From NCBI GenBank assembly GCA_900317555.1, contig ONHF01000014.1:1-64000 (forward strand): a stretch of DNA of 64,000 bases. The letters run 5' to 3'. Position numbers and translations under genes: made by a program. The first letter of the stretch is position 1, and each line of letters begins with the position of its first letter. This DNA comes from an uncultured Lachnospiraceae bacterium. Its GTDB lineage: Bacteria > Bacillota > Clostridia > Lachnospirales > Lachnospiraceae. The notes beneath the pieces were generated by a model. It saw only the letters and a program-made list of their open reading frames with translations. It was not told where the DNA came from and ran no database searches. Positions 1-64,000 of the stretch are shown here, piece after piece.

Positions 1-45
1 AGGCTGGGTACTGACTGTTTGCTAAACTTTATCAGATAGGGAGTT

Positions 46-1620
46 TCACCCTACTATATCTTTGGCGCCGAACTGGCGCTCCATCAATACTACCGTCTCC
101 ACATGTACGCTGTGCCCGAACTGGTCCACCGGCTGCACCTTCTCCAGCCTGTATCCGCCTTCCGCAAACGCCTTCAGATCCCGCGCAAGCGTTGCCGGAT
201 CACAGCTGACATACACAATCCGCTTCGGCGCCGCCCCGAGCACCGTGCGGATGCAGGTCTCATCCAGCCCCTTCCTCGGCGGATCAACGACAACAACATC
301 GACCGGCGTATGCATGGATCTCGCATGATCCGGCAAAATATCCTCCACTCGCCCCGCTGTAAACTCCGCGTTGGTGATATGGTTGCGTTCGGCATTGGCC
401 TTCGCGTCGCGGATTGCCTCCGGGATAACCTCAATACCATAGACGCGTTTTGCATGACGCGCAAGAAACAGCGAGATTGTGCCGACGCCGCAGTATAAAT
501 CCCAGACATTTTCCTGACCTGTCAGGCCCGCATACGCAAGTGCGATACTGTAAAGCTTTTCGGTCTGTGCAGGATTGACCTGATAAAACGAAAGCGGCGA
601 AATATCAAATGAAACCTCTTCTCCCGCCGGCTCAAAAGCAAGAGCCGCAGTCCGCATCTGCCCCATGCCTGCGGCCGCCGGAACATCCGATGCACCTGCC
701 GGATCCGCGGCCGCCGGCGGAACATCCGGCGCACCTGCCGGAGTTGCCACCGACGAGGCGGCCGCTGCATTCTCTCTCACTTTATATACATGCAAAACAT
801 CCCGGATCGTCCCTTTTCCCCAGAGAACCCGGAGCTTCTTTCCCATAATGACATTCGTCCGGCCGGTATTCGTGTTCAATGTAATACCGGTCATCTCCGG
901 AATCGCCTGCAGGCGCTGTATAAGGATCTCCTCTTTCGGAAGGCGCTCCGCGTTGACGATCAGGCAGACCATGATCTGCTTTGTATAGACGGCGCGGCGG
1001 ATCAGGACATGACGAAGAAGCCCCTGCCCGGTTGTTTCGTCATAAGCAGGGACATGGAACTCTTTCATATAGGACAGAATCGTCTGCAGGATCACGGCGT
1101 TTTCCGCCGCTCCGATCAGGCAGTCCGAGACAGGAACAATGCAGTGCGTCCTGCCGGCGTAGAAGCCGGCCACCGGCTCGCCGTTTTTCATGCCGATCGG
1201 GAACTGGGCTTTATTGCGGAACCGGTACGGATCTTCCATACCGATGACCGGCCGCAGAACGCTGTCTGTCAATGCTTCATCAAAGCCGCCGATCCGGATC
1301 AGGCTGCTGCGCACCTTTTTGTACTTGAACAGGAGCTGCTGATCGTACCGCAGCGCCTGCAGCTGGCAGCCGCCGCACGCGCCCGCAATCTCACAACGCG
1401 GGCGAACACGGTACGGCGAAGGGCGCAGCACTTCCAGAAGCTTCGCGTATCCGAAGTTTTTCCGGGTCTTCATGATTTTGGCGCGGATATAGTCTCCGAT
1501 CACGGCATCCTTGACAAAAAGTGTGTAGCCGTCCGCCTTGCCAATGCCTTCGCCGTCGCTCCCCAGATCTGTAATGGCAAGCTCCGTGACGTCATTCTTC
1601 TGAAATGGTACTTTCTCCAT
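46..1620 (-). CDS. rlmD: 23S rRNA (uracil-5-)-methyltransferase, RlmCD/RumA family
   Basis: SAM-dependent enzyme that makes 5-methyluridine in 23S rRNA. Visible parts in order are an N-terminal TRAM domain (about 8-65), a [4Fe-4S] cysteine set (C76, C82, C85 and probably C167), a SAM-binding loop with DLYCGVGT, a VVVDPPRKG motif and the catalytic-Cys motif YVSCDP. At 524 aa it is longer than usual because of an Ala/Pro-rich insertion at about residues 283-335, encoded by tandemly repeated DNA (about 671-746). The ATG follows AAGGAA. It is the last gene of a four-gene minus-strand run. The family is certain; which uridine (U747, U1939 or both) cannot be told, since Clostridia often carry paralogues. 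Confidence 0.93.
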   Translation of the reverse strand: MEKVPFQKNDVTELAITDLGSDGEGIGKADGYTLFVKDAVIGDYIRAKIMKTRKNFGYAKLLEVLRPSPYRVRPRCEIAGACGGCQLQALRYDQQLLFKYKKVRSSLIRIGGFDEALTDSVLRPVIGMEDPYRFRNKAQFPIGMKNGEPVAGFYAGRTHCIVPVSDCLIGAAENAVILQTILSYMKEFHVPAYDETTGQGLLRHVLIRRAVYTKQIMVCLIVNAERLPKEEILIQRLQAIPEMTGITLNTNTGRTNVIMGKKLRVLWGKGTIRDVLHVYKVRENAAAASSVATPAGAPDVPPAAADPAGASDVPAAAGMGQMRTAALAFEPAGEEVSFDISPLSFYQVNPAQTEKLYSIALAYAGLTGQENVWDLYCGVGTISLFLARHAKRVYGIEVIPEAIRDAKANAERNHITNAEFTAGRVEDILPDHARSMHTPVDVVVVDPPRKGLDETCIRTVLGAAPKRIVYVSCDPATLARDLKAFAEGGYRLEKVQPVDQFGHSVHVETVVLMERQFGAKDIVG

Positions 1621-1655
1621 GAACTCTATTCCTTACTCTCCGCGCGGACTGCCTG

Positions 1656-2627
1656 TCAGAACGGCCCGTTCACGACATTGACAGGTTTTCCTTCGCTGAA
1701 CGCGCGGATATTGTCCGCCGTGATATCCAGAATCCGCTGGCGCGCCTCTTTGGCCGCCCATGCGATATGCGGCGTAATGATGGTATTCTTCGCGTGAAGC
1801 AGCGGATTGTCGTCCTGCACAGGCTCGGTTGAAACAACGTCGAGACCCGCGGCATAAACTTTTCCGCTGTTTAAAGCCTCCGCAAGCGCCTGCTCGTCGA
1901 TCAGCGCCCCTCTGCTGTCGTTGATGATGATAACGCCGTCTTTCATCTTAGCGATGGTCTCCCGGTTGATCATCTTCTCGGTTTCCGGGAACAGCGGGCA
2001 GTGCAGAAAAATCACATCCGATTCACGGTACAATGTGTCCTTGTCGACATACTCCGCGACTTTTCTGCCCTCCGGCGTCTCATGTCTGGCGTTCGCGATA
2101 ACACGCATTCCCATCGCAGAAAGGATGCGGGCAGTCGCCTGTCCGATGCGGCCAAGGCCTATAATGCCTGCTGTTTTGCCGGCCAGCTCGATCATCGGGT
2201 AGTCCCAGAAGCACCAGTCGGTGCTGTTTTTCCATCTGCCTTTCTTTACCTCCGCATCGTGATGCGCGACATGTGAGCAGATCTCGAGCAGGAGCGCCAC
2301 CGCGTACTGCGCAACGATTTCCGTTCCGTACGCGGGAACATTGACGACCGGAATTCCCTTTTCATGCGCGTACTTATAATCTACAACGTCATAGCCTGTA
2401 GCGAGCACGCAGATCAGCCGGATGCCGGGGCAGGCGTCAATTGTCATGCGGCCGATCGGCGTTTTGTTCGTGATAACGACATCCGCGTCCTCTATTCTCT
2501 GTGCGACCAGCGGCGTTTCCACAAGCGATGTTCTGTCGTAAACTGTCACTTCTCCAAGCTCTTCCAATGGCGCAAAGGAAAGGTCTCCCGGATTTTCCAC
2601 TGCGCCGTCCAGTATAACAATTTTCAT
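1656..2627 (-). CDS. D-2-hydroxyacid dehydrogenase (glycerate/hydroxypyruvate type)
   Basis: NAD(P)-dependent reduction of a 2-keto acid to a D-2-hydroxyacid. The 323-aa product has the split catalytic domain with a central Rossmann fold (GLGRIG), the conserved Arg in NDSRGALID, the Glu in DVVSTEP and the catalytic His in TPHIAW. The closest remembered group is hydroxypyruvate/glycerate dehydrogenase, but sequence alone does not fix the substrate. The start is ATG 2627 because GGGGAGG lies just upstream; the frame is open further upstream but that part overlaps the yhaM-like 3' end and looks noncoding. Spacing of 35 bp to the rRNA methyltransferase gene suggests cotranscription. Confidence 0.9.
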   Translation of the reverse strand: MKIVILDGAVENPGDLSFAPLEELGEVTVYDRTSLVETPLVAQRIEDADVVITNKTPIGRMTIDACPGIRLICVLATGYDVVDYKYAHEKGIPVVNVPAYGTEIVAQYAVALLLEICSHVAHHDAEVKKGRWKNSTDWCFWDYPMIELAGKTAGIIGLGRIGQATARILSAMGMRVIANARHETPEGRKVAEYVDKDTLYRESDVIFLHCPLFPETEKMINRETIAKMKDGVIIINDSRGALIDEQALAEALNSGKVYAAGLDVVSTEPVQDDNPLLHAKNTIITPHIAWAAKEARQRILDITADNIRAFSEGKPVNVVNGPF

Positions 2628-2676
2628 AAATCCTCCCCGCAGGGCGTCAAAACACCCCGTCCCCCTTTCCATCTCC

Positions 2677-3618
2677 TCAAATTTCGGTCTTTTTGATGTT
2701 GGACTCAAGGAATCCCTGGTAACCAAGCCACGGCGACTCGCTTTTGATCTCGAACAGTTCGCGGAAGATCTCAAGCTTCGCGTCCGCGTTGTCGGCAAAA
2801 TTCAGAGCAGCCGCCTCCGCGATCGCCGGCTTTTTCGGCGAGCCGAATTCGAGCTCGCCGTGATGCGCAAGAATGCAATGGCGCAGCTCATTCGACAAAA
2901 CCTGCGGAAACTCCGGGATCGAGCGCAGCTTCTCGTCAATCATTTCGACGCCGATCACGATGTGGCCGATCAGCTGTCCTTCATCCGTGTAATCATTCTG
3001 CGGAAATCTCGAAAGCTCTCTCGTCTTGCCGATATCGTGCAGAAGAGCTGCCGTCACGAGAAGATCATGGTTTAAAAACGGGTACTGCTCCGCCATGAAT
3101 GCACACATTTTCGCGACGCCGAGCGTATGTTCCAAAAGGCCGCCCATGAAGCCGTGGTGGACTGTTTTGGCGGCGGAAGAGGTCTGGAACTTCTTTACAA
3201 AATCCTTGTCGTCAACAAAAAACGCGATCAGGAGCTTCCGCAGGTTCGGGTTGTGCACCGAATTCGCGAGAGCAATCAGCTCCGCCCACATCTGCTTGAC
3301 ACTCTTCTTGGTCACCGGAACATACTCCGATGGATTGTATTCACCCTCGCGGCACTTGCGCGCGCGTTTGATATTGAGCTGGATCTTCTTCTGATAGACC
3401 GTCACATCTCCGACGATATCAACATAATCCATCTCGGAGAAATCTTCGATGCCGACACTGCCCGGGTCCCAGATTTTAGCGTCGACGGTGCCTGTTTTGT
3501 CCTGCAGAATGACGCTGTCATAGGCTCTTCCGTTCTTTGCGGTCAGCGTACTCTTTTTCTTGCAGAGGTAGATATCGCTGATGCTGTCTCCCTCTTTAAA
3601 ATCCTGAATATATTTCAT
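2677..3618 (-). CDS. 3'-5' exoribonuclease YhaM family (OB fold plus HD domain)
   Basis: A 313-aa protein with an N-terminal OB-fold nucleic-acid-binding domain (about 15-95) and a C-terminal HD domain containing HTLGVAKMC, LLHDIGK and ILAHHGE, the metal-binding His/Asp set of the YhaM family. These cytosolic enzymes trim RNA and DNA from the 3' end. ATG 3618 has AAAGGAA upstream. It sits 16 bp after the HtrA-like gene and 49 bp before the dehydrogenase, so it is probably in the same transcript. Confident at family level; in vivo substrates are not deducible. Confidence 0.9.
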   Translation of the reverse strand: MKYIQDFKEGDSISDIYLCKKKSTLTAKNGRAYDSVILQDKTGTVDAKIWDPGSVGIEDFSEMDYVDIVGDVTVYQKKIQLNIKRARKCREGEYNPSEYVPVTKKSVKQMWAELIALANSVHNPNLRKLLIAFFVDDKDFVKKFQTSSAAKTVHHGFMGGLLEHTLGVAKMCAFMAEQYPFLNHDLLVTAALLHDIGKTRELSRFPQNDYTDEGQLIGHIVIGVEMIDEKLRSIPEFPQVLSNELRHCILAHHGELEFGSPKKPAIAEAAALNFADNADAKLEIFRELFEIKSESPWLGYQGFLESNIKKTEI

Positions 3619-3634
3619 ATTGTTCCTTTCCATA

Positions 3635-4999
3635 TCACTGCAAAAACCGCGCCTTCGGCGCAGCCTGCACTTGCACTGTCTCATAACCGTTCACGCCCTG
3701 CCGCTGCAGCGACACCTGCAGTGGCTCCGGTTTGTCAATCTCTTTGAGCGCGAGCGTCAGATCTTCGAAGTTTTCGATCTTTCTCTCCCCAAGCGAAGTA
3801 ATGACATCGCCGCTCTGGATGCCCGCGGCCATCGCCGGCGAATCCATTTCGACTTTCGTGACAAACGCGCCTTCCGGAATGCTCTGGGCTTTCGCGATAT
3901 CCTCCGGTACCGCGGCCCCGTGAATACCAAGATAGATCTGCTGGCGCCCGTTGGACATTGCCTCGATCACGGGTTTTAACTCTGTCACGCCGACCGCGCA
4001 GACAAGGTTCGGGGTATCGCTCCTGCTGCCGGACATATCAATCCAGCCGATGATGTTTCCCGAAAGGTCCGCCAAAACACCGCTCGCCCCGGTGCTGCCA
4101 TAAATGTCCGTGGTAATCTGCAGGAGCGAACTGTCCTGCAGATCCAGCGGCAGTGCCGCATTGGTCACAATGCCGTAGCTTACGCTGCCGGCTGTTCCGG
4201 CAGGGCTTCCGACCGCGATAACCGGCTTTCCGAGCAGGCTGCTTTTTGAGCTGCTGCCAAGCACTGCCGGATGAAACTTCTCCTTTTCCTCTTCGCTCAG
4301 ACCGCTTTCGCTGATGCCGAGCACCGTAAGTCCCGTCACAAGATCGCAGGCCTTGACCTTCGCGTCGTATCTTTCGTGATCCTCTGTGGTCACTTCGAGG
4401 GAACCCGCGTCGGGGAGCTTGCTTCCCTGCGCGAGGATCAGGATTTCCGTGCCGGTCTTTGCAAGTACAAGCCCGCTGCTGCTGCCGGTATTGTTGAACA
4501 TGTCGCCGGCCCAGTCATAGTCCTTTGTGATGGCGGTTACCGTCACGACGGACGCCGCGGCCTTCTGAGCGATTTCGCCAAGCGTGCTGTACTGGTTTTC
4601 CAGCTCTTTGGCTGTTCCGCGGCTTCTCTCAATGTCCGAGATAACTTCCTGCTTGATCTGGTCTTTGTCCACCTGCTGGGAAACTTCTTCCGAAATCTGC
4701 TGCTGCACCTGTTCCTGCGTCAGCTCTTTTTCGTTCTTCATCATCTGCTCCGGAGACATTTCCTGCTCTTCTTCGGGAAATGTCACGGCTTCGGGCATCT
4801 CGGGCGGATTGATCGCGCGGTTGATGACCGGCTCCAGAAGCAGAAAAACAATACACGCCACAGCACCGAACATGGCTGCGAGAAATGCGGTGATTGCCGT
4901 TCTGCGCAGGAGCTTTTTTCTGTTGACCGGTCTCTGTTTGATCTTCTCTTTCATGAAGTCGGTATTGACTTCGTTTGTTTTCTTCTCTTCCTCTTCCAT
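3635..4999 (-). CDS. Membrane-anchored HtrA-like protein with PDZ domain, catalytic residues lost
   Basis: The 454-aa protein has a charged cytoplasmic N-terminus, one membrane helix (about 33-55), a Glu/Gln-rich probable coiled coil (about 78-135), a trypsin-fold HtrA domain (about 140-340) and a PDZ domain (about 345-445, LGIHGAAV, GDVITSLG). Against HtrA/DegP the catalytic positions are changed: the NNHV His position reads LAQG (Q191), the TDLAVL Asp reads TGLTVL (G223), and GNSGGPL reads TGASGVL (A305). The fold motifs around them are kept, so this looks like a pseudoprotease, possibly a binding or sensor protein outside the membrane. Start ATG 4999 is preceded by GGAG. First gene of the four-gene operon. 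Confidence 0.85.
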   Translation of the reverse strand: MEEEEKKTNEVNTDFMKEKIKQRPVNRKKLLRRTAITAFLAAMFGAVACIVFLLLEPVINRAINPPEMPEAVTFPEEEQEMSPEQMMKNEKELTQEQVQQQISEEVSQQVDKDQIKQEVISDIERSRGTAKELENQYSTLGEIAQKAAASVVTVTAITKDYDWAGDMFNNTGSSSGLVLAKTGTEILILAQGSKLPDAGSLEVTTEDHERYDAKVKACDLVTGLTVLGISESGLSEEEKEKFHPAVLGSSSKSSLLGKPVIAVGSPAGTAGSVSYGIVTNAALPLDLQDSSLLQITTDIYGSTGASGVLADLSGNIIGWIDMSGSRSDTPNLVCAVGVTELKPVIEAMSNGRQQIYLGIHGAAVPEDIAKAQSIPEGAFVTKVEMDSPAMAAGIQSGDVITSLGERKIENFEDLTLALKEIDKPEPLQVSLQRQGVNGYETVQVQAAPKARFLQ

Positions 5000-5099
5000 A
5001 TGTTATCCGCTCCGTCTTCTGCGCGGCGCTGCTCCGGCGGCAGGCAGCTCTTCGCGGCGCTGTCCGGCCGGCGGGCCTGCCTGCGCAGTACTGCTGTTA

Positions 5100-5128
5100 A
5101 GTATAGCATGATCCTGCCCCTGCATGCA
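5100..5128 (-). promoter_or_regulatory. Candidate extended -10 promoter for the HtrA-like operon
   Basis: On the minus strand TGC-TATACT (the -10 at 5100-5105 with a TG one base upstream) lies about 100 bp before the HtrA-like ATG. The -35 region (TGCATG, 5123-5128) is poor, as is common for extended -10 promoters. Confidence 0.4.
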
Positions 5129-5134
5129 TTACCC

Positions 5135-5164
5135 TTGGGCGCGATGTCCGGCTTGTGTTATAAT
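5135..5164 (+). promoter_or_regulatory. Promoter of mutS2, possibly giving a leaderless mRNA
   Basis: TTGGGC (5135-5140), an 18-bp spacer and a perfect TATAAT (5159-5164). The gap from the -10 to ATG 5172 is only 7 nt, so the expected transcription start falls on or next to the A of the start codon. No ribosome binding site is visible. Confidence 0.6.
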
Positions 5165-5171
5165 TTTCGAT

Positions 5172-7577
5172 ATGAATGAAAAAGTAATGCGTGTTGTCGA
5201 ATACAACAAGATAATTGAACTTCTGGCTTCCCATGCAACTTCCGGTCCCGGCAGAAAGCTGTGTCTTTCGCTTGTGCCGATGACCGATCTGGAGGACATG
5301 GAAAAGGCGCAGTCACAGACCGGGGCGGCGCTTGCCTTTCTTCTGCGGAACGGCTCTATCAGTTTTGGAAGCAACAGAGATTTTGGTGCGGACTTTCAGG
5401 CTCTTGCGATCGGAACATCTCTGCCTGCCGCGGAGCTCCTGCGGCTGGCTTCCTTTCTGGAAAACATCGCGCTTGTCAAAGGCCGCGCGCCGGCGGATGA
5501 GAGCGACCCTTTATTTGATCTTTTTGACTGCCTGTATCCTCTTTCGCCTGTCGCGAAGGAAATCCGGCGCTGCCTTCCCGCGGAAGACATCATCGCCGAT
5601 GACGCAAGTCCGGAGCTGCGGCGAATCCGCCGCGCGCTTTCACAGACGGACGAAAAGATCCATTCCCAGCTGAACCGCATGGTGAATGTCACCTATGCTT
5701 CCTGCCTGCAGGACAATATCATCACAATCCGGGACGACCGCTACTGTCTGCCGGTCAAGGCGGAATACAAGGCGCAGGTCAAAGGAATTGTGCATGATTC
5801 CTCCAAGGCCGGGTCCACTCTGTTTATCGAGCCGGCTTCGATTGTCGAGCTGGGTAACACGATGCGGGAGCTGCACGGGCAGGAGCGCAAGGAGGAAGAG
5901 CGGATTCTTTCATCCCTCTCGTCTCTGGCAGGAGAGCAGCTGACAGCGCTGCGGGACGATCAGGCCAACATGACAGAGCTCGACTTCATCTTCGCGAAAG
6001 CCGCACTGGCGCTTTCGGAGAATGCGATGCGGCCTGTTTTGAACACAAATCATGTTATCCGGATCCGGAAGGGCCGGCATCCTCTGATCGACCCGAAAAA
6101 GGTGGTTCCGATTGATCTCGAAATCGGAGACCGGTATAACATGATCGTCGTGACAGGTCCGAATACCGGCGGCAAAACAGTCACGCTCAAAACCATCGGC
6201 CTCTTCACGCTGATGGGCATGGCAGGGCTGCATATTCCTGCCGGCGACCGGAGCGAGCTGTCGGTTTTCCGCGAGGTGTTCGCGGATATCGGCGATGAAC
6301 AGAGCATTGAGCAGAATCTGTCCACGTTTTCGTCGCACATGACTTCCATTGTCGATATTCTGCGTCGTGCGGATAAAGACTGTCTGTGCCTGTTCGATGA
6401 GCTGGGCAGCGGCACGGACCCGACCGAAGGTGCGGCTCTCGCGATTTCGATTCTGAATTTCCTGCATGTGCGGGGAATCACCACGCTCGCGACGACGCAC
6501 TATGCCGAGCTCAAGCTCTTTGCGATGAAAACGCAGGGCATTGTCAACGCTTCCTGCGAATTTGATGTGGAAACGCTGCGGCCGACCTACCGGCTGCTGG
6601 TCGGCGTTCCCGGCAAGTCCAACGCGTTCGCGATCGCGGCAAGACTGGGTATGCCCGGTTATATCATTGAAACCGCGAAAGAGCAGATGTCGCAGGAATC
6701 CAAGGATTTCGAAGAGCTGCTGACAGATCTGGAAACTTCCAGACAGAAAGCGGCCAAGGAGCAGGCGGAAGCCGAGCGCATCCGCGCGGATCTTGCGAAG
6801 CGCGAGGAGCAGCTGAAAAAGAAAGAAGCGCAGATCGAACAACACCGCAGAGAAATTCTGGACAACGCGAACGAAAAAGCGCGGAACATTCTGCAGGACG
6901 CAAAAGATACGGCAGATCATGCCATCTCGCAGATCCGCAAGGGCGGCGGCAATATTGTCAATCTGGAGAAGACGCGCACGAATCTGCGCGAGAAGGTAAG
7001 CGCGAAGAACCGTTCGATGCAGCACCCCGCGGCACCGGCTCCCGCGCACCGGCAGCTGAAGCCTTCCGAGATTCATATCGGCGACAAGGTGAAGATTCTG
7101 TCCATGGGCATGGAGGGCGTTGTTTCGACGCTTCCGGACAAGGACGGAAAGCTGCAGGTACGCTGCGGCATTCTGAATTCGCAGGTACCTTTAAAAGATC
7201 TCGCGCTGATCGACGAAGAGACCGGTATGACACTGCAGCCGGGCAGCCGCACGGGCAAAAGCAGTTTAAAGAAAGCTTTCCGGAACCCGAACGCAGGCAG
7301 AAGCACGGACGGGCTGGATCTTTCACACGCGATGTCCATTTCCCCGGAAATCAATCTGATCGGTATGACGACCGACGAGGCCGTCATGGCGCTCGACAAA
7401 TATCTGGACGATGCGAGGCTTTCCCATCTGGAGAGTGTACGTGTCGTTCACGGCAAGGGAACCGGTGCATTGCGCAGCGCCGTGCACAATTATCTGCGTA
7501 AGCAGAAATGGGTCAAATCGTACCGCAGCGGCGAATTCGGCGAAGGCGATGCCGGCGTGACGATTGTTACATTCTAG
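5172..7577 (+). CDS. mutS2: MutS2 ATPase/endonuclease
   Basis: A MutS-family ATPase that in Firmicutes acts on recombination intermediates and collided ribosomes rather than mismatch repair. The 801-aa product shows the MutS2 core, Walker A GPNTGGKT, Walker B CLFDELGSGTDPTEG, a long charged coiled coil (about residues 500-610) and a C-terminal Smr domain with HGKGTGALR. The usual LDLRG motif of the Smr domain reads INLIG, so the acidic residue is absent. ATG 5172 was chosen because MNEKVMRVVEYNKI aligns with MutS2 N-termini such as MQQKVL; an in-frame upstream ATG at 5124 precedes the promoter. It is followed after 10 bp by a response regulator. Confidence 0.95.
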   Translation: MNEKVMRVVEYNKIIELLASHATSGPGRKLCLSLVPMTDLEDMEKAQSQTGAALAFLLRNGSISFGSNRDFGADFQALAIGTSLPAAELLRLASFLENIALVKGRAPADESDPLFDLFDCLYPLSPVAKEIRRCLPAEDIIADDASPELRRIRRALSQTDEKIHSQLNRMVNVTYASCLQDNIITIRDDRYCLPVKAEYKAQVKGIVHDSSKAGSTLFIEPASIVELGNTMRELHGQERKEEERILSSLSSLAGEQLTALRDDQANMTELDFIFAKAALALSENAMRPVLNTNHVIRIRKGRHPLIDPKKVVPIDLEIGDRYNMIVVTGPNTGGKTVTLKTIGLFTLMGMAGLHIPAGDRSELSVFREVFADIGDEQSIEQNLSTFSSHMTSIVDILRRADKDCLCLFDELGSGTDPTEGAALAISILNFLHVRGITTLATTHYAELKLFAMKTQGIVNASCEFDVETLRPTYRLLVGVPGKSNAFAIAARLGMPGYIIETAKEQMSQESKDFEELLTDLETSRQKAAKEQAEAERIRADLAKREEQLKKKEAQIEQHRREILDNANEKARNILQDAKDTADHAISQIRKGGGNIVNLEKTRTNLREKVSAKNRSMQHPAAPAPAHRQLKPSEIHIGDKVKILSMGMEGVVSTLPDKDGKLQVRCGILNSQVPLKDLALIDEETGMTLQPGSRTGKSSLKKAFRNPNAGRSTDGLDLSHAMSISPEINLIGMTTDEAVMALDKYLDDARLSHLESVRVVHGKGTGALRSAVHNYLRKQKWVKSYRSGEFGEGDAGVTIVTF

Positions 7578-7587
7578 GTGAAACAAG

Positions 7588-8298
7588 ATGGCAGCAGACA
7601 AGAAGAAAATCCTGATCGTAGACGATGACGAAAACATTGCCGAACTGATCAGTCTCTACCTTACAAAAGAAGGCTATGACACAGAGGAAGCGCATGACGG
7701 CGAAACTGCGCTGGAACGGTTTCCGGAGTACAGACCGGACCTGATTGTTTTGGATCTGATGCTTCCCGGTGTGGACGGCTATCAGGTCTGTCAGGAAATC
7801 CGCGCGCACTCGGACGTCCCGATCATCATGCTGTCCGCCAAGGGAGAAGTTTTCGACAAAGTGCACGGTCTCAAGCTCGGCGCGGACGACTACATGGAAA
7901 AGCCGTTCGATCCGACCGAGCTGGTTGCGCGTGTCAACGCGGTTCTCCGGCGCTGCCGGCTGAATGCGGCACGGACGGCAAAACAGGAGCCGCTCGACGA
8001 AATCGTCGAATACCCGGGCCTTATCGTCAACAAAACCAATTACTCGGTCACGTATATGGGCGAAAATATCCGGATGCCCCCGAAGGAGCTGGAACTTCTG
8101 TATTATCTGGCGGCTTCGCCGAATCGTGTTTTTACGCGGGAACAGCTCCTCGACAGCATCTGGGGATACGAATACACCGGCGATACGCGCACGGTTGACG
8201 TACATATCAAGAGAATCCGCGAAAAGATCCACGAGACGCCGGACTGGGGCATCGAGACGATTCAGTGCGTCGGCTACAAGTTCCGCACGAAGCGCTGA
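7588..8298 (+). CDS. OmpR/PhoB-type response regulator
   Basis: A 236-aa two-component regulator. The receiver domain (about 6-120) has the acidic pocket DDD near residue 12, the phosphoacceptor D56 in LIVLDLMLPG, and the conserved Thr/Ser and Lys (MLSAKG, EKPFDP). The C-terminal winged helix (about 140-235) has the family signature VFTREQLLDSIWGYEY and ends in GYKFR. An AGGTG site precedes ATG 7588. It lies 10 bp after mutS2 and 15 bp before its histidine kinase, so the pair is likely transcribed with mutS2 at least in part. The signal and regulon are unknown. Confidence 0.95.
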   Translation: MAADKKKILIVDDDENIAELISLYLTKEGYDTEEAHDGETALERFPEYRPDLIVLDLMLPGVDGYQVCQEIRAHSDVPIIMLSAKGEVFDKVHGLKLGADDYMEKPFDPTELVARVNAVLRRCRLNAARTAKQEPLDEIVEYPGLIVNKTNYSVTYMGENIRMPPKELELLYYLAASPNRVFTREQLLDSIWGYEYTGDTRTVDVHIKRIREKIHETPDWGIETIQCVGYKFRTKR

Positions 8299-8313
8299 CG
8301 GGGGCGCTGTGCC

Positions 8314-9744
8314 ATGCGCAAAACACTTTACCTGAAATTTATCCTCGCCTATCTTCTGTTCGGCATTTTCGGGTTTATCGTTGTCGCGACATTCGTCTCG
8401 AACATGCTCGAAGACCACTGTCTGCAGAGCACTTCGGACGCGCTGTACAGAGAAGCGACGCAGATTGCGAATACCTATGCCGCGGATCTGTACAGCTCCG
8501 AGACATCGCTTGATACGGTTTCCCGGCAGATCACGGTTCTTGCCGGCTACAGTAACGCGCAGATCTGGATTATAAACCCGTCCGGCCGTATGGTCGCAAA
8601 ATCCGGGGAAAAACTTGATCCCGGCAGAGAAGTCTATATCAAGGGCTTTAATCCCTCGGCTTTCGCGGGCAAAATCTATACCGTCGGAGATTTCTTCGGA
8701 AGCTTCGACGAACCGATGATATCGGTTCTGGCACCGATCACCGGGAATTACAAAACCAACGGTTACGTCGTGATCCACACGGCGCTTTCCGGTGTGCAGC
8801 AGGAAGCGGGAAAGCTTTTGAATATTTCTTATATCATGCTGCTTCTGATCTTTCTGCTGTCGATCATTATTCTGATTTTCTTCACGGAAATTGTCTATTC
8901 GCCGCTCAAGAAAATCACCAAAGCTACCGAGCAGTATGCCGCCGGCAACATGAGTTACACGTTCAGTGTGGAATCGGAAGACGAAATGGGGTATCTGGCC
9001 GCAACGCTCCAGTATATGGCCGGCGAGATCGCCCGCTCCGAAGACGATCAGAAGAAATTCATCGCCAATGTTTCGCACGATTTCCGTTCTCCGCTGACCT
9101 CGATCCGCGGCTTTCTGACCGCGATGCTGGACGGGACGATTCCCCCGGAAAAGCACGAGAAATATCTGAAAACCGTCCTCGACGAAACCGACCGGCTGAC
9201 CAAGCTGACGAACGGTCTTCTGACGCTGAACAGTCTGGGAACCAAAGGTATGCTGTTAACGCGCACGGATTTTGATATCAATGACACAATCCGTCATGTC
9301 GCGGCTTCGTTCGAGCAGGTCTGCCGGGAGAAGCGCCTGCGTTTCGAACTGATTCTTTCGGGTGATACGCTCTACGTGAACGCCGACAAGGAAAAGATCC
9401 AGCAGGTGCTCTACAATCTCGTAGACAACGCGATCAAGTTCAGTCATCCGGATTCTTCGATCCGGATCGAAACGACCGAGCGCCACAACAAGATCTTTGT
9501 CTCCGTAAAAGATTCCGGCATCGGCATTCCCAAAGAAGACCAGAAGCTGATTTTCAACCGTTTCTACAAAACTGACCTGTCCCGCGGCAAAGACAAGAAA
9601 GGCACGGGCCTCGGCCTCTCGATTGTGCAGGAAATTCTGCGCGCCCATGACGAAAACATCAATGTGGTCAGCACCGAGAATGTCGGAAGCGAGTTTATCT
9701 TTTCACTGAGGCGCTCGGATGTGAATGATCAGCTGGAGGATTAA
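8314..9744 (+). CDS. Membrane sensor histidine kinase
   Basis: A 476-aa class I kinase, cognate to the adjacent regulator. It has TM1 (about 9-29), an extracellular sensor domain (about 30-170), TM2 (about 171-191), a HAMP linker (192-243), the H-box FIANVSHDFRSPLTS with phosphoacceptor H255, an N-box (NLVDNAIKFS), G1 (DSGIGIP) and G2 (GTGLGLSIV). Its TAA stop shares the TTAA at 9741-9744 with the stop of the convergent aminotransferase. The ligand of the extracellular domain cannot be predicted. Confidence 0.95.
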   Translation: MRKTLYLKFILAYLLFGIFGFIVVATFVSNMLEDHCLQSTSDALYREATQIANTYAADLYSSETSLDTVSRQITVLAGYSNAQIWIINPSGRMVAKSGEKLDPGREVYIKGFNPSAFAGKIYTVGDFFGSFDEPMISVLAPITGNYKTNGYVVIHTALSGVQQEAGKLLNISYIMLLLIFLLSIIILIFFTEIVYSPLKKITKATEQYAAGNMSYTFSVESEDEMGYLAATLQYMAGEIARSEDDQKKFIANVSHDFRSPLTSIRGFLTAMLDGTIPPEKHEKYLKTVLDETDRLTKLTNGLLTLNSLGTKGMLLTRTDFDINDTIRHVAASFEQVCREKRLRFELILSGDTLYVNADKEKIQQVLYNLVDNAIKFSHPDSSIRIETTERHNKIFVSVKDSGIGIPKEDQKLIFNRFYKTDLSRGKDKKGTGLGLSIVQEILRAHDENINVVSTENVGSEFIFSLRRSDVNDQLED

Positions 9745-10910
9745 GCGCGGAGCGAGCTCACAAACTTTTCAAGGCGGCCGAGCGCCTTCTTCAAATTGTC
9801 GATGGAATACGCATAGGAAATACGAAGATATCCCTCGCCGCAGTCACCGAATGCGGTGCCGGGTACAATGGCAACTTTCTCCTCTTTCAGGAGGCGCGTC
9901 GCGAACTCATCCGAAGTCATGCCGAATTCCCTGATACACGGGAAGACATAGAAGGCCCCCTCCGGCTCGAAGCAGGGAAGTCCCATCTGCGCCAGCATAT
10001 GCAGAACAAATCTGCGCCGTTCATCATATGACTCCCGCATCATCTTCACATCATCGTCGCCGTTGTGCAGTGCCTCTACAGCGGCATACTGAGAAGTCGT
10101 CGGCGCGCACATGATGCAGTACTGATGAATCTTGGTCATCTGGGCTATTACCTGCTCCGGACCACAGGCGTAACCGAGTCTCCAGCCGGTCATCGCGTAT
10201 GCCTTTGAAAAACCGTTGATCAGAATTGTGCGTTCCTTCATGCCCGGAAGCGAAGCAATCGATACATGCTTCTTCCCGCCATAGGTCAGCTCCGAGTAGA
10301 TTTCGTCGGAGATGACGTACAGGTCATGTTTTACAATGATTGGAACAAGCTTTTCCAGATCTTCCTTCTCCATGATCGCACCGGTCGGATTGTTGGGGAA
10401 AGGCATAACTAAAAGCTTGGACTTCGGCGTGATCGCTGCTTCGAGCTCTTCCGGGGTAAGGCGGAATTTGTTTTTCTCCTGCAGTTCAATAATAACCGGC
10501 TTGCCGTCAGCGAGAATGACCGTCGGCTGATACGAAACATACGACGGCTCCGGAATCAGAACCTCGTCTCCGGGATTGATCATCGCGCGCATCGCAAGGT
10601 CAATCGCCTCCGAGCCGCCGACCGTAATCAGGATTTCGTGCATGTAGTGGTAATCCATGTTCTGGGTCCGTTTCAGGTAAGCGGCAATCTCCATTCGCAG
10701 CTCCTTGAGTCCGGAGTTGGAGGTATAGAAAGTGCGTCCCTTTTCCAGCGAGTAAATACCCTCGTCGCGGATGTGCCAGGGCGTGTCAAAGTCCGGCTCG
10801 CCGACTCCCAGCGAAATCGCGTCTTTCATTTCCGCTACAATGTCAAAGAATCTGCGGATGCCGGAGGGCTTCAGGCCGACTGTTTTATTGCATAGCAAAT
10901 CTTCTCTCAT
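9741..10910 (-). CDS. Class I/II PLP-dependent aminotransferase
   Basis: A fold-type I aminotransferase of the aspartate aminotransferase / PatA group, moving an amino group between an amino acid and a 2-oxo acid. Motifs are GVGEPDFDTP, GGSEAIDLA, FPNNPTGA, SDEIY and the PLP lysine in NGFSKAYAMTGWRLG (K about 236). Two ATGs are adjacent (10913 and 10910); GGAGG is 5 nt from the second and only 2 nt from the first, so 10910 is preferred. It sits 14 bp after an Lrp/AsnC gene, an arrangement that suggests amino-acid-responsive control. Specificity is not deducible. Confidence 0.9.
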   Translation of the reverse strand: MREDLLCNKTVGLKPSGIRRFFDIVAEMKDAISLGVGEPDFDTPWHIRDEGIYSLEKGRTFYTSNSGLKELRMEIAAYLKRTQNMDYHYMHEILITVGGSEAIDLAMRAMINPGDEVLIPEPSYVSYQPTVILADGKPVIIELQEKNKFRLTPEELEAAITPKSKLLVMPFPNNPTGAIMEKEDLEKLVPIIVKHDLYVISDEIYSELTYGGKKHVSIASLPGMKERTILINGFSKAYAMTGWRLGYACGPEQVIAQMTKIHQYCIMCAPTTSQYAAVEALHNGDDDVKMMRESYDERRRFVLHMLAQMGLPCFEPEGAFYVFPCIREFGMTSDEFATRLLKEEKVAIVPGTAFGDCGEGYLRISYAYSIDNLKKALGRLEKFVSSLRA

Positions 10911-10924
10911 CATTTCCTCCCGCG

Positions 10925-11416
10925 TTACGGCGTCACAATCTCACGCAAATCTTCATACTTTCTGCTCATGATTGTACCGTGGTCTTTGTATTTTCTGAGA
11001 ATGAAATGCGTTGTCGTCCCGACGACATAATCCAGTGTCGAAAGCTTGTTGGAAACAAACATCGCGACTTCTTTGAGTGTTTTGCCTTCCAGAATGACCA
11101 TCAGGTCGTAGCCGCCGCTCATCAGATACACCGTGTTGACTTCCGGGTACTTGTAAATTCGCTCCGCGATATCGTCAAAGCCTCTGCCCCGCTGCGGCGT
11201 GACGCGCACCTCGATCAGGGCGGTTACCTTTTCGATGCCTGTTTTGTCCCAGTTGATCATGGTGTGGTAGCCGCAGATAATGCCGTCTTCTTCAAGCTCC
11301 TGCAGTGCGTTCGCGATTTCGATCTCTTCAGTGCCGAGCATGACTGCCAGCTCGGCGATGTTGATGCGGCTGTTCTTTTCGATGATTGTAAGAATCCGTT
11401 CTTTCAGCGTATTCAT
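10925..11416 (-). CDS. Lrp/AsnC family transcriptional regulator
   Basis: A 163-aa feast/famine regulator. The N-terminal winged helix-turn-helix (about 1-60; INIAELAVMLG, IANALQELEEDGIICGY) is followed by an AsnC ligand-binding (RAM) domain (about 65-145; SGGYDLMVILEG) and a short C-terminal extension. ATG 11416 follows GGAGGAGAA, an excellent site; the frame is open upstream but without support. It precedes the aminotransferase gene and probably regulates it, using an amino acid as effector. Upstream at 11463-11490 an 8-bp inverted repeat (CGGCAGAA/TTCTGCCG) could be a hairpin or operator. Confidence 0.92.
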   Translation of the reverse strand: MNTLKERILTIIEKNSRINIAELAVMLGTEEIEIANALQELEEDGIICGYHTMINWDKTGIEKVTALIEVRVTPQRGRGFDDIAERIYKYPEVNTVYLMSGGYDLMVILEGKTLKEVAMFVSNKLSTLDYVVGTTTHFILRKYKDHGTIMSRKYEDLREIVTP

Positions 11417-11462
11417 CCCGTTCTCCTCCGCCTTCCGGCGTTTGCTCTGTGCTATATGGTGA

Positions 11463-11490
11463 CGGCAGAAAAAGGGTTTCGATTCTGCCG
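11463..11490. promoter_or_regulatory. 8-bp inverted repeat upstream of the Lrp gene
   Basis: CGGCAGAA (11463-11470) and TTCTGCCG (11483-11490) form perfect arms around 12 nt in the 162-bp gap between the AIR-synthase-like gene and the Lrp gene. It could be a regulator site, a processing hairpin or a weak terminator; no T run follows on the minus strand. Confidence 0.35.
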
Positions 11491-11578
11491 GTTTCCACCT
11501 TTGATCCGGTGCGGCGCCCTGCCGCGCCGGCACGTGCGCCCGTCTTGCTTTTTCCGGTGCCGAAATGTACCGCCGCCC

Positions 11579-12559
11579 TTATCCCAGCAGTGCGAGCAGA
11601 CTGTCCGGCTCCGGCCGGTTCAGGTTCTGCGCCTCGTCGCCGTTCATAAGAACTTTTCCGCGGCCGGCCGCAAGATGTCCGATTACAGTCCCGCCAAATC
11701 CATGCGAATTCAGCGCCTCCGCGATTGCGGCTCCATCCTCTGTAACCAGCAAAACACTCCCCGACGACTCCATGCAATACGGATTAATGCCGAAATGTTC
11801 GGTGAACTCAATCGTATCCTGCAAAACAGGAATATCCGGCAGCGATACACAGAACCCGGTCCCCGTTTCCGTCGAAAGTTTCCAGAGGCCGGCCATCACG
11901 CCGCCCTCCGAAAGATTGACTGCTCCCGCAATATGGAAGCCGCCGGCTTTCGCTGTCTGAAATGCCAGCTCGAGCGGCTGCAGGATGCTGATGTCGCGGA
12001 ATGTCCGGCAGGCGGTTTCTATCATCTGCGGCGGAAACCGCTTTTCGAGTTCCGCACGCTTCATTGTCACGAGCAGCCAGGTGCCTTCCATGCCCGCAGC
12101 GCCCGACATGACAATGTCCATCCCGGGGGCCGGAGCGGCGGCAGTCTGCAAAAGGTCTCCGCGGAGTGATCCTGCCGCGGTAACTGTCACTACCGACCGT
12201 GTCACTGCGGTTGTTACCTCCGTATGTCCGCCCGCAATTTTTGCGCCGGTTTCCCGCGCGGCGCCTGCGATCTCGTCTTCAATCTGGCGGAGCAGTGCCT
12301 CGTTGCTCCCTGCAGGAAGCAAAACAACACTTGTGAGTGTCTCCGGCGCCGCCCCGCGGGCGGCGAGGCCGTTCAGCGCTTCGTGTGCGGCAATGCGCCC
12401 GGGGTCCGGGCAGGAAAGTGTTACAGGGTCACTGGCAATAATGCGGCCGCCGGCTGCTGCTGCCTGCCAGATCGACGCTTCGCAGTAATCGCTGCCAAGC
12501 CGCTTCATAACCGAGCGGTCCAGAACATTAACTGAAGCTTTTCCAATTCGTAATTTCAT
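11579..12559 (-). CDS. AIR synthase-related protein (PurM/HypE-like fold)
   Basis: A 326-aa member of the PurM/ThiL/HypE/SelD superfamily, whose members bind ATP and phosphorylate or dehydrate small substrates. Fold motifs are IIASDPVTL near the N-terminus, AGGHTEVT, VMSGAAGMEGT, LSEGGVMAGLW and GTVIGHL. The glycine-rich loop of true HypE is only partly recognisable, so function is open. ATG 12559 (MKLRIGKASVNVL) fits related N-termini. The alternative ATG 12613 overlaps the vanW stop as TAATG and would be translationally coupled, adding 18 residues. Second gene of the vanW transcript. Confidence 0.72.
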   Translation of the reverse strand: MKLRIGKASVNVLDRSVMKRLGSDYCEASIWQAAAAGGRIIASDPVTLSCPDPGRIAAHEALNGLAARGAAPETLTSVVLLPAGSNEALLRQIEDEIAGAARETGAKIAGGHTEVTTAVTRSVVTVTAAGSLRGDLLQTAAAPAPGMDIVMSGAAGMEGTWLLVTMKRAELEKRFPPQMIETACRTFRDISILQPLELAFQTAKAGGFHIAGAVNLSEGGVMAGLWKLSTETGTGFCVSLPDIPVLQDTIEFTEHFGINPYCMESSGSVLLVTEDGAAIAEALNSHGFGGTVIGHLAAGRGKVLMNGDEAQNLNRPEPDSLLALLG

Positions 12560-12612
12560 GTTCCCGTGCGGCCGGCAGGCGCCGGCCGCCATATCCATAT
12601 CACTGCGCTTCA

Positions 12613-14445
12613 TTACTGTGCGCCGGCCGCCGCTGCTCCGTCCTGTCCTGCCGGAGTGCCTGCATTCTGCGCCGACGAAGCGTCTGCATCCTGACTCTGC
12701 CCGTCTGTCTGCTGTGCCGCGCTCTGTACGCCGGACTGCGGCTGACTGTTCTGCTGGCTGCTTTGCGCCGACTGAGAATCGGAGCTTTGCGCGCCGGACT
12801 GCAAATTCGAAACCGCCTGCTGCGCCGCGCTCTGCGCCGCCTGCATCGCGGAGTTGGTATCCATGCCCTGCGCAAGCGCTGCCGCGTAAGCATCCTGCGC
12901 CGCCTTCTGTGCCGCCGCGGCCGCGTCGGCCGAAGCTGCCGCGCTGGTGCCGTTTTTCGCGTTGGCGGCAGCTGTTTTGATGGCGGAAACATCCCCGGAC
13001 TCCATCGCGGACTTCAGCTCATCCGTCACATTGCCTGCGGTTCCGACCGTCACAATTTCCGGCGTCATCTGGTAAGTGCTCTTATTGAAAATCTCGCGGC
13101 TGACCTGTTTGCCGTCCTGCGTGACCACCTTCCAGAGCTGCGCCTTGTATCCGGTATGTCCGGGCACCGCGTTCACGTAGCCAACCGGCTTTGACGCATC
13201 CTGCTTGATTCGGGTTCCTTCAGAAGGCGTCGTCTCCAGTGTCTCGCTCTCAAACGAAACCTTCCGGCCGGGGTCGCGTGTCTCCTTGCCGTAGATATTG
13301 AAGGTAATCTGACCTCCGTCGGCCGATCCTTCAATATATACAGGATCAGAGAGATTGTTTACAAAGCGGAAATCCATGCCGGACGATTCCGCGATTGCGG
13401 CATCCGAAGAAGGGTCTACATAGCCGACAATCATGGAGTGATTGGATCGGGCTGTTACCTTGAGCTCCGCGCGGATGACCGCATTGTACAGCGTCGTCGA
13501 AACCTGGCAGATACCGCCGCCGAAGCTCTCGACAACTTCATCACCGAGGTACGAACCTGCCAGAGCGTAGCCGTTTTCTTCCGTAAATGGCGTTATATGC
13601 TTCAAGACAGAAAACTCTTCCCCCGGATACAGCGTCGTGCCGCTGATCAGTTTGCAGCCGTTGGCAATGTTCTGCTTCCTTGCTGCGTTAGAAGTCGCAT
13701 AATATGTTGTAAATGTGCCCAGAACAGAAGTCAGCTGCTGCAGCTCCTCTGCCGATCCCTTCGGCTTGATGTCTTTGACATCAAGATCAATGCTGATGTC
13801 CTTGCCGCTCCATTCACTTGTCAGGAAATTGTAAATTTTGTCAGCAGAACTGTCCTGATCCACCTGATAACCGTCTTCTCCGCCGGTTACGGTCAGCTTG
13901 CCGTTTGATCTTGTCAGCGTCGCGTTCACCGCTTCTTTGTCGAACGCGGTGCAGTTGTTCTGCAGGAAGGCTTTGATCATGTCCTTGTCAAAACCGACGC
14001 CGATCCTGTAATTCGCTCCGTTCTTCTCAAGGTCTTTCTTCTCTTTGTAACGGAGAATGAGATTTCCTTCCTGTCCGTAACCTGCAAGCTGTGAGCAGAT
14101 GTCCTGATTTGTCCACTGAAAGCCGAGGTTTCCCGCGCTGACTGTAACAGCCTGACCTTCTTCCCTGCCCTGCAGCGTTATATTGGCCTGTTTCATCTGG
14201 TCCGCCAGCGACTGCGCCTTGTCATGAATCTGTGAGGCGTTCATGCCGGCAACACTTACGCCTTCCAGCGTTACGCCCTCGGGTGCTGTTAAATCATTGT
14301 CTAAAGCTGCCGTGGCCGTGGCCGCTGCGTCCGTCTCCGCCGCGCTGACGCTTAATACGAGCGGAAGTATCATGGCGAGTGCCAGAATGACGGAGATAAC
14401 TGCCGCTATTATTCTTCTTGTATTTTTATTTCTGAAATTCATCAT
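12613..14445 (-). CDS. Secreted VanW family protein with low-complexity tail
   Basis: A 610-aa exported protein. It has a signal peptide or anchor (about 11-36, ending VSAAE), one or two peptidoglycan-binding-4-like repeats (about 55-230), a VanW domain (about 245-375; LYPGEEFSVL, SFGGGICQVSTTLYNA) and a beta-rich segment to about 475. The last 130 residues are a low-complexity Ala/Gln/Ser tail that may span the wall or be disordered. VanW proteins are surface proteins of poorly known function, named after a gene in vancomycin-resistance clusters; no resistance genes are present here. The stop overlaps a possible start of the next gene. Confidence 0.9.
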   Translation of the reverse strand: MMNFRNKNTRRIIAAVISVILALAMILPLVLSVSAAETDAAATATAALDNDLTAPEGVTLEGVSVAGMNASQIHDKAQSLADQMKQANITLQGREEGQAVTVSAGNLGFQWTNQDICSQLAGYGQEGNLILRYKEKKDLEKNGANYRIGVGFDKDMIKAFLQNNCTAFDKEAVNATLTRSNGKLTVTGGEDGYQVDQDSSADKIYNFLTSEWSGKDISIDLDVKDIKPKGSAEELQQLTSVLGTFTTYYATSNAARKQNIANGCKLISGTTLYPGEEFSVLKHITPFTEENGYALAGSYLGDEVVESFGGGICQVSTTLYNAVIRAELKVTARSNHSMIVGYVDPSSDAAIAESSGMDFRFVNNLSDPVYIEGSADGGQITFNIYGKETRDPGRKVSFESETLETTPSEGTRIKQDASKPVGYVNAVPGHTGYKAQLWKVVTQDGKQVSREIFNKSTYQMTPEIVTVGTAGNVTDELKSAMESGDVSAIKTAAANAKNGTSAAASADAAAAAQKAAQDAYAAALAQGMDTNSAMQAAQSAAQQAVSNLQSGAQSSDSQSAQSSQQNSQPQSGVQSAAQQTDGQSQDADASSAQNAGTPAGQDGAAAAGAQ

Positions 14446-14517
14446 ATCCTCATCAATGCCTGTAAAAGCTGTAATTTATTAATTATACGATTGCAGAAGA
14501 AGCTTTGCAACGGGGCG

Positions 14518-14552
14518 CCGCCCTGCGGGGCTGCGGTGCTCCCGCAGGGCGG
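14518..14552. repeat. Perfect 12-bp inverted repeat in the vanW/greA intergenic region
   Basis: CCGCCCTGCGGG (14518-14529) pairs exactly with CCCGCAGGGCGG (14541-14552) around an 11-nt loop. It abuts the -35 of the greA-like promoter and is also upstream of the divergent vanW gene, so an operator is possible. The following TGTTTTG is too short for a good intrinsic terminator. Confidence 0.6.
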
Positions 14553-14556
14553 TGTT

Positions 14557-14585
14557 TTGCCGCGGGCCCGGCACTGTGCTATGAT
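14557..14585 (+). promoter_or_regulatory. Promoter of the greA-like gene
   Basis: TTGCCG (14557-14562), 17-bp spacer, TATGAT (14580-14585). The expected leader is about 46 nt and ends in a GGAGG ribosome binding site. Confidence 0.7.
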
Positions 14586-14637
14586 AATGCATGCGGCGCC
14601 CGGACAGCGCACAGCATTCAGAAGGCAGGAGGTTACC

Positions 14638-15147
14638 ATGGGACAGCGTCTTACAAAAGGTGATGTTGCGAAAATCGAAGCGGAAATTGAATACAGGAAA
14701 GTAGAGCTGCGGCCAAAACTTGCCAAGGCAGTAGCCGAAGCCGCCGCACAGGGCGACCGTTCCGAGAACTTTGAATATTACGCAGCCAAGCGGGACAACA
14801 ATAAAAACAGCAGCCGCATCCGCTATCTGGAAAGAGTCCTGCGTTTTGCCGAGGTCATTGACGACGAGGCGCCTTCCGCGCCGGACAAAGTCGGCGTTGA
14901 TATGGATGTGACGGTTTTCTTTGTCGAGGATCAGGAAGAAGATACTTACACGCTGGTTACGCCGATTCGCGCGAATGTTTTAAAGAACGTAATAAGTATC
15001 GAGTCTCCGATCGGCAAGGCGCTGCTCGGCCACAAAGTCGGCGACACTGTCAGAGTGCAGGCGAATGCCGGTTACAGCTATCCTCTGCAAATCCGTGCGA
15101 TCGCTCCGTCGAAGCGCGCGGGCGGGCTGGACATCAGTAAGTTTTAA
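14638..15147 (+). CDS. GreA/GreB family transcript cleavage factor
   Basis: A 169-aa protein with an N-terminal antiparallel coiled coil (about 1-75) carrying QGDRSENFEYYAAKRD, the equivalent of the GDLSENAEY tip motif of GreA whose acidic residues act in the RNA polymerase active site, and a C-terminal FKBP-like domain (about 85-165; SPIGKALLGHKVGDTV). It would bind in the secondary channel and rescue backtracked polymerase. ATG 14638 follows GGAGG; the open frame upstream runs through the promoter. The tip differs enough from classical GreA that it may be a second, divergent Gre paralogue. Confidence 0.87.
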   Translation: MGQRLTKGDVAKIEAEIEYRKVELRPKLAKAVAEAAAQGDRSENFEYYAAKRDNNKNSSRIRYLERVLRFAEVIDDEAPSAPDKVGVDMDVTVFFVEDQEEDTYTLVTPIRANVLKNVISIESPIGKALLGHKVGDTVRVQANAGYSYPLQIRAIAPSKRAGGLDISKF

Positions 15148-15318
15148 AATGCGGGCAGCCGGTGGCTGTGAATAAGAGACTGGCAGCAAGTCCCCGCGCG
15201 ACTGAGCGCTCGAATTTGCTGTGCATAAGTGGTATGCTCATATATTCATGTTTTGGTTATTTTTATAATGCCACTTTTGGATATACTGATGATAATTCAT
15301 CTTGAGGAGGTGCTTCTT
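15148..15318 (+). promoter_or_regulatory. Leader region of the ECF S-component gene
   Basis: This 171-nt gap holds a TATAAT at 15264-15269 (no good -35) and, upstream, CAGCAA/TTGCTG arms (15184-15189, 15216-15221) enclosing a GC-rich palindromic loop. Vitamin-uptake S components are often riboswitch-controlled, but no known riboswitch consensus was recognised. Confidence 0.35.
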
Positions 15319-15930
15319 ATGAACACAGTAAATACCGCAACGCCCGCAAAAACAAACGACACCGTGAGAAAACTCGTCTTCGCCGGTGTTTTTGCGGCTA
15401 TTACGTATGTCGTCTTCACATTTCTCTCCATCCGGATTCCCACACCCGGTTCGGGGCAGGTTTCGGTTCATCTGGGCAACGCGTTTGTCGTCCTCGGTGC
15501 TTTGCTGCTGGGCAGCTGGTATGGCGGCATCGGCGGCGCGCTCGGACTGACAATCGCCGATCTGATCGATCCGGTCTACATTGTGGAAGCGCCGATTACA
15601 TTTATTATCAAGCTTCTGATCGGTGTGATTGTCGGAGTGATCGCGCACAGGCTCGGTCATATCTCAACCGAAACCGATACGAAGAAAATTTTGCGGTGGG
15701 TCATCATCGCGACGGTGGCGGGACTTGCTTTCAATGCGGTCTTTGATCCGCTGCTGCGTTATTTTTACAAGATTCTGATTCTCGGAAAGCCGGCGGCAGA
15801 AGTGTCGTTCGCGATCAACTTTGTGGTGACGCTGATCAATTCTGTTGTATCGGCCGTCATTGATGTGATTTTGTATATGGCTCTTCGGATTCCGCTCAAA
15901 AAGGTCGGGCTGTTCTTTAATCTCGGGTGA
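15319..15930 (+). CDS. ECF transporter S component (vitamin-binding membrane subunit)
   Basis: A 203-aa integral membrane protein with about six helices, of the ECF-type riboflavin/folate-like S-component family. These proteins bind a vitamin or precursor and share an ECF A/A'/T energising module encoded elsewhere. Features are a cytosolic first-helix region (KLVFAGVFAAITYVVF), a gating loop IPTPGSGQVSVHLGNAF and GGIGGALGLTIADLI. ATG 15319 has a strong AGGAGG 8-9 nt upstream; the frame extends to 15229 but that part contains the promoter. No riboswitch or pathway gene nearby reveals the substrate. Confidence 0.85.
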   Translation: MNTVNTATPAKTNDTVRKLVFAGVFAAITYVVFTFLSIRIPTPGSGQVSVHLGNAFVVLGALLLGSWYGGIGGALGLTIADLIDPVYIVEAPITFIIKLLIGVIVGVIAHRLGHISTETDTKKILRWVIIATVAGLAFNAVFDPLLRYFYKILILGKPAAEVSFAINFVVTLINSVVSAVIDVILYMALRIPLKKVGLFFNLG

Positions 15931-15940
15931 GCACAGGCGC

Positions 15941-16157
15941 CGCGCGGCGATTCCTTCCGGGAATCAATGCAGCAGCGGCGCGGCTTGCTCATCTGCATAG
16001 ATTTTCCAGGACATATTTGCGCTGCGGGCGCGTATTGCATAGATTTCGTTGATTTCTATGCAATACGCGCCCGTCTTTCCATTTCGTCTTGATTTTTCTA
16101 TGCAGCTCACGCGATGCCGCTCATATTGCATGAAGCAAGCCGCGGCGAAGCGCTCTG
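15941..16157. repeat. Dispersed structured intergenic repeat, copy 1 (full length)
   Basis: About 217 bp filling most of the 318-bp gap between two convergent genes. It shares blocks in the same order with copies at 62669 and 63684: GGCGATTCCT, GCATAGATTTT-CA-GACAT, a CGTATTGCATAGATTT block, CATTTCGTCTTGA and a block ending GCAAGCCGCGGCGAAG. The centre is a perfect inverted repeat with 19-bp arms (16025-16043 and 16055-16073) and an 11-nt loop. No coding potential seen. It could serve as a bidirectional terminator or be a MITE/REP-like element. The remaining 16158-16248 is GC-rich with no feature recognised. Confidence 0.75.
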
Positions 16158-16248
16158 ATGCATGACACGCATTACCTGCCGTAAGCAAGCCGCGCGGCAA
16201 AATTTCGCGGCAGGCCACGGCTGCATGAGCCGCCGCGCGTGCACTCGC

Positions 16249-17466
16249 TCACCCGTTCGTCCTGGTTGCCACCCAGTCCGCATCATCGGGATTGACTCCC
16301 TCGCCGATCGAGTAGCCTTGCGAGCGGATAATAATTCTGGACAGCATCTGCGCGTAAAGCTGGCGGCCCTTCGGCGTCATATGAATGCCGTCGAGCAGCA
16401 TTTCCTTCGCGTTATAGCTGTTAATTCCAAGAAGCTCATAGGTATCCATAAAGCCGACATTGTTGTCCGCGAAGTTGCGCGCGACATCAACCAGATCGCT
16501 GACCGTATAACCCCGTTTGTTCTTCCTGATGTTTCCGTCCCCGAGATAAGCGCCTGTACCGCCTTCAAAAAACTGGCAGTAACCGGGCGCAACAACGACG
16601 ATTTGCGCGTTGGGAAATTTATTCTGCAGTTTCATAACCATATATGCGAGCGCGCCGCGGTACGCACGGACGTTGGTCCGCATATTGTCATCCGTCAGCG
16701 GAATGTTTCTCAGGTAGTCATTGACGCCGAAAGCGATCACAAAAACATCGGTTCTTGTGAAATCACAGCTGTCAAAAATACTTCTCGCGTAGCTGTCCTC
16801 GGAAGCAAATACTTTGTCCGGGCTTGTATCGCCGCAGATCGCCGAGACCACGCCGCACCCGCTCCGGGATGCGCTCGCAGAGCCTTCGGTCGGAGTTACA
16901 GCCGCCGTTGCGCCGCCAAGGCCCAGATTGAAAACATTCGCCTTGCAATAATGCGAGAGCAGCGCCCCGAGGCCGTCAGCTCCCTTGAAATTCGCATACT
17001 GCGAATCGCCGATGCAGACGATCTGCATAAGGCCGTCGTTTCCATATAAAGTGCTGACTACGCCGTCCGGAAGCTGCGGCTGATGCGCCATGTAGTCATA
17101 ATTGTCTTTGCCGGCATCCTGCGTATCCGTACCCGCAGCCTGTGCGCCGGAAGCCGCCGCAGAGGCTGTAGTTGCTGCTGCAGTCTGCGCATCGGAAGAA
17201 CCTGTAGATGCGGCACTTGCTGCTGTTATAGAGGACGTTTCCGCAGTCTGCGCCGCGGTAGACACAGCGTCAGGAGCCTGCGTTACAGCAGCCGAAGCAG
17301 CTGCTGCAATAGTGGTAAGCCGTGAGGAAGCGTCTGTTTTGCCGGATGCAGCCTTCTTCCCGGACACTTTCATTCCAATCAGAATACCGGCCACCAGACA
17401 GACCGCCATTCCGATAATCAATATAGGCACCAGATATTTCTGAAGCTCTTTTTTCATCAAATTCAC
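16249..17466 (-). CDS. Membrane-anchored SGNH/GDSL hydrolase
   Basis: A 405-aa protein with an N-terminal signal anchor (about 11-32), a roughly 85-residue Ala/Thr/Ser-rich linker (about 40-120) and an extracellular SGNH hydrolase domain (about 145-400). Block I is CIGDSQYANF (nucleophile S155), block II a Gly in LGLGGA, block III GVNDY (Asn) and block V DGIHMTPKG (D359, H362). It probably removes acyl groups from a cell-wall or extracellular glycan. The GTG at 17466 has AAAGGA at good spacing; ATG 17457 is the alternative. A TATAAT at 17494-17499 on the minus strand is its likely -10. Confidence 0.85.
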   Translation of the reverse strand: MNLMKKELQKYLVPILIIGMAVCLVAGILIGMKVSGKKAASGKTDASSRLTTIAAAASAAVTQAPDAVSTAAQTAETSSITAASAASTGSSDAQTAAATTASAAASGAQAAGTDTQDAGKDNYDYMAHQPQLPDGVVSTLYGNDGLMQIVCIGDSQYANFKGADGLGALLSHYCKANVFNLGLGGATAAVTPTEGSASASRSGCGVVSAICGDTSPDKVFASEDSYARSIFDSCDFTRTDVFVIAFGVNDYLRNIPLTDDNMRTNVRAYRGALAYMVMKLQNKFPNAQIVVVAPGYCQFFEGGTGAYLGDGNIRKNKRGYTVSDLVDVARNFADNNVGFMDTYELLGINSYNAKEMLLDGIHMTPKGRQLYAQMLSRIIIRSQGYSIGEGVNPDDADWVATRTNG

Positions 17467-17566
17467 CCGTTTCCTTTCCCAAGATCGCTACTTATTATAT
17501 CATATGCCGCGCGCAGCCCGGCTTTGGAGTGGTTTTGTTTTTTATAATTTCTTTATAATTTACATG

Positions 17567-17595
17567 TTGACTATTTGTTCTATTTGATCTATAAC
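17567..17595 (+). promoter_or_regulatory. Promoter of hsp20
   Basis: TTGACT (17567-17572), 17-bp spacer, TATAAC (17590-17595): a near-consensus housekeeping-sigma promoter about 40 nt before the start codon. No CIRCE element is present. Confidence 0.75.
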
Positions 17596-17633
17596 ATAAT
17601 TATCAAATGAAAAACAACAAGGAGGTCTTGATT

Positions 17634-18083
17634 ATGTTAATGCCTATGCTTTTTAACAGTAATGATATGTTTGATCTTACACCCTTTGATGAGATGGACA
17701 GAATGTTTGACAGCTTCTTCGGCGGAAGAACCACCGGAAACGCTGCAGCGATGAAAACCGATGTTCTGGAAGAGGATAAGGATTACAGGCTTTCCGCGGA
17801 ACTGCCGGGCTTTAATAAGGAAGATATAAAGATCGGCCTTGAGAACGGCGCGCTCACAATTTCCGCTTCACATAAAGAAGACAATGGTGAGAAGAACAAG
17901 GAGGGCAAGTACATCCGCCGTGAGCGCAGCGTATCCTCTTATCAGAGATCCTTCCGTGTTCCTGACGACCTGAAGCCCGAAGACATCGACGCATCCTATA
18001 AGGATGGTGTCCTTACCGTGATTCTTCCGAAGAAGGAAGTAATCCCCGCGAAGGAAGCGCCGAAGCAGATCGAGATCAAGTAA
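17634..18083 (+). CDS. Hsp20/alpha-crystallin small heat-shock protein
   Basis: A 149-aa ATP-independent chaperone that holds unfolding proteins. The alpha-crystallin domain spans about 40-140 (MKTDVLEEDKDYRLSAELPGF, YIRRERS, FRVPDDL, YKDGVLTVILPKK) with a short Met/Phe-rich N-terminal arm and a C-terminal IEIK, the I-x-I motif used for oligomer assembly. ATG 17634 is chosen for AAGGAGG 8 nt upstream; the frame opens at 17607. It is monocistronic, between its own promoter and a strong terminator. Confidence 0.95.
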   Translation: MLMPMLFNSNDMFDLTPFDEMDRMFDSFFGGRTTGNAAAMKTDVLEEDKDYRLSAELPGFNKEDIKIGLENGALTISASHKEDNGEKNKEGKYIRRERSVSSYQRSFRVPDDLKPEDIDASYKDGVLTVILPKKEVIPAKEAPKQIEIK

Positions 18084-18139
18084 CAATAATGGAAAAGCGC
18101 ATGGCGGGCGCAAGTGCTTTGCGCCAAAAGCCGCGTAGC

Positions 18140-18173
18140 AGCCGGCCGGAATGTTTCCGGCCGGCTGTTTTTT
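18140..18173 (+). terminator. Rho-independent terminator after hsp20
   Basis: Perfect 12-bp stem AGCCGGCCGGAA / TTCCGGCCGGCT (18140-18151, 18155-18166) with a 3-nt loop, followed by GTTTTTTG. Confidence 0.92.
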
Positions 18174-18267
18174 GTGCGCCGCACGAGGGGCGATGCCGGC
18201 ATGACCGGGTGGTTTTCGCGTCGTTCTTTACCCAGGGCCACGCGACGCACGAACGGCAATTTCCCAT

Positions 18268-19473
18268 TCAGCTGTGGAGGCGTCCGCCCTCCGGCGTCTT
18301 CGATAAAACACGGTCGAGCCAGGTTCTCTGCACCTTCATCGCGCCTTCCGGGCAGAATTCCTGACAGCAGAAGCAGCGGATGCACTTCTTCCTGTCAATC
18401 ACAGGCTTCGGCGCCATTGTAATCGCGTGCGCCGGGCACACAGCAGCACATTTTCCGCAGGCGATGCACGCGTTGTTTTTCACCTGCGGCCTCGTTGTAA
18501 AAACAACCGCGGCCCCCGCAGAAACTACCCTCCTGAAAGCGCCTTTTCCGCCGAAAGTCAGGCGAAGCGGCGCAGAAGCGTGCTTGAAATCCGGTATCGC
18601 AAAGTCCGAAACTTTGCTGCCATCCGCCGAGGCGATGCGGACCTGCGAAATATCTGCGGGTCCCAGTCCTCTTCTGTACGCTGCCTCAAGTGTCGCCACA
18701 TCGTTTCTCGTATATCCGATCAGGGAAGCAAGTACCATGTCGAGGTCAAAACTGCTCTGCCCTGCACATAAAAGTCCCATATGCCGCGCGGTTCCGCTCG
18801 AAGGCCCGTTGCCCTCCATGCATTCCACGGCATCGCAGATGCACAGCACCGGTTTCCAGTACAGAGAAAGATCGACCAGCATGTCCGCGAAATCCGAAAG
18901 AGCCGGAAACCGCAGATGATACTCCGGTTTCGTCGTCCCCGGGATCGTTCCGAACAGATTTTTCACGGCGCCGGTCATGTTCAGCATGCCGTGGGTTTTG
19001 AGTTTGCAGAAGTCGATGATCACGTCCGCCTGATCGAGCCAGGCGGTATAGTGAAAGGCTTTGAGGCGCTGCGCCCCGGTGAAAACTGCGCTCTTCACAG
19101 TGACATCCATGTTCAGATGCACTTTGTCACTTGCAAGCGGCTCCAGCCCGCAGGCATGGTAAACGCTCCTCAGCGCACCCTGTGTGAACAGGCCGCCCGG
19201 GCTGTCGCCGAGAATTACCACGGCGCCCTTTTCTATCAGGCGCCTGCAAAGCTCGCGGATGAGCGCCGGGTGCGGCGTAACGGCCCGCTCCGGCGCAGCG
19301 CCGGTCAAAAGATTCAGTTTGACCGCCACTGTCATCCCGGGCTTTATAAAATCCAGTCCGCCAAGAGGCAGCAGAAGCCTGTCAAATGCTGCGCGCACGG
19401 TTTCCGGATCGTAATTATCGCACGCGGCAAGCGACACCGGCGCGGCGTTTTTCCGGACTGCGTTATTCTCCAT
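18268..19473 (-). CDS. DUF362 protein with C-terminal 2x[4Fe-4S] ferredoxin domain
   Basis: A 401-aa cytosolic iron-sulfur protein. The N-terminal DUF362 domain (about 15-310) has VAVKLNLL, GDSPGG and KLKTHGMLNMTGAVKNLFG. The C-terminal bacterial ferredoxin part (about 330-385) has two cysteine sets, CIACGKCAAVCP and CIRCFCCQEFCP, the second with one extra Cys. DUF362 proteins are common in anaerobes and presumed redox proteins, but the reaction is unknown. ATG 19473 with AAGGGA is preferred over an upstream TTG at 19488. It lies 11 bp after the HD-GNAT gene and is probably cotranscribed. Confidence 0.88.
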   Translation of the reverse strand: MENNAVRKNAAPVSLAACDNYDPETVRAAFDRLLLPLGGLDFIKPGMTVAVKLNLLTGAAPERAVTPHPALIRELCRRLIEKGAVVILGDSPGGLFTQGALRSVYHACGLEPLASDKVHLNMDVTVKSAVFTGAQRLKAFHYTAWLDQADVIIDFCKLKTHGMLNMTGAVKNLFGTIPGTTKPEYHLRFPALSDFADMLVDLSLYWKPVLCICDAVECMEGNGPSSGTARHMGLLCAGQSSFDLDMVLASLIGYTRNDVATLEAAYRRGLGPADISQVRIASADGSKVSDFAIPDFKHASAPLRLTFGGKGAFRRVVSAGAAVVFTTRPQVKNNACIACGKCAAVCPAHAITMAPKPVIDRKKCIRCFCCQEFCPEGAMKVQRTWLDRVLSKTPEGGRLHS

Positions 19474-19484
19474 CCTGTGTCCCT

Positions 19485-20549
19485 TCAAAATGTCAGCCGC
19501 ATCTGATACCAGACGACGTTTCCATGTACCGACGCGGAAACGCCCTCATTCACAAAGCCGAACTTAGCGTAATACGGAATGAGCCGTTCCTTGCATGTCA
19601 GCACAACGCCTTTTCTGCCCTGCTCTCTCGCCTGCCCGATGGCTCTTTCAAGGAGCATGGCCGCGTAACCGTGTTTTCTCCTCTCCGGCACCGTATTGAC
19701 GCCGAAAATCATCTGCCAGCTGCCGTTTTCATTGTGCATCGACGCGTCGGCATACATTTCATCTGTAAGGTCCGCCTCATCCGTGACAAAACCGTCCACA
19801 AAGGAAATCAGTCTGGTCTGCTCCGCATAGCGCTCTTTCAGTACAAAAAAGTGATCGCCGTAGCTGCGGACGCGCTCCTCTATCTCTGCCGCGGTCGCGG
19901 CTTCCGCCTGCGGAAAACATTCCCGTTCCACCGCGGCAAGCGCCTGTACATCCGACGGCTCCGCATGCGAGAGGATCAGTTCTCTCCTGCAAGGAGCGGT
20001 GTCTGCGGCAGACTTCCATTCGTTTCCGGGCTTTTTGTATTCCTCCCGCAAAAACATCATCTCCAGCATCTCCTTCCCGCTCTTTGTCCGGAAGATTCTG
20101 GAAAGCGCCGCGGCAGCTGCAGCCTTGTCAATGCTCTGCGGATGGTTTTCAAAAAGATTCACAAGAAAATCCGCCTCGACAAGGATCTGATAATCGCTGC
20201 CGTCAATCTCCGTGTAGCTGTGGTGATGACCGATCAGATAGAGGATGCGCCGCTTCTCGTCTTCTGTGTAACCTTCGACCCTGGAAAGGAGCTTCCCGGC
20301 TTCGGGAGGTCCCTCGAGCTCCTGATGTTTTCCATTGTCATCACCGTATTTCTCCTCGCTTTTATGAATGCCGATATCATGCAGGATCGCTGCCGCGCGC
20401 AGTACGCGAAGCTCCTCCTCCGTAAGGCCTTCGCTGGTGCCGATCAGATCCGCATACGCGTAAACCTTTGTGAAATGCTGTATTCTGGCCGGATCACCCG
20501 CGTCATACGCGGTCATATTCCGGAAAAGCTGCGCTGTCAGTACGTCCAT
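19485..20549 (-). CDS. HD phosphohydrolase - GNAT acetyltransferase fusion
   Basis: A 354-aa two-domain protein. Residues 1-165 are an HD domain (HFTKVYAYA, ILHDIGIH, IGHHHS, EADFLVN), typical of metal-dependent phosphohydrolases. Residues 190-354 are a GNAT fold of the arylalkylamine acetyltransferase type (FGVNTVPERRKHGYAAMLLERAI as acetyl-CoA loop, YYAKFGFVNEG near the end). The halves are normally separate proteins, so the fusion implies linked action, for example on a nucleotide or amine; no substrate can be assigned. ATG 20549 has GGAG upstream. No stop or frameshift was seen between the domains. Confidence 0.85.
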   Translation of the reverse strand: MDVLTAQLFRNMTAYDAGDPARIQHFTKVYAYADLIGTSEGLTEEELRVLRAAAILHDIGIHKSEEKYGDDNGKHQELEGPPEAGKLLSRVEGYTEDEKRRILYLIGHHHSYTEIDGSDYQILVEADFLVNLFENHPQSIDKAAAAAALSRIFRTKSGKEMLEMMFLREEYKKPGNEWKSAADTAPCRRELILSHAEPSDVQALAAVERECFPQAEAATAAEIEERVRSYGDHFFVLKERYAEQTRLISFVDGFVTDEADLTDEMYADASMHNENGSWQMIFGVNTVPERRKHGYAAMLLERAIGQAREQGRKGVVLTCKERLIPYYAKFGFVNEGVSASVHGNVVWYQMRLTF

Positions 20550-20599
20550 GCCGACTCCTTTTTCATGCTATAATAGCAGAAGCGGAAACTTTCTTCTAC

Positions 20600-20684
20600 A
20601 GATCCGCTTCATGTCTGTTCCTTAGATTCAGGCCTGCTTCGTGTCTGATCTTTAGATCCGCTTCGTGTCTTACCTTTCAGGAGG
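20600..20684 (+). repeat. Three imperfect direct repeats upstream of the LytTR gene
   Basis: Units starting AGATCCGCTTCATGTCT (20600), AGATTCAGGCCTGCTTCGTG (20624) and AGATCCGCTTCGTGTCT (20654) repeat with 24 to 30 bp periodicity in the leader of the LytTR gene, downstream of a TATAAT (20569-20574). LytTR proteins bind direct repeats, so autoregulation is possible. Confidence 0.5.
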
Positions 20685-20692
20685 ACTGTCTT

Positions 20693-21355
20693 ATGTCCGC
20701 TTCCGTTCAAGTCTACCGGCTGCGCGTCATTCCTGCATCCGGAACCCCTGACCTTCCGCCTTCTGTTGAAGCCCTGTTTCACCAGCCTTTTACGCAGAAA
20801 GAGCTGCTGTGCATGCTCGCCGCTGCCGGGCGGCTGCCCGGGAACTATGCCGCCGCGATGATGTCCTCTGCCGCGCAGCCCGACGCAGCGCAGGCAGATA
20901 TCGGCGACAAGGCGCCTTCCGCCGCCCTTTGCTGCAAGGGCCTTCCCTCGCCCGTACCGTTTGACCGGATTCTCTATGCAACCTCCGACGGGCACTATAC
21001 GCTGATCACCTGCGGCCCGCCGGCCCGGACGATCCGCGTACGCGCGTCTTTCTCCGGCATCCTCGAAAAACTTTCCGACACGCGGTTCCTTTCCTGCGCG
21101 CGCGGCGTTCTTCTCAATATGGATCACGTCAAAACAAAAACCCCCGACGCGTTCTGCATGGATGACGGGGCTGTTTTCGCCATACGCAGAAGCGGCCGGA
21201 GGCTCATCACTGCCAGATATAAAGCTTATAAAGGCACCGGCAGAACGGCTGTCACTCGACGCGGATCGACTCGATTACCTGCTCCTCCCACGGCTGATCG
21301 GACCAGTTTGTCTTCACGGATGCGATCCTGTCCAGAACATCCAGCCCCTCCGTGA
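20693..21355 (+). CDS. Orphan LytTR DNA-binding protein
   Basis: A 220-aa protein with no receiver domain. The LytTR domain lies at about 95-183 (FDRILYATSDGHYTLI, FLSCARGVLLNMDHV, FAIRRSGRRLI). The N-terminal 90 residues match nothing I recognise and include a low-complexity Ala-rich stretch. The last 34 residues run antisense into the 3' end of the cyclophilin gene (21252-21355), past the end of the domain, which suggests an ancestral stop was lost or the tail is recent. ATG 20693 has AGGAGG. Confidence 0.78.
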   Translation: MSASVQVYRLRVIPASGTPDLPPSVEALFHQPFTQKELLCMLAAAGRLPGNYAAAMMSSAAQPDAAQADIGDKAPSAALCCKGLPSPVPFDRILYATSDGHYTLITCGPPARTIRVRASFSGILEKLSDTRFLSCARGVLLNMDHVKTKTPDAFCMDDGAVFAIRRSGRRLITARYKAYKGTGRTAVTRRGSTRLPAPPTADRTSLSSRMRSCPEHPAPP

Positions 21356-21734
21356 TTTTTCCGAAGGCGGCGTACTCTCCGTCGAGGTGCGGCGCATCCT
21401 GATGCATAATGAAGAACTGCGAGCCCGCGGAGTCGGGGTCCATCGTTCTTGCCATCGAAAGCACGCCCCGCGTATGCTTCAGATCATTCTGTACACCATT
21501 GGACGCGAACTCGCCCTTGATCGTGTATCCGGGGCCGCCCATGCCGGTTCCTTCCGGATCGCCGCCCTGAATCATGAAACCTTTGATGATGCGGTGAAAA
21601 GTCAGCCCGTCGTAGAATTTTTCGTCCGCGAGCTTTTTGAAGTTTTCGACCGTGATCGGCGCGATGTCCGGATAAAGCTCGCCGGACATGACGCCGCCGT
21701 CCTTCATTGTGATTGTCACTTTGTAAACTGCCAT
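21252..21734 (-). CDS. Peptidyl-prolyl cis-trans isomerase, cyclophilin type
   Basis: A 160-aa single-domain cytosolic cyclophilin without signal peptide. Active-site motifs are FHRIIKGFMIQGGD (Arg/Phe/Gln), RGVLSMAR, SAGSQFFI and the loop HLDGEYAAFGKI. It catalyses prolyl isomerisation during protein folding. ATG 21734 follows GGGAGG. Its 3' end overlaps the LytTR tail by 104 bp in convergent orientation. Confidence 0.95.
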   Translation of the reverse strand: MAVYKVTITMKDGGVMSGELYPDIAPITVENFKKLADEKFYDGLTFHRIIKGFMIQGGDPEGTGMGGPGYTIKGEFASNGVQNDLKHTRGVLSMARTMDPDSAGSQFFIMHQDAPHLDGEYAAFGKITEGLDVLDRIASVKTNWSDQPWEEQVIESIRVE

Positions 21735-21820
21735 TGTGTATCCTCCCTGTTACACATTATTCTCCGGCGCGGCGGTCTGTACTGCCGCGCTGTTTTCTGT
21801 TGAAAGGCGCCGCGCCCGCG

Positions 21821-22948
21821 TCAGCGCGCCGTCTGCTGCTGCCACCCCGTCTGCTGCCGGATAGCTTGTATCAGAATCTTCGCTGTTTTGGCGTGTGTGA
21901 GCGCGCCCGGATGCTGTCCGCCGCCCAGCCCGTCGGCCGGATCCAGCACCGGCAGCGGCAGATACAGACTGTCGGAAAGGAACGCCGCTTCCCTGACTGC
22001 CGGGGCAAGGCTCTGTTCCATCAGTCCATAGGCCGCAATTTTCAGTGCTCCCGGGTAATCCCGCCCGAGCGCCGCCAGAAACTGCGCGTACCGCTGCATG
22101 AACAGCCGCTCTCTTGCCGGCGTGCCCTTCGTATATGACGCGTCGTTCGTGCCGAGATTCGAGACGATCACATCCGGAACAAATTCCGCGGGATCATATA
22201 TCGTAAGTCCCCGCGGCGATCCCGCCGGCGCGTTCGGATCAAACGACACGCCGCGCACTCCCTTCGCGCTCATTGTGATGCGGACGACTTCTTCGGTGTT
22301 TTTGGCCGTGTACGGATAGAGCGCGGGCATCAGATCCGCCGTGTCCGGAAGGTCCGTATTCTCGATCCAGTGCGAAATGACGCCGTTCCCGCTCCAGCAG
22401 AAGAGCTGGAAGTCCGCCGAAAGTCCTCTGGCAGTCAGATACGGGTACGCGCGGAGCGGATTGGTATCCGCCGAATCGTAAACGTAACTTGTGTCCCCCG
22501 GCGCTTCCCCGGCTTCCACGCCGTAACCTGCCGTGATCGAATCGCCGATAAAAAGGATCCTGCGGTCCGGCGTCTTCTCCGGTAAAACAGGACAGTCCGC
22601 ATACACCGCGGCAATCCCTACTTTGTCGTCTTTTTCCTCGGTCAGCTTGAGAATCGTGATTTTCACATCCCGCAGGCCGAAATTCTCGCAGATCGTATAC
22701 GTGCGCATGCCGCGCGCAATGCGGACCCGTTTCATCTTCTGCTGATCATCATTCAGAATAATGCCGATCCAGGCATAGTCCGAATCGTCCCCGGTACCTG
22801 TAATGCCCGCGATGTCGGCCTTTACCACCGACGCGCTGGTGATGAATTCAATTCCGGACGCCGAGTATGCGAGCCAGCGGATGCCGGCAATTTCGATTGT
22901 CCGCCCCAGAATCCGGAAGTTATTCGCGTTAACCTCATACTTGTCCAT
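21821..22948 (-). CDS. CE2-like SGNH carbohydrate esterase
   Basis: A 375-aa protein with an N-terminal beta-sandwich (about 1-125) and a C-terminal SGNH hydrolase domain (about 130-370), the two-domain plan of carbohydrate esterase family 2 deacetylases. Motifs are FIGDSITAGYG (nucleophile S137), LGTNDASY and a C-terminal QHPGALTHAKTA with the catalytic His. There is no signal peptide, so it may act inside the cell on imported acetylated oligosaccharides. ATG 22948 with GGGGA was chosen over an upstream TTG. Assignment to CE2 rests on domain order and motifs. Confidence 0.82.
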   Translation of the reverse strand: MDKYEVNANNFRILGRTIEIAGIRWLAYSASGIEFITSASVVKADIAGITGTGDDSDYAWIGIILNDDQQKMKRVRIARGMRTYTICENFGLRDVKITILKLTEEKDDKVGIAAVYADCPVLPEKTPDRRILFIGDSITAGYGVEAGEAPGDTSYVYDSADTNPLRAYPYLTARGLSADFQLFCWSGNGVISHWIENTDLPDTADLMPALYPYTAKNTEEVVRITMSAKGVRGVSFDPNAPAGSPRGLTIYDPAEFVPDVIVSNLGTNDASYTKGTPARERLFMQRYAQFLAALGRDYPGALKIAAYGLMEQSLAPAVREAAFLSDSLYLPLPVLDPADGLGGGQHPGALTHAKTAKILIQAIRQQTGWQQQTAR

Positions 22949-23000
22949 TGCTATCCCCAATTACGGCACGGCCTGTACACCACGCCGGCAGCCTGCGCTG

Positions 23001-23978
23001 TCAAAGCGCGGCGCTTCCGGCCTGCTCCTTTGTCAGAATGTCAGTACTGTACGGGTGTGCCCACTGTCCGATATGTTCTGCCCCGACAAATTCCCTTACC
23101 TGCGGCAGATACTTCTCACCGATGCGGCGGCCGGCTTCGTAGACACGGCGAAGCTCCTGCGGATCCCTGCACATGGACCCGATATTCAACGGGCTGTCCG
23201 GGCAGATGAGAAGGCAGCTGCCGCCGCGCCCCTGCTCGTGAATATACTGCAGCTGTTCGTTGTAGCGGGTATGGCGGGTCTCCATCTGGTCCGCGATCGC
23301 GGGATATTTCCGCAGCAGATGTTTGATCAGCTGAAAATGCTTCTGCGGCTGCTTGACATAATCCGAAGGCTGCGTCAGAATCACAACGCACCGCGTATAA
23401 CCGATGCTTTGAAAGAAAGCAAGCGGTATCGAATCCGCGATACCGCCGTCCAGATAGAGGCGGTCTCCGATCCGGACCGGTCTGGACGCGGCCGGCATCG
23501 AGGCGGACGCGCGCATATAGAGCATATCCTCTCCGGTACCTGTCTGACACTGATGATAATACGGCTTTCCGGTTTCCGCATCTGTAACAACACACCAGAA
23601 CTCCATCGGATTCGCGGCAAAGGTGCGCACATCAAAAGGATCGAGCTCCTCCGGCAGCTGACGATAGTCAAAATCCGCATTGTACAGGTCCCCTGTTCTA
23701 AAGAAAGACCGCATGCCGACATAGCGCGGGTCGCAGCAGTATTTCGTATTGTAGCGGATCGTCCGCCCGATCTGCCTGGACTCATAATTGCAGCCGAAAA
23801 CAGCGCCTGCCGACACCCCGATAGCGCCGTCGAATTCGATTTTGTTTTCCATGAAAACATCCGTAACCCCGGCCGTATACATTCCGCGCATCGCGCCGCC
23901 CTCAAGGACAAGGCCGAGCCGGGCGGAAGGCTCCTGCCGCGCTGTCATGGAGGAAACTGTTTTTTCTATATCAGACAT
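23001..23978 (-). CDS. Patatin-like phospholipase
   Basis: A 326-aa cytosolic serine acyl-hydrolase of the RssA/YlbK group. It has the oxyanion loop EGGAMRGMYTAG, the nucleophile elbow GVSAG (S56) and the dyad aspartate in YLDGG (D177). No membrane segment or signal peptide. ATG 23978 is supported by AGAAGAG; in-frame sequence further upstream overlaps the AEC carrier. It follows that carrier by 32 bp. The lipid substrate is unknown. Confidence 0.92.
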   Translation of the reverse strand: MSDIEKTVSSMTARQEPSARLGLVLEGGAMRGMYTAGVTDVFMENKIEFDGAIGVSAGAVFGCNYESRQIGRTIRYNTKYCCDPRYVGMRSFFRTGDLYNADFDYRQLPEELDPFDVRTFAANPMEFWCVVTDAETGKPYYHQCQTGTGEDMLYMRASASMPAASRPVRIGDRLYLDGGIADSIPLAFFQSIGYTRCVVILTQPSDYVKQPQKHFQLIKHLLRKYPAIADQMETRHTRYNEQLQYIHEQGRGGSCLLICPDSPLNIGSMCRDPQELRRVYEAGRRIGEKYLPQVREFVGAEHIGQWAHPYSTDILTKEQAGSAAL

Positions 23979-24010
23979 TCTTCTCTTCTTTCCATATATG
24001 CGGGTATGCG

Positions 24011-24961
24011 CTACAGCAGAACGCACACCAGAGGAATGGTCACAAGGCTGAAAACCGTGGACAGAATGATTCCTCTTGAAAGTTCCCTGTCGTCGAGCTC
24101 AAGTTCCTTCGCATACATCAGCGGCAGATTCGCTCCCGGAAGCGAGACAAGGATCGCCGTCGTTCCGAGAAATACCGGATCTTTGATGAATGAGGAGAAA
24201 ACTGTCACAAAGATGGCCGGAATAAGCAGCATACGAACCGGTAAAAACAAATACATCCTGCGGTCTCCGAGAATCATTTCCCGCAGATCTGACTGCGCGA
24301 GCGACGCCCCCAGCACGATCATCGAAAGGAAAACCGTGGCATTGCCGGTAATCCGCAGACTGTCTGCAAGAATCATCGGAACTTTCGGGTCCAGCATATA
24401 AATGAGAACCGAAAGGAATGAAGAAACCGTGCCGACGTTGATGATGTCTTTGAGGATTTCCGACGCCTTTACGGGTTTTCGCGCTTCCCCGGTCTGTAGT
24501 CTTGCGGCACGCCGCATGGAGGCCATGCCATAAGTATAAAACGTGACGTTGAAAACCATGCAGTTAATCGAGATATACAAAAGCGAGGCGCTTCCAAGGA
24601 CTGCCGAGCAGACCGGAATACCGATAAAGCCGACGTTCCCGTAGATGGTCATCATCCGGTACGCGTAATCGTCCTTCTCCGGCGCGCGGATCAGCCGGCT
24701 GATCAGATAACTCAGGGGAATCAGAATCACGTATACCAATACAGCCGCATAAATGGCGGCGCGCATTTTCGGCGCCGGTACCGGTGCTTCTTCGGCAATC
24801 GCGTTGGACAGAAGCAGCGCCGGATTGCACAGATTGACAACGAGGTAGGAACAGGTCTTAACACCCGAATCGGAAATCCTCCCGCTGCGGTATCCTGCGT
24901 AGCCCATCAGTATCAGCAGAAAAATAACAATCATTTCCGCAACGAGAATTCCAATCTGCAT
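24011..24961 (-). CDS. AEC family (auxin efflux carrier-type) transporter
   Basis: A 316-aa membrane protein with about 10 predicted helices in two repeats, as in the AEC/BART family that exports or exchanges organic acids such as malate and lactate. Motifs include NPALLLSNA in helix 2, YGNVGFIGIPVCSAVLG in the middle and GTTAILVSLPGANLPLMYA near the C-terminus. The central loop (about 135-160) is charged and cytosolic. Substrate not predictable. Lies 26 bp downstream of the glycan-binding protein gene. Confidence 0.9.
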   Translation of the reverse strand: MQIGILVAEMIVIFLLILMGYAGYRSGRISDSGVKTCSYLVVNLCNPALLLSNAIAEEAPVPAPKMRAAIYAAVLVYVILIPLSYLISRLIRAPEKDDYAYRMMTIYGNVGFIGIPVCSAVLGSASLLYISINCMVFNVTFYTYGMASMRRAARLQTGEARKPVKASEILKDIINVGTVSSFLSVLIYMLDPKVPMILADSLRITGNATVFLSMIVLGASLAQSDLREMILGDRRMYLFLPVRMLLIPAIFVTVFSSFIKDPVFLGTTAILVSLPGANLPLMYAKELELDDRELSRGIILSTVFSLVTIPLVCVLL

Positions 24962-24987
24962 GTAAGGTTCCTTCTCCGATAATAATC

Positions 24988-26076
24988 TTAGTAAATTTCA
25001 ACTTCCGATACGCTGGTAAGGTTTGCTTTGTCCGTTCCTTCGTATACGGAATCGATAATGATCCAGAAGCGTCCGACCTTACGGTTCACGCGAATGTACT
25101 GCGGACCTTCCTCGTCCTTTAGTGTGAGCATTTTTTCGTGCTGCGAATCATCGAGCTTGAGCGTGATTTCCTTCAGCCGGTTATCTTTTTTGAACGAAGC
25201 GCTGTCTTTCTGGTTTCCATTATAAATGACAATATAGTGTACTTCCTGCGTGTCTTCGGGATTGAAGTACAGTTTTCTGCCTATGCCGGCATCCTTTTCT
25301 CCTTCGGTCCAGGCAGTCTTCGGATCTTTGTCCATGAGCGCACGGTCGAGCCCTTCCGTCAGGTTCGTGCTGGCGTTATAGTCTTCGATGCCGACTTCCG
25401 GATATGTGCCGAAGCCCTCGATCTGCTCCTTCGGAAGCACCGCGATTCTTTCGTGGTGCGTGATCTTCGCAACATAGCCGACACCGGTCAGATAGGAGCC
25501 GGCGGTGAGGAGGATGAGCAGGGCGATAACTGTCTTAACGGCGCGCGAGATACCGCGGCGGATACTGCCGGCGTGCAGTTTTTTGTCCCATAGCGCGTTC
25601 ATCGGACGGACCAGCTCTTCCTCGGTGTCCCGCAGCCACGCGGCAAACGAAGCGCGTGTACTTTCTGTCAGCTCTGCCGCGTTCTTCCGGTAAAGGTCCG
25701 CCTCTTCCTTCCATTTCTCCGAAAGTCCCAGTGTCTGAACGAACAGCAGCGCCTTCTGATCCCGGAAAACGCCTTTGATCGTCGAAATATATGAAAGCAT
25801 TCTGTACAAAACAGCGTACCAGTCCAGCCGGCACATTGCTTTCTTCACCGGAGAGAGCTTTCCGAACTTTTTGTCAATGTCCTTTTTAAAGTACGTCTCG
25901 ATGCTGTCCGCGTTGGAGGGATTCCGTTCTATATTCTGCTGTTCCATGGCGATCCCGGTTACAAACTTGAAATCGACCGAATCGAGAACCGCCTCCCGCT
26001 GGGCGGCGGCTATATCCTTCGGAACCGCTTCTTCTGCCGTGGAGCACCACATCTGCGCAATAAAATCTTCAATCAT
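24988..26076 (-). CDS. Membrane protein with NADase-type glycan-binding (discoidin-like) domain
   Basis: A 362-aa protein. Residues 1-190 form a helical cytosolic part without a recognised domain, about 194-216 a membrane helix (VKTVIALLILLTAGSYL), and about 235-362 an extracellular beta-sandwich matching the NADase-type glycan-binding domain (LMDKDPKTAWTEGEKD, GIGRKLYF, YIVIYNGNQKD, IIIDSVYEGT, SVSEVEIY). It probably binds carbohydrate at the surface. ATG 26076 overlaps the last 8 bp of sdaAA, suggesting coupled translation with an apparently unrelated enzyme. Confidence 0.75.
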   Translation of the reverse strand: MIEDFIAQMWCSTAEEAVPKDIAAAQREAVLDSVDFKFVTGIAMEQQNIERNPSNADSIETYFKKDIDKKFGKLSPVKKAMCRLDWYAVLYRMLSYISTIKGVFRDQKALLFVQTLGLSEKWKEEADLYRKNAAELTESTRASFAAWLRDTEEELVRPMNALWDKKLHAGSIRRGISRAVKTVIALLILLTAGSYLTGVGYVAKITHHERIAVLPKEQIEGFGTYPEVGIEDYNASTNLTEGLDRALMDKDPKTAWTEGEKDAGIGRKLYFNPEDTQEVHYIVIYNGNQKDSASFKKDNRLKEITLKLDDSQHEKMLTLKDEEGPQYIRVNRKVGRFWIIIDSVYEGTDKANLTSVSEVEIY

Positions 26077-26959
26077 CTTTGTTCTTCCCGAATACCTGCT
26101 GCCGCAGGAATTTTCCTGTCTTTGTCGCGGCAAGACCGCCCGCGGCGGTTTCCTTCAAAGAGGCTGCCATCTGATCACCGACTTCCTTCATAGCGCCGAT
26201 GCACTCGTCTGCCGGGATTTTCAGTTCAATACCGGCAAGCGCCATGTCCGCCGCCGAAAAGGCCGTCACGACACCCGCGGCGTTTCTTTTAATGCAGGGG
26301 ATTTCGACAAGGCCCGCGACCGGATCACAGACAAGTCCCATCTGATTGACAATCGCGATGCCAAGCGCGTCCGCGCACATTTTCGGCGTACCGCCCTGCA
26401 GTTCAACCAGTGCCGCCGCTGCCATGCCGGCCGCGCTTCCGCATTCCGCCTGACAGCCGCCCTGCGCTCCGGCGATCGAGGCTTTATTTGCAATGACCAT
26501 GCCGAACGCGCCCGCCGTAAAAACAGACAGCACCACATCCCTCCGGCTGCAGCCTTTTTCCTTGTACATCGGAATCAGGCACCCCGGCAGAATGCCGCAG
26601 CTTCCTGCCGTCGGCGTCGCGACGATTCTGCCCATGGCCGCATTGCAGTCCGAGACGGCAAGCGCAGTCGCGACCGCGCGGCTCATAAAAGTGCCCATCA
26701 GGGAATTTCCCTTGTCCGCGTACCGCATCATGGCACTGCCTTCTCCGCCCGTAAGGCCCGACGTCGAACGCCGGCCCGGCTCCTGTCCCCAGGCGGCGGA
26801 TTCAAGCATCACATCGAAGCTCTTCTCCATCCGCGCGAAAACCTCTTCCGCGGGAAGGCCGGTTTCCTTTGCCTGATCTTCCAGACATATTTCGCTGATT
26901 CTGCGCCCGCTTTCATCCGCAAGCCGCACCAGCTCTTCAATTGATTCGTAACTGATCAT
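26069..26959 (-). CDS. sdaAA: L-serine ammonia-lyase, alpha subunit
   Basis: The iron-sulfur subunit of two-part L-serine dehydratase, converting serine to pyruvate and ammonia. The 296-aa product has SGLTGGEGSAMMRY, TPTAGSCGILPGCL and GAQGGCQAECG, which supply the [4Fe-4S] cysteines, and GLVCDPVAGLVEIPC. The ribosome binding site is weak. The beta gene is 57 bp upstream, the usual order in Clostridia. Confidence 0.95.
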   Translation of the reverse strand: MISYESIEELVRLADESGRRISEICLEDQAKETGLPAEEVFARMEKSFDVMLESAAWGQEPGRRSTSGLTGGEGSAMMRYADKGNSLMGTFMSRAVATALAVSDCNAAMGRIVATPTAGSCGILPGCLIPMYKEKGCSRRDVVLSVFTAGAFGMVIANKASIAGAQGGCQAECGSAAGMAAAALVELQGGTPKMCADALGIAIVNQMGLVCDPVAGLVEIPCIKRNAAGVVTAFSAADMALAGIELKIPADECIGAMKEVGDQMAASLKETAAGGLAATKTGKFLRQQVFGKNKDD

Positions 26960-27016
26960 AGTTGATTTTCAGGAACTCCGCACATTTTTGCTGCTGCTCT
27001 AAAGCCTGCAATCCGC

Positions 27017-27685
27017 CTAGACTGCGCGGATCAAAAGCGCGTTGTCAATGTTGTCCATCTTCTTCAGGTCTTCAATCAGCTGCTCCGGCGGAAGCTGATC
27101 GATCTCGATCGTCATCAGGGCGGTTCCGCCGCGCTCTTTCCTGCTCAGATGGAAATTTCCGATATTCAGGTCGCCGTAGCGCCAGTACATCAGGTTCGTA
27201 ACGTTCGCGATAACGCCGGGCGTATCCTTATGCAGAACGAGCAGTGTGTTGCTCTCGCCCGTAAAGCTGACATTCATCCCGTCGATTCTGTCGACGCGGA
27301 TGTTGCCGCCGCCGATGCTGGCTCCCTCGACGACACCTGTTTTGCCGTCCTCGCAGACGTAGGTTATGCGTGCCGTATTCGGATGCGCACCCGGAATGTC
27401 TTCCGGGATAAAGGAATACCGGATTCCCCGCTTGTCAGCAATCTCCATCGCGTCACGGATCTGTGTGTCCCAGCTGTGATATCCCATGATACCGGCCAGA
27501 ATCGCGCGGTCTGTGCCATGCCCGCGGTAAGTCCTTGCGAAGGAACCCGACAGCTGAATCTTTACCTCGCGGACAATGCCCCCGTCGATGATCTTGTTGA
27601 CAACCCTGCCGAGCCGGCAGGCGCCCGCGGTATGTGAACTCGACGGACCGATCATGACAGGTCCTATAATGTTAAAAACATTCAT
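27017..27685 (-). CDS. sdaAB: L-serine ammonia-lyase, beta subunit
   Basis: A 222-aa partner of SdaAA. The N-terminal domain contains MIGPSSSHTAGACRLG and SGSFARTYRGHGTD; the C-terminal ACT domain (about 150-222; LLVLHKDTPGVIANVTNL) is thought to sense serine. Together they let the cell ferment serine. Starts 3 bp after the preceding small gene, so they share a transcript. Confidence 0.95.
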   Translation of the reverse strand: MNVFNIIGPVMIGPSSSHTAGACRLGRVVNKIIDGGIVREVKIQLSGSFARTYRGHGTDRAILAGIMGYHSWDTQIRDAMEIADKRGIRYSFIPEDIPGAHPNTARITYVCEDGKTGVVEGASIGGGNIRVDRIDGMNVSFTGESNTLLVLHKDTPGVIANVTNLMYWRYGDLNIGNFHLSRKERGGTALMTIEIDQLPPEQLIEDLKKMDNIDNALLIRAV

Positions 27686-27688
27686 AGT

Positions 27689-28183
27689 TTACACCTGCTC
27701 ATGGTGTTTCTTCGGAATCGGCGGAAGCGATTTGATCGTCGGATGACCGTAAGGTCCCTGACGTCCGTTCAGTGCCGGATAGGTCTGCACCGGCAGATGC
27801 TCCAGATGTCTTTCATTTGCCGCGAAACGCGTCTTCCTGACAATGTCAATGACACGGCAGACACAGTCATCCGCGAACGGCTTTTCGACCTCGAGATACT
27901 CTGTTTCCGTGAACTCTCCCTGTACCATACCGGTGACATGGTGCGCTTTCAGATGCAGTTCAAATTTCAGTACATCTTTTTCCAGCTCTCCCTGTGTTTC
28001 CTCTACCGTGACGCGCAGCTGCTCCGGCCAGGTGTAATCATACAGTTGAATGCACGATTCGGAAGAAGACGTATTTTCGTCTTCCGCGCACTTCCTGCGG
28101 CGGACGATCGCCGCGTGAGAAGCGCCGTTTTCTGCCGTGTCTGTCACAAGTTCAAAAGCAAACAGATCATTCTGATAAATCAT
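27689..28183 (-). CDS. Conserved-looking hypothetical protein
   Basis: A 164-aa soluble, acidic protein that I cannot name. It has a beta-rich N-terminal half (FAFELVTDTAENGASHAAI, RVTVEETQGEL), a central HLKAHHVTGMVQGEF and a C-terminus rich in Pro/His (KSLPPIPKKHHEQV). No signal, membrane helix or metal motif. It is directly upstream of sdaAB (3-bp gap) and so likely cotranscribed with serine dehydratase. Codon use and frame quality look like a real gene. Confidence 0.7.
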   Translation of the reverse strand: MIYQNDLFAFELVTDTAENGASHAAIVRRRKCAEDENTSSSESCIQLYDYTWPEQLRVTVEETQGELEKDVLKFELHLKAHHVTGMVQGEFTETEYLEVEKPFADDCVCRVIDIVRKTRFAANERHLEHLPVQTYPALNGRQGPYGHPTIKSLPPIPKKHHEQV

Positions 28184-28310
28184 TCTTTACTACCTCACAA
28201 TTTTTCTGTGCGCAGCCGGTGCGGCGCGCATGTTTTGTCTTCACTCGGCAGCCCTGCGTGTGCCGGGCGGAGACTGATCACGCAGCAATACTGTGTATGT
28301 TGCGCAGAGA

Positions 28311-28937
28311 CTAATTCAATCTGTCCACGACTGCGGGTATCTCCCGGAGACTCGTTAACAGCGCGTCGATCGAGCTGTACAGTTTTTCGTCCGGCTGCAG
28401 CTGATCGGGGATCATAATTGTGTACATGCCTGCCGCGCGTCCCGCGCGGACACCGCCGAAGCTGTCCTCGACAACCATACACTCCTTCGCCGGAATCCCG
28501 AGTTTTTCCGCGGCGAGCAGAAAAATGTCCGGAAAAGGTTTGCCGCGTCTGCACTCGGAACCGCTCGCAATCGCGTCGAAATACGGAAGGATACCTGTTC
28601 TTTTCAGATTGTTTCTGCCGGCTTCCGGAGAATTTGCCGTGGCGAGCGCGATTTTAAAGCCCCGCGCCTTCATTGCCTGCAGCGTTTCGTCCACATAAGG
28701 CTTCTTCGGAATGCCGTCCTTTGTCAGGACTTCCAGATACTCGTTCCGCAGCTGTCTCGTCCTTTTGGGGTCCAGCCCGAGTGAAGCGACGGTGCGGTCG
28801 TTTTCCGCGGTCGTTCTTCCGATCATGCCGTAGTAAACATCTTCGGGAACACCGGCGTGCATCCAGCATTGCTTATACAGCCGTTCCGTATCAAAAAGTG
28901 TCCCGTCCATATCGAACAGGATCCCCTTATACTTCAT
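28311..28937 (-). CDS. HAD family hydrolase (beta-phosphoglucomutase-like)
   Basis: A 208-aa HAD subfamily IA phosphatase. Motif I is FDMDGTLFDTE (nucleophile and acid/base Asp), motif II ALATANS, motif III Lys in CRRGKPFPDIF and motif IV VVEDSFGGVRAG. The four-helix cap (about 15-80) fits sugar-phosphate phosphatases or mutases. A 127-bp gap with a possible TGCGCAAC/GTTGCGCA hairpin separates it from the next gene. Substrate unknown. Confidence 0.92.
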   Translation of the reverse strand: MKYKGILFDMDGTLFDTERLYKQCWMHAGVPEDVYYGMIGRTTAENDRTVASLGLDPKRTRQLRNEYLEVLTKDGIPKKPYVDETLQAMKARGFKIALATANSPEAGRNNLKRTGILPYFDAIASGSECRRGKPFPDIFLLAAEKLGIPAKECMVVEDSFGGVRAGRAAGMYTIMIPDQLQPDEKLYSSIDALLTSLREIPAVVDRLN

Positions 28938-29176
28938 CCGTTTCCGTCTCCTCTCCCCTCCCGGGGCGTCGTTTCCAAACCTCTTTCTACCGATTTAAAT
29001 GCAAGCGCCAACTGCTGTCAAGAGTCAGGGTTACGCAAAGCGCCCGATTTTCGCGGAAACATCCGCGCCGTCTGTTTTTAGGAAAAACCCGTCGTTTTTC
29101 CGGCAGTAAAGTGTTATGTTATACAAGTGGGTTTGTGTCCACAAGTGCATTACAATTTTCTCAGGAGGAGAGATAC
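28938..29176. promoter_or_regulatory. Divergent intergenic region with an 8-bp hairpin before the purine permease
   Basis: 239 bp between divergent genes. GGAAAAAC (29081-29088) pairs with GTTTTTCC (29094-29101), and TATACA (29119-29124) is a possible -10 for the permease. ACAAGTG is repeated directly just downstream. The conserved core of a purine riboswitch was looked for and not found. Confidence 0.35.
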
Positions 29177-30544
29177 ATGTTAGAAAAAGTGTTTCATTTA
29201 CGTGAACACGGCACCAACGCCAGAACAGAAATCATCGCAGGTCTTACGACCTTCCTGACCATGGCGTACATTCTTGCCGTCAACCCGAATATTCTCGGGA
29301 CTGTCATGGACCGGAGCGGTGTTTTTGTCGCGACAGCGCTGGCCTCGGCGATTGCAACCTTCATCATGGCTTTTCTTGCCAACTATCCGATTGCTTTGTC
29401 GGCAGGTCTTGGCCTGAACGCCTACTTTGCCTACACTGTATGTCTGGGCGAGCTCGGCGGCGCCGAAAACGCGTTCCGTATCTGCCTGACCGCTGTTTTG
29501 GTGGAAGGCATCATCTTCATTCTGCTTTCCGTCGTAAAAGCACGCGAGCAGATCATCAACGGCATTCCTGCAAACCTCAAGAACGGTATTTCCGCGGGTA
29601 TCGGCCTGTTTGTCGCTTTCATCGGACTGCAAAACGCGAACATCATTGTTTCGAGCGATTCCACAAAGGTGGCGCTCGGCGATTTCAGCACGCCGCAGGT
29701 TGCGCTCGCTCTGATCGGCTTCATCATCATTCTTGTTCTCGTACATTATAATGTTACGGGTTCCGTGCTGATCGGTATCCTGGCGACCTGGGTCCTCGGC
29801 ATGATCGCCGAAAGAGCCGGCTGGTATGTGCCCGATCCGGCAAATGGCATTTACAGTGTTTTCCCGGACTTTTCGCAGGGCTTGCAGCTTGGCGGCATCA
29901 CAAAGACCGCATTCCAGTTTGACTTCGGCTGGGTAGGCTCTCACCTGATCCAGTTCATTGCCATCACTTTTTCATTCCTGTATGTCGATCTGTTCGACAC
30001 GGTCGGAACCGTGGTTGCGGTCGCTGACAAGGCAGGTCTTCTCGACAAGGACGGCAAGCTCCCTCGCGTTGGAAAAGTTCTTCTCTCCGACGCCATCGGT
30101 ACAACGGCCGGCGCGTGCCTTGGAACATCGACGGTTACTTCCTTTGTTGAATCGAGTGCGGGCGTAGCGGCCGGCGGACGCACGGGACTGACTGCAGCTG
30201 TAACGGCGGTGATGTTCCTTCTGTCCATCCTGCTCAGCCCGTTCTTCCTCGCGATTCCGGGCTTTGCAACCGCTCCGGCACTGCTTTATGTCGGCATGCT
30301 GATGATTTCCTCAGCGAAGAAGATCGACTTCAGCGCTGATCTCGCGGACGTTGCGGGCGCGTACATGGCAATGCTGATGATGCCCCTTTCTTATTCCATC
30401 GCGACCGGTATTATGTTCGCGATCCTGATCTGGGTCATTCTGAAAGTATTTGAAGGCAGAGCCAAAGAAGTTTCCCCTGTCATGTGGGTCATCTTTGTTC
30501 TGTTTTGCCTGCGTATTGTGACTCTTGTCACGAATTTCCAGTAA
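29177..30544 (+). CDS. NCS2 family purine permease (guanine/hypoxanthine or adenine type)
   Basis: A 455-aa membrane protein with 12-14 helices of the AzgA/PbuG branch of NCS2. Characteristic are TTFLTMAYILAVNP near the N-terminus, SAGLGLNAYFAY, the IDLFDTVGT-type motif read here as VDLFDTVGT and GTSTVTSFVESSAG. It imports a purine base by proton symport. ATG 29177 follows AGGAGGAG; the very long open frame upstream is an artefact of GC-rich sequence. Followed after 18 bp by an EamA transporter. Confidence 0.93.
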   Translation: MLEKVFHLREHGTNARTEIIAGLTTFLTMAYILAVNPNILGTVMDRSGVFVATALASAIATFIMAFLANYPIALSAGLGLNAYFAYTVCLGELGGAENAFRICLTAVLVEGIIFILLSVVKAREQIINGIPANLKNGISAGIGLFVAFIGLQNANIIVSSDSTKVALGDFSTPQVALALIGFIIILVLVHYNVTGSVLIGILATWVLGMIAERAGWYVPDPANGIYSVFPDFSQGLQLGGITKTAFQFDFGWVGSHLIQFIAITFSFLYVDLFDTVGTVVAVADKAGLLDKDGKLPRVGKVLLSDAIGTTAGACLGTSTVTSFVESSAGVAAGGRTGLTAAVTAVMFLLSILLSPFFLAIPGFATAPALLYVGMLMISSAKKIDFSADLADVAGAYMAMLMMPLSYSIATGIMFAILIWVILKVFEGRAKEVSPVMWVIFVLFCLRIVTLVTNFQ

Positions 30545-30562
30545 AAGAAACGAAAGTGTGCT

Positions 30563-31513
30563 ATGAGAACGAATAAAGAACTGACAGGCGCCATTCTGAC
30601 AACCCTCGGCGGCATTTGCTGGGGGCTTTCCGGATCGATGGGGCAGTATCTTTTTACAAGGCAGGGGATGGATTCCCGCTGGCTGGTCCCGATCCGGCTG
30701 GGGCTCGCCGGCATCATTCTGCTGCTGTACTGCTCGCGGCGCTTCGGACGGAAGGTCCTATCTCCATGGCAAAACAAAACCGAAGCCCGCGATCTTGTCA
30801 TCTACGGGCTTCTGGGCGTGTCCTGCTGTCAGTTTCTGTATTTTCTTACGATTCAGCTCTCAACAGCCGGAGCGGCAACGATTCTGCAGGATCTGTCTCC
30901 GATCATGATCCTGTTTGTCAGCTGCAGACAGGCGAAAAGGGCTCCGGAGCTGCATGAAATTCTGGCAATTGCACTGGCGCTTGCAGGCGTTTTTCTGATT
31001 ACAACCCACGGCACGACCGGAAGCGTGGCCGTGCCGCTCCCGGCTATCGTCACCGGAGTTCTCAGCGCCGTCTGTGTCACAATCTACAACGTGACGCCGC
31101 AGCGGCTGATGCGCAGTTATCCTGTTGTTCTGCTGCAGGGCTGGGCATTTCTGATGGGCGGCGCCGCTTCCTCGTTGATTTTACGGCCGTGGCATTTCGG
31201 ATATGTTCCGAATGCCGTCGGGCTGTTTGGAATTGCTTTCGTCGTGATTGTCGGAAACGTACTCGCGTTCCCTCTCTACATTCAGGGCGTCAAGTATATC
31301 GGGCCTGAAAAAGCCATTCTCTACAGCTTCTCCGAGCCGGTCTCGGCAGCAGTCATAGGGACGCTTTTCCTCGGGTCTCCGTTTACGCTATTTGACGCGG
31401 CGGGCTTTGCACTTGTTTTCTCGATGCTTGCCCTGATATCTCTGGGCAGCCGCAGCAGCGGATGCCGGAATCGGCGCGCTTTTCTGCGCAGGCAGCGCCG
31501 GCAGGCCTCGTAA
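30563..31513 (+). CDS. EamA/DMT family transporter
   Basis: A 316-aa ten-helix transporter with two EamA repeats (about 8-145 and 155-295). Repeat features include GGICWGLSGSMGQYLF and the conserved YSFSEPVSAAVIG near the end. Family members export metabolites or amino acids; substrate unknown. Its ribosome binding site (GAAAGTG) is weak, consistent with being second in a transcript after the purine permease. Confidence 0.9.
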   Translation: MRTNKELTGAILTTLGGICWGLSGSMGQYLFTRQGMDSRWLVPIRLGLAGIILLLYCSRRFGRKVLSPWQNKTEARDLVIYGLLGVSCCQFLYFLTIQLSTAGAATILQDLSPIMILFVSCRQAKRAPELHEILAIALALAGVFLITTHGTTGSVAVPLPAIVTGVLSAVCVTIYNVTPQRLMRSYPVVLLQGWAFLMGGAASSLILRPWHFGYVPNAVGLFGIAFVVIVGNVLAFPLYIQGVKYIGPEKAILYSFSEPVSAAVIGTLFLGSPFTLFDAAGFALVFSMLALISLGSRSSGCRNRRAFLRRQRRQAS

Positions 31514-31517
31514 GCCG

Positions 31518-31549
31518 GGCAGGCCGCTAACCGGCCTGCCTCTTATTTG
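31518..31549 (+). terminator. Terminator after the EamA gene
   Basis: Perfect 9-bp stem GGCAGGCCG / CGGCCTGCC (31518-31526, 31532-31540) with a 5-nt loop, then TCTTATTTG. It lies between convergent genes and may act on both strands, although the T tract is interrupted. Confidence 0.65.
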
Positions 31550-31782
31550 TCCTTGTTCTCTTCTTCAAGCTCGTCCAGGATCTTCTGCATGCCGTCCATA
31601 AGCTCCTTCGTGTCCACCTTGCTGAACTCGAAGATCGCCTTCTCAAATCTTCCGATCAGCTCTTCATCGCCGTTTTTTTTCAGTTCGGCGGCCTGCGCGG
31701 CCATTTCCTGCATATGTTCGAGCGTAATCTTTCTGCTGTCCTTATTCTCTGCGTTCTTTGTGTTGTTTTTCTTTTCTTCCAT
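31543..31782 (-). CDS. Small acidic/basic helical hypothetical protein
   Basis: A 79-aa soluble protein, highly charged and predicted almost entirely helical (ITLEHMQEMAAQAAELKK, LMDGMQKILDELEEENKD). I do not recognise a family. ATG 31782 has GGAG 8 nt upstream, better than the upstream in-frame ATG at 31842, which lies within the traX promoter. It stands alone between a terminator and divergent traX. Confidence 0.65.
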   Translation of the reverse strand: MEEKKNNTKNAENKDSRKITLEHMQEMAAQAAELKKNGDEELIGRFEKAIFEFSKVDTKELMDGMQKILDELEEENKDK

Positions 31783-31837
31783 AACATTATCTCCGTTTTC
31801 AAAAATACTGTTCCGGACTCTGCCGTACAATTTATGG

Positions 31838-31843
31838 TACAAT
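31838..31843 (+). promoter_or_regulatory. -10 box of the traX-like gene, possibly leaderless
   Basis: TACAAT ends 7 nt before ATG 31851 and no ribosome binding site is present, the same geometry as at mutS2. No convincing -35 was found. Confidence 0.4.
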
Positions 31844-31850
31844 AATTTTC

Positions 31851-32600
31851 ATGAAAACAGAACTCACAAACACCTCCCCTTTGTCCCATCCGTTCCTGAA
31901 CCGGGACGTGATCAAATACATCGCGATTGTCACCATGACACTCAATCACATCGCGAACGCTCTTCTTCCCGAAGGCACCTTCTTGTACACACTTTTCACC
32001 GATATCGGCTACTTCACCGCGATCACGATGTGCTTCTTTCTGGTGGAAGGCTTTCATCATACCCGCTCGCGCAGAAAATACGCCCTGCGTCTTGCGCTTT
32101 TCGCGATGATTTCACAGCCGGCCTTTTCGCTTGCGTTCAAAACGAAAAGCCTGAATATGATTTTCACGCTGCTGATCTGCTATGCCATTCTTTACGCTCT
32201 GAAAGCCGTACAGAATCCTGTACTTCGCTTTCTCGCGGCTGCTGCGCTATGTGGCATAACACTGTTCAGTGACTGGCCGCTGATGGCCGCATTTTTCACA
32301 TACTTTCTGTCAGAGGCTTATGAGGGCAGAACCAGTTTCACGAAAGCATATGCATCGTGCATTTTTCTGTTCTTCTTTCTGGAGTTCGCAGGTCAGGCAG
32401 ATGGCTCCCCCGTTTTCAAAGCGCTTGCTCTGACTGCCGCAGCCTCCCTTCCGCTGCTGATTTCCGCGCTGACGATCCGGTTCCTCTATACCGGTCACCC
32501 GGCAAAACATGCCCGCGTCTTTCACAAATGGTTCTTTTATATCTACTATCCCGCGCATCTTCTGGTCATTGCGCTGCTGCGGATGTACTTTCATCTGTGA
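31851..32600 (+). CDS. TraX family membrane protein
   Basis: A 249-aa protein with about eight membrane helices. The TraX signature is present: IKYIAIVTMTLNHIAN in the first helix, FFLVEGFHHTRSRRKYALRLALFA, and the closing FYIYYPAHLLVIALLRMY. TraX of F plasmid acetylates pilin; chromosomal Firmicute homologues have unknown substrates and may be acyltransferases. Nothing conjugative is nearby. The start codon lacks an SD sequence. Confidence 0.88.
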   Translation: MKTELTNTSPLSHPFLNRDVIKYIAIVTMTLNHIANALLPEGTFLYTLFTDIGYFTAITMCFFLVEGFHHTRSRRKYALRLALFAMISQPAFSLAFKTKSLNMIFTLLICYAILYALKAVQNPVLRFLAAAALCGITLFSDWPLMAAFFTYFLSEAYEGRTSFTKAYASCIFLFFFLEFAGQADGSPVFKALALTAAASLPLLISALTIRFLYTGHPAKHARVFHKWFFYIYYPAHLLVIALLRMYFHL

Positions 32601-32653
32601 AGTGCGCCGCCCGCAGTCTGTGAAGTATGCCTTGCGCCGGGCTGGCTGGCGCG

Positions 32654-34249
32654 CTACTTGTTCTTTTTCTTCTTCCGGTCTTTGTCTTTCTTCCCGGCGC
32701 GCTCTTTTTCTTTCTTCTTTTTGTCCTTCTTATCGTCTTTGATCTTGACTTTGACCAGCGCGATCGGTTTTTTCTTCTTCTTAACTTCTTCCGTTCCGGC
32801 AAAAGACTCCGCTGCCTTTTCTCCGGGCGCTTCTGCAGCTTCTGCTGCCGGCCGGACAGCGGACGCATCCGCGCACTGACCGGCGTGCTCTGCCTCGGGC
32901 CGACCGGTGTCATCTGCTTCTGCCCGCCTGCCGGCGTCATCCGAAGATATGCTGTCCGGCAGTCCGGCCGCAAATCCGGTGTCCGGGGACGCGAAGACAC
33001 CGGTGCAGGCGCCGGGCGCTGCCTCATTGTCCGCAGACGCATTGGCAGCAGACGCTTCCTCTGCCCGCAGACATTCTCTGTGCAGTGCCGTTAGTGCCGC
33101 GCGCGTTTCCGCGCTGATGGAATCCGGTACTGCCTTCCATTTCAAATACGGGTTCTCCGTGTGGTCACTGGTAACTTGAAGGCCAAGGTAAAAAGCGTTC
33201 TGCCGCAGATCCTTCGGGCTCACAATCTCCGCACTGCCGGGATGCGAGAGCACCCAGCAAAGAATGTCCCTCTCGTCACACGTGACTGTGAGCTCGGCAT
33301 AATCTTTATCTTTTTCCGGGCGCAGAATCATCGCCCGCCCGTAAAACAGCGCCTCCGCATCCGCAAGCGCCTCTTCTTTGACCCGTATTCTGGCTCTGAC
33401 AATCGCATCTTCGAGAGCAATGCCCTCCCGCAGCAGAATATGCTCGTTCAGAAAACGCACAGTATCAAAGGTGATCTGTCCGTTTTCCGGATTCCGCACG
33501 CCCCATCCCGTCAAAGAAGGCGGAAGTATTCTTTTCATTTTCCATTCCTGTACCTCATTGATGCGCCGGAGCCGGAAGACTCTTATAGCGACCTCTCTGG
33601 TCTCTGCATTTTTCTGCACACCTCCGATCAGGTAATACTCATTTCCATGCAGTACAAGAGCATACGGACTGACAGTCATCTTCACGCTGTACTCCTGTTC
33701 GAGGCTCCGCGAAAAATCACCGTACATAAAAACGATCTGCCTACCCTTGTCAACCGCGTGCCGGATCAGCGTGAATTTCTCCCGCAGTGCCGCGTCCTGT
33801 TTCATTTTGTGCGACAGCAGCAAAAGCCCGTTGTTCACAAACGTGCTGTTTTTTTTGTCTCCGCGCGCGGTGAATCCGCGGATTTTCGAAAGGAGGCTCT
33901 TTGTGCCGCTCTCCGTCATCCCGTCCGTCCAGACAGCCGCGTCCGCGAGCATGCCTGCTTCAAAAGCGTCAAACTCCTGCTTATCCTCATAATAATAGGT
34001 GTTATAAGCTCCCGCAGAACCCGGCAGGCCATGCGTGACGCTGTGCACTTTGTCCGCGTACTCGTCCATGGACTGGATCTGCCGCAGCCTCGCCGGAATA
34101 TGCCGCCTGTCCACCTTCAGTTTATAATCCTGCGCAATCAGCTTCTCAATGTCGGCCTGCCGAAGCTGATGTCCTTCCGACGCATCGGAGTGATCCCGCA
34201 AAACCTGCAGAATATACAGATTTAAATTGTGCAGTCTTTCATCTTTCAC
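32654..34249 (-). CDS. WYL-domain transcriptional regulator with lysine-rich C-terminal tail
   Basis: A 531-aa protein. It has an N-terminal helix-turn-helix region (about 1-75), a WYL domain (about 155-245; IVFMYGDFS, SPYALVLHGNEYYLIGG) and a WCX-like ligand domain (about 265-385). After residue 390 the sequence changes: about 100 residues of Ala/Glu/Asp-rich low complexity, then a tail of about 45 residues that is mostly Lys with a few Asp, Glu and Arg. Such a tail is not part of the WYL family and may add nonspecific nucleic-acid binding. GTG 34249 is preceded by GGAGG. Confidence 0.85.
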   Translation of the reverse strand: MKDERLHNLNLYILQVLRDHSDASEGHQLRQADIEKLIAQDYKLKVDRRHIPARLRQIQSMDEYADKVHSVTHGLPGSAGAYNTYYYEDKQEFDAFEAGMLADAAVWTDGMTESGTKSLLSKIRGFTARGDKKNSTFVNNGLLLLSHKMKQDAALREKFTLIRHAVDKGRQIVFMYGDFSRSLEQEYSVKMTVSPYALVLHGNEYYLIGGVQKNAETREVAIRVFRLRRINEVQEWKMKRILPPSLTGWGVRNPENGQITFDTVRFLNEHILLREGIALEDAIVRARIRVKEEALADAEALFYGRAMILRPEKDKDYAELTVTCDERDILCWVLSHPGSAEIVSPKDLRQNAFYLGLQVTSDHTENPYLKWKAVPDSISAETRAALTALHRECLRAEEASAANASADNEAAPGACTGVFASPDTGFAAGLPDSISSDDAGRRAEADDTGRPEAEHAGQCADASAVRPAAEAAEAPGEKAAESFAGTEEVKKKKKPIALVKVKIKDDKKDKKKKEKERAGKKDKDRKKKKNK

Positions 34250-34276
34250 AGCCAGTAACCTCCGCTGCTTTGTTAA

Positions 34277-34305
34277 TTGTCATTATACGCCTGAATGACT
34301 ATAAT
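34277..34305 (+). promoter_or_regulatory. Promoter of the 2-hydroxyacid dehydrogenase gene
   Basis: TTGTCA (34277-34282), 17-bp spacer, TATAAT (34300-34305); expected leader about 24 nt with AAGG before ATG 34336. Confidence 0.75.
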
Positions 34306-34335
34306 AAAATCATTGTGAGAAAGAAGGTACCTGAA

Positions 34336-35283
34336 ATGTCCATATCGAAGGGGAAACTTGTGATTGTCGGCGCCGGTAAGGTCGGGGATGCCGTACTGAA
34401 TTCCGTATTGCAGATGAATCTTCTCGATGACATCGTTGTTGTCAACCGGAATAAAGACAAGGCGCTTGGAGAAGTGCTGGACGCAAGCCACACAACAGCT
34501 TTCGCGTACAGTTCGAATGCCAGCATCCGCGTAGGCGATTACAGCGACTGCGCGGACGCACATATGATTGTAATTACAGCAGGTCCTTCGATCCAGCCGG
34601 GGAACCATGACCGCAACACGCTTCTTTTGCAAAACATCGAAGTCTGTGACAGCGTGATGGCCAGCATTACGCGTTACACGAAGGAAGCGATCATTATCAT
34701 CATCTCTAACCCGCTCGATATTCTGACATATCATTTCCAGAAAAAATACGATTATCCGGTGAACCGGATCTTCGGAACCGGTACACTGCTGGATACAGCG
34801 CGGTTCAATAAAATGCTCGGTGATCTCTGCCATGTCGACGCGAAGAACGTGGTCGGCTTCGTCCTTGGCGAGCATGGCGCGACGTCATTCATACCGTGGA
34901 ACACCGTGAACATCGTAGGTGTACCTTTTAATGAACTGGCTTCCAAATTCGGTCTTGCAAAGCCAATCGACAAGGATCAACTGCTCCGCGATACCAAAAT
35001 TGTCGGTCCGCACATCGTCGATCTGAAAGGTTATACGAGTTCCGGTGTATCTCTTGCGGCCTGCCGCATCATCGGCGCCATCGTGCGCAACGAGCACTGC
35101 ATTGTTCCTGTCAGCACGGTCATGCGCGGACAATACGGCTGCGACGATGTAGCAATGAGTCTTCCGTGTGTACTGTCCGAAAACGGCATTGACCGTGTGC
35201 TGGAACTTCCGCTGGATGACGAAGGCATGCGTGATTTCCGGATCAGCCACGATCACCTGCGGGAACTGCTGAATCAAATTTAA
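34336..35283 (+). CDS. Lactate/malate dehydrogenase family L-2-hydroxyacid dehydrogenase
   Basis: A 315-aa NAD-dependent dehydrogenase. The Rossmann loop is VGAGKVGDAV, the catalytic set is visible (GTGTLLDTARF Arg, GEHGATSF His-195 equivalent) and NPLDILTY follows strand five. In the specificity loop AGPSIQPGNHDR the position that is Gln in lactate and Arg in malate dehydrogenases appears to be Ile or a shifted Gln, so a bulkier 2-keto acid is possible. It has its own promoter. The 3' end overlaps the convergent GH13 gene by 41 bp. Confidence 0.88.
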   Translation: MSISKGKLVIVGAGKVGDAVLNSVLQMNLLDDIVVVNRNKDKALGEVLDASHTTAFAYSSNASIRVGDYSDCADAHMIVITAGPSIQPGNHDRNTLLLQNIEVCDSVMASITRYTKEAIIIIISNPLDILTYHFQKKYDYPVNRIFGTGTLLDTARFNKMLGDLCHVDAKNVVGFVLGEHGATSFIPWNTVNIVGVPFNELASKFGLAKPIDKDQLLRDTKIVGPHIVDLKGYTSSGVSLAACRIIGAIVRNEHCIVPVSTVMRGQYGCDDVAMSLPCVLSENGIDRVLELPLDDEGMRDFRISHDHLRELLNQI

Positions 35284-36673
35284 AGATCACAGGTTTTTCG
35301 GTGACGGTCATCTCTCCCATGCTGACTTCCACGCGGGAGCCGTCGATCAGATTTGTATAACTGCCGTCCGGTATGACAGGAGATCCGGCAGCGCCCTCTG
35401 TCAGCCGTGCGAGCCGGATGACGCAGGGGCGGGAGCCCAAAGGAAAAATTCCCGCAAAAGCGGCTGTTCCGGCTGCCGCAGCAGTTCCTGTGGCGGCTGC
35501 GCCAGTTCCGGAAACCTCTGCAGACGGCTCACTATTTTGTACATGAATGGCGCCAAGGACATTTTCCTGCATAGCACTCACATGGTAGCTGCTGTTTGCA
35601 AAGACCGGATCCTGCACAATTTCATGGAGCCTTGCAATCTCCTGTGAGAGGTCGAGCGGCCTCGTGTTGACGCCAAGCGTGCCGTCCCAGTCAACGGGAT
35701 CTTTGTCAAAGAGCGATGGTGTTCTGGCGGCACCTGCCTCCTGACCGGCATAAATAAGCGTCGTTCCCTTCTGAAAGAAGACAAAGGCAAGCCAGTTCCG
35801 GAGCGCCTGCTCCTGCGGAATCAGGAATCGCGCGCGGAGTCTGTCATGATTCTCCAGAAAACGCAGCTTGTCATAATTGTCCGGGTACATCGCTTCCTGC
35901 CGGTTCAGCGCCTGCGCATATGAAGCAAGCGGCTCCTCACCGGTCAGATACCGGTTGAAATCCCAGTAAACGTCGTATTCATAGCTGATATCGAACGCGC
36001 GGAAAATCTCCGAATCCGACGCGCAGGTGATTCCGCGCCTTCTGTTGTCCAGAATAAACTCCGGCTCCACTGACTCCGCAAGCCAGATGCAGCCCGGCCG
36101 CACCTCTTCAATCTCCTGCCTTGCCTGCATCCAGAATTCTATGGGAATCATCGGCGCGACATCGCATCTGAAGCCGTCCACGTATCTTGCCCAGATCTTC
36201 AGCGTTTCGATCTGATAGTCCCAGAGTGCCCGGTTGTTATAATCAAGATCAATCACATCCCACCAGTCACCTGTTTTGTTTCCGAATGAGCCGTCTTTCT
36301 TATGGAAAAACCACTCCGGATGCTCCTTTGCAAGAACCGAGTCCGGCGATGTGTGATTGTAAACCACGTCGATGATGACTTTCATGCCTTTCTCATGAAT
36401 GTCATTTGTAAGATTCACAAAATCTTCCATCGAGCCGAACTCCGGATTGACCGCGCGGTAATCCCTGATTGCATACGGAGAACCGAGCGTGCCCTTGCGA
36501 TGCTTCTCCCCGACCGGGTGAACCGGCATCAGCCAGATAATATCCGTGCCGAGCGCCCGGATTCTGTCAAGATCCTGCCGGAGTGCCTCAAACGTGCCTT
36601 CTTTACTGTAATTGCGGATAAAAACCGAATAGATCATTTTTGTCCGAAGTGCTTTGCCGGTATTGTCTGCCAT
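35243..36673 (-). CDS. GH13 alpha-amylase family glycosidase
   Basis: A 476-aa cytosolic enzyme (no signal peptide) acting on alpha-glucosidic bonds, maltodextrin-type. The TIM barrel has VIIDVVYNHT (region I), GFRCDVAPM (nucleophile Asp), WLAESVEP (acid/base Glu) and FLENHDR (third Asp). The C-terminal beta domain (about 375-470) is interrupted by an Ala/Gly/Thr-rich insertion near residues 395-420. The exact specificity cannot be set; related proteins are annotated alpha-amylase or cyclomaltodextrinase-like. Confidence 0.9.
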   Translation of the reverse strand: MADNTGKALRTKMIYSVFIRNYSKEGTFEALRQDLDRIRALGTDIIWLMPVHPVGEKHRKGTLGSPYAIRDYRAVNPEFGSMEDFVNLTNDIHEKGMKVIIDVVYNHTSPDSVLAKEHPEWFFHKKDGSFGNKTGDWWDVIDLDYNNRALWDYQIETLKIWARYVDGFRCDVAPMIPIEFWMQARQEIEEVRPGCIWLAESVEPEFILDNRRRGITCASDSEIFRAFDISYEYDVYWDFNRYLTGEEPLASYAQALNRQEAMYPDNYDKLRFLENHDRLRARFLIPQEQALRNWLAFVFFQKGTTLIYAGQEAGAARTPSLFDKDPVDWDGTLGVNTRPLDLSQEIARLHEIVQDPVFANSSYHVSAMQENVLGAIHVQNSEPSAEVSGTGAAATGTAAAAGTAAFAGIFPLGSRPCVIRLARLTEGAAGSPVIPDGSYTNLIDGSRVEVSMGEMTVTEKPVIFKFDSAVPAGDRG

Positions 36674-36685
36674 GTTATCCTCCTG

Positions 36686-37000
36686 TTAAGAATCCAGATC
36701 CCGCTTCTTCCACGCATCATGCGTCTGATTCAGATAATCCGCGATTTCGTTCAGTCCCTGCTGGGAGTACTCGAAATCTTTCACTATCTTCTGCTCCTCC
36801 GGCGTCTTCGCATACGCGTAAGGCCCCGGCCAGACCGTACAGCGAAGGACGGCCGGCCCCCGCTTTTCCGGAGGCGTGAAGTGCACGTTTTCGAGCGGCT
36901 CCCGCGCTACACGGTAGCACATCATCTCATAACTTCCGTAATATGCCTCGCCGTACTCATAGTGCACAATACTGAACAGGTCTTTTGCGATTACTGCCAT
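36686..37000 (-). CDS. Hypothetical protein (104 aa)
   Basis: A soluble protein with Tyr-rich N-terminus (FSIVHYEYGEAYYGSYEMM), a central ENVHFTPPEKRGPAVLR and a charged helical C-terminus. I do not recognise the family. ATG 37000 follows GGAGGG. It lies 12 bp upstream of the GH13 gene and 23 bp after the peptidase gene, so it is likely in one transcript with them. Confidence 0.65.
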   Translation of the reverse strand: MAVIAKDLFSIVHYEYGEAYYGSYEMMCYRVAREPLENVHFTPPEKRGPAVLRCTVWPGPYAYAKTPEEQKIVKDFEYSQQGLNEIADYLNQTHDAWKKRDLDS

Positions 37001-37023
37001 CTTCCGGTCCCTCCGCGCAGTAC

Positions 37024-37917
37024 TCAGTCATTCTCCCGAAGCCACTTTTCCACGACGGTGCAGTATTTTGCATGGTCATCGACAAAACACATATGTCTGC
37101 ACCCTTCAAACAGCTCCCAGTGTGCGTCCGGAATGCGGTCGTACATTGTTTTCGCAACCAGCGGCGTACACAGATCATCCGTTCCGCTGATAATCAGGCA
37201 GGGCACGTGGATCTCGCCCAGTCTGTCCGTGTAGTCAAAATTCCGGAGTGTCCCCAGCGGCGTGTATTCATTCGGTCCCCATGCCGTGCGGTAAGCCTCG
37301 TCTCCGGTGACCTTCTTTCTGCGGAGGCACTCGGGCGCGTCCGCAGAAACCTTGCCCATGCAATGCAGTTCCATGTAGTGATCATTTGCCTGCAGATACC
37401 GTTCGTCCTGATAGTTTCCGGACGCCTCCGCTTCTGCAATCGCCTGCTGCTCCTCTTCCGGAAGATACCGGATCATACGGTGCTGCTCCCTGCCCCAGAG
37501 CTGCGAGGAAGAAAGCGTGCTCGAAAGCACTGCCGAACACACACCCTGCGCACCCTCGTCAATCAGATAGGCAAGTTCCAGCATTCCGCCCCATGACTGC
37601 CCCAGAAGATGGAACTTCGTGAGCCCGAGATGCTGAATCAGTGCCTTCAGCTCCCGCATCCATGTATCCAGTGTCCAGAGCTGCGGCTGTCCGTCAAGGT
37701 ACGATTTTCCGCACCCGATCTGATCATACGAAATGACTGCGCGTCCATCGTCCGCGAAACAGTCCAGCACTTCAAAATAATTGTGTGTGCTGCCAGGGCC
37801 GCCGTGCAGTAAAATGATCGGTGCCTTTGTGGGGTCCGCTCCCTGCTGCGGTTCCACGATCCGATAATATGTTCTGCCGGAAAGAAACGGCAGATAGCCT
37901 TCCGTTATTTTATACAT
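37024..37917 (-). CDS. Proline iminopeptidase-family alpha/beta hydrolase
   Basis: A 297-aa cytosolic serine hydrolase. It has the oxyanion HGGPGSTHNYFE, nucleophile elbow GQSWGGML, aspartate in GTDDLCTP and histidine in GCRHMCF. HGGPG plus GQSWGG is diagnostic of the S33 prolyl aminopeptidase group, which releases N-terminal proline from peptides. The first 34 codons of the frame upstream of ATG 37917 are rejected, since GGAG lies before this ATG. Confidence 0.9.
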   Translation of the reverse strand: MYKITEGYLPFLSGRTYYRIVEPQQGADPTKAPIILLHGGPGSTHNYFEVLDCFADDGRAVISYDQIGCGKSYLDGQPQLWTLDTWMRELKALIQHLGLTKFHLLGQSWGGMLELAYLIDEGAQGVCSAVLSSTLSSSQLWGREQHRMIRYLPEEEQQAIAEAEASGNYQDERYLQANDHYMELHCMGKVSADAPECLRRKKVTGDEAYRTAWGPNEYTPLGTLRNFDYTDRLGEIHVPCLIISGTDDLCTPLVAKTMYDRIPDAHWELFEGCRHMCFVDDHAKYCTVVEKWLREND

Positions 37918-37928
37918 CTTCAATGCTC

Positions 37929-38369
37929 CTATATTTCTCCGGCCCCGCAGAGCTTGTCCGCGATCGTCACAATCCAGGCTTCTCTGGAAGCCGGCACATG
38001 GAACAAAGTAAGCGGCCACATATGCGTCCGGATTATGCTCTGCTCCTTCTGATCGAGTCCGAAATCGCGCGCGGCATTCTCGGCGGCGATCTCCGGATGA
38101 TGGTAGCCATGCAGCTTGTCGCCGTGCGTATGCCAGTCATATAGAAAATAATCGTGCAGAAACGCGGCCCGCACGAGTCTTCGTTCATCGCATCCTGCAT
38201 GAAGCGAGCGGTTCAGCGCGAAAGCGGTTTTCGCAACGCGCAGACTGTGGCTATAGGTGGTCACTTTTCCGTGCTGGATATATTTTTTCATCCGCAGCGC
38301 CTTCTGATCCAGTGCGATCGGCCGGATCAGTTTATCGAACTGCGTCTCTTCTGTATCTGTGAGAGTCAT
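37929..38369 (-). CDS. HD domain protein
   Basis: A 146-aa protein that is essentially one HD domain: TYSHSLRVAK, AAFLHDYFLYDWH, GYHHPEIAAENA and a later Asp in TIADKL. Probably a metal-dependent phosphohydrolase of unknown substrate. ATG 38369 follows GGGAGG. It lies 11 bp upstream of the peptidase gene. Confidence 0.85.
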   Translation of the reverse strand: MTLTDTEETQFDKLIRPIALDQKALRMKKYIQHGKVTTYSHSLRVAKTAFALNRSLHAGCDERRLVRAAFLHDYFLYDWHTHGDKLHGYHHPEIAAENAARDFGLDQKEQSIIRTHMWPLTLFHVPASREAWIVTIADKLCGAGEI

Positions 38370-38404
38370 CTTATCGCCTCCCGGGGTGTTCCGCCCGCCG
38401 CAAA

Positions 38405-39337
38405 TCACTTCCTGCGCTCCGCTCTGTCCGCGGCAATTCCAAGTTTCTCCTGCAGGGCAGCGAGCGCTTCCTTGAGCTTTTCCGCGCCGGCCTTGCCGTC
38501 GGCGTTACGGAATTCCTGAATACTGTTCAGATGGTACTTCTGGCGGGGAGACATGCCTGCCGCATATCTGCGCATCCGCTCGCTCATTTCGCCGGCTTTG
38601 CCGCTCGCGTATTCCTTCATCTCGCCTGCCTTCCCGGCAGCATAGTCTTTCAGATCCGAAGCCGTTACATATGCGCCGATCACAGCGGTTTCGGCTGCTG
38701 ATGAAACCGCCGCCTTCGCGGCCTGCAGGGTCGCGGCAGGTCCCTGCTGTGCGATCTCGACCCCGGCTTCCATCCGCGCGTTGAATTCACGCGAATAGTT
38801 TTCCATTTTCGTAATCAGTTCGGTCAGACTTGCGATTGTCAGCGCGAGGTCCATCGCGAAAAGGAACATAAAAAAGAGTGAAAGACCTTCGTTCAGGAGC
38901 GGTCTGTTTTCCTGATGGAGCGAGCGGATGAAGGGAAACAGATAGCGGACAATCACGATGCCCGCAAGTCCGAATCCACAGGTCGCCGGCAGGCAGATCC
39001 TGCCGTTTATATTCAGCGGAACCGTGCTGTAATCCCACCAGACCGCATGAAAGATCTTCTCGAGCACATAGGAAGTCGTATACTCGATGACCGCGCTGCC
39101 GGCCGCGCAGATCAGAAAGATCTTCCAGCTTGCAAGGCTGCCGGTATTCAGCACCGGCACGAAATTGAACACAATCAGCGCTGTTACAGCCGCCGTCCCG
39201 TAGATCGGGCAGACGGGACCGTAGAGGAAGCCTCTGTTTTGCCAGTGTTTCGTTTTAAATGTACAGTAAACCGTCTCCCAGACCCATCCCATAAAGCTGA
39301 AAACAATAAAGTTGACAAAGTAAGCGGCAATGATCAT
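38405..39337 (-). CDS. CmpB-like putative ABC transporter permease (membrane protein)
   Basis: A 310-aa protein of the family annotated as putative ABC-transporter type IV (CmpB). The first 175 residues hold about five helices with FMGWVWETVYC, RGFLYGPVCPIYG and EYTTSYVLEKIF. The cytosolic C-terminal half is helical and includes an 11-residue repeat (DYAAGKAGEMK, EYASGKAGEMS) resembling amphipathic LEA-like repeats. No ATPase partner is nearby, so a transport role is unproven. ATG 39337 has AGGAG. Confidence 0.8.
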   Translation of the reverse strand: MIIAAYFVNFIVFSFMGWVWETVYCTFKTKHWQNRGFLYGPVCPIYGTAAVTALIVFNFVPVLNTGSLASWKIFLICAAGSAVIEYTTSYVLEKIFHAVWWDYSTVPLNINGRICLPATCGFGLAGIVIVRYLFPFIRSLHQENRPLLNEGLSLFFMFLFAMDLALTIASLTELITKMENYSREFNARMEAGVEIAQQGPAATLQAAKAAVSSAAETAVIGAYVTASDLKDYAAGKAGEMKEYASGKAGEMSERMRRYAAGMSPRQKYHLNSIQEFRNADGKAGAEKLKEALAALQEKLGIAADRAERRK

Positions 39338-39362
39338 GTCGTTTCTCCTTTGCATGCCCTTG

Positions 39363-39899
39363 TCAGGGCCTGGTCAGCGCTGTCTGAATCTCTTCGATTG
39401 TGCGTGGCATCCGGATGCAGGCGCGGTCCTCTTCCGGCAGAAAGCCATGCAGAACCATTGTATCAAATACGGCTCCGAGCGCGTCATAATATCCGTTGAT
39501 ATTGAAAAGGAAACACGGCTTCTTCGTCTGCCCCAGCCGGTAAAGCGACACCACTTCCGAAAGCTCTTCCAGCGTTCCGACGCCGCCCGGCAGCGCAATA
39601 AAAGCATCCGAAAGTCGGATCATCGTCTCTTTCCGCTGCGCCATTGTCTCCGTCTCATAACATTTGCTAAGATCATACCGGATCTGCGCCGGTGTTGCAA
39701 GGAAATGCGGAACGACTCCGATTGCCTGGCCGCCGCCGTCCAGCACTGCCTGCGAAACCGCGCCCATCAGGCCGTTGCAGCCGGCCCCGTAGACCAGCGT
39801 ATGACCGTTTTCGGCAATCCATCTGCCAAGCGCCCGTGCCTGCGCCGCGAAGGCCGGATCATCTCCCGCGGCAGCACCGCAATAGACTGCGATCTTCAT
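39363..39899 (-). CDS. LOG family nucleoside monophosphate phosphoribohydrolase
   Basis: A 178-aa cytosolic enzyme with the LOG signature PGGVGTLEE (104-112) and the upstream MAQRKETM containing the active-site Arg. The family cleaves the base from nucleoside 5'-monophosphates (AMP or cytokinin ribotides). It overlaps the upstream HD gene by 4 bp, so the two are translationally coupled and may act in one nucleotide-turnover step. Confidence 0.9.
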   Translation of the reverse strand: MKIAVYCGAAAGDDPAFAAQARALGRWIAENGHTLVYGAGCNGLMGAVSQAVLDGGGQAIGVVPHFLATPAQIRYDLSKCYETETMAQRKETMIRLSDAFIALPGGVGTLEELSEVVSLYRLGQTKKPCFLFNINGYYDALGAVFDTMVLHGFLPEEDRACIRMPRTIEEIQTALTRP

Positions 39900-40507
39900 T
39901 CCTGCTCCTTTCCTTCTCCGGCCGCCCGGATCTTTTCCCTTGTCATGTCGTCAAGGACTGTTTTGAATTTCCGTAAATATGGGGAAAACTGCACCTGCTC
40001 CCGGCCGTAGTGAAACTGCAGGTCATACTCGAGCGGAAGCCACGTGCTGATATCCGACTCGTCATGTGACAGGACGGCCTCCAGCTTATCCAGCGCCTTA
40101 TAAAGCTTCGCTTCGCCGGTTTCCATTGCCCGCATTTCCATCAGAAGACCCTTCCATTCGCTGCGCTGCGGCTCCGGAAAACTGCGCACCCATTCGTCAA
40201 ACAGCGCGTCTTCACTCGTTTCGTCAGCAGTTGTCTTGACAAAGGTCGGGATATCCCCGGTAAACGCCTCCCCCAGATCGTGGATCAGACACATCCGGAT
40301 CACACGGTTCATATCCAGCGATTGAAACTCCGGAATCTCCGAAAGCAGCATCGCCATAAGCGCCATGCGCCAGCTGTGGTCGGCTACGCTTTCCATGCGG
40401 CCGGGAGCTGTTTCACAGTGGCGTGTGTTTATTTTAAGCCGCGCGGCCCGGTCCAGAATTTTCAGAATTTCCCGGGGCGAAGCTTCGGTTTTCGTCTCCT
40501 GTGTCAT
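39896..40507 (-). CDS. HD domain hydrolase, YfbR/HDDC2-like
   Basis: A 203-aa protein with SVADHSWRMALMAMLL, CLIHDLGEAFTGDIP and DKLEAVL, the pattern of 5'-deoxynucleotidase YfbR and HDDC2 proteins, which dephosphorylate deoxynucleoside monophosphates. Start is ambiguous: ATG 40507 has GGAGAG at good spacing, while ATG 40522 is directly next to AGGAG. The 3' end overlaps the LOG start (ATGA). Confidence 0.85.
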   Translation of the reverse strand: MTQETKTEASPREILKILDRAARLKINTRHCETAPGRMESVADHSWRMALMAMLLSEIPEFQSLDMNRVIRMCLIHDLGEAFTGDIPTFVKTTADETSEDALFDEWVRSFPEPQRSEWKGLLMEMRAMETGEAKLYKALDKLEAVLSHDESDISTWLPLEYDLQFHYGREQVQFSPYLRKFKTVLDDMTREKIRAAGEGKEQE

Positions 40508-40562
40508 CCTTGTTCTCTCCATCTCCTATGCGGCTATCGCTTCTCCTGCGGACAGCCGTGTC

Positions 40563-41063
40563 TCAATTCCGGTTAAACAGATACAGCCCGTCAACCGGCA
40601 CGCGCTCCCTGATAAACTGACTGATATCAAGGCCCGCAAAGAACGCGCCTTCCAGATTACCGCGCTGCATATCCTCTCCTCCGCCCGCGTGGAGTGCCAG
40701 AATTTTCCATGTTCCGCAGGCATCCGGCTTTCCCCATGCCTGTCCACTGCGGGAAAACAGCCACGCGTCCAGGATATCCATGATCTCGCGGACGCTTGTC
40801 TCCGGGATATCTGTTTCCAGCGCGCGGCCGATCCCGTGATGCCCGGGACCTCCATGATACGTAAAACTGCGGAACTGCACGTGTCCTTTAGCTGTAATGA
40901 CCAGCCGCTGCTCGATTTCCGCTTCCGCGGGAAAAACAAGCCCTTCAGCCTCGCGGGAGGTGGTGATCGCGACTGCTTTGCAGGCTTTCAGAGATAAGTC
41001 TTCCGCGATTTCCGGTTCAAGATCGGACTCGAGCCGTTCCATAAAGTCTGCATATTGTGACAT
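40563..41063 (-). CDS. Hypothetical protein (166 aa)
   Basis: A soluble protein of unknown family. The N-terminus is helical (SQYADFMERLESDLEPEIAE); the centre has FRSFTYHGGPGHHGIGRA and MDILDAWLFSRSGQAWGKP; the end is VPVDGLYLFNRN. ATG 41063 is supported by AAAGGAA and lies inside the 3' end of the phospholipase gene (47-bp overlap), which suggests coupling. Confidence 0.65.
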   Translation of the reverse strand: MSQYADFMERLESDLEPEIAEDLSLKACKAVAITTSREAEGLVFPAEAEIEQRLVITAKGHVQFRSFTYHGGPGHHGIGRALETDIPETSVREIMDILDAWLFSRSGQAWGKPDACGTWKILALHAGGGEDMQRGNLEGAFFAGLDISQFIRERVPVDGLYLFNRN

Positions 41064-42012
41064 GCTGATTCCTTTCTGTTCCGTCCTGCGGCCAGCTGTC
41101 CGCAGTCCAGTCAAATTTTCCGGAAAGCAGCGCCGGTGCCGTTTTTCTCTGCCCTGCGATATACGATACCATCAGAACGCCGTCTGATACGGCGCCGGAA
41201 AGGAGCTTTACCAGTTCCTGATTTGACGCGTGGCAGGACGGATCTTCCGCTTTCCCGACGATGTGTCCCCGCAGTGCGTCGTACTGCCCGAGAACTTTCA
41301 GCGCGGCAAGCAGAAAATTTCTCTTGAGGTCGCTCCTGCAAAGCAGGATATGGTGAAAGCGGACGAAATCATGCAGTGCAGTCCGTATTGTCTGTTCGTC
41401 CATCTCCGGATAGAACGGGGCGATGGCAGTTTCCGCGCCGGCAGACTCTGCGGCGTCACGGCGCGCAGTACCTGCACCGCCGGCAGTATCTGCGCAGTTC
41501 TGCGCAGTCTTCGCAGCGCCGGCCCTGCCACTGCACGCCTCCACCGCACCGCTGCGCACGCCCTTCGCAAACTCCGCCGAAATGTCAGCCATCACCGGAA
41601 CAAAGCCCGCGGCAGCAAGGAGTTCCCGGTCAAAGTCTCCTTCGATAACATTATGCGGGACGTGCCTCGTCTTCTCATACCAGTTCACGTAGCCGTGGCA
41701 GGTGGTGTCCAGTGCGAAATGACACGCTGTGCCGCAGAGAAACGCCCGCGTCGCCGGCTGCCGCGCCGGGTCCAGCCCCTCAAGTATCGAAAGGCGCTTG
41801 CCGAAAAACGCCTCGCCCGTCTGTCCGTGGAGCCGCCCGCCGTAAGCCGCCACATCATTTTTGTGCAGCGGTTTGTAGTAGAAAAAGATATCCGGTCCCT
41901 GCAGACCTATATTGTAAAGTCCCCTGTATGGTGCGATCTCTTCCTGCAGTTTTTCCGGAAGTTTGTCAAAAACCAGATTCCCGAAATGCTGATGCGCATA
42001 AGTTGACGGCAT
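41017..42012 (-). CDS. Zinc-dependent phospholipase C family protein
   Basis: A 331-aa member of the zinc-dependent phospholipase C / S1-P1 nuclease-like fold. Likely metal ligands are in YAHQHFG near the N-terminus, GLQGPDIFFYY, ACHFALDTTCHGYVN and RFHHILL. No signal peptide, so it is an intracellular version whose substrate is unknown. An Ala/Gly-rich insertion of about 40 residues (around 155-195) interrupts the domain. Confidence 0.83.
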   Translation of the reverse strand: MPSTYAHQHFGNLVFDKLPEKLQEEIAPYRGLYNIGLQGPDIFFYYKPLHKNDVAAYGGRLHGQTGEAFFGKRLSILEGLDPARQPATRAFLCGTACHFALDTTCHGYVNWYEKTRHVPHNVIEGDFDRELLAAAGFVPVMADISAEFAKGVRSGAVEACSGRAGAAKTAQNCADTAGGAGTARRDAAESAGAETAIAPFYPEMDEQTIRTALHDFVRFHHILLCRSDLKRNFLLAALKVLGQYDALRGHIVGKAEDPSCHASNQELVKLLSGAVSDGVLMVSYIAGQRKTAPALLSGKFDWTADSWPQDGTERNQHVTICRLYGTARVRS

Positions 42013-42038
42013 ACTTTCTTCCTTTCCGTCCGCGTGTT

Positions 42039-42794
42039 TTAATAATCGACCTTCATCATTGTAAGGCCGCAGGCCGGTGCGGTCGGACCTGCCTTCTTCC
42101 GGTCTTTCGCCTCCAGAATGCGGTCCATATCTTCCGGCCGGAGTCTGTGATACCCGGCTTCGAGGAGTGTACCGGTCAGGATGCGGACCATATTCTGCAG
42201 GAATCCGTTCCCGTGGAAATAAATCCGGATATAATTACCGCTTTCCTCGATATTGATCGTATCGATGACACGCACGGTACTCTTTTTCATATGCGAGTTG
42301 CCGCAGAAGCTCTTATAATCATGCATGCCCGCAAGACGCTGCGCGGCCTCCCTCATCGCGTCTGTGTCCGGCTTTTCATCCAGTACGTACACATATTTTC
42401 TGTCAAAAACAGGCTTCACCCCTTCATCGGAATACCAGAGCGTGTAGCGGTATGTTTTGCCGGTCGCTTTGAAGCGGGAATGGAACCGGTCCGCGCACTG
42501 CTTCACCTCGCTGACACTGATATCGTCCGGAAGATACCGGTTCAGATAGCGCTGAATTTCCTCTTCGCTCATCGCCGTGTCAAGCAGAACATTGGCGGTC
42601 ATTGCGCGCGCATGAACGCCCGCGTCGGTGCGGCCTGCGCCGATCACGGTAATCTTCCTGTCCGGCGCGGCGTCTGTCATTCTTGCAAGCACACTTTCAA
42701 GCTTCCCCTGAATGGTCATATCTGTACCCGGCTGGTGTTCCCAGCCAAGATACCGCGTGCCGTCATAACTGATGATCATCTTAAAGTTTTTCAT
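42039..42794 (-). CDS. truA: tRNA pseudouridine(38-40) synthase TruA
   Basis: A 251-aa synthase that isomerises uridines 38-40 in the tRNA anticodon arm. The catalytic aspartate is D57 in GAGRTDAGVHA; other motifs are ISYDGTRYLGWEHQP, FHSRFKATGKTYRY, NGFLQNMVRILTG and GLTMMKVDY at the C-terminus. Normal family length. It is downstream of the rubredoxin terminator. Confidence 0.96.
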   Translation of the reverse strand: MKNFKMIISYDGTRYLGWEHQPGTDMTIQGKLESVLARMTDAAPDRKITVIGAGRTDAGVHARAMTANVLLDTAMSEEEIQRYLNRYLPDDISVSEVKQCADRFHSRFKATGKTYRYTLWYSDEGVKPVFDRKYVYVLDEKPDTDAMREAAQRLAGMHDYKSFCGNSHMKKSTVRVIDTINIEESGNYIRIYFHGNGFLQNMVRILTGTLLEAGYHRLRPEDMDRILEAKDRKKAGPTAPACGLTMMKVDY

Positions 42795-42843
42795 AATATA
42801 TCAAAGCCTTGCGCTCCCGCAGGAGGAACGCCTTGTGCGAGGA

Positions 42844-42885
42844 TTAAAAAAGCTGCGGCAGCCGATTTCTCAGCGCCGCAGCTTT
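42844..42885 (-). terminator. Rho-independent terminator after rubredoxin
   Basis: On the minus strand an 11-bp stem AAAGCTGCGGC / GCCGCAGCTTT (42849-42859 and 42875-42885) is followed by a run of T, about six residues, ending near 42844. Confidence 0.88.
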
Positions 42886-42929
42886 CCGCAATTTCCTGCC
42901 GGTCCGTTACTGCAAAGAACGGCACGAAA

Positions 42930-43094
42930 TTATTCTTCTACCTTTGTAAACTCATCCTTGCCTACGCCGCAGATCGGGCATGTCCAGTCATCCGGGAGAT
43001 CCTCGAATGCTGTGCCGGGAGCGATGCCGTTATCCGGATCGCCAACCGCGGGATCATAGATATATCCGCAAGGGCCGCATACATACTTGTCCAT
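42930..43094 (-). CDS. Rubredoxin
   Basis: A 54-aa one-iron electron carrier with both knuckles, [10 protein letters not shown] and [11 protein letters not shown], typical of anaerobe oxygen-defence or redox chains. ATG 43094 follows GGAGG; the upstream in-frame ATG is in the leader. Monocistronic, with its own promoter and terminator. Confidence 0.96.
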
Positions 43095-43187
43095 CGTTAC
43101 AACCTCCAATGCTTTCTGCTCCGGGAGCGTACGCATTTCCCTTCCGGCGCATCGCGCCACAGGGAAACACAGTTAAAATGTTAACTC

Positions 43188-43216
43188 ATTGTAGCAATAC
43201 CTGTGCAAAATAGCAA
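43188..43216 (-). promoter_or_regulatory. Promoter of the rubredoxin gene
   Basis: On the minus strand TTGCTA (43211-43216), 17-bp spacer, TACAAT (43188-43193), giving a leader of about 85 nt. Confidence 0.7.
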
Positions 43217-43242
43217 TCCCACAGACACATTACAGGGAAGGA

Positions 43243-44319
43243 TTATTCGTTCTCCGAAGCTGCACCCTGCTGCAGGTTCTTCATCGACAGGCTGATTCTC
43301 TTCTTCTCGGGATCAAAGTCCGTAACAACAGCCGTTACTTCCTGACCGACCTTTAAAACATCCGAAGGCTTCTCAATGCGCTCCTGTGAAATCTGAGATA
43401 CGTGCAGAAGGCCGTCGATGCCGTCCTCGAGAGAAATGAACGCGCCGAAGTCCGTCAGTCTCGCAACCGGTCCTGTAACAACAGTGCCGACCGAGTACTT
43501 CTCATCCGCTGTCAGCCAGGGATCCTGATCCGGCCACTTGCAGGACAGGGAAATCTTCTCGCCCTTGATGTCCTGAACGAATACCTTGACGGAATCGCCG
43601 GGCTTGAAAAGCTTGTGCGGATCCAGATTCTTGACCGGAGACCAGGTCATCTGCGTTACATGCAGAAGGCCGTCTACGCCGCCGATATCCACAAACGCAC
43701 CAAATGAAGTAATGTTCTTGACCTTGCCTTCAAAAACATCACCGATTTTTAAGGAATCAAGCAGCTCTTTCTTCTTCTCGGCATGCTCTTTTGCGAGGAT
43801 CGGCTTTCTGCTGCCGATAATTCTGTGTTTTGCCGGATCGTACTCGGTAATCAGGAACGAAAGCTCCTGTCCGACATACTTGGTGAGGTCCTTCTCGAAG
43901 GTATTGGAAACCTGGCTTGCCGGAATGAATACCTGCACGCCGTCAACTTCCGCGCAGATACCGCCCTTGTTGCTCGATGTGATCGGCGCTGTAACAACCG
44001 TCTGGTTATTGAAAGCGTCCTCAACGATCTTGCTGGTTTTCTCCTGCGCTGCCTTCTTGTGGGACACGATGACTTCGCCCGTCTTACTGTCGATCTTCAT
44101 GATCTTGACCTGTACAGTGTCGCCCTCATGAAGTGCGCTCGTAAGATCCCTGACGTCATCGGCGTAAGCGGAAACGCTCATATGCGCGTCGTACTTGTAG
44201 CCGACGCTCATGATCGCCTCATCCGGAGTAACACTGAAAACAGTGCCATCCACCACTTCGCCCACGTGGATGTTCTTCGTGGACTCCTCGAACAGCTTGC
44301 TGAATGATTCTTCTGCCAT
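43243..44319 (-). CDS. S1 RNA-binding protein (ribosomal protein S1-like)
   Basis: A 358-aa protein with four S1 domains at about 15-90, 105-175, 190-260 and 275-350. The last two are canonical (SFGAFVDIGGVDGLLHVTQM and DFGAFISLEDGIDGLLHVSQI). In Clostridia such short S1 proteins are annotated as 30S S1 or as a fusion partner of IspH; here it is free-standing. It probably binds mRNA at the ribosome. GGGGAG precedes ATG 44319. Confidence 0.92.
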   Translation of the reverse strand: MAEESFSKLFEESTKNIHVGEVVDGTVFSVTPDEAIMSVGYKYDAHMSVSAYADDVRDLTSALHEGDTVQVKIMKIDSKTGEVIVSHKKAAQEKTSKIVEDAFNNQTVVTAPITSSNKGGICAEVDGVQVFIPASQVSNTFEKDLTKYVGQELSFLITEYDPAKHRIIGSRKPILAKEHAEKKKELLDSLKIGDVFEGKVKNITSFGAFVDIGGVDGLLHVTQMTWSPVKNLDPHKLFKPGDSVKVFVQDIKGEKISLSCKWPDQDPWLTADEKYSVGTVVTGPVARLTDFGAFISLEDGIDGLLHVSQISQERIEKPSDVLKVGQEVTAVVTDFDPEKKRISLSMKNLQQGAASENE

Positions 44320-44597
44320 AAATTAATATCTCCCCTTTTCCTGTGAGGACCTGCTCCCATGGATGTCTCAATTCAAAGCTTCCTGCGTTCTCCAAGTCAT
44401 CCTCCGGACCGGCATAGTCCGGAGCAAGCTTGCGGTGCCCCACATAGTTATTAATATTGTAAACCTTTTTGATAAAAATTGATAACCTTTTATATCAAAA
44501 ACAGTCAATTCAGTATTATATCATACATGATAAATTAGTCTATAGGCACTGCAGAAAATTTCATCCGGTCCGGAGCCGCATAAACATCTGCAAGGCA
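44320..44597 (-). promoter_or_regulatory. AT-rich promoter region and leader of the S1 gene
   Basis: This stretch belongs to a 332-bp gap without a gene. On the minus strand candidate elements are TTATCA-N18-TACAAT (44480-44485, 44456-44461) and TATAAT at 44515-44520. The resulting leader of about 130 nt holds a perfect 8-bp hairpin, CTCCGGAC/GTCCGGAG (44402-44409, 44417-44424), a possible site for S1 autoregulation. Confidence 0.45.
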
Positions 44598-44621
44598 GAA
44601 AAACGACCGGCAGAAAGCCGG
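44598..44621 (-). terminator. Terminator after the BFD-like gene
   Basis: On the minus strand CCGGC-TTTCT-GCCGG (44607-44621) is followed by TCGTTTTTC. The stem is short (5 bp) but the T run is good. Confidence 0.6.
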
Positions 44622-44651
44622 TGTTTTGCCGGCTGTGCTCCGTCGTCTGGA

Positions 44652-44846
44652 TTACCGGTAATCTTCAGGAAACTGGTTGATATCCCGAATCAGTGTTTCC
44701 ACAAATTCGCGGCACTTGCCGCAGCCCGTACCCGCGCCGGTCGCTTCCTGTACCTGCACGTAGGTCGAAGCGCCGTTTTGTACGGCATCAATGATTTTTC
44801 CATAAGATACATTGTGGCAGTGGCAGGCAGTTTTCTCACGTTTCAT
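44652..44846 (-). CDS. BFD-like (2Fe-2S)-binding protein
   Basis: A 64-aa domain with the four-cysteine pattern of bacterioferritin-associated ferredoxin-like [2Fe-2S] domains: CHCHNVSYGKIIDAV and CGKCREFVETLI. Probably carries electrons or stores a cluster for another protein. Second gene of a two-gene transcript ending at a terminator. Confidence 0.88.
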   Translation of the reverse strand: MKREKTACHCHNVSYGKIIDAVQNGASTYVQVQEATGAGTGCGKCREFVETLIRDINQFPEDYR

Positions 44847-44855
44847 AGTGTCTTC

Positions 44856-45146
44856 TCACTTTGTCAGGTCGACGCCCTCGTTCTCCATTAAAAGCTTCAT
44901 CGCTTTGTACTGATCTTCTTTCGCGACTTCAAGATGATATATGATTCTCTGGTCATCCTTGTTCTCCGGCTTCGTGCCGGCCCAGTCCGCAGTTTTCATA
45001 TGCGCGCCGCCAAGAACCGGGAACGCCTCGGTCGCCCAGTCGTTCGTACGGATTCCCGCATCCCGCAGGAGCTTTGTCTTCCGCTGCAGCTCGTCTTTGC
45101 TGCCTGTATCCAGAAGCTTTACCTTTTTCTTCAGAAAGAAAAACAT
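44856..45146 (-). CDS. Small hypothetical protein (96 aa)
   Basis: Soluble, starting with a hydrophobic/basic FFFLKKKVKLLDTGS and containing KTKLLRDAGIRTNDW and YHLEVAKEDQYKAMKLL. The spacing resembles small DUF2007-like putative signal-transducing proteins, but this is not certain. Located 9 bp upstream of the BFD-like gene. Confidence 0.62.
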   Translation of the reverse strand: MFFFLKKKVKLLDTGSKDELQRKTKLLRDAGIRTNDWATEAFPVLGGAHMKTADWAGTKPENKDDQRIIYHLEVAKEDQYKAMKLLMENEGVDLTK

Positions 45147-45168
45147 AGATTCACCCTGTTATAAATCA

Positions 45169-45228
45169 GGGGGCATGAAAAGTACCGCTTCTCATGCCCC
45201 CGCATATCACCCGGCAGCAGGCTGCCGG
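45169..45228 (-). terminator. Two hairpins at the 3' end of the atp operon
   Basis: Directly after the atpC stop are CCGGCAG/CTGCCGG (45211-45217, 45222-45228) and a perfect 10-bp stem GGGGGCATGA/TCATGCCCCC (45169-45178, 45192-45201). There is no proper T run, so they may stabilise the mRNA end or be a non-canonical terminator. Confidence 0.55.
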
Positions 45229-45648
45229 TCAGTTCTTATAATCTTTGCCTTTGAACTTAAGTCTCGACAAGGCTCTTGCCATTGCCGCCTGCGTCATGCG
45301 GTATTCGCTGATGCTCTGTCTCTGGCGCAACCGCTCTTTCGCGCGTTCCAGTGCTTCGTTCGCTCTGCGCGCGTCCAGCTCCGCCTCGGTTTCGCAGGTA
45401 TCCACAAGTACCTGGCAGCGGTTGTTCGCAAACACCATGGTCCCGAAACCCGCAACGACGTGAATTTTTGTTCCGTCGTCCTTTTCAATGTCGAGTTCTC
45501 CAGGCTCCAGCGCCATAATGACTCTCTGATGATGCGCGAGAAACTGAATCTGGCCGTCCAGCGTCTGCACGGTCAGGCACTTTGCAAAGCCCTTGTAAAA
45601 CTCCTTGTCCGTGGCAAGTACTCTAAGATAGAAATGTGCTGTATCCAT
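45229..45648 (-). CDS. atpC: ATP synthase epsilon subunit
   Basis: A 139-aa central-stalk subunit that couples and regulates rotation. The N-terminal beta sandwich (about 5-88; DGQIQFLAHHQRVIMAL, GFGTMVFANNRCQVL) is followed by a two-helix C-terminal domain (about 92-135; LDARRANEALERAKERL). Last gene of the operon, 36 bp after atpD. Slightly divergent from textbook epsilon but of normal length. Confidence 0.93.
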   Translation of the reverse strand: MDTAHFYLRVLATDKEFYKGFAKCLTVQTLDGQIQFLAHHQRVIMALEPGELDIEKDDGTKIHVVAGFGTMVFANNRCQVLVDTCETEAELDARRANEALERAKERLRQRQSISEYRMTQAAMARALSRLKFKGKDYKN

Positions 45649-45684
45649 TCTTTATCCTGTCTCTTTCGTCTGCCGCGACGGTTT

Positions 45685-48013
<2,329 letters not shown>

Positions 48014-48045
48014 GATTCCTCTTTAATGCAGGAAGCTCCTTTTGC

Positions 48046-49860
48046 TCAAGCTTTGGGTGCTTCCTTCTTGTCCCACTTTTCGCTCCGGAACGCGTCCGCG
48101 GCCTTTAAAATTTCTTTGGCTGTGGAGTCTTCCAGCCGCCCGCTGGTTGTGAGCTCGCTCACAATGTTCGGATACGATGTGTGGAAATAATCGAGCATCT
48201 CGCTCTGATATTCCTTGACCTCTTTGACTGGCAGGTCGATCATCCTGCGGCTCTCCGCAACGACAAGCGTAATGACCTGATCCGCCATCGAAAGCGGATG
48301 CTCGAGCGGCTGCTTGAGCAGTTCCATCAGAACACGTCCCTGCGCGAGCTGCTGCTGTGTTGCCTCGTCCAGATCAGAAGAGAACTGTGTGAACACTTCC
48401 ATTTCTCTGTACTGTGCAAGGTCAATACGGAGCGAACCTGCCGCCTTCTTCATGGCTTTGGTCTGTGCGGCGCCGCCGACACGGGATACCGAAAGTCCGA
48501 CGTTGACCGCGGGGCGCTGTCCTTCGAAAAACAGATCCGACTCCAGGAAAATCTGACCGTCCGTAATGGAAATGACGTTGGTCGGAATGTATGCGGATAC
48601 ATCGCCATCCTGCGTCTCGATGATCGGGAGCGCCGTAATGGAGCCGCCGCCGAGCGCATCGGACAGTCTCGAGGAACGCTCGAGAAGTCTGGAATGCAGG
48701 TAGAAAACATCACCGGGATACGCTTCACGTCCCGGGCTTCTGCCGAGCAGCAGAGAAATCGCGCGGTAAGCAACCGCGTGCTTGGAAAGGTCATCATAGA
48801 CGACAAGAACGTCGCGGCCGCGCAGCATGAAATACTCCGCGAGGGACGTTGCCGCATACGGCGCGATATACTGCAGAGGCGCCGGATCAGCCGCTGTCGA
48901 AGCGACGACGATCGAATAGTCCAGAGCGCCATGCTCTTTGAGCGTATTCACAAACGTCGCGATCGTCGATGCCTTCTGGCCGATTGCCGTGTAAATGCAG
49001 ATAGTGTTTTTACCTTTCTGGTTCAGGATCGTGTCCAGAGCGATTGATGTTTTGCCGGTCTGGCGGTCGCCGATGATCAGCTCACGCTGTCCGCGGCCGA
49101 TCGGGAACATCGAGTCGATTGCGAGGATACCGGTCTCCATGGGCGTCGTAACAGGTTTTCTGTCGATAATGCCCGGCGCCGGCTCTTCAATCGGACGGTA
49201 CTCGTCGGAAACAATCGGAGATCCGCCGTCAATCGGGGATCCGAGCGCGTCAATGACGCGGCCGAGGAATCCGTCGCCGACAGGAATGCCGGCGCGCTTG
49301 CCGGTGCCGACGACGCGGCTGCCTTCGCCGATCGTGCCTTCCTGATCGAACAGGATCGCGCCGATGCCGTCATCGTTGATATCCTGCACCATGCCCTTGA
49401 CACCGTTGTCAAACAGAACGATTTCGCCGTACTGTACATGGGAAAGGCCGTCGATCGTGACGATGCCGTCGCCGGCGGTTTCAACTGTGCCGACCTCCGA
49501 CTTCTCCGCCTGAATATGGAAACGGTCGATCGCGGTCTTGAGCATCGTCATGATGCTGCCGGAGCCGTCGCCCGAGCCGTCATCTCTGTAAGCTTTTTCC
49601 CTTGCGGCATCGATACGGTTTTCGAACTGTCTCTCGCGGCCGCGGGTACTCCAGTCATACTCGTCGCTTCCTACGTCCAGAATAAAGCCGCCGTGAACCT
49701 TGGGTTCGAGAACGACCTCGAGTTCGACATCTTCCTTCCTGACACTGTATTTCGCGGCAAGAAATTCGATAAATTTTGTCTTTTGCTCATCGCTGGGTTT
49801 CGTGACGCAGCGCAGAACCGCGTGCAGCTTCTGCACGTTTACATTCGGATTATTGCTCAT
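48046..49860 (-). CDS. atpA: ATP synthase delta(C-terminal domain)-alpha fusion
   Basis: A 604-aa protein, about 100 residues longer than normal alpha. Residues about 12-85 match the C-terminal domain of subunit delta: KPSDEQKTKFIEFLAAKYSV, LEPKVHGGFILDVG and YDWSTRGRERQFENRI correspond to the delta elements s.eq...l...l, id.s..GG..i..g and iDgSvrgrLe. A flexible Asp/Gly/Ser linker (about 92-101) leads into a complete alpha subunit starting near SIMTMLKTAI, with EVGTVETAGDGIV and P-loop GDRQTGKTS. No delta gene exists between atpF and atpA, and the delta N-terminal bundle is missing. The start overlaps the atpF end by 11 bp. Confidence 0.93.
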   Translation of the reverse strand: MSNNPNVNVQKLHAVLRCVTKPSDEQKTKFIEFLAAKYSVRKEDVELEVVLEPKVHGGFILDVGSDEYDWSTRGRERQFENRIDAAREKAYRDDGSGDGSGSIMTMLKTAIDRFHIQAEKSEVGTVETAGDGIVTIDGLSHVQYGEIVLFDNGVKGMVQDINDDGIGAILFDQEGTIGEGSRVVGTGKRAGIPVGDGFLGRVIDALGSPIDGGSPIVSDEYRPIEEPAPGIIDRKPVTTPMETGILAIDSMFPIGRGQRELIIGDRQTGKTSIALDTILNQKGKNTICIYTAIGQKASTIATFVNTLKEHGALDYSIVVASTAADPAPLQYIAPYAATSLAEYFMLRGRDVLVVYDDLSKHAVAYRAISLLLGRSPGREAYPGDVFYLHSRLLERSSRLSDALGGGSITALPIIETQDGDVSAYIPTNVISITDGQIFLESDLFFEGQRPAVNVGLSVSRVGGAAQTKAMKKAAGSLRIDLAQYREMEVFTQFSSDLDEATQQQLAQGRVLMELLKQPLEHPLSMADQVITLVVAESRRMIDLPVKEVKEYQSEMLDYFHTSYPNIVSELTTSGRLEDSTAKEILKAADAFRSEKWDKKEAPKA

Positions 49861-50326
49861 TCTGTGATACTTCCTTCAGAAAGTCGTCATACAGTTTCTC
49901 ATCGCTCTCGGATTCCGCGATCTTGGCGGCAGCTTCCTTTACCATGCCGGTAATCTCATCCTCTGCCTTGCGCTTCTCCTGATCGGCCACAGCCTTTGCC
50001 TTGTCTCTGGCCTCGCTGATGATCTGCTCTGATTTGGACTGTGCCTCGCTGACAATTCTGTCGTACTCGGCTGCGCCCTTTACTTTTGCGTCCGCAACTG
50101 CCTTCTCTTCGTTCTCGGCAATCTTAGATGCAGAAGCAGCCAGCTGCGCTTTCAGATCGTCTGCGTCCTTATTGGTCTTTTCGGCTGCCTGATAGCTGGC
50201 TTCAATCTCGTCATTGCGCTTTTTCAGAATTTCCCTGACCGGCTTGAAGAGGAACTTCTTGACGAGGGCAAACAGAATCAGCACATTGATGATTTCCCAG
50301 ACGATATTCAGATCAATACGTAACAT
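49850..50326 (-). CDS. atpF: ATP synthase b subunit
   Basis: A 158-aa peripheral-stalk subunit: one N-terminal membrane helix (about 5-25, NIVWEIINVLILFALVKKFL) and a long charged coiled coil to the C-terminus. Its C-terminal end (KLYDDFLKEV) would bind the delta C-terminal domain, here supplied by the fused alpha. Its gene directly precedes the fusion with an 11-bp overlap. Confidence 0.96.
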   Translation of the reverse strand: MLRIDLNIVWEIINVLILFALVKKFLFKPVREILKKRNDEIEASYQAAEKTNKDADDLKAQLAASASKIAENEEKAVADAKVKGAAEYDRIVSEAQSKSEQIISEARDKAKAVADQEKRKAEDEITGMVKEAAAKIAESESDEKLYDDFLKEVSQNEQ

Positions 50327-50389
50327 TTCTCTCCTTCGCTGCCTGTAAACAGGCAGTCTCCCTCAAAAAACTTTAATGCGACGGGTGAA

Positions 50390-50602
50390 TTACAGCATGA
50401 AGATGATCAGAATACCGATGACGAAACCGTAAATAGCAGTTGCCTCTGCAAGTGCGCAGCCAAGCAGAAGGTTTCTCATGATCTTGGAATCTGCCTCAGG
50501 CTGTCTTGCGATCGCGTCTGTAGCGTGTGCTGTTGCAATACCGATACCAAGACCTGCGCCGATGCAAGCCAGTGCCGCAATACCTGCTCCTAATGCTACC
50601 AT
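50390..50602 (-). CDS. atpE: ATP synthase c subunit (proton type predicted)
   Basis: A 70-aa two-helix ring subunit. Helix 1 is Gly-rich ([17 protein letters not shown]), the polar loop is ARQPE, and helix 2 carries the ion-binding Glu in [12 protein letters not shown]. In Na+-binding c rings a Gln in helix 1 and a Ser after the Glu complete the site; here these are Ile and Ala, so H+ coupling is predicted. Two adjacent inter-gene gaps (63 and 271 bp) are the only long ones in the operon. Confidence 0.97.
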
Positions 50603-50673
50603 AGTGTAATACCTCCGAAAAATTATTGTGTCTTAACTGAACGAACGACTTTATATTTCCAATCTTAGTTCTT

Positions 50674-50876
50674 GCTGCTGGTTCTTCCGTGCCGAAGGCA
50701 CAGAAGAACCATAAGCTCCCGCTGCCGGCTCCGCTGAAAGCGGGCCGTAAGCTCCTGCTGCTGGTTCTTCCGTGCCGAAGGCACTGAAGAGCCATAAGCT
50801 CCCGCTGCCGGCCTTGCCGAAGGCAGGCCGTAGGCTCCTGCTGCCGGCTCCGCTGAAAGCGGATCAGCGGGCCTTA
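50674..50876 (-). repeat. Tandem array of five hairpins between atpB and atpE
   Basis: Five units: 50674-50720, 50721-50756, 50757-50803, 50804-50839 and 50840-50876. Units 1+2 and 3+4 form two 83-bp near-identical tandem repeats; unit 5 repeats unit 2 and touches the atpB stop. Each is a stem with a GAA loop on the plus strand (TTC on the transcript), for example GTGCC-TTC-GGCAC extended by GGTTCTTC/GAAGAACC. Spacers carry GGAGC or GGGAGC in the mRNA. No T run follows, so these are not ordinary terminators; they may set relative expression of subunits a and c. Confidence 0.8.
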
Positions 50877-51611
50877 CGCCTGCACAGCCTTCTTCTTCGC
50901 CTTCCTGACCTTCTTCGGTCTGGGCGCAGCCGGCTCCGCAGCCTCCGCAATGAACAAAGATGTAAGGAAAACAAATACATACGCCTGAATCAGACCGTCA
51001 AAGAAGTCAAAATACAGGCTGAACACCACCGGTACGCCTACCGGCACGAGCATCTTGATCAGCTCCATGATAACGAACGCACCGAGTACGTTTCCGAAAA
51101 GACGCATGCACAGCGAAAGCGGACGGATGAATACCTCGAGAATGTTGATCGGAGTTACAATTGCGATCGGCTCGGTGAAACTGCGCAGCCATCCCTTGCC
51201 GCCCTTCGCGCGGATGCCGGCCGCTTCGATGAGAATGATGCTCATCAAAGACAAAGCAATCGTAACATTCATATCCTTCGTCGGCGGTTTCACGCCGAAT
51301 ACGCCGATGATATTCGCAAAGCCGATGAACAGCAGTACAGTCGACATGTACTCTCTGTACTGCAAAGCATGTTCGCCCAGCATATCCCCGGTAAAACTGT
51401 CCAGCCAGTTTACGATGAACTCCGCAGCGAGCTGTCTCTTGCCCGGATTTCTGACTTTCATGTTTCTTGTCAGCCAGATACACAGGAATGTGATGATCGC
51501 CATGACCACCCATGTGATCACAACCGATTCCGCGATCTGGATCTTTCCGCCGATCGTAAAGGCGGTTTCAACAGTCAGTTCTTCCACCAGTTTATGAGCA
51601 AGCGCTTTCAT
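50874..51611 (-). CDS. atpB: ATP synthase a subunit
   Basis: A 245-aa membrane stator subunit. The essential Arg is in PLSLCMRLFGNVLGAF; the last helices are FDGLIQAYVFVFLTSLFIAEA. After the last helix comes an unusual tail of about 20 residues, Pro/Ala then Lys/Arg-rich (PRPKKVRKAKKKAVQA). First gene of the operon; no atpI upstream. Confidence 0.96.
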   Translation of the reverse strand: MKALAHKLVEELTVETAFTIGGKIQIAESVVITWVVMAIITFLCIWLTRNMKVRNPGKRQLAAEFIVNWLDSFTGDMLGEHALQYREYMSTVLLFIGFANIIGVFGVKPPTKDMNVTIALSLMSIILIEAAGIRAKGGKGWLRSFTEPIAIVTPINILEVFIRPLSLCMRLFGNVLGAFVIMELIKMLVPVGVPVVFSLYFDFFDGLIQAYVFVFLTSLFIAEAAEPAAPRPKKVRKAKKKAVQA

Positions 51612-51693
51612 CTGATTTCCTTTCCGCTATGCCGCGGGAGCCTGCCCTCAGCATTTGTTTTGCACAAAACAGTTTCCTTTTAAAACGTGTAGT

Positions 51694-51755
51694 ATTATAC
51701 TTGCACTGATTTCATAAGTGAAATATATATTTGATATTTGCAACATATCAAATAT
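51694..51755 (-). promoter_or_regulatory. atp operon promoter with adjacent LysR-type operator candidate
   Basis: On the minus strand TTTCAC (51718-51723), 18-bp spacer and TATAAT (51694-51699) form the promoter, about 80 bp before atpB. Three bases upstream of the -35 is a perfect inverted repeat with 11-bp arms (51727-51737, 51745-51755; ATATTTGATAT and ATATCAAATAT) around TTGCAAC. It contains a T-N11-A LysR box and lies between atpB and a divergent LysR gene. Confidence 0.6.
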
Positions 51756-51881
51756 GCATTTCTTGTGATTTTACGCACCACATATTAGATTTTACTCTTA
51801 TTAAAAGGAAACGCAAGGGAACAGGCCTGCCCCTGATTAAAGCAAATGCCGGGAAGCAGGTCTGCCCCATGGAGCTGTCTC

Positions 51882-52799
51882 ATGGTAAACTACGAATACT
51901 ACCGCATTTTTTATTATGTGGCAAAATGTCTGAACATGACGAGGGCAGCTGAAATGATCGGAAGCTCGCAGCCCAACGTCACGAGGAGCATGAACAATCT
52001 GGAAGCGCAGCTTGGCTGCAAACTCTTTGAGCGCACGCATCACGGCATTTCGCTTACACCCGACGGGAAAATGCTGTATGACCATGTTTCCATCGCGGTC
52101 GACCAGCTGCAGATGGCCGAAGAATACATCAGTGCCGAGAAAGACCTCGACACCGGTCAAATCAGGATCGGGGTGACGGAGATCGCAATGAATGTTTTTC
52201 TGCTGGATCAGTTAAAGCTCTTCCAGACAAAATATCCCCGCATCGTCGTTCACCTTTACAATTACACTTCCCCGAAAGCGGCGGAAGCGCTGGTGCGCGG
52301 GCTGGTCGATTTTGCCGTGATCACAACACCGGTCAACCTTCCCGAAACGCTGCATGTCGAATATCTCGATACATTTTCGGAAATTCTGGTCGGCGGGCCC
52401 AAGTACAAATCTCTGTCCGCGAAAAAGCATTCTCTCCGCGAACTTCACCGCTACCCGTTTATTTCTCTTAGTGTCGGGACCGGCAGCCGGGAATTTCTGA
52501 TTCAGCATTTCCTGAATCAGGGGCAGACTTTCGATCCTGCTGTGGAGGCCGCAACAACCGGCCAGATTCAATCGATGGTGCGTTTTGATCTTGGGCTTGG
52601 CTTTGTCCCGGCTTCATACATTACCGAGCGCGGCCTGATCCGCGAACAGATTTATGAAATTCCTCTTGAAGATCCGCTGCCGCCGAGGAAGATCTGCCTC
52701 GTCACGCGTGATGACGAAAGCAATCAGCGGCAGGCGCCGCTGACCTTTGTCAGGCAGCTGCATGCAGCGGCGCGGATCGGACAGGCCGGGAGAGAGTAA
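51882..52799 (+). CDS. LysR-type transcriptional regulator
   Basis: A 305-aa regulator with an N-terminal winged helix-turn-helix (about 1-65; NYEYYRIFYYVAKCLNMTRAA, SQPNVTRSMNNLEAQLG, LFERTHHGISLT) and a periplasmic-binding-like effector domain (about 90-295). ATG 51882 has GGAG. It is divergent from the atp operon and shares the palindrome at 51727-51755, so it may regulate itself and possibly atp, or only the YoaK-like gene that follows 108 bp downstream. The effector is unknown. Confidence 0.93.
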   Translation: MVNYEYYRIFYYVAKCLNMTRAAEMIGSSQPNVTRSMNNLEAQLGCKLFERTHHGISLTPDGKMLYDHVSIAVDQLQMAEEYISAEKDLDTGQIRIGVTEIAMNVFLLDQLKLFQTKYPRIVVHLYNYTSPKAAEALVRGLVDFAVITTPVNLPETLHVEYLDTFSEILVGGPKYKSLSAKKHSLRELHRYPFISLSVGTGSREFLIQHFLNQGQTFDPAVEAATTGQIQSMVRFDLGLGFVPASYITERGLIREQIYEIPLEDPLPPRKICLVTRDDESNQRQAPLTFVRQLHAAARIGQAGRE

Positions 52800-52886
52800 G
52801 ACGCAGGGCGGCCGGGCGCAGGCGGGGTGCCGCCCGGCACAGCAAGTAAGTTCGTGGGTGCAGAGCATCCACGCGGGTACGACATA

Positions 52887-52892
52887 TATAAT
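52887..52892 (+). promoter_or_regulatory. -10 box of the YoaK-like gene
   Basis: TATAAT directly before an in-frame ATG (52893). A start of transcription near 52899 would leave only about 9 nt before ATG 52908, which has GGAAAG in front. No clear -35. Confidence 0.35.
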
Positions 52893-52907
52893 ATGGAAAG
52901 AATACGT

Positions 52908-53729
52908 ATGAACAGGAAATTTTCAGTTGAAAAAGATGCTTCCTATGATAATGACGGGCAGCCCGTAAATAAGAAGGCTTGTATTGATTCTGCGGATAGC
53001 GGCGGACAGCCGGTGCGCGCTGACGAGCCGCCGCTGGGAAGCCGCCGCGGGAAGCTTGCCAGAAGGCTTTCCGGCGAGCGGCAGATGTCCGAAGCAATGA
53101 TCGTCAGCGCTTTTCTGGCATTCAGCGGGGGATTTCAGGATGCGTATACTTATATTGTGCGGGATCATGTTTTTGCGAATGCGCAGACAGGCAACATTGT
53201 CCTGATGAGCACGCACTTTCTCGCACGGGAGTGGGGCGCCGGCATTCGTTATCTGTTTCCTGTTTTATCGTTCGCGGCTGGCGTCCTCTGCGCCGAGCAG
53301 CTCGAGAGCCATCAGAAAAATGCTTTTCGCGTTCATTGGCGGCAGGCGATTGTTTTGCTGGAGATCTTGATTCTTGCATGCGTCAGTTTCATCCCGCAGC
53401 AGTTCAATACGCTGGCAAACATGATGGTCAGCTTTTCGTGCGCGATGCAGGTGCAGGCATTTCGCAAAGTTGCGGGCAATCCGTACGCAAGCACGATGTG
53501 TATTGGGAATTTACAGAAGGGGACGGCGGCGCTGTCTGCTTTTCTGCGGACGAAGCAAAATGCCGCGCTGCGCAGGAGTCTGTATTATTTCGGTGTGATT
53601 TTGATTTTCGCGATCGGTGCGGGAGTCGGCGGGAACCTCTCCGCACTCTTTGGCGGAAGGATTATTCTGGTGAGTGCGGCAGTGCTTGGGGCAGCCTATC
53701 TGCTGATGGAACTGGAGAAGTATAAGTAA
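52908..53729 (+). CDS. YoaK/DUF1275 family membrane protein
   Basis: A 273-aa protein with an unusual hydrophilic N-terminal extension of about 58 residues before the DUF1275 domain (about 60-270), which has about six helices. Conserved motifs are FSGGFQDAYTYI, HVFANAQTGNIVLM and ASTMCIGNLQKGT. Function in the family is unknown. ATG 52908 is chosen with GGAAAG; ATG 52893 is possible only if transcription starts further upstream. Confidence 0.83.
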   Translation: MNRKFSVEKDASYDNDGQPVNKKACIDSADSGGQPVRADEPPLGSRRGKLARRLSGERQMSEAMIVSAFLAFSGGFQDAYTYIVRDHVFANAQTGNIVLMSTHFLAREWGAGIRYLFPVLSFAAGVLCAEQLESHQKNAFRVHWRQAIVLLEILILACVSFIPQQFNTLANMMVSFSCAMQVQAFRKVAGNPYASTMCIGNLQKGTAALSAFLRTKQNAALRRSLYYFGVILIFAIGAGVGGNLSALFGGRIILVSAAVLGAAYLLMELEKYK

Positions 53730-53746
53730 GCGCCGGCGAGGACGCT

Positions 53747-54223
53747 CTAAAACCGGAACGGGCCGCTCTTGCCTCCATCCTTTGACACGAGATGGATGTC
53801 ACGGATGACCATCCGTTTGTCGATGGCCTTGCACATGTCATAAATTGTAAGAAGCGCAGCCGAGACGCCGGTCAGTGCTTCCATTTCGACGCCTGTTCTG
53901 CCGGTGGTCTTTACCGTGCAAAATGCCGTAATCGCGCCGGCCTTTGAATCCGCTTCAAACGTGACTTTCGCGTTTGTCAGCTGCAGGGCATGACACATCG
54001 GAATCAGGTTCGGGGTCTGTTTTGCCGCCATGATACCCGCAACCTGAGCTACCGTGAGGACGTCGCCTTTGGGGACTGTTTTGCCGCGGATGGCGTCGAA
54101 GACTTCCTTCGAGACCTCTATGTATCCGGTCGCGGTCGCGGTTCTTTCCGTCTGCGGCTTGCCGGAAACATCGACCATAAAAGCATTCCCGTCCTCGTCA
54201 AAATGCGAAAACCCGTTATTCAT
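53747..54223 (-). CDS. moaC: Cyclic pyranopterin monophosphate synthase MoaC
   Basis: A 158-aa enzyme of the first step of molybdenum cofactor synthesis, acting after MoaA. Motifs are MVDVSGK near the start, [27 protein letters not shown] and the C-terminal [18 protein letters not shown] 54223 follows GGAGG and overlaps the MOSC gene by 8 bp. Last gene of the molybdenum operon. Confidence 0.97.
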
Positions 54224-54695
54224 CCTTCGCCTCCAGATATTTGAGCACAGCCTTGTCCGGCGGGGCAGCCTCGACACGCGCCTCATCGCCGGGCATGATG
54301 ATCCCGCCGCGCACGACAACTGCGAAAATTCCTTCCCGCGGCATTATGCACGTGCCGAGTTTGCGGGAGATCTCACAGCGGTCGTGGCACTTCTTGCCAA
54401 TCTGTGAAACTTCCAGCACGCAGTCGCCGATCAGGATTCTGGTCCCGACCGGCAGAAGCTTCAGGTCGGAGCCGGAGAGGGTGATGTTTTCCCCGAAAGC
54501 GCCGCAGTCAACATCCGCGCCGTGGCTGCGCAGCGCCTCGATCTGTTCATAGGAAAGCAGGCTCACCTGCCTGTGCCAGTGCCCTGCATGCGCGTCGCCG
54601 GAAACGCCCCAGTCCCGCAGCAGGCGGATCTGCGGCCTGCACGTTTTGCGTGTTCCTTTTGCCTCGCTTGTGCAGACGGCGATAACTTTTGCCAT
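54216..54695 (-). CDS. MOSC domain protein
   Basis: A 159-aa single MOSC domain of the type found in Moco operons: [46 protein letters not shown] with the conserved Cys. The Cys is thought to carry sulfur or bind cofactor in Moco delivery or maturation. Lies 11 bp after moaA and overlaps moaC. Confidence 0.92.
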
Positions 54696-54706
54696 ACGAT
54701 ATCCTC

Positions 54707-55849
54707 TCATCCGCCGATATCGCTCATCGGCGCGTCTTCTGTAATCTCTTCCGGTCTGTCAAAACAATGCCCTCCCGGTTTCGCCACCACCGCCCCGCGG
54801 ATGGCGGCGGCGAGCGCGTCAGCCGTGCGCGGTTCGTCCGACGCCCGGCCGCGCAGGATGCTCCGCACATCCACGCTTTCTCCGTAACAGAGGCAGGGCT
54901 TGAGTCTGCCGGTTGATGTCAGGCGGATGCGGTTGCAGTCCGCGCAGAATTTTCCGTGCAGTGCGCTGATAAAACCGATTGAACCCTGAAAACCCGGAAT
55001 GTGCACATACTTTGCCGGTCCGTTTCCATAGGCTGCAGTGTCTTCCCGCAAGTCCGGGTACACTTCGATCAGCTTACGCAGAATTTCATCTCCGGAGATT
55101 CCTGCTAAAGGCGGCGACGCCTGTGCGTTGCCGCAGCAGCCGGTCACTGCGCCGTGCCGGCTGTCCTTGCCGGAGCCGCTGCCTGCCGCGCCGATCGGCA
55201 TCAGCTCTATAAATCTGATCTGCAGCGGCTGTGATCTTGCCAGTCCGGCAAGTTCGAGCCACTCCCCGTCGTTGATGCCGCGTAAAAGTACGGAATTGAT
55301 TTTGACAGGCAGACCGGCAGTGAGCGCAGCCTTGATTCCGCACCGCACATCTTCGTAAGCGTCCACGCCGGTCAGCTGGCGGAACATCTCCCTGTGAACC
55401 GTATCGAGGCTGACATTCACCGCGTCAAGTCCGGCTTCCAGAAGTTGCGGCAGCCGTTTTTCCAGCAAAACACCGTTCGTCGTCAGCGTCACCTGTTCGA
55501 TCCCGGGAATCCGCTTCAACTCCCCGATCAGCCGGCAGCAGTCGCTGCGAAGGAGCGGTTCGCCGCCGGTTATTTTGACGCGGGTAATGCCCAGCGATGC
55601 CGCGGCTTCCGCAACTTCCACAAATTCTTCGCTTGTCAGATAGCGCGCGGGCGCGGCCCCGGCAGGAGACAGACGCTGACAGACTGCGGCGCCGTGATTG
55701 TCGTCGCCGTCCTGCGCAGCGGCTTCCGCGCAGCACCGATCCGCCCCGTCCGGTGTGCCCTGCGGCCTGCAATACCTGCAGCACAAATTGCACCGGTCTG
55801 TTATGGAAATTCTTATATAGTTGATCTCCCGCTGAAAACTATCTCTCAT
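54707..55849 (-). CDS. moaA: GTP 3',8-cyclase MoaA with two insertions
   Basis: A radical-SAM enzyme (380 aa; typically about 320-340). The SAM cluster is C20-x3-C24-x2-C27, then KITGGEPLLR, and the second cluster FCADCNRIRLTSTG with C in LKPCLCYG; the C-terminal double Gly is present (SDIGG). Two family-atypical inserts are seen: about 30 residues after the first cluster (about 30-68, with three extra Cys) and another near 225-250 (Gly/Ser/Ala-rich with CC). The core motifs are intact, so activity is expected. Confidence 0.95.
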   Translation of the reverse strand: MRDSFQREINYIRISITDRCNLCCRYCRPQGTPDGADRCCAEAAAQDGDDNHGAAVCQRLSPAGAAPARYLTSEEFVEVAEAAASLGITRVKITGGEPLLRSDCCRLIGELKRIPGIEQVTLTTNGVLLEKRLPQLLEAGLDAVNVSLDTVHREMFRQLTGVDAYEDVRCGIKAALTAGLPVKINSVLLRGINDGEWLELAGLARSQPLQIRFIELMPIGAAGSGSGKDSRHGAVTGCCGNAQASPPLAGISGDEILRKLIEVYPDLREDTAAYGNGPAKYVHIPGFQGSIGFISALHGKFCADCNRIRLTSTGRLKPCLCYGESVDVRSILRGRASDEPRTADALAAAIRGAVVAKPGGHCFDRPEEITEDAPMSDIGG

Positions 55850-56882
55850 GCTCCGGTAGAATATACTCCATCATAACATCCTGCGCGCCGCCGCACAGCA
55901 TCCCGTCCATGACCGAAGGATCGTCCTGAAACGTCACATGAATCACCACAGGGTGCAGGTCCGGCTTATCTTTCCGGCAAAGCATCTCCCGCCCCGCCCT
56001 GATCACCTCCGCCTCGGAAAGCCCTCCGCCGATCGTTCCTTCCAGTGTGCCATCCGCGCGGATCAGCATCTTCGTCCCGACTTCGCGTGGCGCGCTGCCG
56101 CTTCGCGCGATAATCGTTGCCAGAATCGCCGGCACCTTCGGCTCCTGCAGCTCATCCAGAAGCCTGTGGGAGAGCGGGGTGTCGGGGGCGGTTTTGTTTT
56201 TACGTGCAATAATTTCTGCCAGAATCGAAACTGCGATCTCCTCCGGCGTCTGTGATCCGATCGGCAGTCCGATCGGCGCGCGCAGCTCGTTCAGGTCCTC
56301 CTCGGGGATTCCTTCCTGCAAAAGCTGCTGCCTCATGATGACAGCGCGCCGCCGGCTCCCCATCATACCTGCGTACGCGCGCGGCAGCCGGAGAATCGCG
56401 CGAAGGCAATCGAGGTCGCACTGATGTCCGCGCGTCACAACGACAAAGTACGTGCCCGCATCCCCCCGGATTCCACGCAGGGCCTCTGCAAAGTCAGCGC
56501 GGATGCCTTCATCTGCGCCGGCTTCGCGTGCTTTTCGCGCGAACTCTTCCCGGTCGTCGATACAGATCACGTAAAAGCCGGTCAGCTTCGCGATTCGGAT
56601 TAAAGAGAGCCCGACATTCCCCGCGCCGCAAATAACAAGTCTCGCCTCGCGCGTAAGCATCTGCGCAAACAGCCTTGTGCCGCCGGCTTGCGTGATACCG
56701 GTTTCGCGGATTCCGGAGAGCCGGCGCTCATATTCCCGCCAGAACATTCCATCCGCAAACACCACCTTCCCGTTTTGCAGAACTGCTTTCGCGCCTGCAT
56801 GCGGTCCGTCCAGCACCGTGACTACAAGATTCTCTGTATCGCCGGCAAGGCCGGCAAACTGTCTGTAAAATTCACGGCTCAT
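55839..56882 (-). CDS. XdhC family molybdenum hydroxylase maturation protein
   Basis: A 347-aa protein with a Rossmann domain (about 80-215; VICGAGNVGLSL, GMMGSRRR) and a C-terminal XdhC/CoxI domain (about 245-345; GSAPREVGTKMLI, GTIGGGLSEAEV, MLCGGAQDV). XdhC proteins sulfurate or insert Moco into xanthine-dehydrogenase-type enzymes, so the operon probably serves such a hydroxylase, not encoded here. Overlaps modC and moaA by 11 bp each. Confidence 0.92.
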   Translation of the reverse strand: MSREFYRQFAGLAGDTENLVVTVLDGPHAGAKAVLQNGKVVFADGMFWREYERRLSGIRETGITQAGGTRLFAQMLTREARLVICGAGNVGLSLIRIAKLTGFYVICIDDREEFARKAREAGADEGIRADFAEALRGIRGDAGTYFVVVTRGHQCDLDCLRAILRLPRAYAGMMGSRRRAVIMRQQLLQEGIPEEDLNELRAPIGLPIGSQTPEEIAVSILAEIIARKNKTAPDTPLSHRLLDELQEPKVPAILATIIARSGSAPREVGTKMLIRADGTLEGTIGGGLSEAEVIRAGREMLCRKDKPDLHPVVIHVTFQDDPSVMDGMLCGGAQDVMMEYILPEHER

Positions 56883-57999
56883 CGTATTCTCCGTCTTCCT
56901 CCCGCAAAAACAACACCTTCAAGACATCAAGTCTCAAATACCGCGGCATACCCTTTTCCTCCAGCAGTGGCCAGTCCTCCCGCTGGACCATCCAGGTGAG
57001 CAGTGAGTGCGCCGCAGGGCGGGTTTGACCCGGCGAGCGGCAGGCTGCCGCCGCAGCATCCGGATAAAAATAGAAGATCTTCTCAAACTGCAACTCCGCG
57101 CGTGCGTCTTCATTATAACGGATACAAGCCTGCAGCATTCCTGAGGGAAGCTCATCCCATACCGGTATAAAATCGTGTGCCCTGTATCCCACAGCCTCAA
57201 ACTGTTCCGGCAGCCTCTCCTTACTGTGAAGCACAATGCCCCACCCGGGCACCGCAAAATCATGATCACTCAGCCGCTCCGCGCGCGCTATATTTTTGCA
57301 GCCGGTGATTCTTGCCGCCGCGGCAGTCTGCGGATGGCGGAACACTTCTTTTGTCTGACCCGCCGCGGCGACACGGCCCTTTTCCAAAATGACCGTCTCC
57401 TGCGCGAAACGATACGCCTCATCGCGGCTGTGGGTCACAAGAATAACAGTTCCCGGAAAGTCCGCAAGATTTTTTTCAAGTTCCAGCTGCATTTTGTCGC
57501 GCAGGGAGCTGTCGAGTGCCGAAAACGGCTCATCCAGAAGGATCATTTCGGGCGCGCTTGCAAGAATCCTCGCAAGCGCCGTCCGCTGCTGCTGTCCCCC
57601 GGAAAGACTGACCGGATAACTGTTTTCCAGGCCTTCAAGCTCAAACCGGCGGATGAGATCCTGTACCAGCGCTTCTTTTCCGGAGCGGGCAGCTTTGCCG
57701 GCGATGGTGATGTTTTGCCGCACCGTCATGTTCGGGAACAGTGCGTAGTTCTGAAACAGGTAGCCTGTGCCGCGCTCCTGCGTGCGCACGTTGATTTTTC
57801 TGCCACTGTCAAAGAGTGTCCGACCGTCCGCGATGATTTTACCGCGGTCCGGCGTTTCGATGCCCGCGATCATTTTGAGCGTCATGCTTTTACCTGCGCC
57901 GGAGGCGCCGAGAATCGCGATTCTGCGGGCGCTGCTGCTCCATTTGATTTGCAGATTCAGGCCTTGAAGTTGCTTCTGGATGTCAATGGTGATAGGCAT
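56872..57999 (-). CDS. modC: Molybdate ABC transporter ATP-binding protein ModC
   Basis: A 375-aa ATPase with Walker A LGASGAGKS, LSGGQQQR signature, Walker B ILLDEPFSALD and switch His VTHSRDE. The C-terminal 140 residues do not show a clear MOP/TOBE pattern and include an Ala-rich low-complexity insert. ATG 57999 lies inside the 3' end of modB. Molybdate or tungstate specificity is inferred from the operon. Confidence 0.93.
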   Translation of the reverse strand: MPITIDIQKQLQGLNLQIKWSSSARRIAILGASGAGKSMTLKMIAGIETPDRGKIIADGRTLFDSGRKINVRTQERGTGYLFQNYALFPNMTVRQNITIAGKAARSGKEALVQDLIRRFELEGLENSYPVSLSGGQQQRTALARILASAPEMILLDEPFSALDSSLRDKMQLELEKNLADFPGTVILVTHSRDEAYRFAQETVILEKGRVAAAGQTKEVFRHPQTAAAARITGCKNIARAERLSDHDFAVPGWGIVLHSKERLPEQFEAVGYRAHDFIPVWDELPSGMLQACIRYNEDARAELQFEKIFYFYPDAAAAACRSPGQTRPAAHSLLTWMVQREDWPLLEEKGMPRYLRLDVLKVLFLREEDGEYDEP

Positions 58000-58702
58000 G
58001 GTTTCTGCGCCCCGCAAAAATCAGATTCATCAGCACAATGATCGCGAAAGCAATCGCCAACACAATCACGACCCAGACGCCCGCTGTCAGAAAGTCTCCG
58101 TCCTGCACGACCATCGCGATCTTCTGCGATACCGTCGCGGTCTGCCCCGGAATATTGCCGGCGAGCATCGACGTCGCGCCGTACTCGCCCATCGCGCGCG
58201 CGAATGTCAGAACCCCGCCGGACAGAAGTCCCGGCGCCGCGTTTGGCAGCACGAGTTTGCGAAAGATCCGTGCCTCCGACAGGCCGAGCGTTCTTGCGGC
58301 GTAGATCATGTTTTCGTCGATCAGTTCGAACGCCGCGCGGGCACTCCGGTACATGAGCGGAAAAGCGATCACGACCGCCGCCACCACGCACCCGAGCCAC
58401 GACTGTACCACACTGATGCCGAACGTATTCCGCAAAAACATTCCTACCGGCCGCCGCCTGCTGAAAATGAGCAGCAAAATAAGGCCGGAAGCCGTCGGCG
58501 GCAGCACCATCGGCATTGTCAGAATGCCGTCCAGCACCGCTCTGCCGCGGCTTCCCGCCCACATGGCACGCCGCGCCGCGAAAATCCCCAGAAAGAAGGA
58601 GAGGAGTGTGGCGGCGAGGCCTGTTTTGACGGAAATCCAGAGGGGACTCCAGTCAAGTTCCTGAATGATTGTCCATATCAAACCCATACTCCGTAAAAAC
58701 AT
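57983..58702 (-). CDS. modB: Molybdate ABC transporter permease ModB
   Basis: A 239-aa membrane protein with about five helices. The coupling motif EYGATSMLAGNIPGQT and MVLPPTASGLILL are characteristic of ModB. The start is ambiguous (58714, 58702 or 58687); 58702 has GAGG at good spacing. All overlap the end of modA. Confidence 0.94.
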   Translation of the reverse strand: MFLRSMGLIWTIIQELDWSPLWISVKTGLAATLLSFFLGIFAARRAMWAGSRGRAVLDGILTMPMVLPPTASGLILLLIFSRRRPVGMFLRNTFGISVVQSWLGCVVAAVVIAFPLMYRSARAAFELIDENMIYAARTLGLSEARIFRKLVLPNAAPGLLSGGVLTFARAMGEYGATSMLAGNIPGQTATVSQKIAMVVQDGDFLTAGVWVVIVLAIAFAIIVLMNLIFAGRRNHAYHH

Positions 58703-59741
58703 CCCCCGCCTCATCCGAACAAAGATATTGGAGGAAGTCTTTTGCCGCGGACTGCTTTGCCTGCGCGGAATCCGCGCTGCCCGAAACCAGCGCTGCCGGA
58801 TACACGATGTCCCCGGTCAGAGAATCCGGCACCTGTTCCAGAATCTGCAGCTCGTCCTCATATCCGTGCATGTCGGTCAGATAAGTCGTGCCGGTTTCGC
58901 ACGAGCCTTCAAGGACCGCGATCAGTACTTTACTGACGTTGGACTGCTCGCTGATCGTGACGCCGCCGAGGGCTTCACTGACTTCGCGTGTCGTGAACGA
59001 GCCGGGGTCCCGTCCGCTCTCCAGAATTCCCAGATTCTGCAGCGCCGCCCTAGTGTAGCGCCCTGCGGGAACCGAACCGTCCGCCATAGCGATGCTGCCG
59101 GCTTTGGAAAGCGTACGGAGGCCCTGGACTTTTGTTCCTCTGTCTCTCCGCGCAATGACGACAAGATGATTGCGCAGAACATTCACGCGCGTTTCGTCTT
59201 CGAGGAGGCCCTCCTGTTCAAGCGCGTCCATTTGCTTCTGCCCCGCGGAGAAAAACAAATCGCAGTCATACCCTTCCTCGATCTGTGTCTGGAGCTTGCC
59301 GGAACTGTCCGCGTTGAACGTGATCTTCACGTCCGGGTTGCTTTCCATATAGTGCTGCGCGATTTCCTGCATGGCAGGGCTCAGACTGGCCGCGATGAAA
59401 ACCTGCAGTTCTACGGGCTGCTTCTTTGAAACCGCTGCGGCGTCAGTACCGGCCGATCCGACTGCGCCGTCAGATCTGACCGCATCGTCCACCGCATTCG
59501 CGTTGCGCGTCTGTGGCGCGCTGCCAGCCGTGCTCGCAGCGTTTGGCTTTCCTGCGGTTGGTCGGCCGCACGCGGTAAGAACGGCCGCCGCTGCCGCAAG
59601 CGCAGTGAGCCGGAGCAGAAATCCCTGCTGCAGGCTGCCGCGCGGCGCAGGCGTGCCTTCATCCTGCGGCTTCCTCGTCCGGCCGCCAATTTCACGCGCG
59701 CTGCGCTCCCGCAAGCGGGAGCTAAACCCGCGCCGCCTCAC
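58653..59741 (-). CDS. modA: Molybdate-binding lipoprotein ModA
   Basis: A 362-aa substrate-binding protein. The lipobox is VLTAC (C58) after a hydrophobic segment; an Ala/Asp/Ser linker precedes the binding domain (about 110-360; VFIAASLSPAMQEIA, FNADSSGKLQTQIEEG, DLFFSAGQKQMDAL). No ATG exists before the lipobox; the GTG at 59741 overlaps the upstream stop as GTGA and is the best start, giving a rather long (about 40-residue) charged n-region. Confidence 0.9.
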   Translation of the reverse strand: MRRRGFSSRLRERSAREIGGRTRKPQDEGTPAPRGSLQQGFLLRLTALAAAAAVLTACGRPTAGKPNAASTAGSAPQTRNANAVDDAVRSDGAVGSAGTDAAAVSKKQPVELQVFIAASLSPAMQEIAQHYMESNPDVKITFNADSSGKLQTQIEEGYDCDLFFSAGQKQMDALEQEGLLEDETRVNVLRNHLVVIARRDRGTKVQGLRTLSKAGSIAMADGSVPAGRYTRAALQNLGILESGRDPGSFTTREVSEALGGVTISEQSNVSKVLIAVLEGSCETGTTYLTDMHGYEDELQILEQVPDSLTGDIVYPAALVSGSADSAQAKQSAAKDFLQYLCSDEAGDVFTEYGFDMDNHSGT

Positions 59742-60775
59742 TTTCCGAATCCACAGTTCGGAAACGTGCAGACATCGCAGCCCTCGCCAAGACACAGGCC
59801 GCCCTCGCCCATCTTCCAGAACTCTTCTCTGCTGACCGGATCGTCCGCCATAAACCGCGGCAGCACGATATCAAAGATCGTCCTTCGCGCATACATGACA
59901 CACCCGGGCAGCCCGACAACCGGGATATGCCGGTTTCCCTGATAATACGCGAGCATAAACATTGCGCCCGGCAGAACCGGTGCGCCGTATGTAATGACAT
60001 TTTCGCTGCCCGCCGACTCGCGGATCGCCTGCGGCGTCCGGTCGTCCGGGTCTACACTCATGCCGCCGGTGCACAGAATCATATCCGCACCTGCTTCGAG
60101 GAGCCTCCGGATTCCCAGAATTTCCTCTGCAGGGTCATCGCCGGTCATGTACTGTCCTACAATTTCACAGTCAAACGCCGCAAGCTTGTGCAAAACAACC
60201 GGCGTAAATGTATCCTCAATCCTGTGATACAGAATCTCGTTTCCCGTTGTGATGATCCCGACTTTCTTATGCACGAACGGCAGGAGCGTCAGAATCTTTC
60301 CGTCCGGCACCGCCCTCTTCGCGGCTTCCATCTTTTCCTTCTCGATGACGAGCGGAATGACCCGCATTCCCGCGAGCCGGTCCCCGGCTCTGACAACCGT
60401 ATTGCCGTGGCGCGTCGCGATCATCATCTGCCCCTGTGAATTGATCCGCTGGAGCTTTCCGGAATCAACTTTCAGCAGGCCGTCGATGTCGGCGATGAGT
60501 TCTGTTTTGCCCTCTTTGATTTCGGTCGGATGCATGAACTCGTTCCGGCACAGCCCGCACAGGACCATGGCGGCGTCGTTTTCGTGCATCATATTTTCGT
60601 TGTTTTCCCAGATGTAGATGTGGTCTTTACCGACGGCGAGGAGCACTTCGATGTCTTCCTCCCGGATCACGTGTCCTTTGCGGAAAACAGGGCCCTTTTC
60701 ACCATCTTTCACAATCCTGGTAATGTCGTGGCAGAGAATCTGCCCGACGGCATCTTCTGTTCGCATCAGTTTCAT
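59738..60775 (-). CDS. Molybdopterin-binding (MoeA/MoCF-domain) protein
   Basis: A 345-aa protein with a MoCF_biosynth domain (about 175-310; VGIITTGNEILYHRIED, CTGGMSVDPDDRTP, GLPGCVMYARRT), as in MogA and MoeA. The N-terminal half (about 1-165) resembles the SAF-like beta part of such proteins. The C-terminus is Cys-rich with CX4CX2CX4C within the last 21 residues, a possible metal site. ATG 60775 has AAGGAGGG. First gene of the molybdenum operon; probably handles molybdopterin or its adenylylated form. Confidence 0.88.
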   Translation of the reverse strand: MKLMRTEDAVGQILCHDITRIVKDGEKGPVFRKGHVIREEDIEVLLAVGKDHIYIWENNENMMHENDAAMVLCGLCRNEFMHPTEIKEGKTELIADIDGLLKVDSGKLQRINSQGQMMIATRHGNTVVRAGDRLAGMRVIPLVIEKEKMEAAKRAVPDGKILTLLPFVHKKVGIITTGNEILYHRIEDTFTPVVLHKLAAFDCEIVGQYMTGDDPAEEILGIRRLLEAGADMILCTGGMSVDPDDRTPQAIRESAGSENVITYGAPVLPGAMFMLAYYQGNRHIPVVGLPGCVMYARRTIFDIVLPRFMADDPVSREEFWKMGEGGLCLGEGCDVCTFPNCGFGK

Positions 60776-60834
60776 AGCGATTCCCTCCTTGACATGCGGG
60801 CGGCGCGTACTGCTCCTGTGACATTTCATCGAAA

Positions 60835-62241
60835 TCAGCCATGTTCTGCCTCCCGGCTGAAGTACTTCTTACTTAATTCTACCACCTTCGGAGAAAGAAG
60901 AAGCACCGCGAAAAGGTTCGGTATCGCCATCAAAGCATTCATGCTGTCCGCCATCTGCCACACGAGGTCCAGCCTGACACTCGCGCCGATCACAACAAAA
61001 ACAACATACAGCGCCTGATATACGCGAAGCCCCCGCTCACCGAACAGGAACTCCATGCAGCGCCCTCCGTACAAGCTCCACGACAGGAGCGTTGAATACG
61101 CGAACATCGCAATGCAGGCGGCGATGAGAAGTGAAGCCGCTCTTTGCCCGAACGCTGTGCTGAACGCGCGGATCGTAAGGTCCGTGCCGGCTGCTTTTCC
61201 GTAAAACGCTTCTGCCTCCCCGGACGTCAAAATCGCAAGCGCCGTCAGCGTACAAATGATAATTGTGTCCGCGAAAACTTCAAACACCCCGTACATTCCC
61301 TGCTGGACCGGATCTTCCACATCCGCAGCCGCATGTGCGATCGGCGCGGTCCCAAGACCCGCTTCATTGGAGAAGATGCCGCGTCCGAAGCCTGCCTTCA
61401 TGGCCTCACGGATCGCAACACCCGCGAGGCCGCCGCTGACAGCCTGCGGCCGGAAAGCACCCTCGACAATCATGCGCAGAACTCCCGGCACCCGATTCCC
61501 ATGCATAATAATTACGATCAGTGATCCGACGATATAAACCAGTGCCATGACCGGCACCAGCTTTTCCGTAACGCTTCCGATTCTCTGCAGCCCGCCGAAC
61601 AAAACAAGAATCGTCAGGAACGCCCCGCCGACACCGACAACAAGATAGATGAACTCCAGCGTTTCCCGGCTGGTGGCAGGGTTAAACGATGTGACGACAG
61701 AGCCGATCGAGGTCGCGATTGTGTTGATCTGGGTCATGCAGCCGGTACCCAGCGCCGCGATCATCCCAAAGACGCAAAACAACGCCGCCATCCACTGCCA
61801 CTTCTCCCCAAGTCCGTTTCTGATATAGTACATCGGGCCGCCGACGAAGTCGCCTTTGGTGTTTTTGCGGCGGTAAAAAACGGCCAGAATAATTTCCGCG
61901 TACTTTGTGCACATGCCAAAGAGCGCCGCAATCCACATCCAGAAGATTGCTCCGGGCCCGCCGAGCGCAATCGCGCCGGCGACGCCGGCGATGTTGCCGG
62001 TGCCGACAGTTCCGGCAAGCGCTGTCGTCAGAGCCTGAATCGGCGTAAGCGCGCCGTCCCGGCTTTTCGTATGGCGGAACAGTCTGCCGACTGTCTGCCG
62101 CATGATAAAGCCGAACCTGCGGAACTGCAGAAAGCCGAGTCTAGCAGAAAGATAAATACCGGTGCCGATCAGGAGGATCAGCATCGGTATTCCCCAGACA
62201 ATGTTATTAAGACTCTTGGAAAAACCGGTAATGAGCTGCAT
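60835..62241 (-). CDS. Na+/alanine (AGCS family) symporter
   Basis: A 468-aa membrane protein with about 11 helices. AGCS motifs are TALAGTVGTGNIAGVAGAIALGGPGAIFWMW, shown here only in part as GTVGTGNIAGVA, then GGPMYYI, NEAGLGTAPIAHAAA and YSTLLSWSLYGGRC. It imports alanine or glycine with Na+. ATG 62241 follows AAGGGGG; the open frame upstream (to 62655) runs through promoter and repeats and is rejected. Confidence 0.94.
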   Translation of the reverse strand: MQLITGFSKSLNNIVWGIPMLILLIGTGIYLSARLGFLQFRRFGFIMRQTVGRLFRHTKSRDGALTPIQALTTALAGTVGTGNIAGVAGAIALGGPGAIFWMWIAALFGMCTKYAEIILAVFYRRKNTKGDFVGGPMYYIRNGLGEKWQWMAALFCVFGMIAALGTGCMTQINTIATSIGSVVTSFNPATSRETLEFIYLVVGVGGAFLTILVLFGGLQRIGSVTEKLVPVMALVYIVGSLIVIIMHGNRVPGVLRMIVEGAFRPQAVSGGLAGVAIREAMKAGFGRGIFSNEAGLGTAPIAHAAADVEDPVQQGMYGVFEVFADTIIICTLTALAILTSGEAEAFYGKAAGTDLTIRAFSTAFGQRAASLLIAACIAMFAYSTLLSWSLYGGRCMEFLFGERGLRVYQALYVVFVVIGASVRLDLVWQMADSMNALMAIPNLFAVLLLSPKVVELSKKYFSREAEHG

Positions 62242-62273
62242 AGGCGCCCCCTTGTGCCTGTTATTGATGTATT

Positions 62274-62294
62274 TTGCGCCGCCGGGCGGCGCAA
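62274..62294 (-). promoter_or_regulatory. GC-rich hairpin in the leader of the symporter gene
   Basis: TTGCGCCGCC / GGCGGCGCAA, perfect 10-bp arms almost without spacer, about 30 nt upstream of the start codon. It could limit access to the ribosome binding site. Confidence 0.5.
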
Positions 62295-62354
62295 CGGTGC
62301 TATCGCGCGGAGCGGTGTTCGCTCGTGGCTGCCTCCGGCGCGGCGGTTGTATAT

Positions 62355-62384
62355 AATGTACACTATCCGGCGTGATTTGTGCAA
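62355..62384 (-). promoter_or_regulatory. Promoter of the symporter gene
   Basis: On the minus strand TTGCAC (62379-62384), 18-bp spacer, TACATT (62355-62360); leader about 105 nt. Confidence 0.6.
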
Positions 62385-62507
62385 ATTTGTGCGGGCGCGG
62401 CGGCCACAAAATTGGGCGTACCCCCTGCCTGCCACAGAGAATCGTTGTTACCCGACCACTGTCACAGCTTTCTCCCGCAATTTCCTGCATATCAGAAATT
62501 TTCCTGA

Positions 62508-62640
62508 TTTTGCAAGAAACCCTTCTTACAAATCTTGCTAAATCCGAAATTTGCAAGAAGATATCTCGCGGACGCCTGCATTTCTTCTTGCAAATCTTGT
62601 ATTGAACAGGTTTTGCAAGAAGCATTTCTTGCAAAACCTG
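62508..62640. repeat. Cluster of three nested TTGCAAGAA inverted repeats
   Basis: Three inverted pairs of the same word in 133 bp: TTTTGCAAGAA (62508-62518) with a degenerate TTCTTACAAAT (from 62523); ATTTGCAAGAAG (62549-62560) with CTTCTTGCAAAT (62584-62595); and CAGGTTTTGCAAGAA (62607-62621) with its perfect 15-bp complement (62626-62640), loop GCAT. No gene overlaps. The last hairpin lacks a T run. Protein-binding sites or a mobile-element end are possible. Confidence 0.65.
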
Positions 62641-62668
62641 CCCGGCGGGGAACACAGCTTCCGTGCCA

Positions 62669-62903
62669 GCGCGGCGATTCCTCCCGCCGATCTATGCAAT
62701 ATCGGCGCGACTTGCTCTCCTGCATAGATTTTTCAAGACATTTCAACAGCGCGGGCTCGTATTGCATAGATTTTCCGCTTTTCCAGGCAATACGGCCCGC
62801 GCCACTCATTTCGTCTTGAATTTTCTATGCAATTTTCGTCTTCGCGCGCGTATTGTATGAATGCAAGTCGCGGTGAAGAATTCCGGCACGCCAGTGCCGT
62901 CGC
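62669..62903. repeat. Dispersed structured intergenic repeat, copy 2 (full length)
   Basis: Shares all blocks with copy 1 in the same order, including the hairpin region, where GCGCGGGC-T-CGTATTGC pairs with GCAATACGGCCCGCGC although the bases differ from copy 1. From CATTTCGTCTTGA onward it matches copy 3 closely, through GAAGAATTCCGG and on to GCCAGTGCCGTC. It ends immediately before the higBA promoter. Confidence 0.75.
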
Positions 62904-62916
62904 CGCGCGGCGCAGA

Positions 62917-62945
62917 TTGACAAATTGGTTTAAGTGGCATATCTT
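62917..62945 (+). promoter_or_regulatory. higBA promoter
   Basis: TTGACA (62917-62922), 17-bp spacer, TATCTT (62940-62945), about 33 nt before the higB ATG. Confidence 0.75.
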
Positions 62946-62978
62946 TAAGCCAGAAGTACTAACGGAGATCAGAAGTAT

Positions 62979-63260
62979 ATGATAGCAGAATGGCATGACA
63001 AAGAAGCTAAAAAAATCTGGGAGATGAAATTCTCAACAAAGCTGCCCACCGGTATCCAGAAGACAGCAAGAAGAAAGCTTGTCATGATCCACTCGGCTGC
63101 AAGTATCAATGATCTGAGAATACCGCCGTCCAACCATCTTGAACAATTAAAAGGTGATCGGGAAGGCCAGTATAGTATCAGAATTAATGAACAATATCGA
63201 ATCTGTTTTTATTGGAATAACGGAAATGTAATTATCGATGAAATCGGTGATTATCATTAA
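62979..63260 (+). CDS. higB: HigB-type toxin (RelE/ParE superfamily)
   Basis: A 93-aa mRNA interferase-type toxin. It has the HigB pattern KIWEMKFSTKLPTGIQKTA near the start, LRIPPSNHLEQLKGD, and the C-terminal core QYSIRINEQYRICFYW with ending IDEIGDYH. Expected to cut mRNA on the ribosome and to be neutralised by HigA. The gene is visibly AT-richer than its surroundings. GGAG precedes ATG 62979. Toxin-first order is typical for higBA. Confidence 0.93.
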   Translation: MIAEWHDKEAKKIWEMKFSTKLPTGIQKTARRKLVMIHSAASINDLRIPPSNHLEQLKGDREGQYSIRINEQYRICFYWNNGNVIIDEIGDYH

Positions 63261-63273
63261 GGAGGTGACCTGA

Positions 63274-63576
63274 ATGATGGATTTGAAGCCTACATCGCCT
63301 GGAGAAATCTTGCAGGAAGAGTTTCTGGAGCCCATGAATATAACCGCATATAGGCTTGCCAAGGAAGTACATATTCCGCAGTCAAGGGTCAGCGATATCA
63401 TAAGCGGTAAAAGAGGAATTACAGCCGATACTGCTATGAGATTTGCAATGTTCTTTGGAACCACACCGCAATTTTGGTTAAATATTCAAAATCAGTTTGA
63501 TCTTGATACACTGAAGGTATCTGGCCAGATTGCTGATCTGTCAGATATCAAGCCTTACAATCAGATGCAAGGCTGA
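63274..63576 (+). CDS. higA: HigA-type antitoxin
   Basis: A 100-aa helix-turn-helix (XRE) antitoxin: PGEILQEEFLEPMNITAYRLAKEV, RVSDIISGKRGITADTA and FWLNIQNQFDL are the HigA signature. It would bind HigB and repress the operon promoter. An excellent AAGGAGGTGA precedes ATG 63274. AT-rich like higB. Confidence 0.94.
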   Translation: MMDLKPTSPGEILQEEFLEPMNITAYRLAKEVHIPQSRVSDIISGKRGITADTAMRFAMFFGTTPQFWLNIQNQFDLDTLKVSGQIADLSDIKPYNQMQG

Positions 63577-63683
63577 CGGCGGCAGAAATACTGAGCCAAA
63601 GTGCTGCGAGAGCCACCACGTGCCGATGTGCTTTGGCCTGCCAGCTCCCGCGAAGCGCAGCTGGAACCGTCTCCTGCCGGGCA

Positions 63684-63830
63684 CGCGCGCGGCAATTCCT
63701 CCCGCAAATCTATGCAATACGGCCCGCGCCGCTCATTTCGTCTTGAATTTTATATGCAATTTTCGTATTGTCGCGCGTATTGCATGAATGCAAGCCGCGG
63801 CGAAGAATTCCGGCTTGCCAGTGCCGTCAC
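63684..63830. repeat. Dispersed structured intergenic repeat, copy 3 (internally deleted)
   Basis: Begins like copy 2 (GGCAATTCCTCCCGC, TCTATGCAATA) but jumps directly to the right hairpin arm (ACGGCCCGCGCC), lacking about 70 bp, then continues CATTTCGTCTTGAATTTT, the CGCGCGTATTGCATGAATGCAAG block and GAAGAATTCCGG. Copies 2 and 3 are direct repeats on both sides of higBA. Between higA and this copy (63577-63683) nothing was recognised. Confidence 0.75.
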
Positions 63831-63856
63831 TGCACGTCTCGCCCGGCTCTTCCGCC

Positions 63857-64000
63857 CTACACCGCGACAACCTTCTCCCGCACCGTTGACATATACGTCA
63901 TCAGCAGCATGAACATAAACAGGATAAATCCGAGCACATCATACCCCGTAAAGGTCTGATGAAAAACGGCTGCGCCGATGAGCGCCGCACTGGCCGGCTC
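63857..64000 (-). CDS. EamA/DMT family transporter, C-terminal part (cut by window edge)
   Basis: The last 47 codons of a minus-strand gene running off the window. It reads EPASAALIGAAVFHQTF, then a hydrophobic helix (DVLGFILFMFMLLMTYM) and a basic end REKVVAV before TAG. EP-x-SAA at the start of the last helix pair is the EamA pattern also seen in the gene at 30563. Start and full length are outside the window. Confidence 0.75.
   Translation of the reverse strand, partial: EPASAALIGAAVFHQTFTGYDVLGFILFMFMLLMTYMSTVREKVVAV

Follow-up and report, generated by a model that had tools for sequence, protein, structure and literature searches.

The window analyzed here is a stretch of 64,000 nucleotides from the genome of an uncultured Lachnospiraceae bacterium. 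A single operon in this window encodes seven subunits of an F-type ATP synthase (alpha, beta, gamma, epsilon, a, b and c), all of them above the Pfam cut-offs. The genes lie on the minus strand in the order a, c, b, delta-alpha, gamma, beta, epsilon: atpB for subunit a (50874..51611; PF00119, NF004486), atpE for a c subunit of 70 aa (50390..50602; PF00137), atpF for a b subunit of 158 aa (49850..50326; PF00430), the delta-alpha fusion gene (48046–49860), atpG for gamma (47060..48013; PF00231), atpD for beta (45685..47073; TIGR01039), and atpC for an epsilon subunit in which both domains are present (45229..45648; PF02823, PF00401). The overlap between atpF and the fusion gene, pointed out in the initial annotation of this DNA, was confirmed and amounts to 11 bases at the fusion start. 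An ORF at 51846-52799, which precedes the operon and is encoded on the other strand, looks by eye like a LysR-like regulator. An Rfam search of the window yielded no match. Assignment of the enzyme to the N-ATPases (alternate F1F0) was rejected as the TIGR03324 score, 595.6 bits, is below the cut-off of 750.5; the gene order, a-c-b-alpha-gamma-beta-epsilon if the fusion is counted as alpha, is also at odds with the N-ATPase order given in PMC5709465.

The fusion gene is an ORF of 604 aa in the ORF list of the window, and was first described as an alpha subunit with about 100 extra N-terminal residues corresponding to the C-terminal domain (CTD) of delta/OSCP. Pfam and NCBIfam matches, AlphaFold2 and Foldseek all agree with that description. 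Positions 103-170 of the 172 positions of the Pfam OSCP profile (PF00213) align with fusion residues 12-81 (24.8 bits, cut-off 22.3), and the OSCP search proposed as a check, when performed with residues 1-102 alone, gives 28.2 bits. NCBIfam atpA (TIGR00962) covers residues 102-593 with 719 bits, and the F1 alpha subunit is intact. Three segments can thus be drawn along the minus strand: the delta/OSCP CTD (residues 1-92; 49585..49860), an Asp/Gly/Ser linker of sequence DDGSGDGSGS, as anticipated (residues 93-102; 49555..49584), and alpha proper, from residue 103 to the end with the stop codon included (48046..49554), which begins with an N-terminal amphipathic helix seen in relatives. The N-terminal domain (NTD) of delta is missing from the fusion, as originally claimed: the PF00213 match is limited to the C-terminal positions, and an NTD profile detected nothing in the window locus. 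With the CTD fused in frame to alpha and the NTD absent, the notion that a covalent link stands in for the contact between NTD and alpha holds as well.

AlphaFold2 prediction of residues 1-118 (mean pLDDT 72) yields a block with pLDDT 84-95 over residues 11-70, which is predicted with confidence to be a small fold, while the linker region (92-109) falls below 50. A model of the full-length protein was set aside, as its mean pLDDT was 69 and long stretches between residues 250 and 466 were below 50. In a Foldseek search at E ≤ 0.001, 25 of 25 PDB chains belong to ATP synthase entries, judging by entry titles rather than by molecule names; chain lengths (82-243 residues, and 336-445 in mycobacteria) fit delta/OSCP and b-delta subunits. 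Among relatives, dN/dS of the delta part ranges from 0.012 to 0.28 in the eight of nine pairs for which it could be computed, none of which includes the window itself. Such values indicate that the N-terminal extension is a translated domain under selection. A mis-called start codon was therefore rejected, since relatives conserve the CTD and keep it under purifying selection.

The earlier statement that atpH is missing is correct for the operon in the window, where no separate two-domain delta/OSCP subunit is found and only the CTD, on alpha, is present. It is incorrect for the genome as a whole. This assembly, 87% complete in 32 contigs, has a total of two F-type alpha genes, and its contig C10 encodes a full delta (153 bits) inside a complete second operon with the order a-c-b-delta-alpha-gamma-beta-epsilon. 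A genome-wide search with an NTD profile retrieved the C10 delta with 34 bits and, besides it, a 12-bit partial match (E 0.38). Contamination as the origin of the second operon was rejected because two other genomes of the same genus (G103 and G114) also hold both operons.

The c subunits of the two operons differ around the carboxylate. The C10 c subunit has Glu at position 32 and the motif ETTGIY, while the window c subunit has Ile at position 32 and the motif EATAIY. We take the Na+ site of subunit c to consist of Gln or Glu at position 32 plus Ser or Thr after the carboxylate, as in Ilyobacter tartaricus. At these two places the C10 protein has Glu and Thr, and the window protein has Ile and Ala. 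Gln or Glu at position 32 was found in 37 of 37 classic c subunits (8 with Glu identified by script, and 29 with Gln read by eye as the anchor is absent in them) versus 1 of 103 scripted c subunits from the other operon type. By c motif, the classic, C10-type enzyme is thus predicted to be sodium-type and the window enzyme proton-type.

Side-by-side operation of a sodium and a proton ATP synthase has been reported in Pseudobutyrivibrio ruminis (review PMC11187502). This species has a delta-alpha operon that falls in the clade of the window protein and has the same c motif, plus a separate full-length delta. It differs from the window in that the whole delta, NTD included, is kept on its 671-aa alpha. 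We infer from sequence that the delta-alpha operon of P. ruminis probably encodes the reported H+ enzyme.

The suspicion that delta-alpha might be a trait of the lineage was well founded: the fusion recurs in 23 of 100 sampled Lachnospiraceae genomes. Nine of them carry the whole delta on alpha, 13 carry only the CTD (a contig end truncates one of these, and another scores below the family cut-off), and one, G068, carries b, CTD and alpha in a single frame. The family thus offers a series that comprises a separate delta, the full delta-alpha fusion, CTD-alpha and, in a single case, b-CTD-alpha. In the genus of the window, an OSCP match is present in 24 of 31 genomes, and eight of those have CTD-alpha; for seven of the eight, the assignment is based on the OSCP match and the frame length, with the locus unread. 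In five of the eight, CTD-alpha is both the sole OSCP match and the sole alpha.

Whether the fusion enzyme requires a separate delta can be judged from genomes in which the fusion stands alone. A CTD-bearing alpha is the sole alpha and the sole OSCP match in ten surveyed genomes (G043, G079, G062, G071, G068, G105, G111, G115, G125 and G127). Among 15 named genomes, all five CTD-alpha isolates (Shuttleworthella satelles DSM 14600, [Clostridium] aminophilum DSM 10710 and KH1P1, [Eubacterium] cellulosolvens LD2006, and Lachnospiraceae bacterium AC3007) each have a single alpha and lack any further OSCP match; two of their five OSCP matches fall slightly short of the family cut-off. The eight isolates that carry the whole delta on alpha all have in addition a separate full-length delta. 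Because their match coordinates are identical, S. satelles and AC3007 were equated with G062 and G079 and counted once, and the ten surveyed genomes plus [Eubacterium] cellulosolvens LD2006 and the two [Clostridium] aminophilum strains make 13 distinct fusion-only genomes. These relatives, in which a CTD-bearing alpha is the only detected alpha and OSCP match, show that the fusion enzyme needs no separate delta.

The CTD-alpha arrangement extends beyond the family. By frame length, it was detected in five genomes of a second family of the order (f6) among 116, and also in other classes of the phylum. The loci read, one from family f6 (L181) and eight from other classes (L169-L176), are CTD-alpha operons; in L174 our own CTD profile found nothing where Pfam OSCP gave 45 bits. 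Loci L169-L176 do not join the clade that holds the window protein, which has a UFBoot value of 100.

When we examined the length of the protein ahead of the Walker motif, discrete classes were found: around 170 residues in plain alpha, 245-308 with the CTD, 336-366 with the whole delta, and 438 in a special class of two cases, the b-CTD-alpha fusion and an alpha with two NTDs. None of the 52 CTD-alpha loci, 49 of them distinct, scored above 6 bits with an NTD profile. The same profile gave at least 72 bits in all 38 full fusions and in 14 of 15 loci classed as having a separate delta, figures that are partly circular as these full fusions and separate deltas also served to build the profile. 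The exception among the 15 is L058, a b-CTD fusion without NTD. Five pairs of loci represent the same organism twice, and one member of each pair was removed for trees and for junction and spacing counts (leaving 49 CTD-only and 36 full fusions); duplicates are still counted in the NTD profile scoring (52 CTD-alpha and 38 full).

A second NTD profile was used for genome-wide searches. Nothing was found at E ≤ 5 in nine of the ten surveyed fusion-only genomes, and the tenth (G115) gave a 13-bit partial match with an E value of 0.19. Among the controls, those from the clade of the window scored 54-127 bits, and the classic deltas of five genomes scored 19-34 bits; the classic delta of G025 was missed, so a very divergent NTD could escape this search.

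In trees built from alpha and beta, the CTD-only state is scattered among whole-delta relatives. FastTree analysis of 107 loci gives 16 losses of the NTD (14 or 11 with weak nodes collapsed), while IQ-TREE analysis of 74 loci, obtained by removing by hand 33 near-identical loci of the 107, gives 15 (12, 10 or 8 after collapsing nodes with UFBoot below 80, 90 or 95). The NTD has been lost 8-16 times, depending on the tree and on the treatment of weak nodes, a count that takes loss as irreversible and comes from alpha and beta only, with 12 of the 107 loci devoid of a usable beta and several UFBoot values below 50. The clearest nested loss is that of L086 and L149, which lie inside L109 and L110 (UFBoot 99-100). 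The sister of the window's clade consists of Oribacterium sinus, which keeps the NTD, and another CTD-only species (UFBoot 100). Furthermore, the remaining NTDs track alpha-beta distances (Mantel r 0.805, versus 0.256 as the best of 1000 permutations; 50 loci), which argues for loss rather than repeated gain of the NTD.

In the open-licence literature, we found this architecture only in a study by Ueno et al. (2025; PMC12229609); earlier Lachnospiraceae reports may exist elsewhere. These authors argue that the delta NTD, located on the threefold axis, restricts the enzyme to one stalk. Deletion of the NTD in the Bacillus PS3 enzyme and fusion of the CTD to alpha permitted up to three stalks and three a subunits. 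By gel, the construct contained 2.2 times as much a and 1.8 times as much b as the wild type. Its H+/ATP ratio was 5.8 instead of 3.0, and the equilibrium driving force was 68 mV versus 133 mV, meaning that the construct makes ATP at a weaker ion gradient. Cryo-EM particles with 0, 1, 2 and 3 stalks accounted for 15, 51, 26 and 8%, respectively. The three docking sites of the construct are described as almost identical and all fillable. In ordinary enzymes, according to the same authors, a single alpha N-helix makes contact with the delta CTD. Ueno et al. also name natural fusions without an NTD, for which they predict a multi-stalk structure: Acidaminococcus fermentans, UniProt G4Q3K6 and A0A1I2C5T3.

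The engineered chain (PDB 9jc1_I) aligns collinearly and in one stretch with residues 24-592 of the window protein, and ranks fourth by score, behind three alpha-only chains. Both proteins consist of a delta CTD, a short linker and alpha, with the NTD deleted and no separate delta. However, the PS3 enzyme is a designed one, bears an epsilon truncation and was studied in vitro, while the window enzyme is natural, has both epsilon domains and coexists with a second ATP synthase. The Acidaminococcus fermentans protein, according to the same source, likewise has the CTD on alpha and lacks the NTD. The b-delta protein of mycobacteria, proposed in the initial annotation as the best-known comparison, is also a stator fusion involving delta, and Foldseek matches include the mycobacterial chains of 336-445 residues mentioned above; in it, however, delta is joined to b and not to alpha (PMC5709465). 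The engineered and Acidaminococcus fusions are closer. The window enzyme and its relatives are thus natural counterparts of the engineered enzyme.

The expectation of an altered stator was right in our judgment. That each F1 would have only one peripheral stalk was, however, an assumption, as the engineered homologue takes up to three, and the same might be true here. Our reading is as follows. Every alpha would carry at its N-terminus its own b-docking domain, the delta CTD. With the NTD gone from the threefold axis, F1 would offer three equivalent docking sites; more than one b2 stalk would then assemble, each with its own a subunit, and more protons would be moved per ATP. Such an enzyme could work when the proton-motive force is low, or in reverse move a larger number of protons for each ATP hydrolyzed.

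Three observations are consistent with three equivalent sites. The alpha N-helix persists, by eye, in the CTD-only class. CTD and alpha core are evenly spaced, with 49-59 residues between them in 48 of 49 CTD-only loci (the remaining one was not parsed). Finally, b, delta CTD and alpha form one uninterrupted 778-aa frame in L052:6129-8492, a locus that has no separate b. A chain of this kind ties b to alpha in a 1:1 ratio, and would put three b subunits on each F1 if it stays whole. Among the matches listed for 397 genomes, a single genome showed an uninterrupted b-CTD-alpha frame, which might reflect a mistake in assembly or base calling. The multiple stalks and raised H+/ATP of the engineered homologue, together with the collinearity of 9jc1_I, also favor the multi-stalk reading. 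On these grounds, we lean towards the view that the window operon encodes a natural proton-type ATP synthase that assembles more than one stalk. A fuller version stands evenly poised in our opinion: the enzyme would have as many as three copies each of the b2 stalk and of subunit a, and use up to three times the usual number of protons per ATP; it would have evolved many times in one family by delta-alpha fusion followed by loss of the NTD; and several named isolates would have it as their only detected F-ATP synthase, and the window organism as the proton partner of a sodium enzyme.

The main rival is an enzyme with a single stalk and spare domains, in which one CTD binds the sole b2 stalk, two are idle, and the fusion merely replaces the non-covalent bond between delta and alpha. 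We consider this doubtful, albeit a contender to be taken seriously. Subunits b and a are encoded by single genes in an ordinary operon order, and 51% of the engineered particles had one stalk, which weakens the multi-stalk reading. Full delta-alpha fusions, with an NTD on each chain, are moreover common (38 loci) and evidently tolerated; the presence of three delta copies on F1 is therefore no proof of several stalks. A single stalk is harder to reconcile with the near identity of the three engineered sites, all of which can be filled according to Ueno et al., and with the b-CTD-alpha chain of one genome, which would place three b subunits on each F1.

Another conceivable explanation is a mixture of alpha chains: if translation also started inside the gene (Met104 or Met106), or if proteolysis took place, one fused and two plain alphas could build an enzyme much like the ordinary one. 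Two ATG codons are indeed found at the window junction. This explanation seems, however, improbable, as an ATG occurs within the 40-codon junction in 25 of 49 CTD-only loci and 12 of 36 full fusions, and the spacing between CTD and core is even. A 5-base Shine-Dalgarno sequence precedes the junction start in 4 of 49 CTD-only loci and 3 of 36 full fusions, a weak test given that the genes' own starts have one in 14 of 90 cases. Internal starts as a conserved device were rejected on these junction ATG and Shine-Dalgarno counts, the latter weakened by the 14/90 control. It might also be imagined that the fusion enzyme borrows in trans the full delta of the C10 operon and thereby retains an NTD. 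The genome does contain a full delta gene, and G103 and G114 of the genus likewise contain both. Against this view, 13 distinct genomes have one CTD-bearing alpha and no other OSCP match; borrowing of a separate delta is thus unlikely as a general rule, and even for the window organism we regard it as very improbable.

If natural enzymes do carry two or three stalks, as the multi-stalk reading holds, the ion-to-ATP ratio, a basic constant of bioenergetics, would be set by stalk number as well as by c-ring size, and evolution would have changed gear through stalk number many times. In the gut-type bacterium studied here, a putative stalk clamp is built into the alpha subunit of a second ATP synthase, which the genome encodes in addition to an ordinary one. 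A comparison series is at hand, made of fusion-only isolates, whole-delta relatives such as Oribacterium sinus and Pseudobutyrivibrio ruminis, and species with a separate delta. A warning for annotation is that an atpH that seems to be "missing" may be concealed within a fusion gene.

The survey uncovered other unusual loci. In Shuttleworthella satelles (L051:7310-7325), the stop codon of b is directly followed by the same-frame start of CTD-alpha, and the locus is one stop codon (an in-frame TAA) short of a b-CTD-alpha fusion. A long match with a stop inside, detected in Shuttleworthella, is read as the end of this same-frame b gene; the NTD profile finds nothing in that genome. L097, from an uncultured Clostridia MAG, encodes a 782-aa NTD-NTD-CTD-alpha protein, the first NTD recognized by profile and the second by eye. 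In L058 (5593-10117), the delta CTD is on b rather than on alpha, and gamma and beta are fused in a 766-aa ORF; a similar beta ORF of 796 aa is present in L101, where no separate gamma is listed. A second b-like protein of 319 aa (L047:4483-5442) has two terminal repeats that appeared CTD-like by eye, and was discarded with a CTD profile score of -2.4 bits. The operons of L048, L050, L053 and L057 have divergent a subunits, and their c subunits, 125-131 aa in length, begin with a long extension that resembles a signal sequence and show the motif ET(A/V)(I/V)IY at the carboxylate. Lastly, stand-alone proteins of 111-160 aa with a delta-CTD-like domain are encoded in L178 (5072-6099 and 9513-9848) and L179, with no other atp gene recognized in the fetched stretches; in L178, these small proteins lie near genes that resemble, by eye, SpoIIE, TilS, MoxR and VWA genes.
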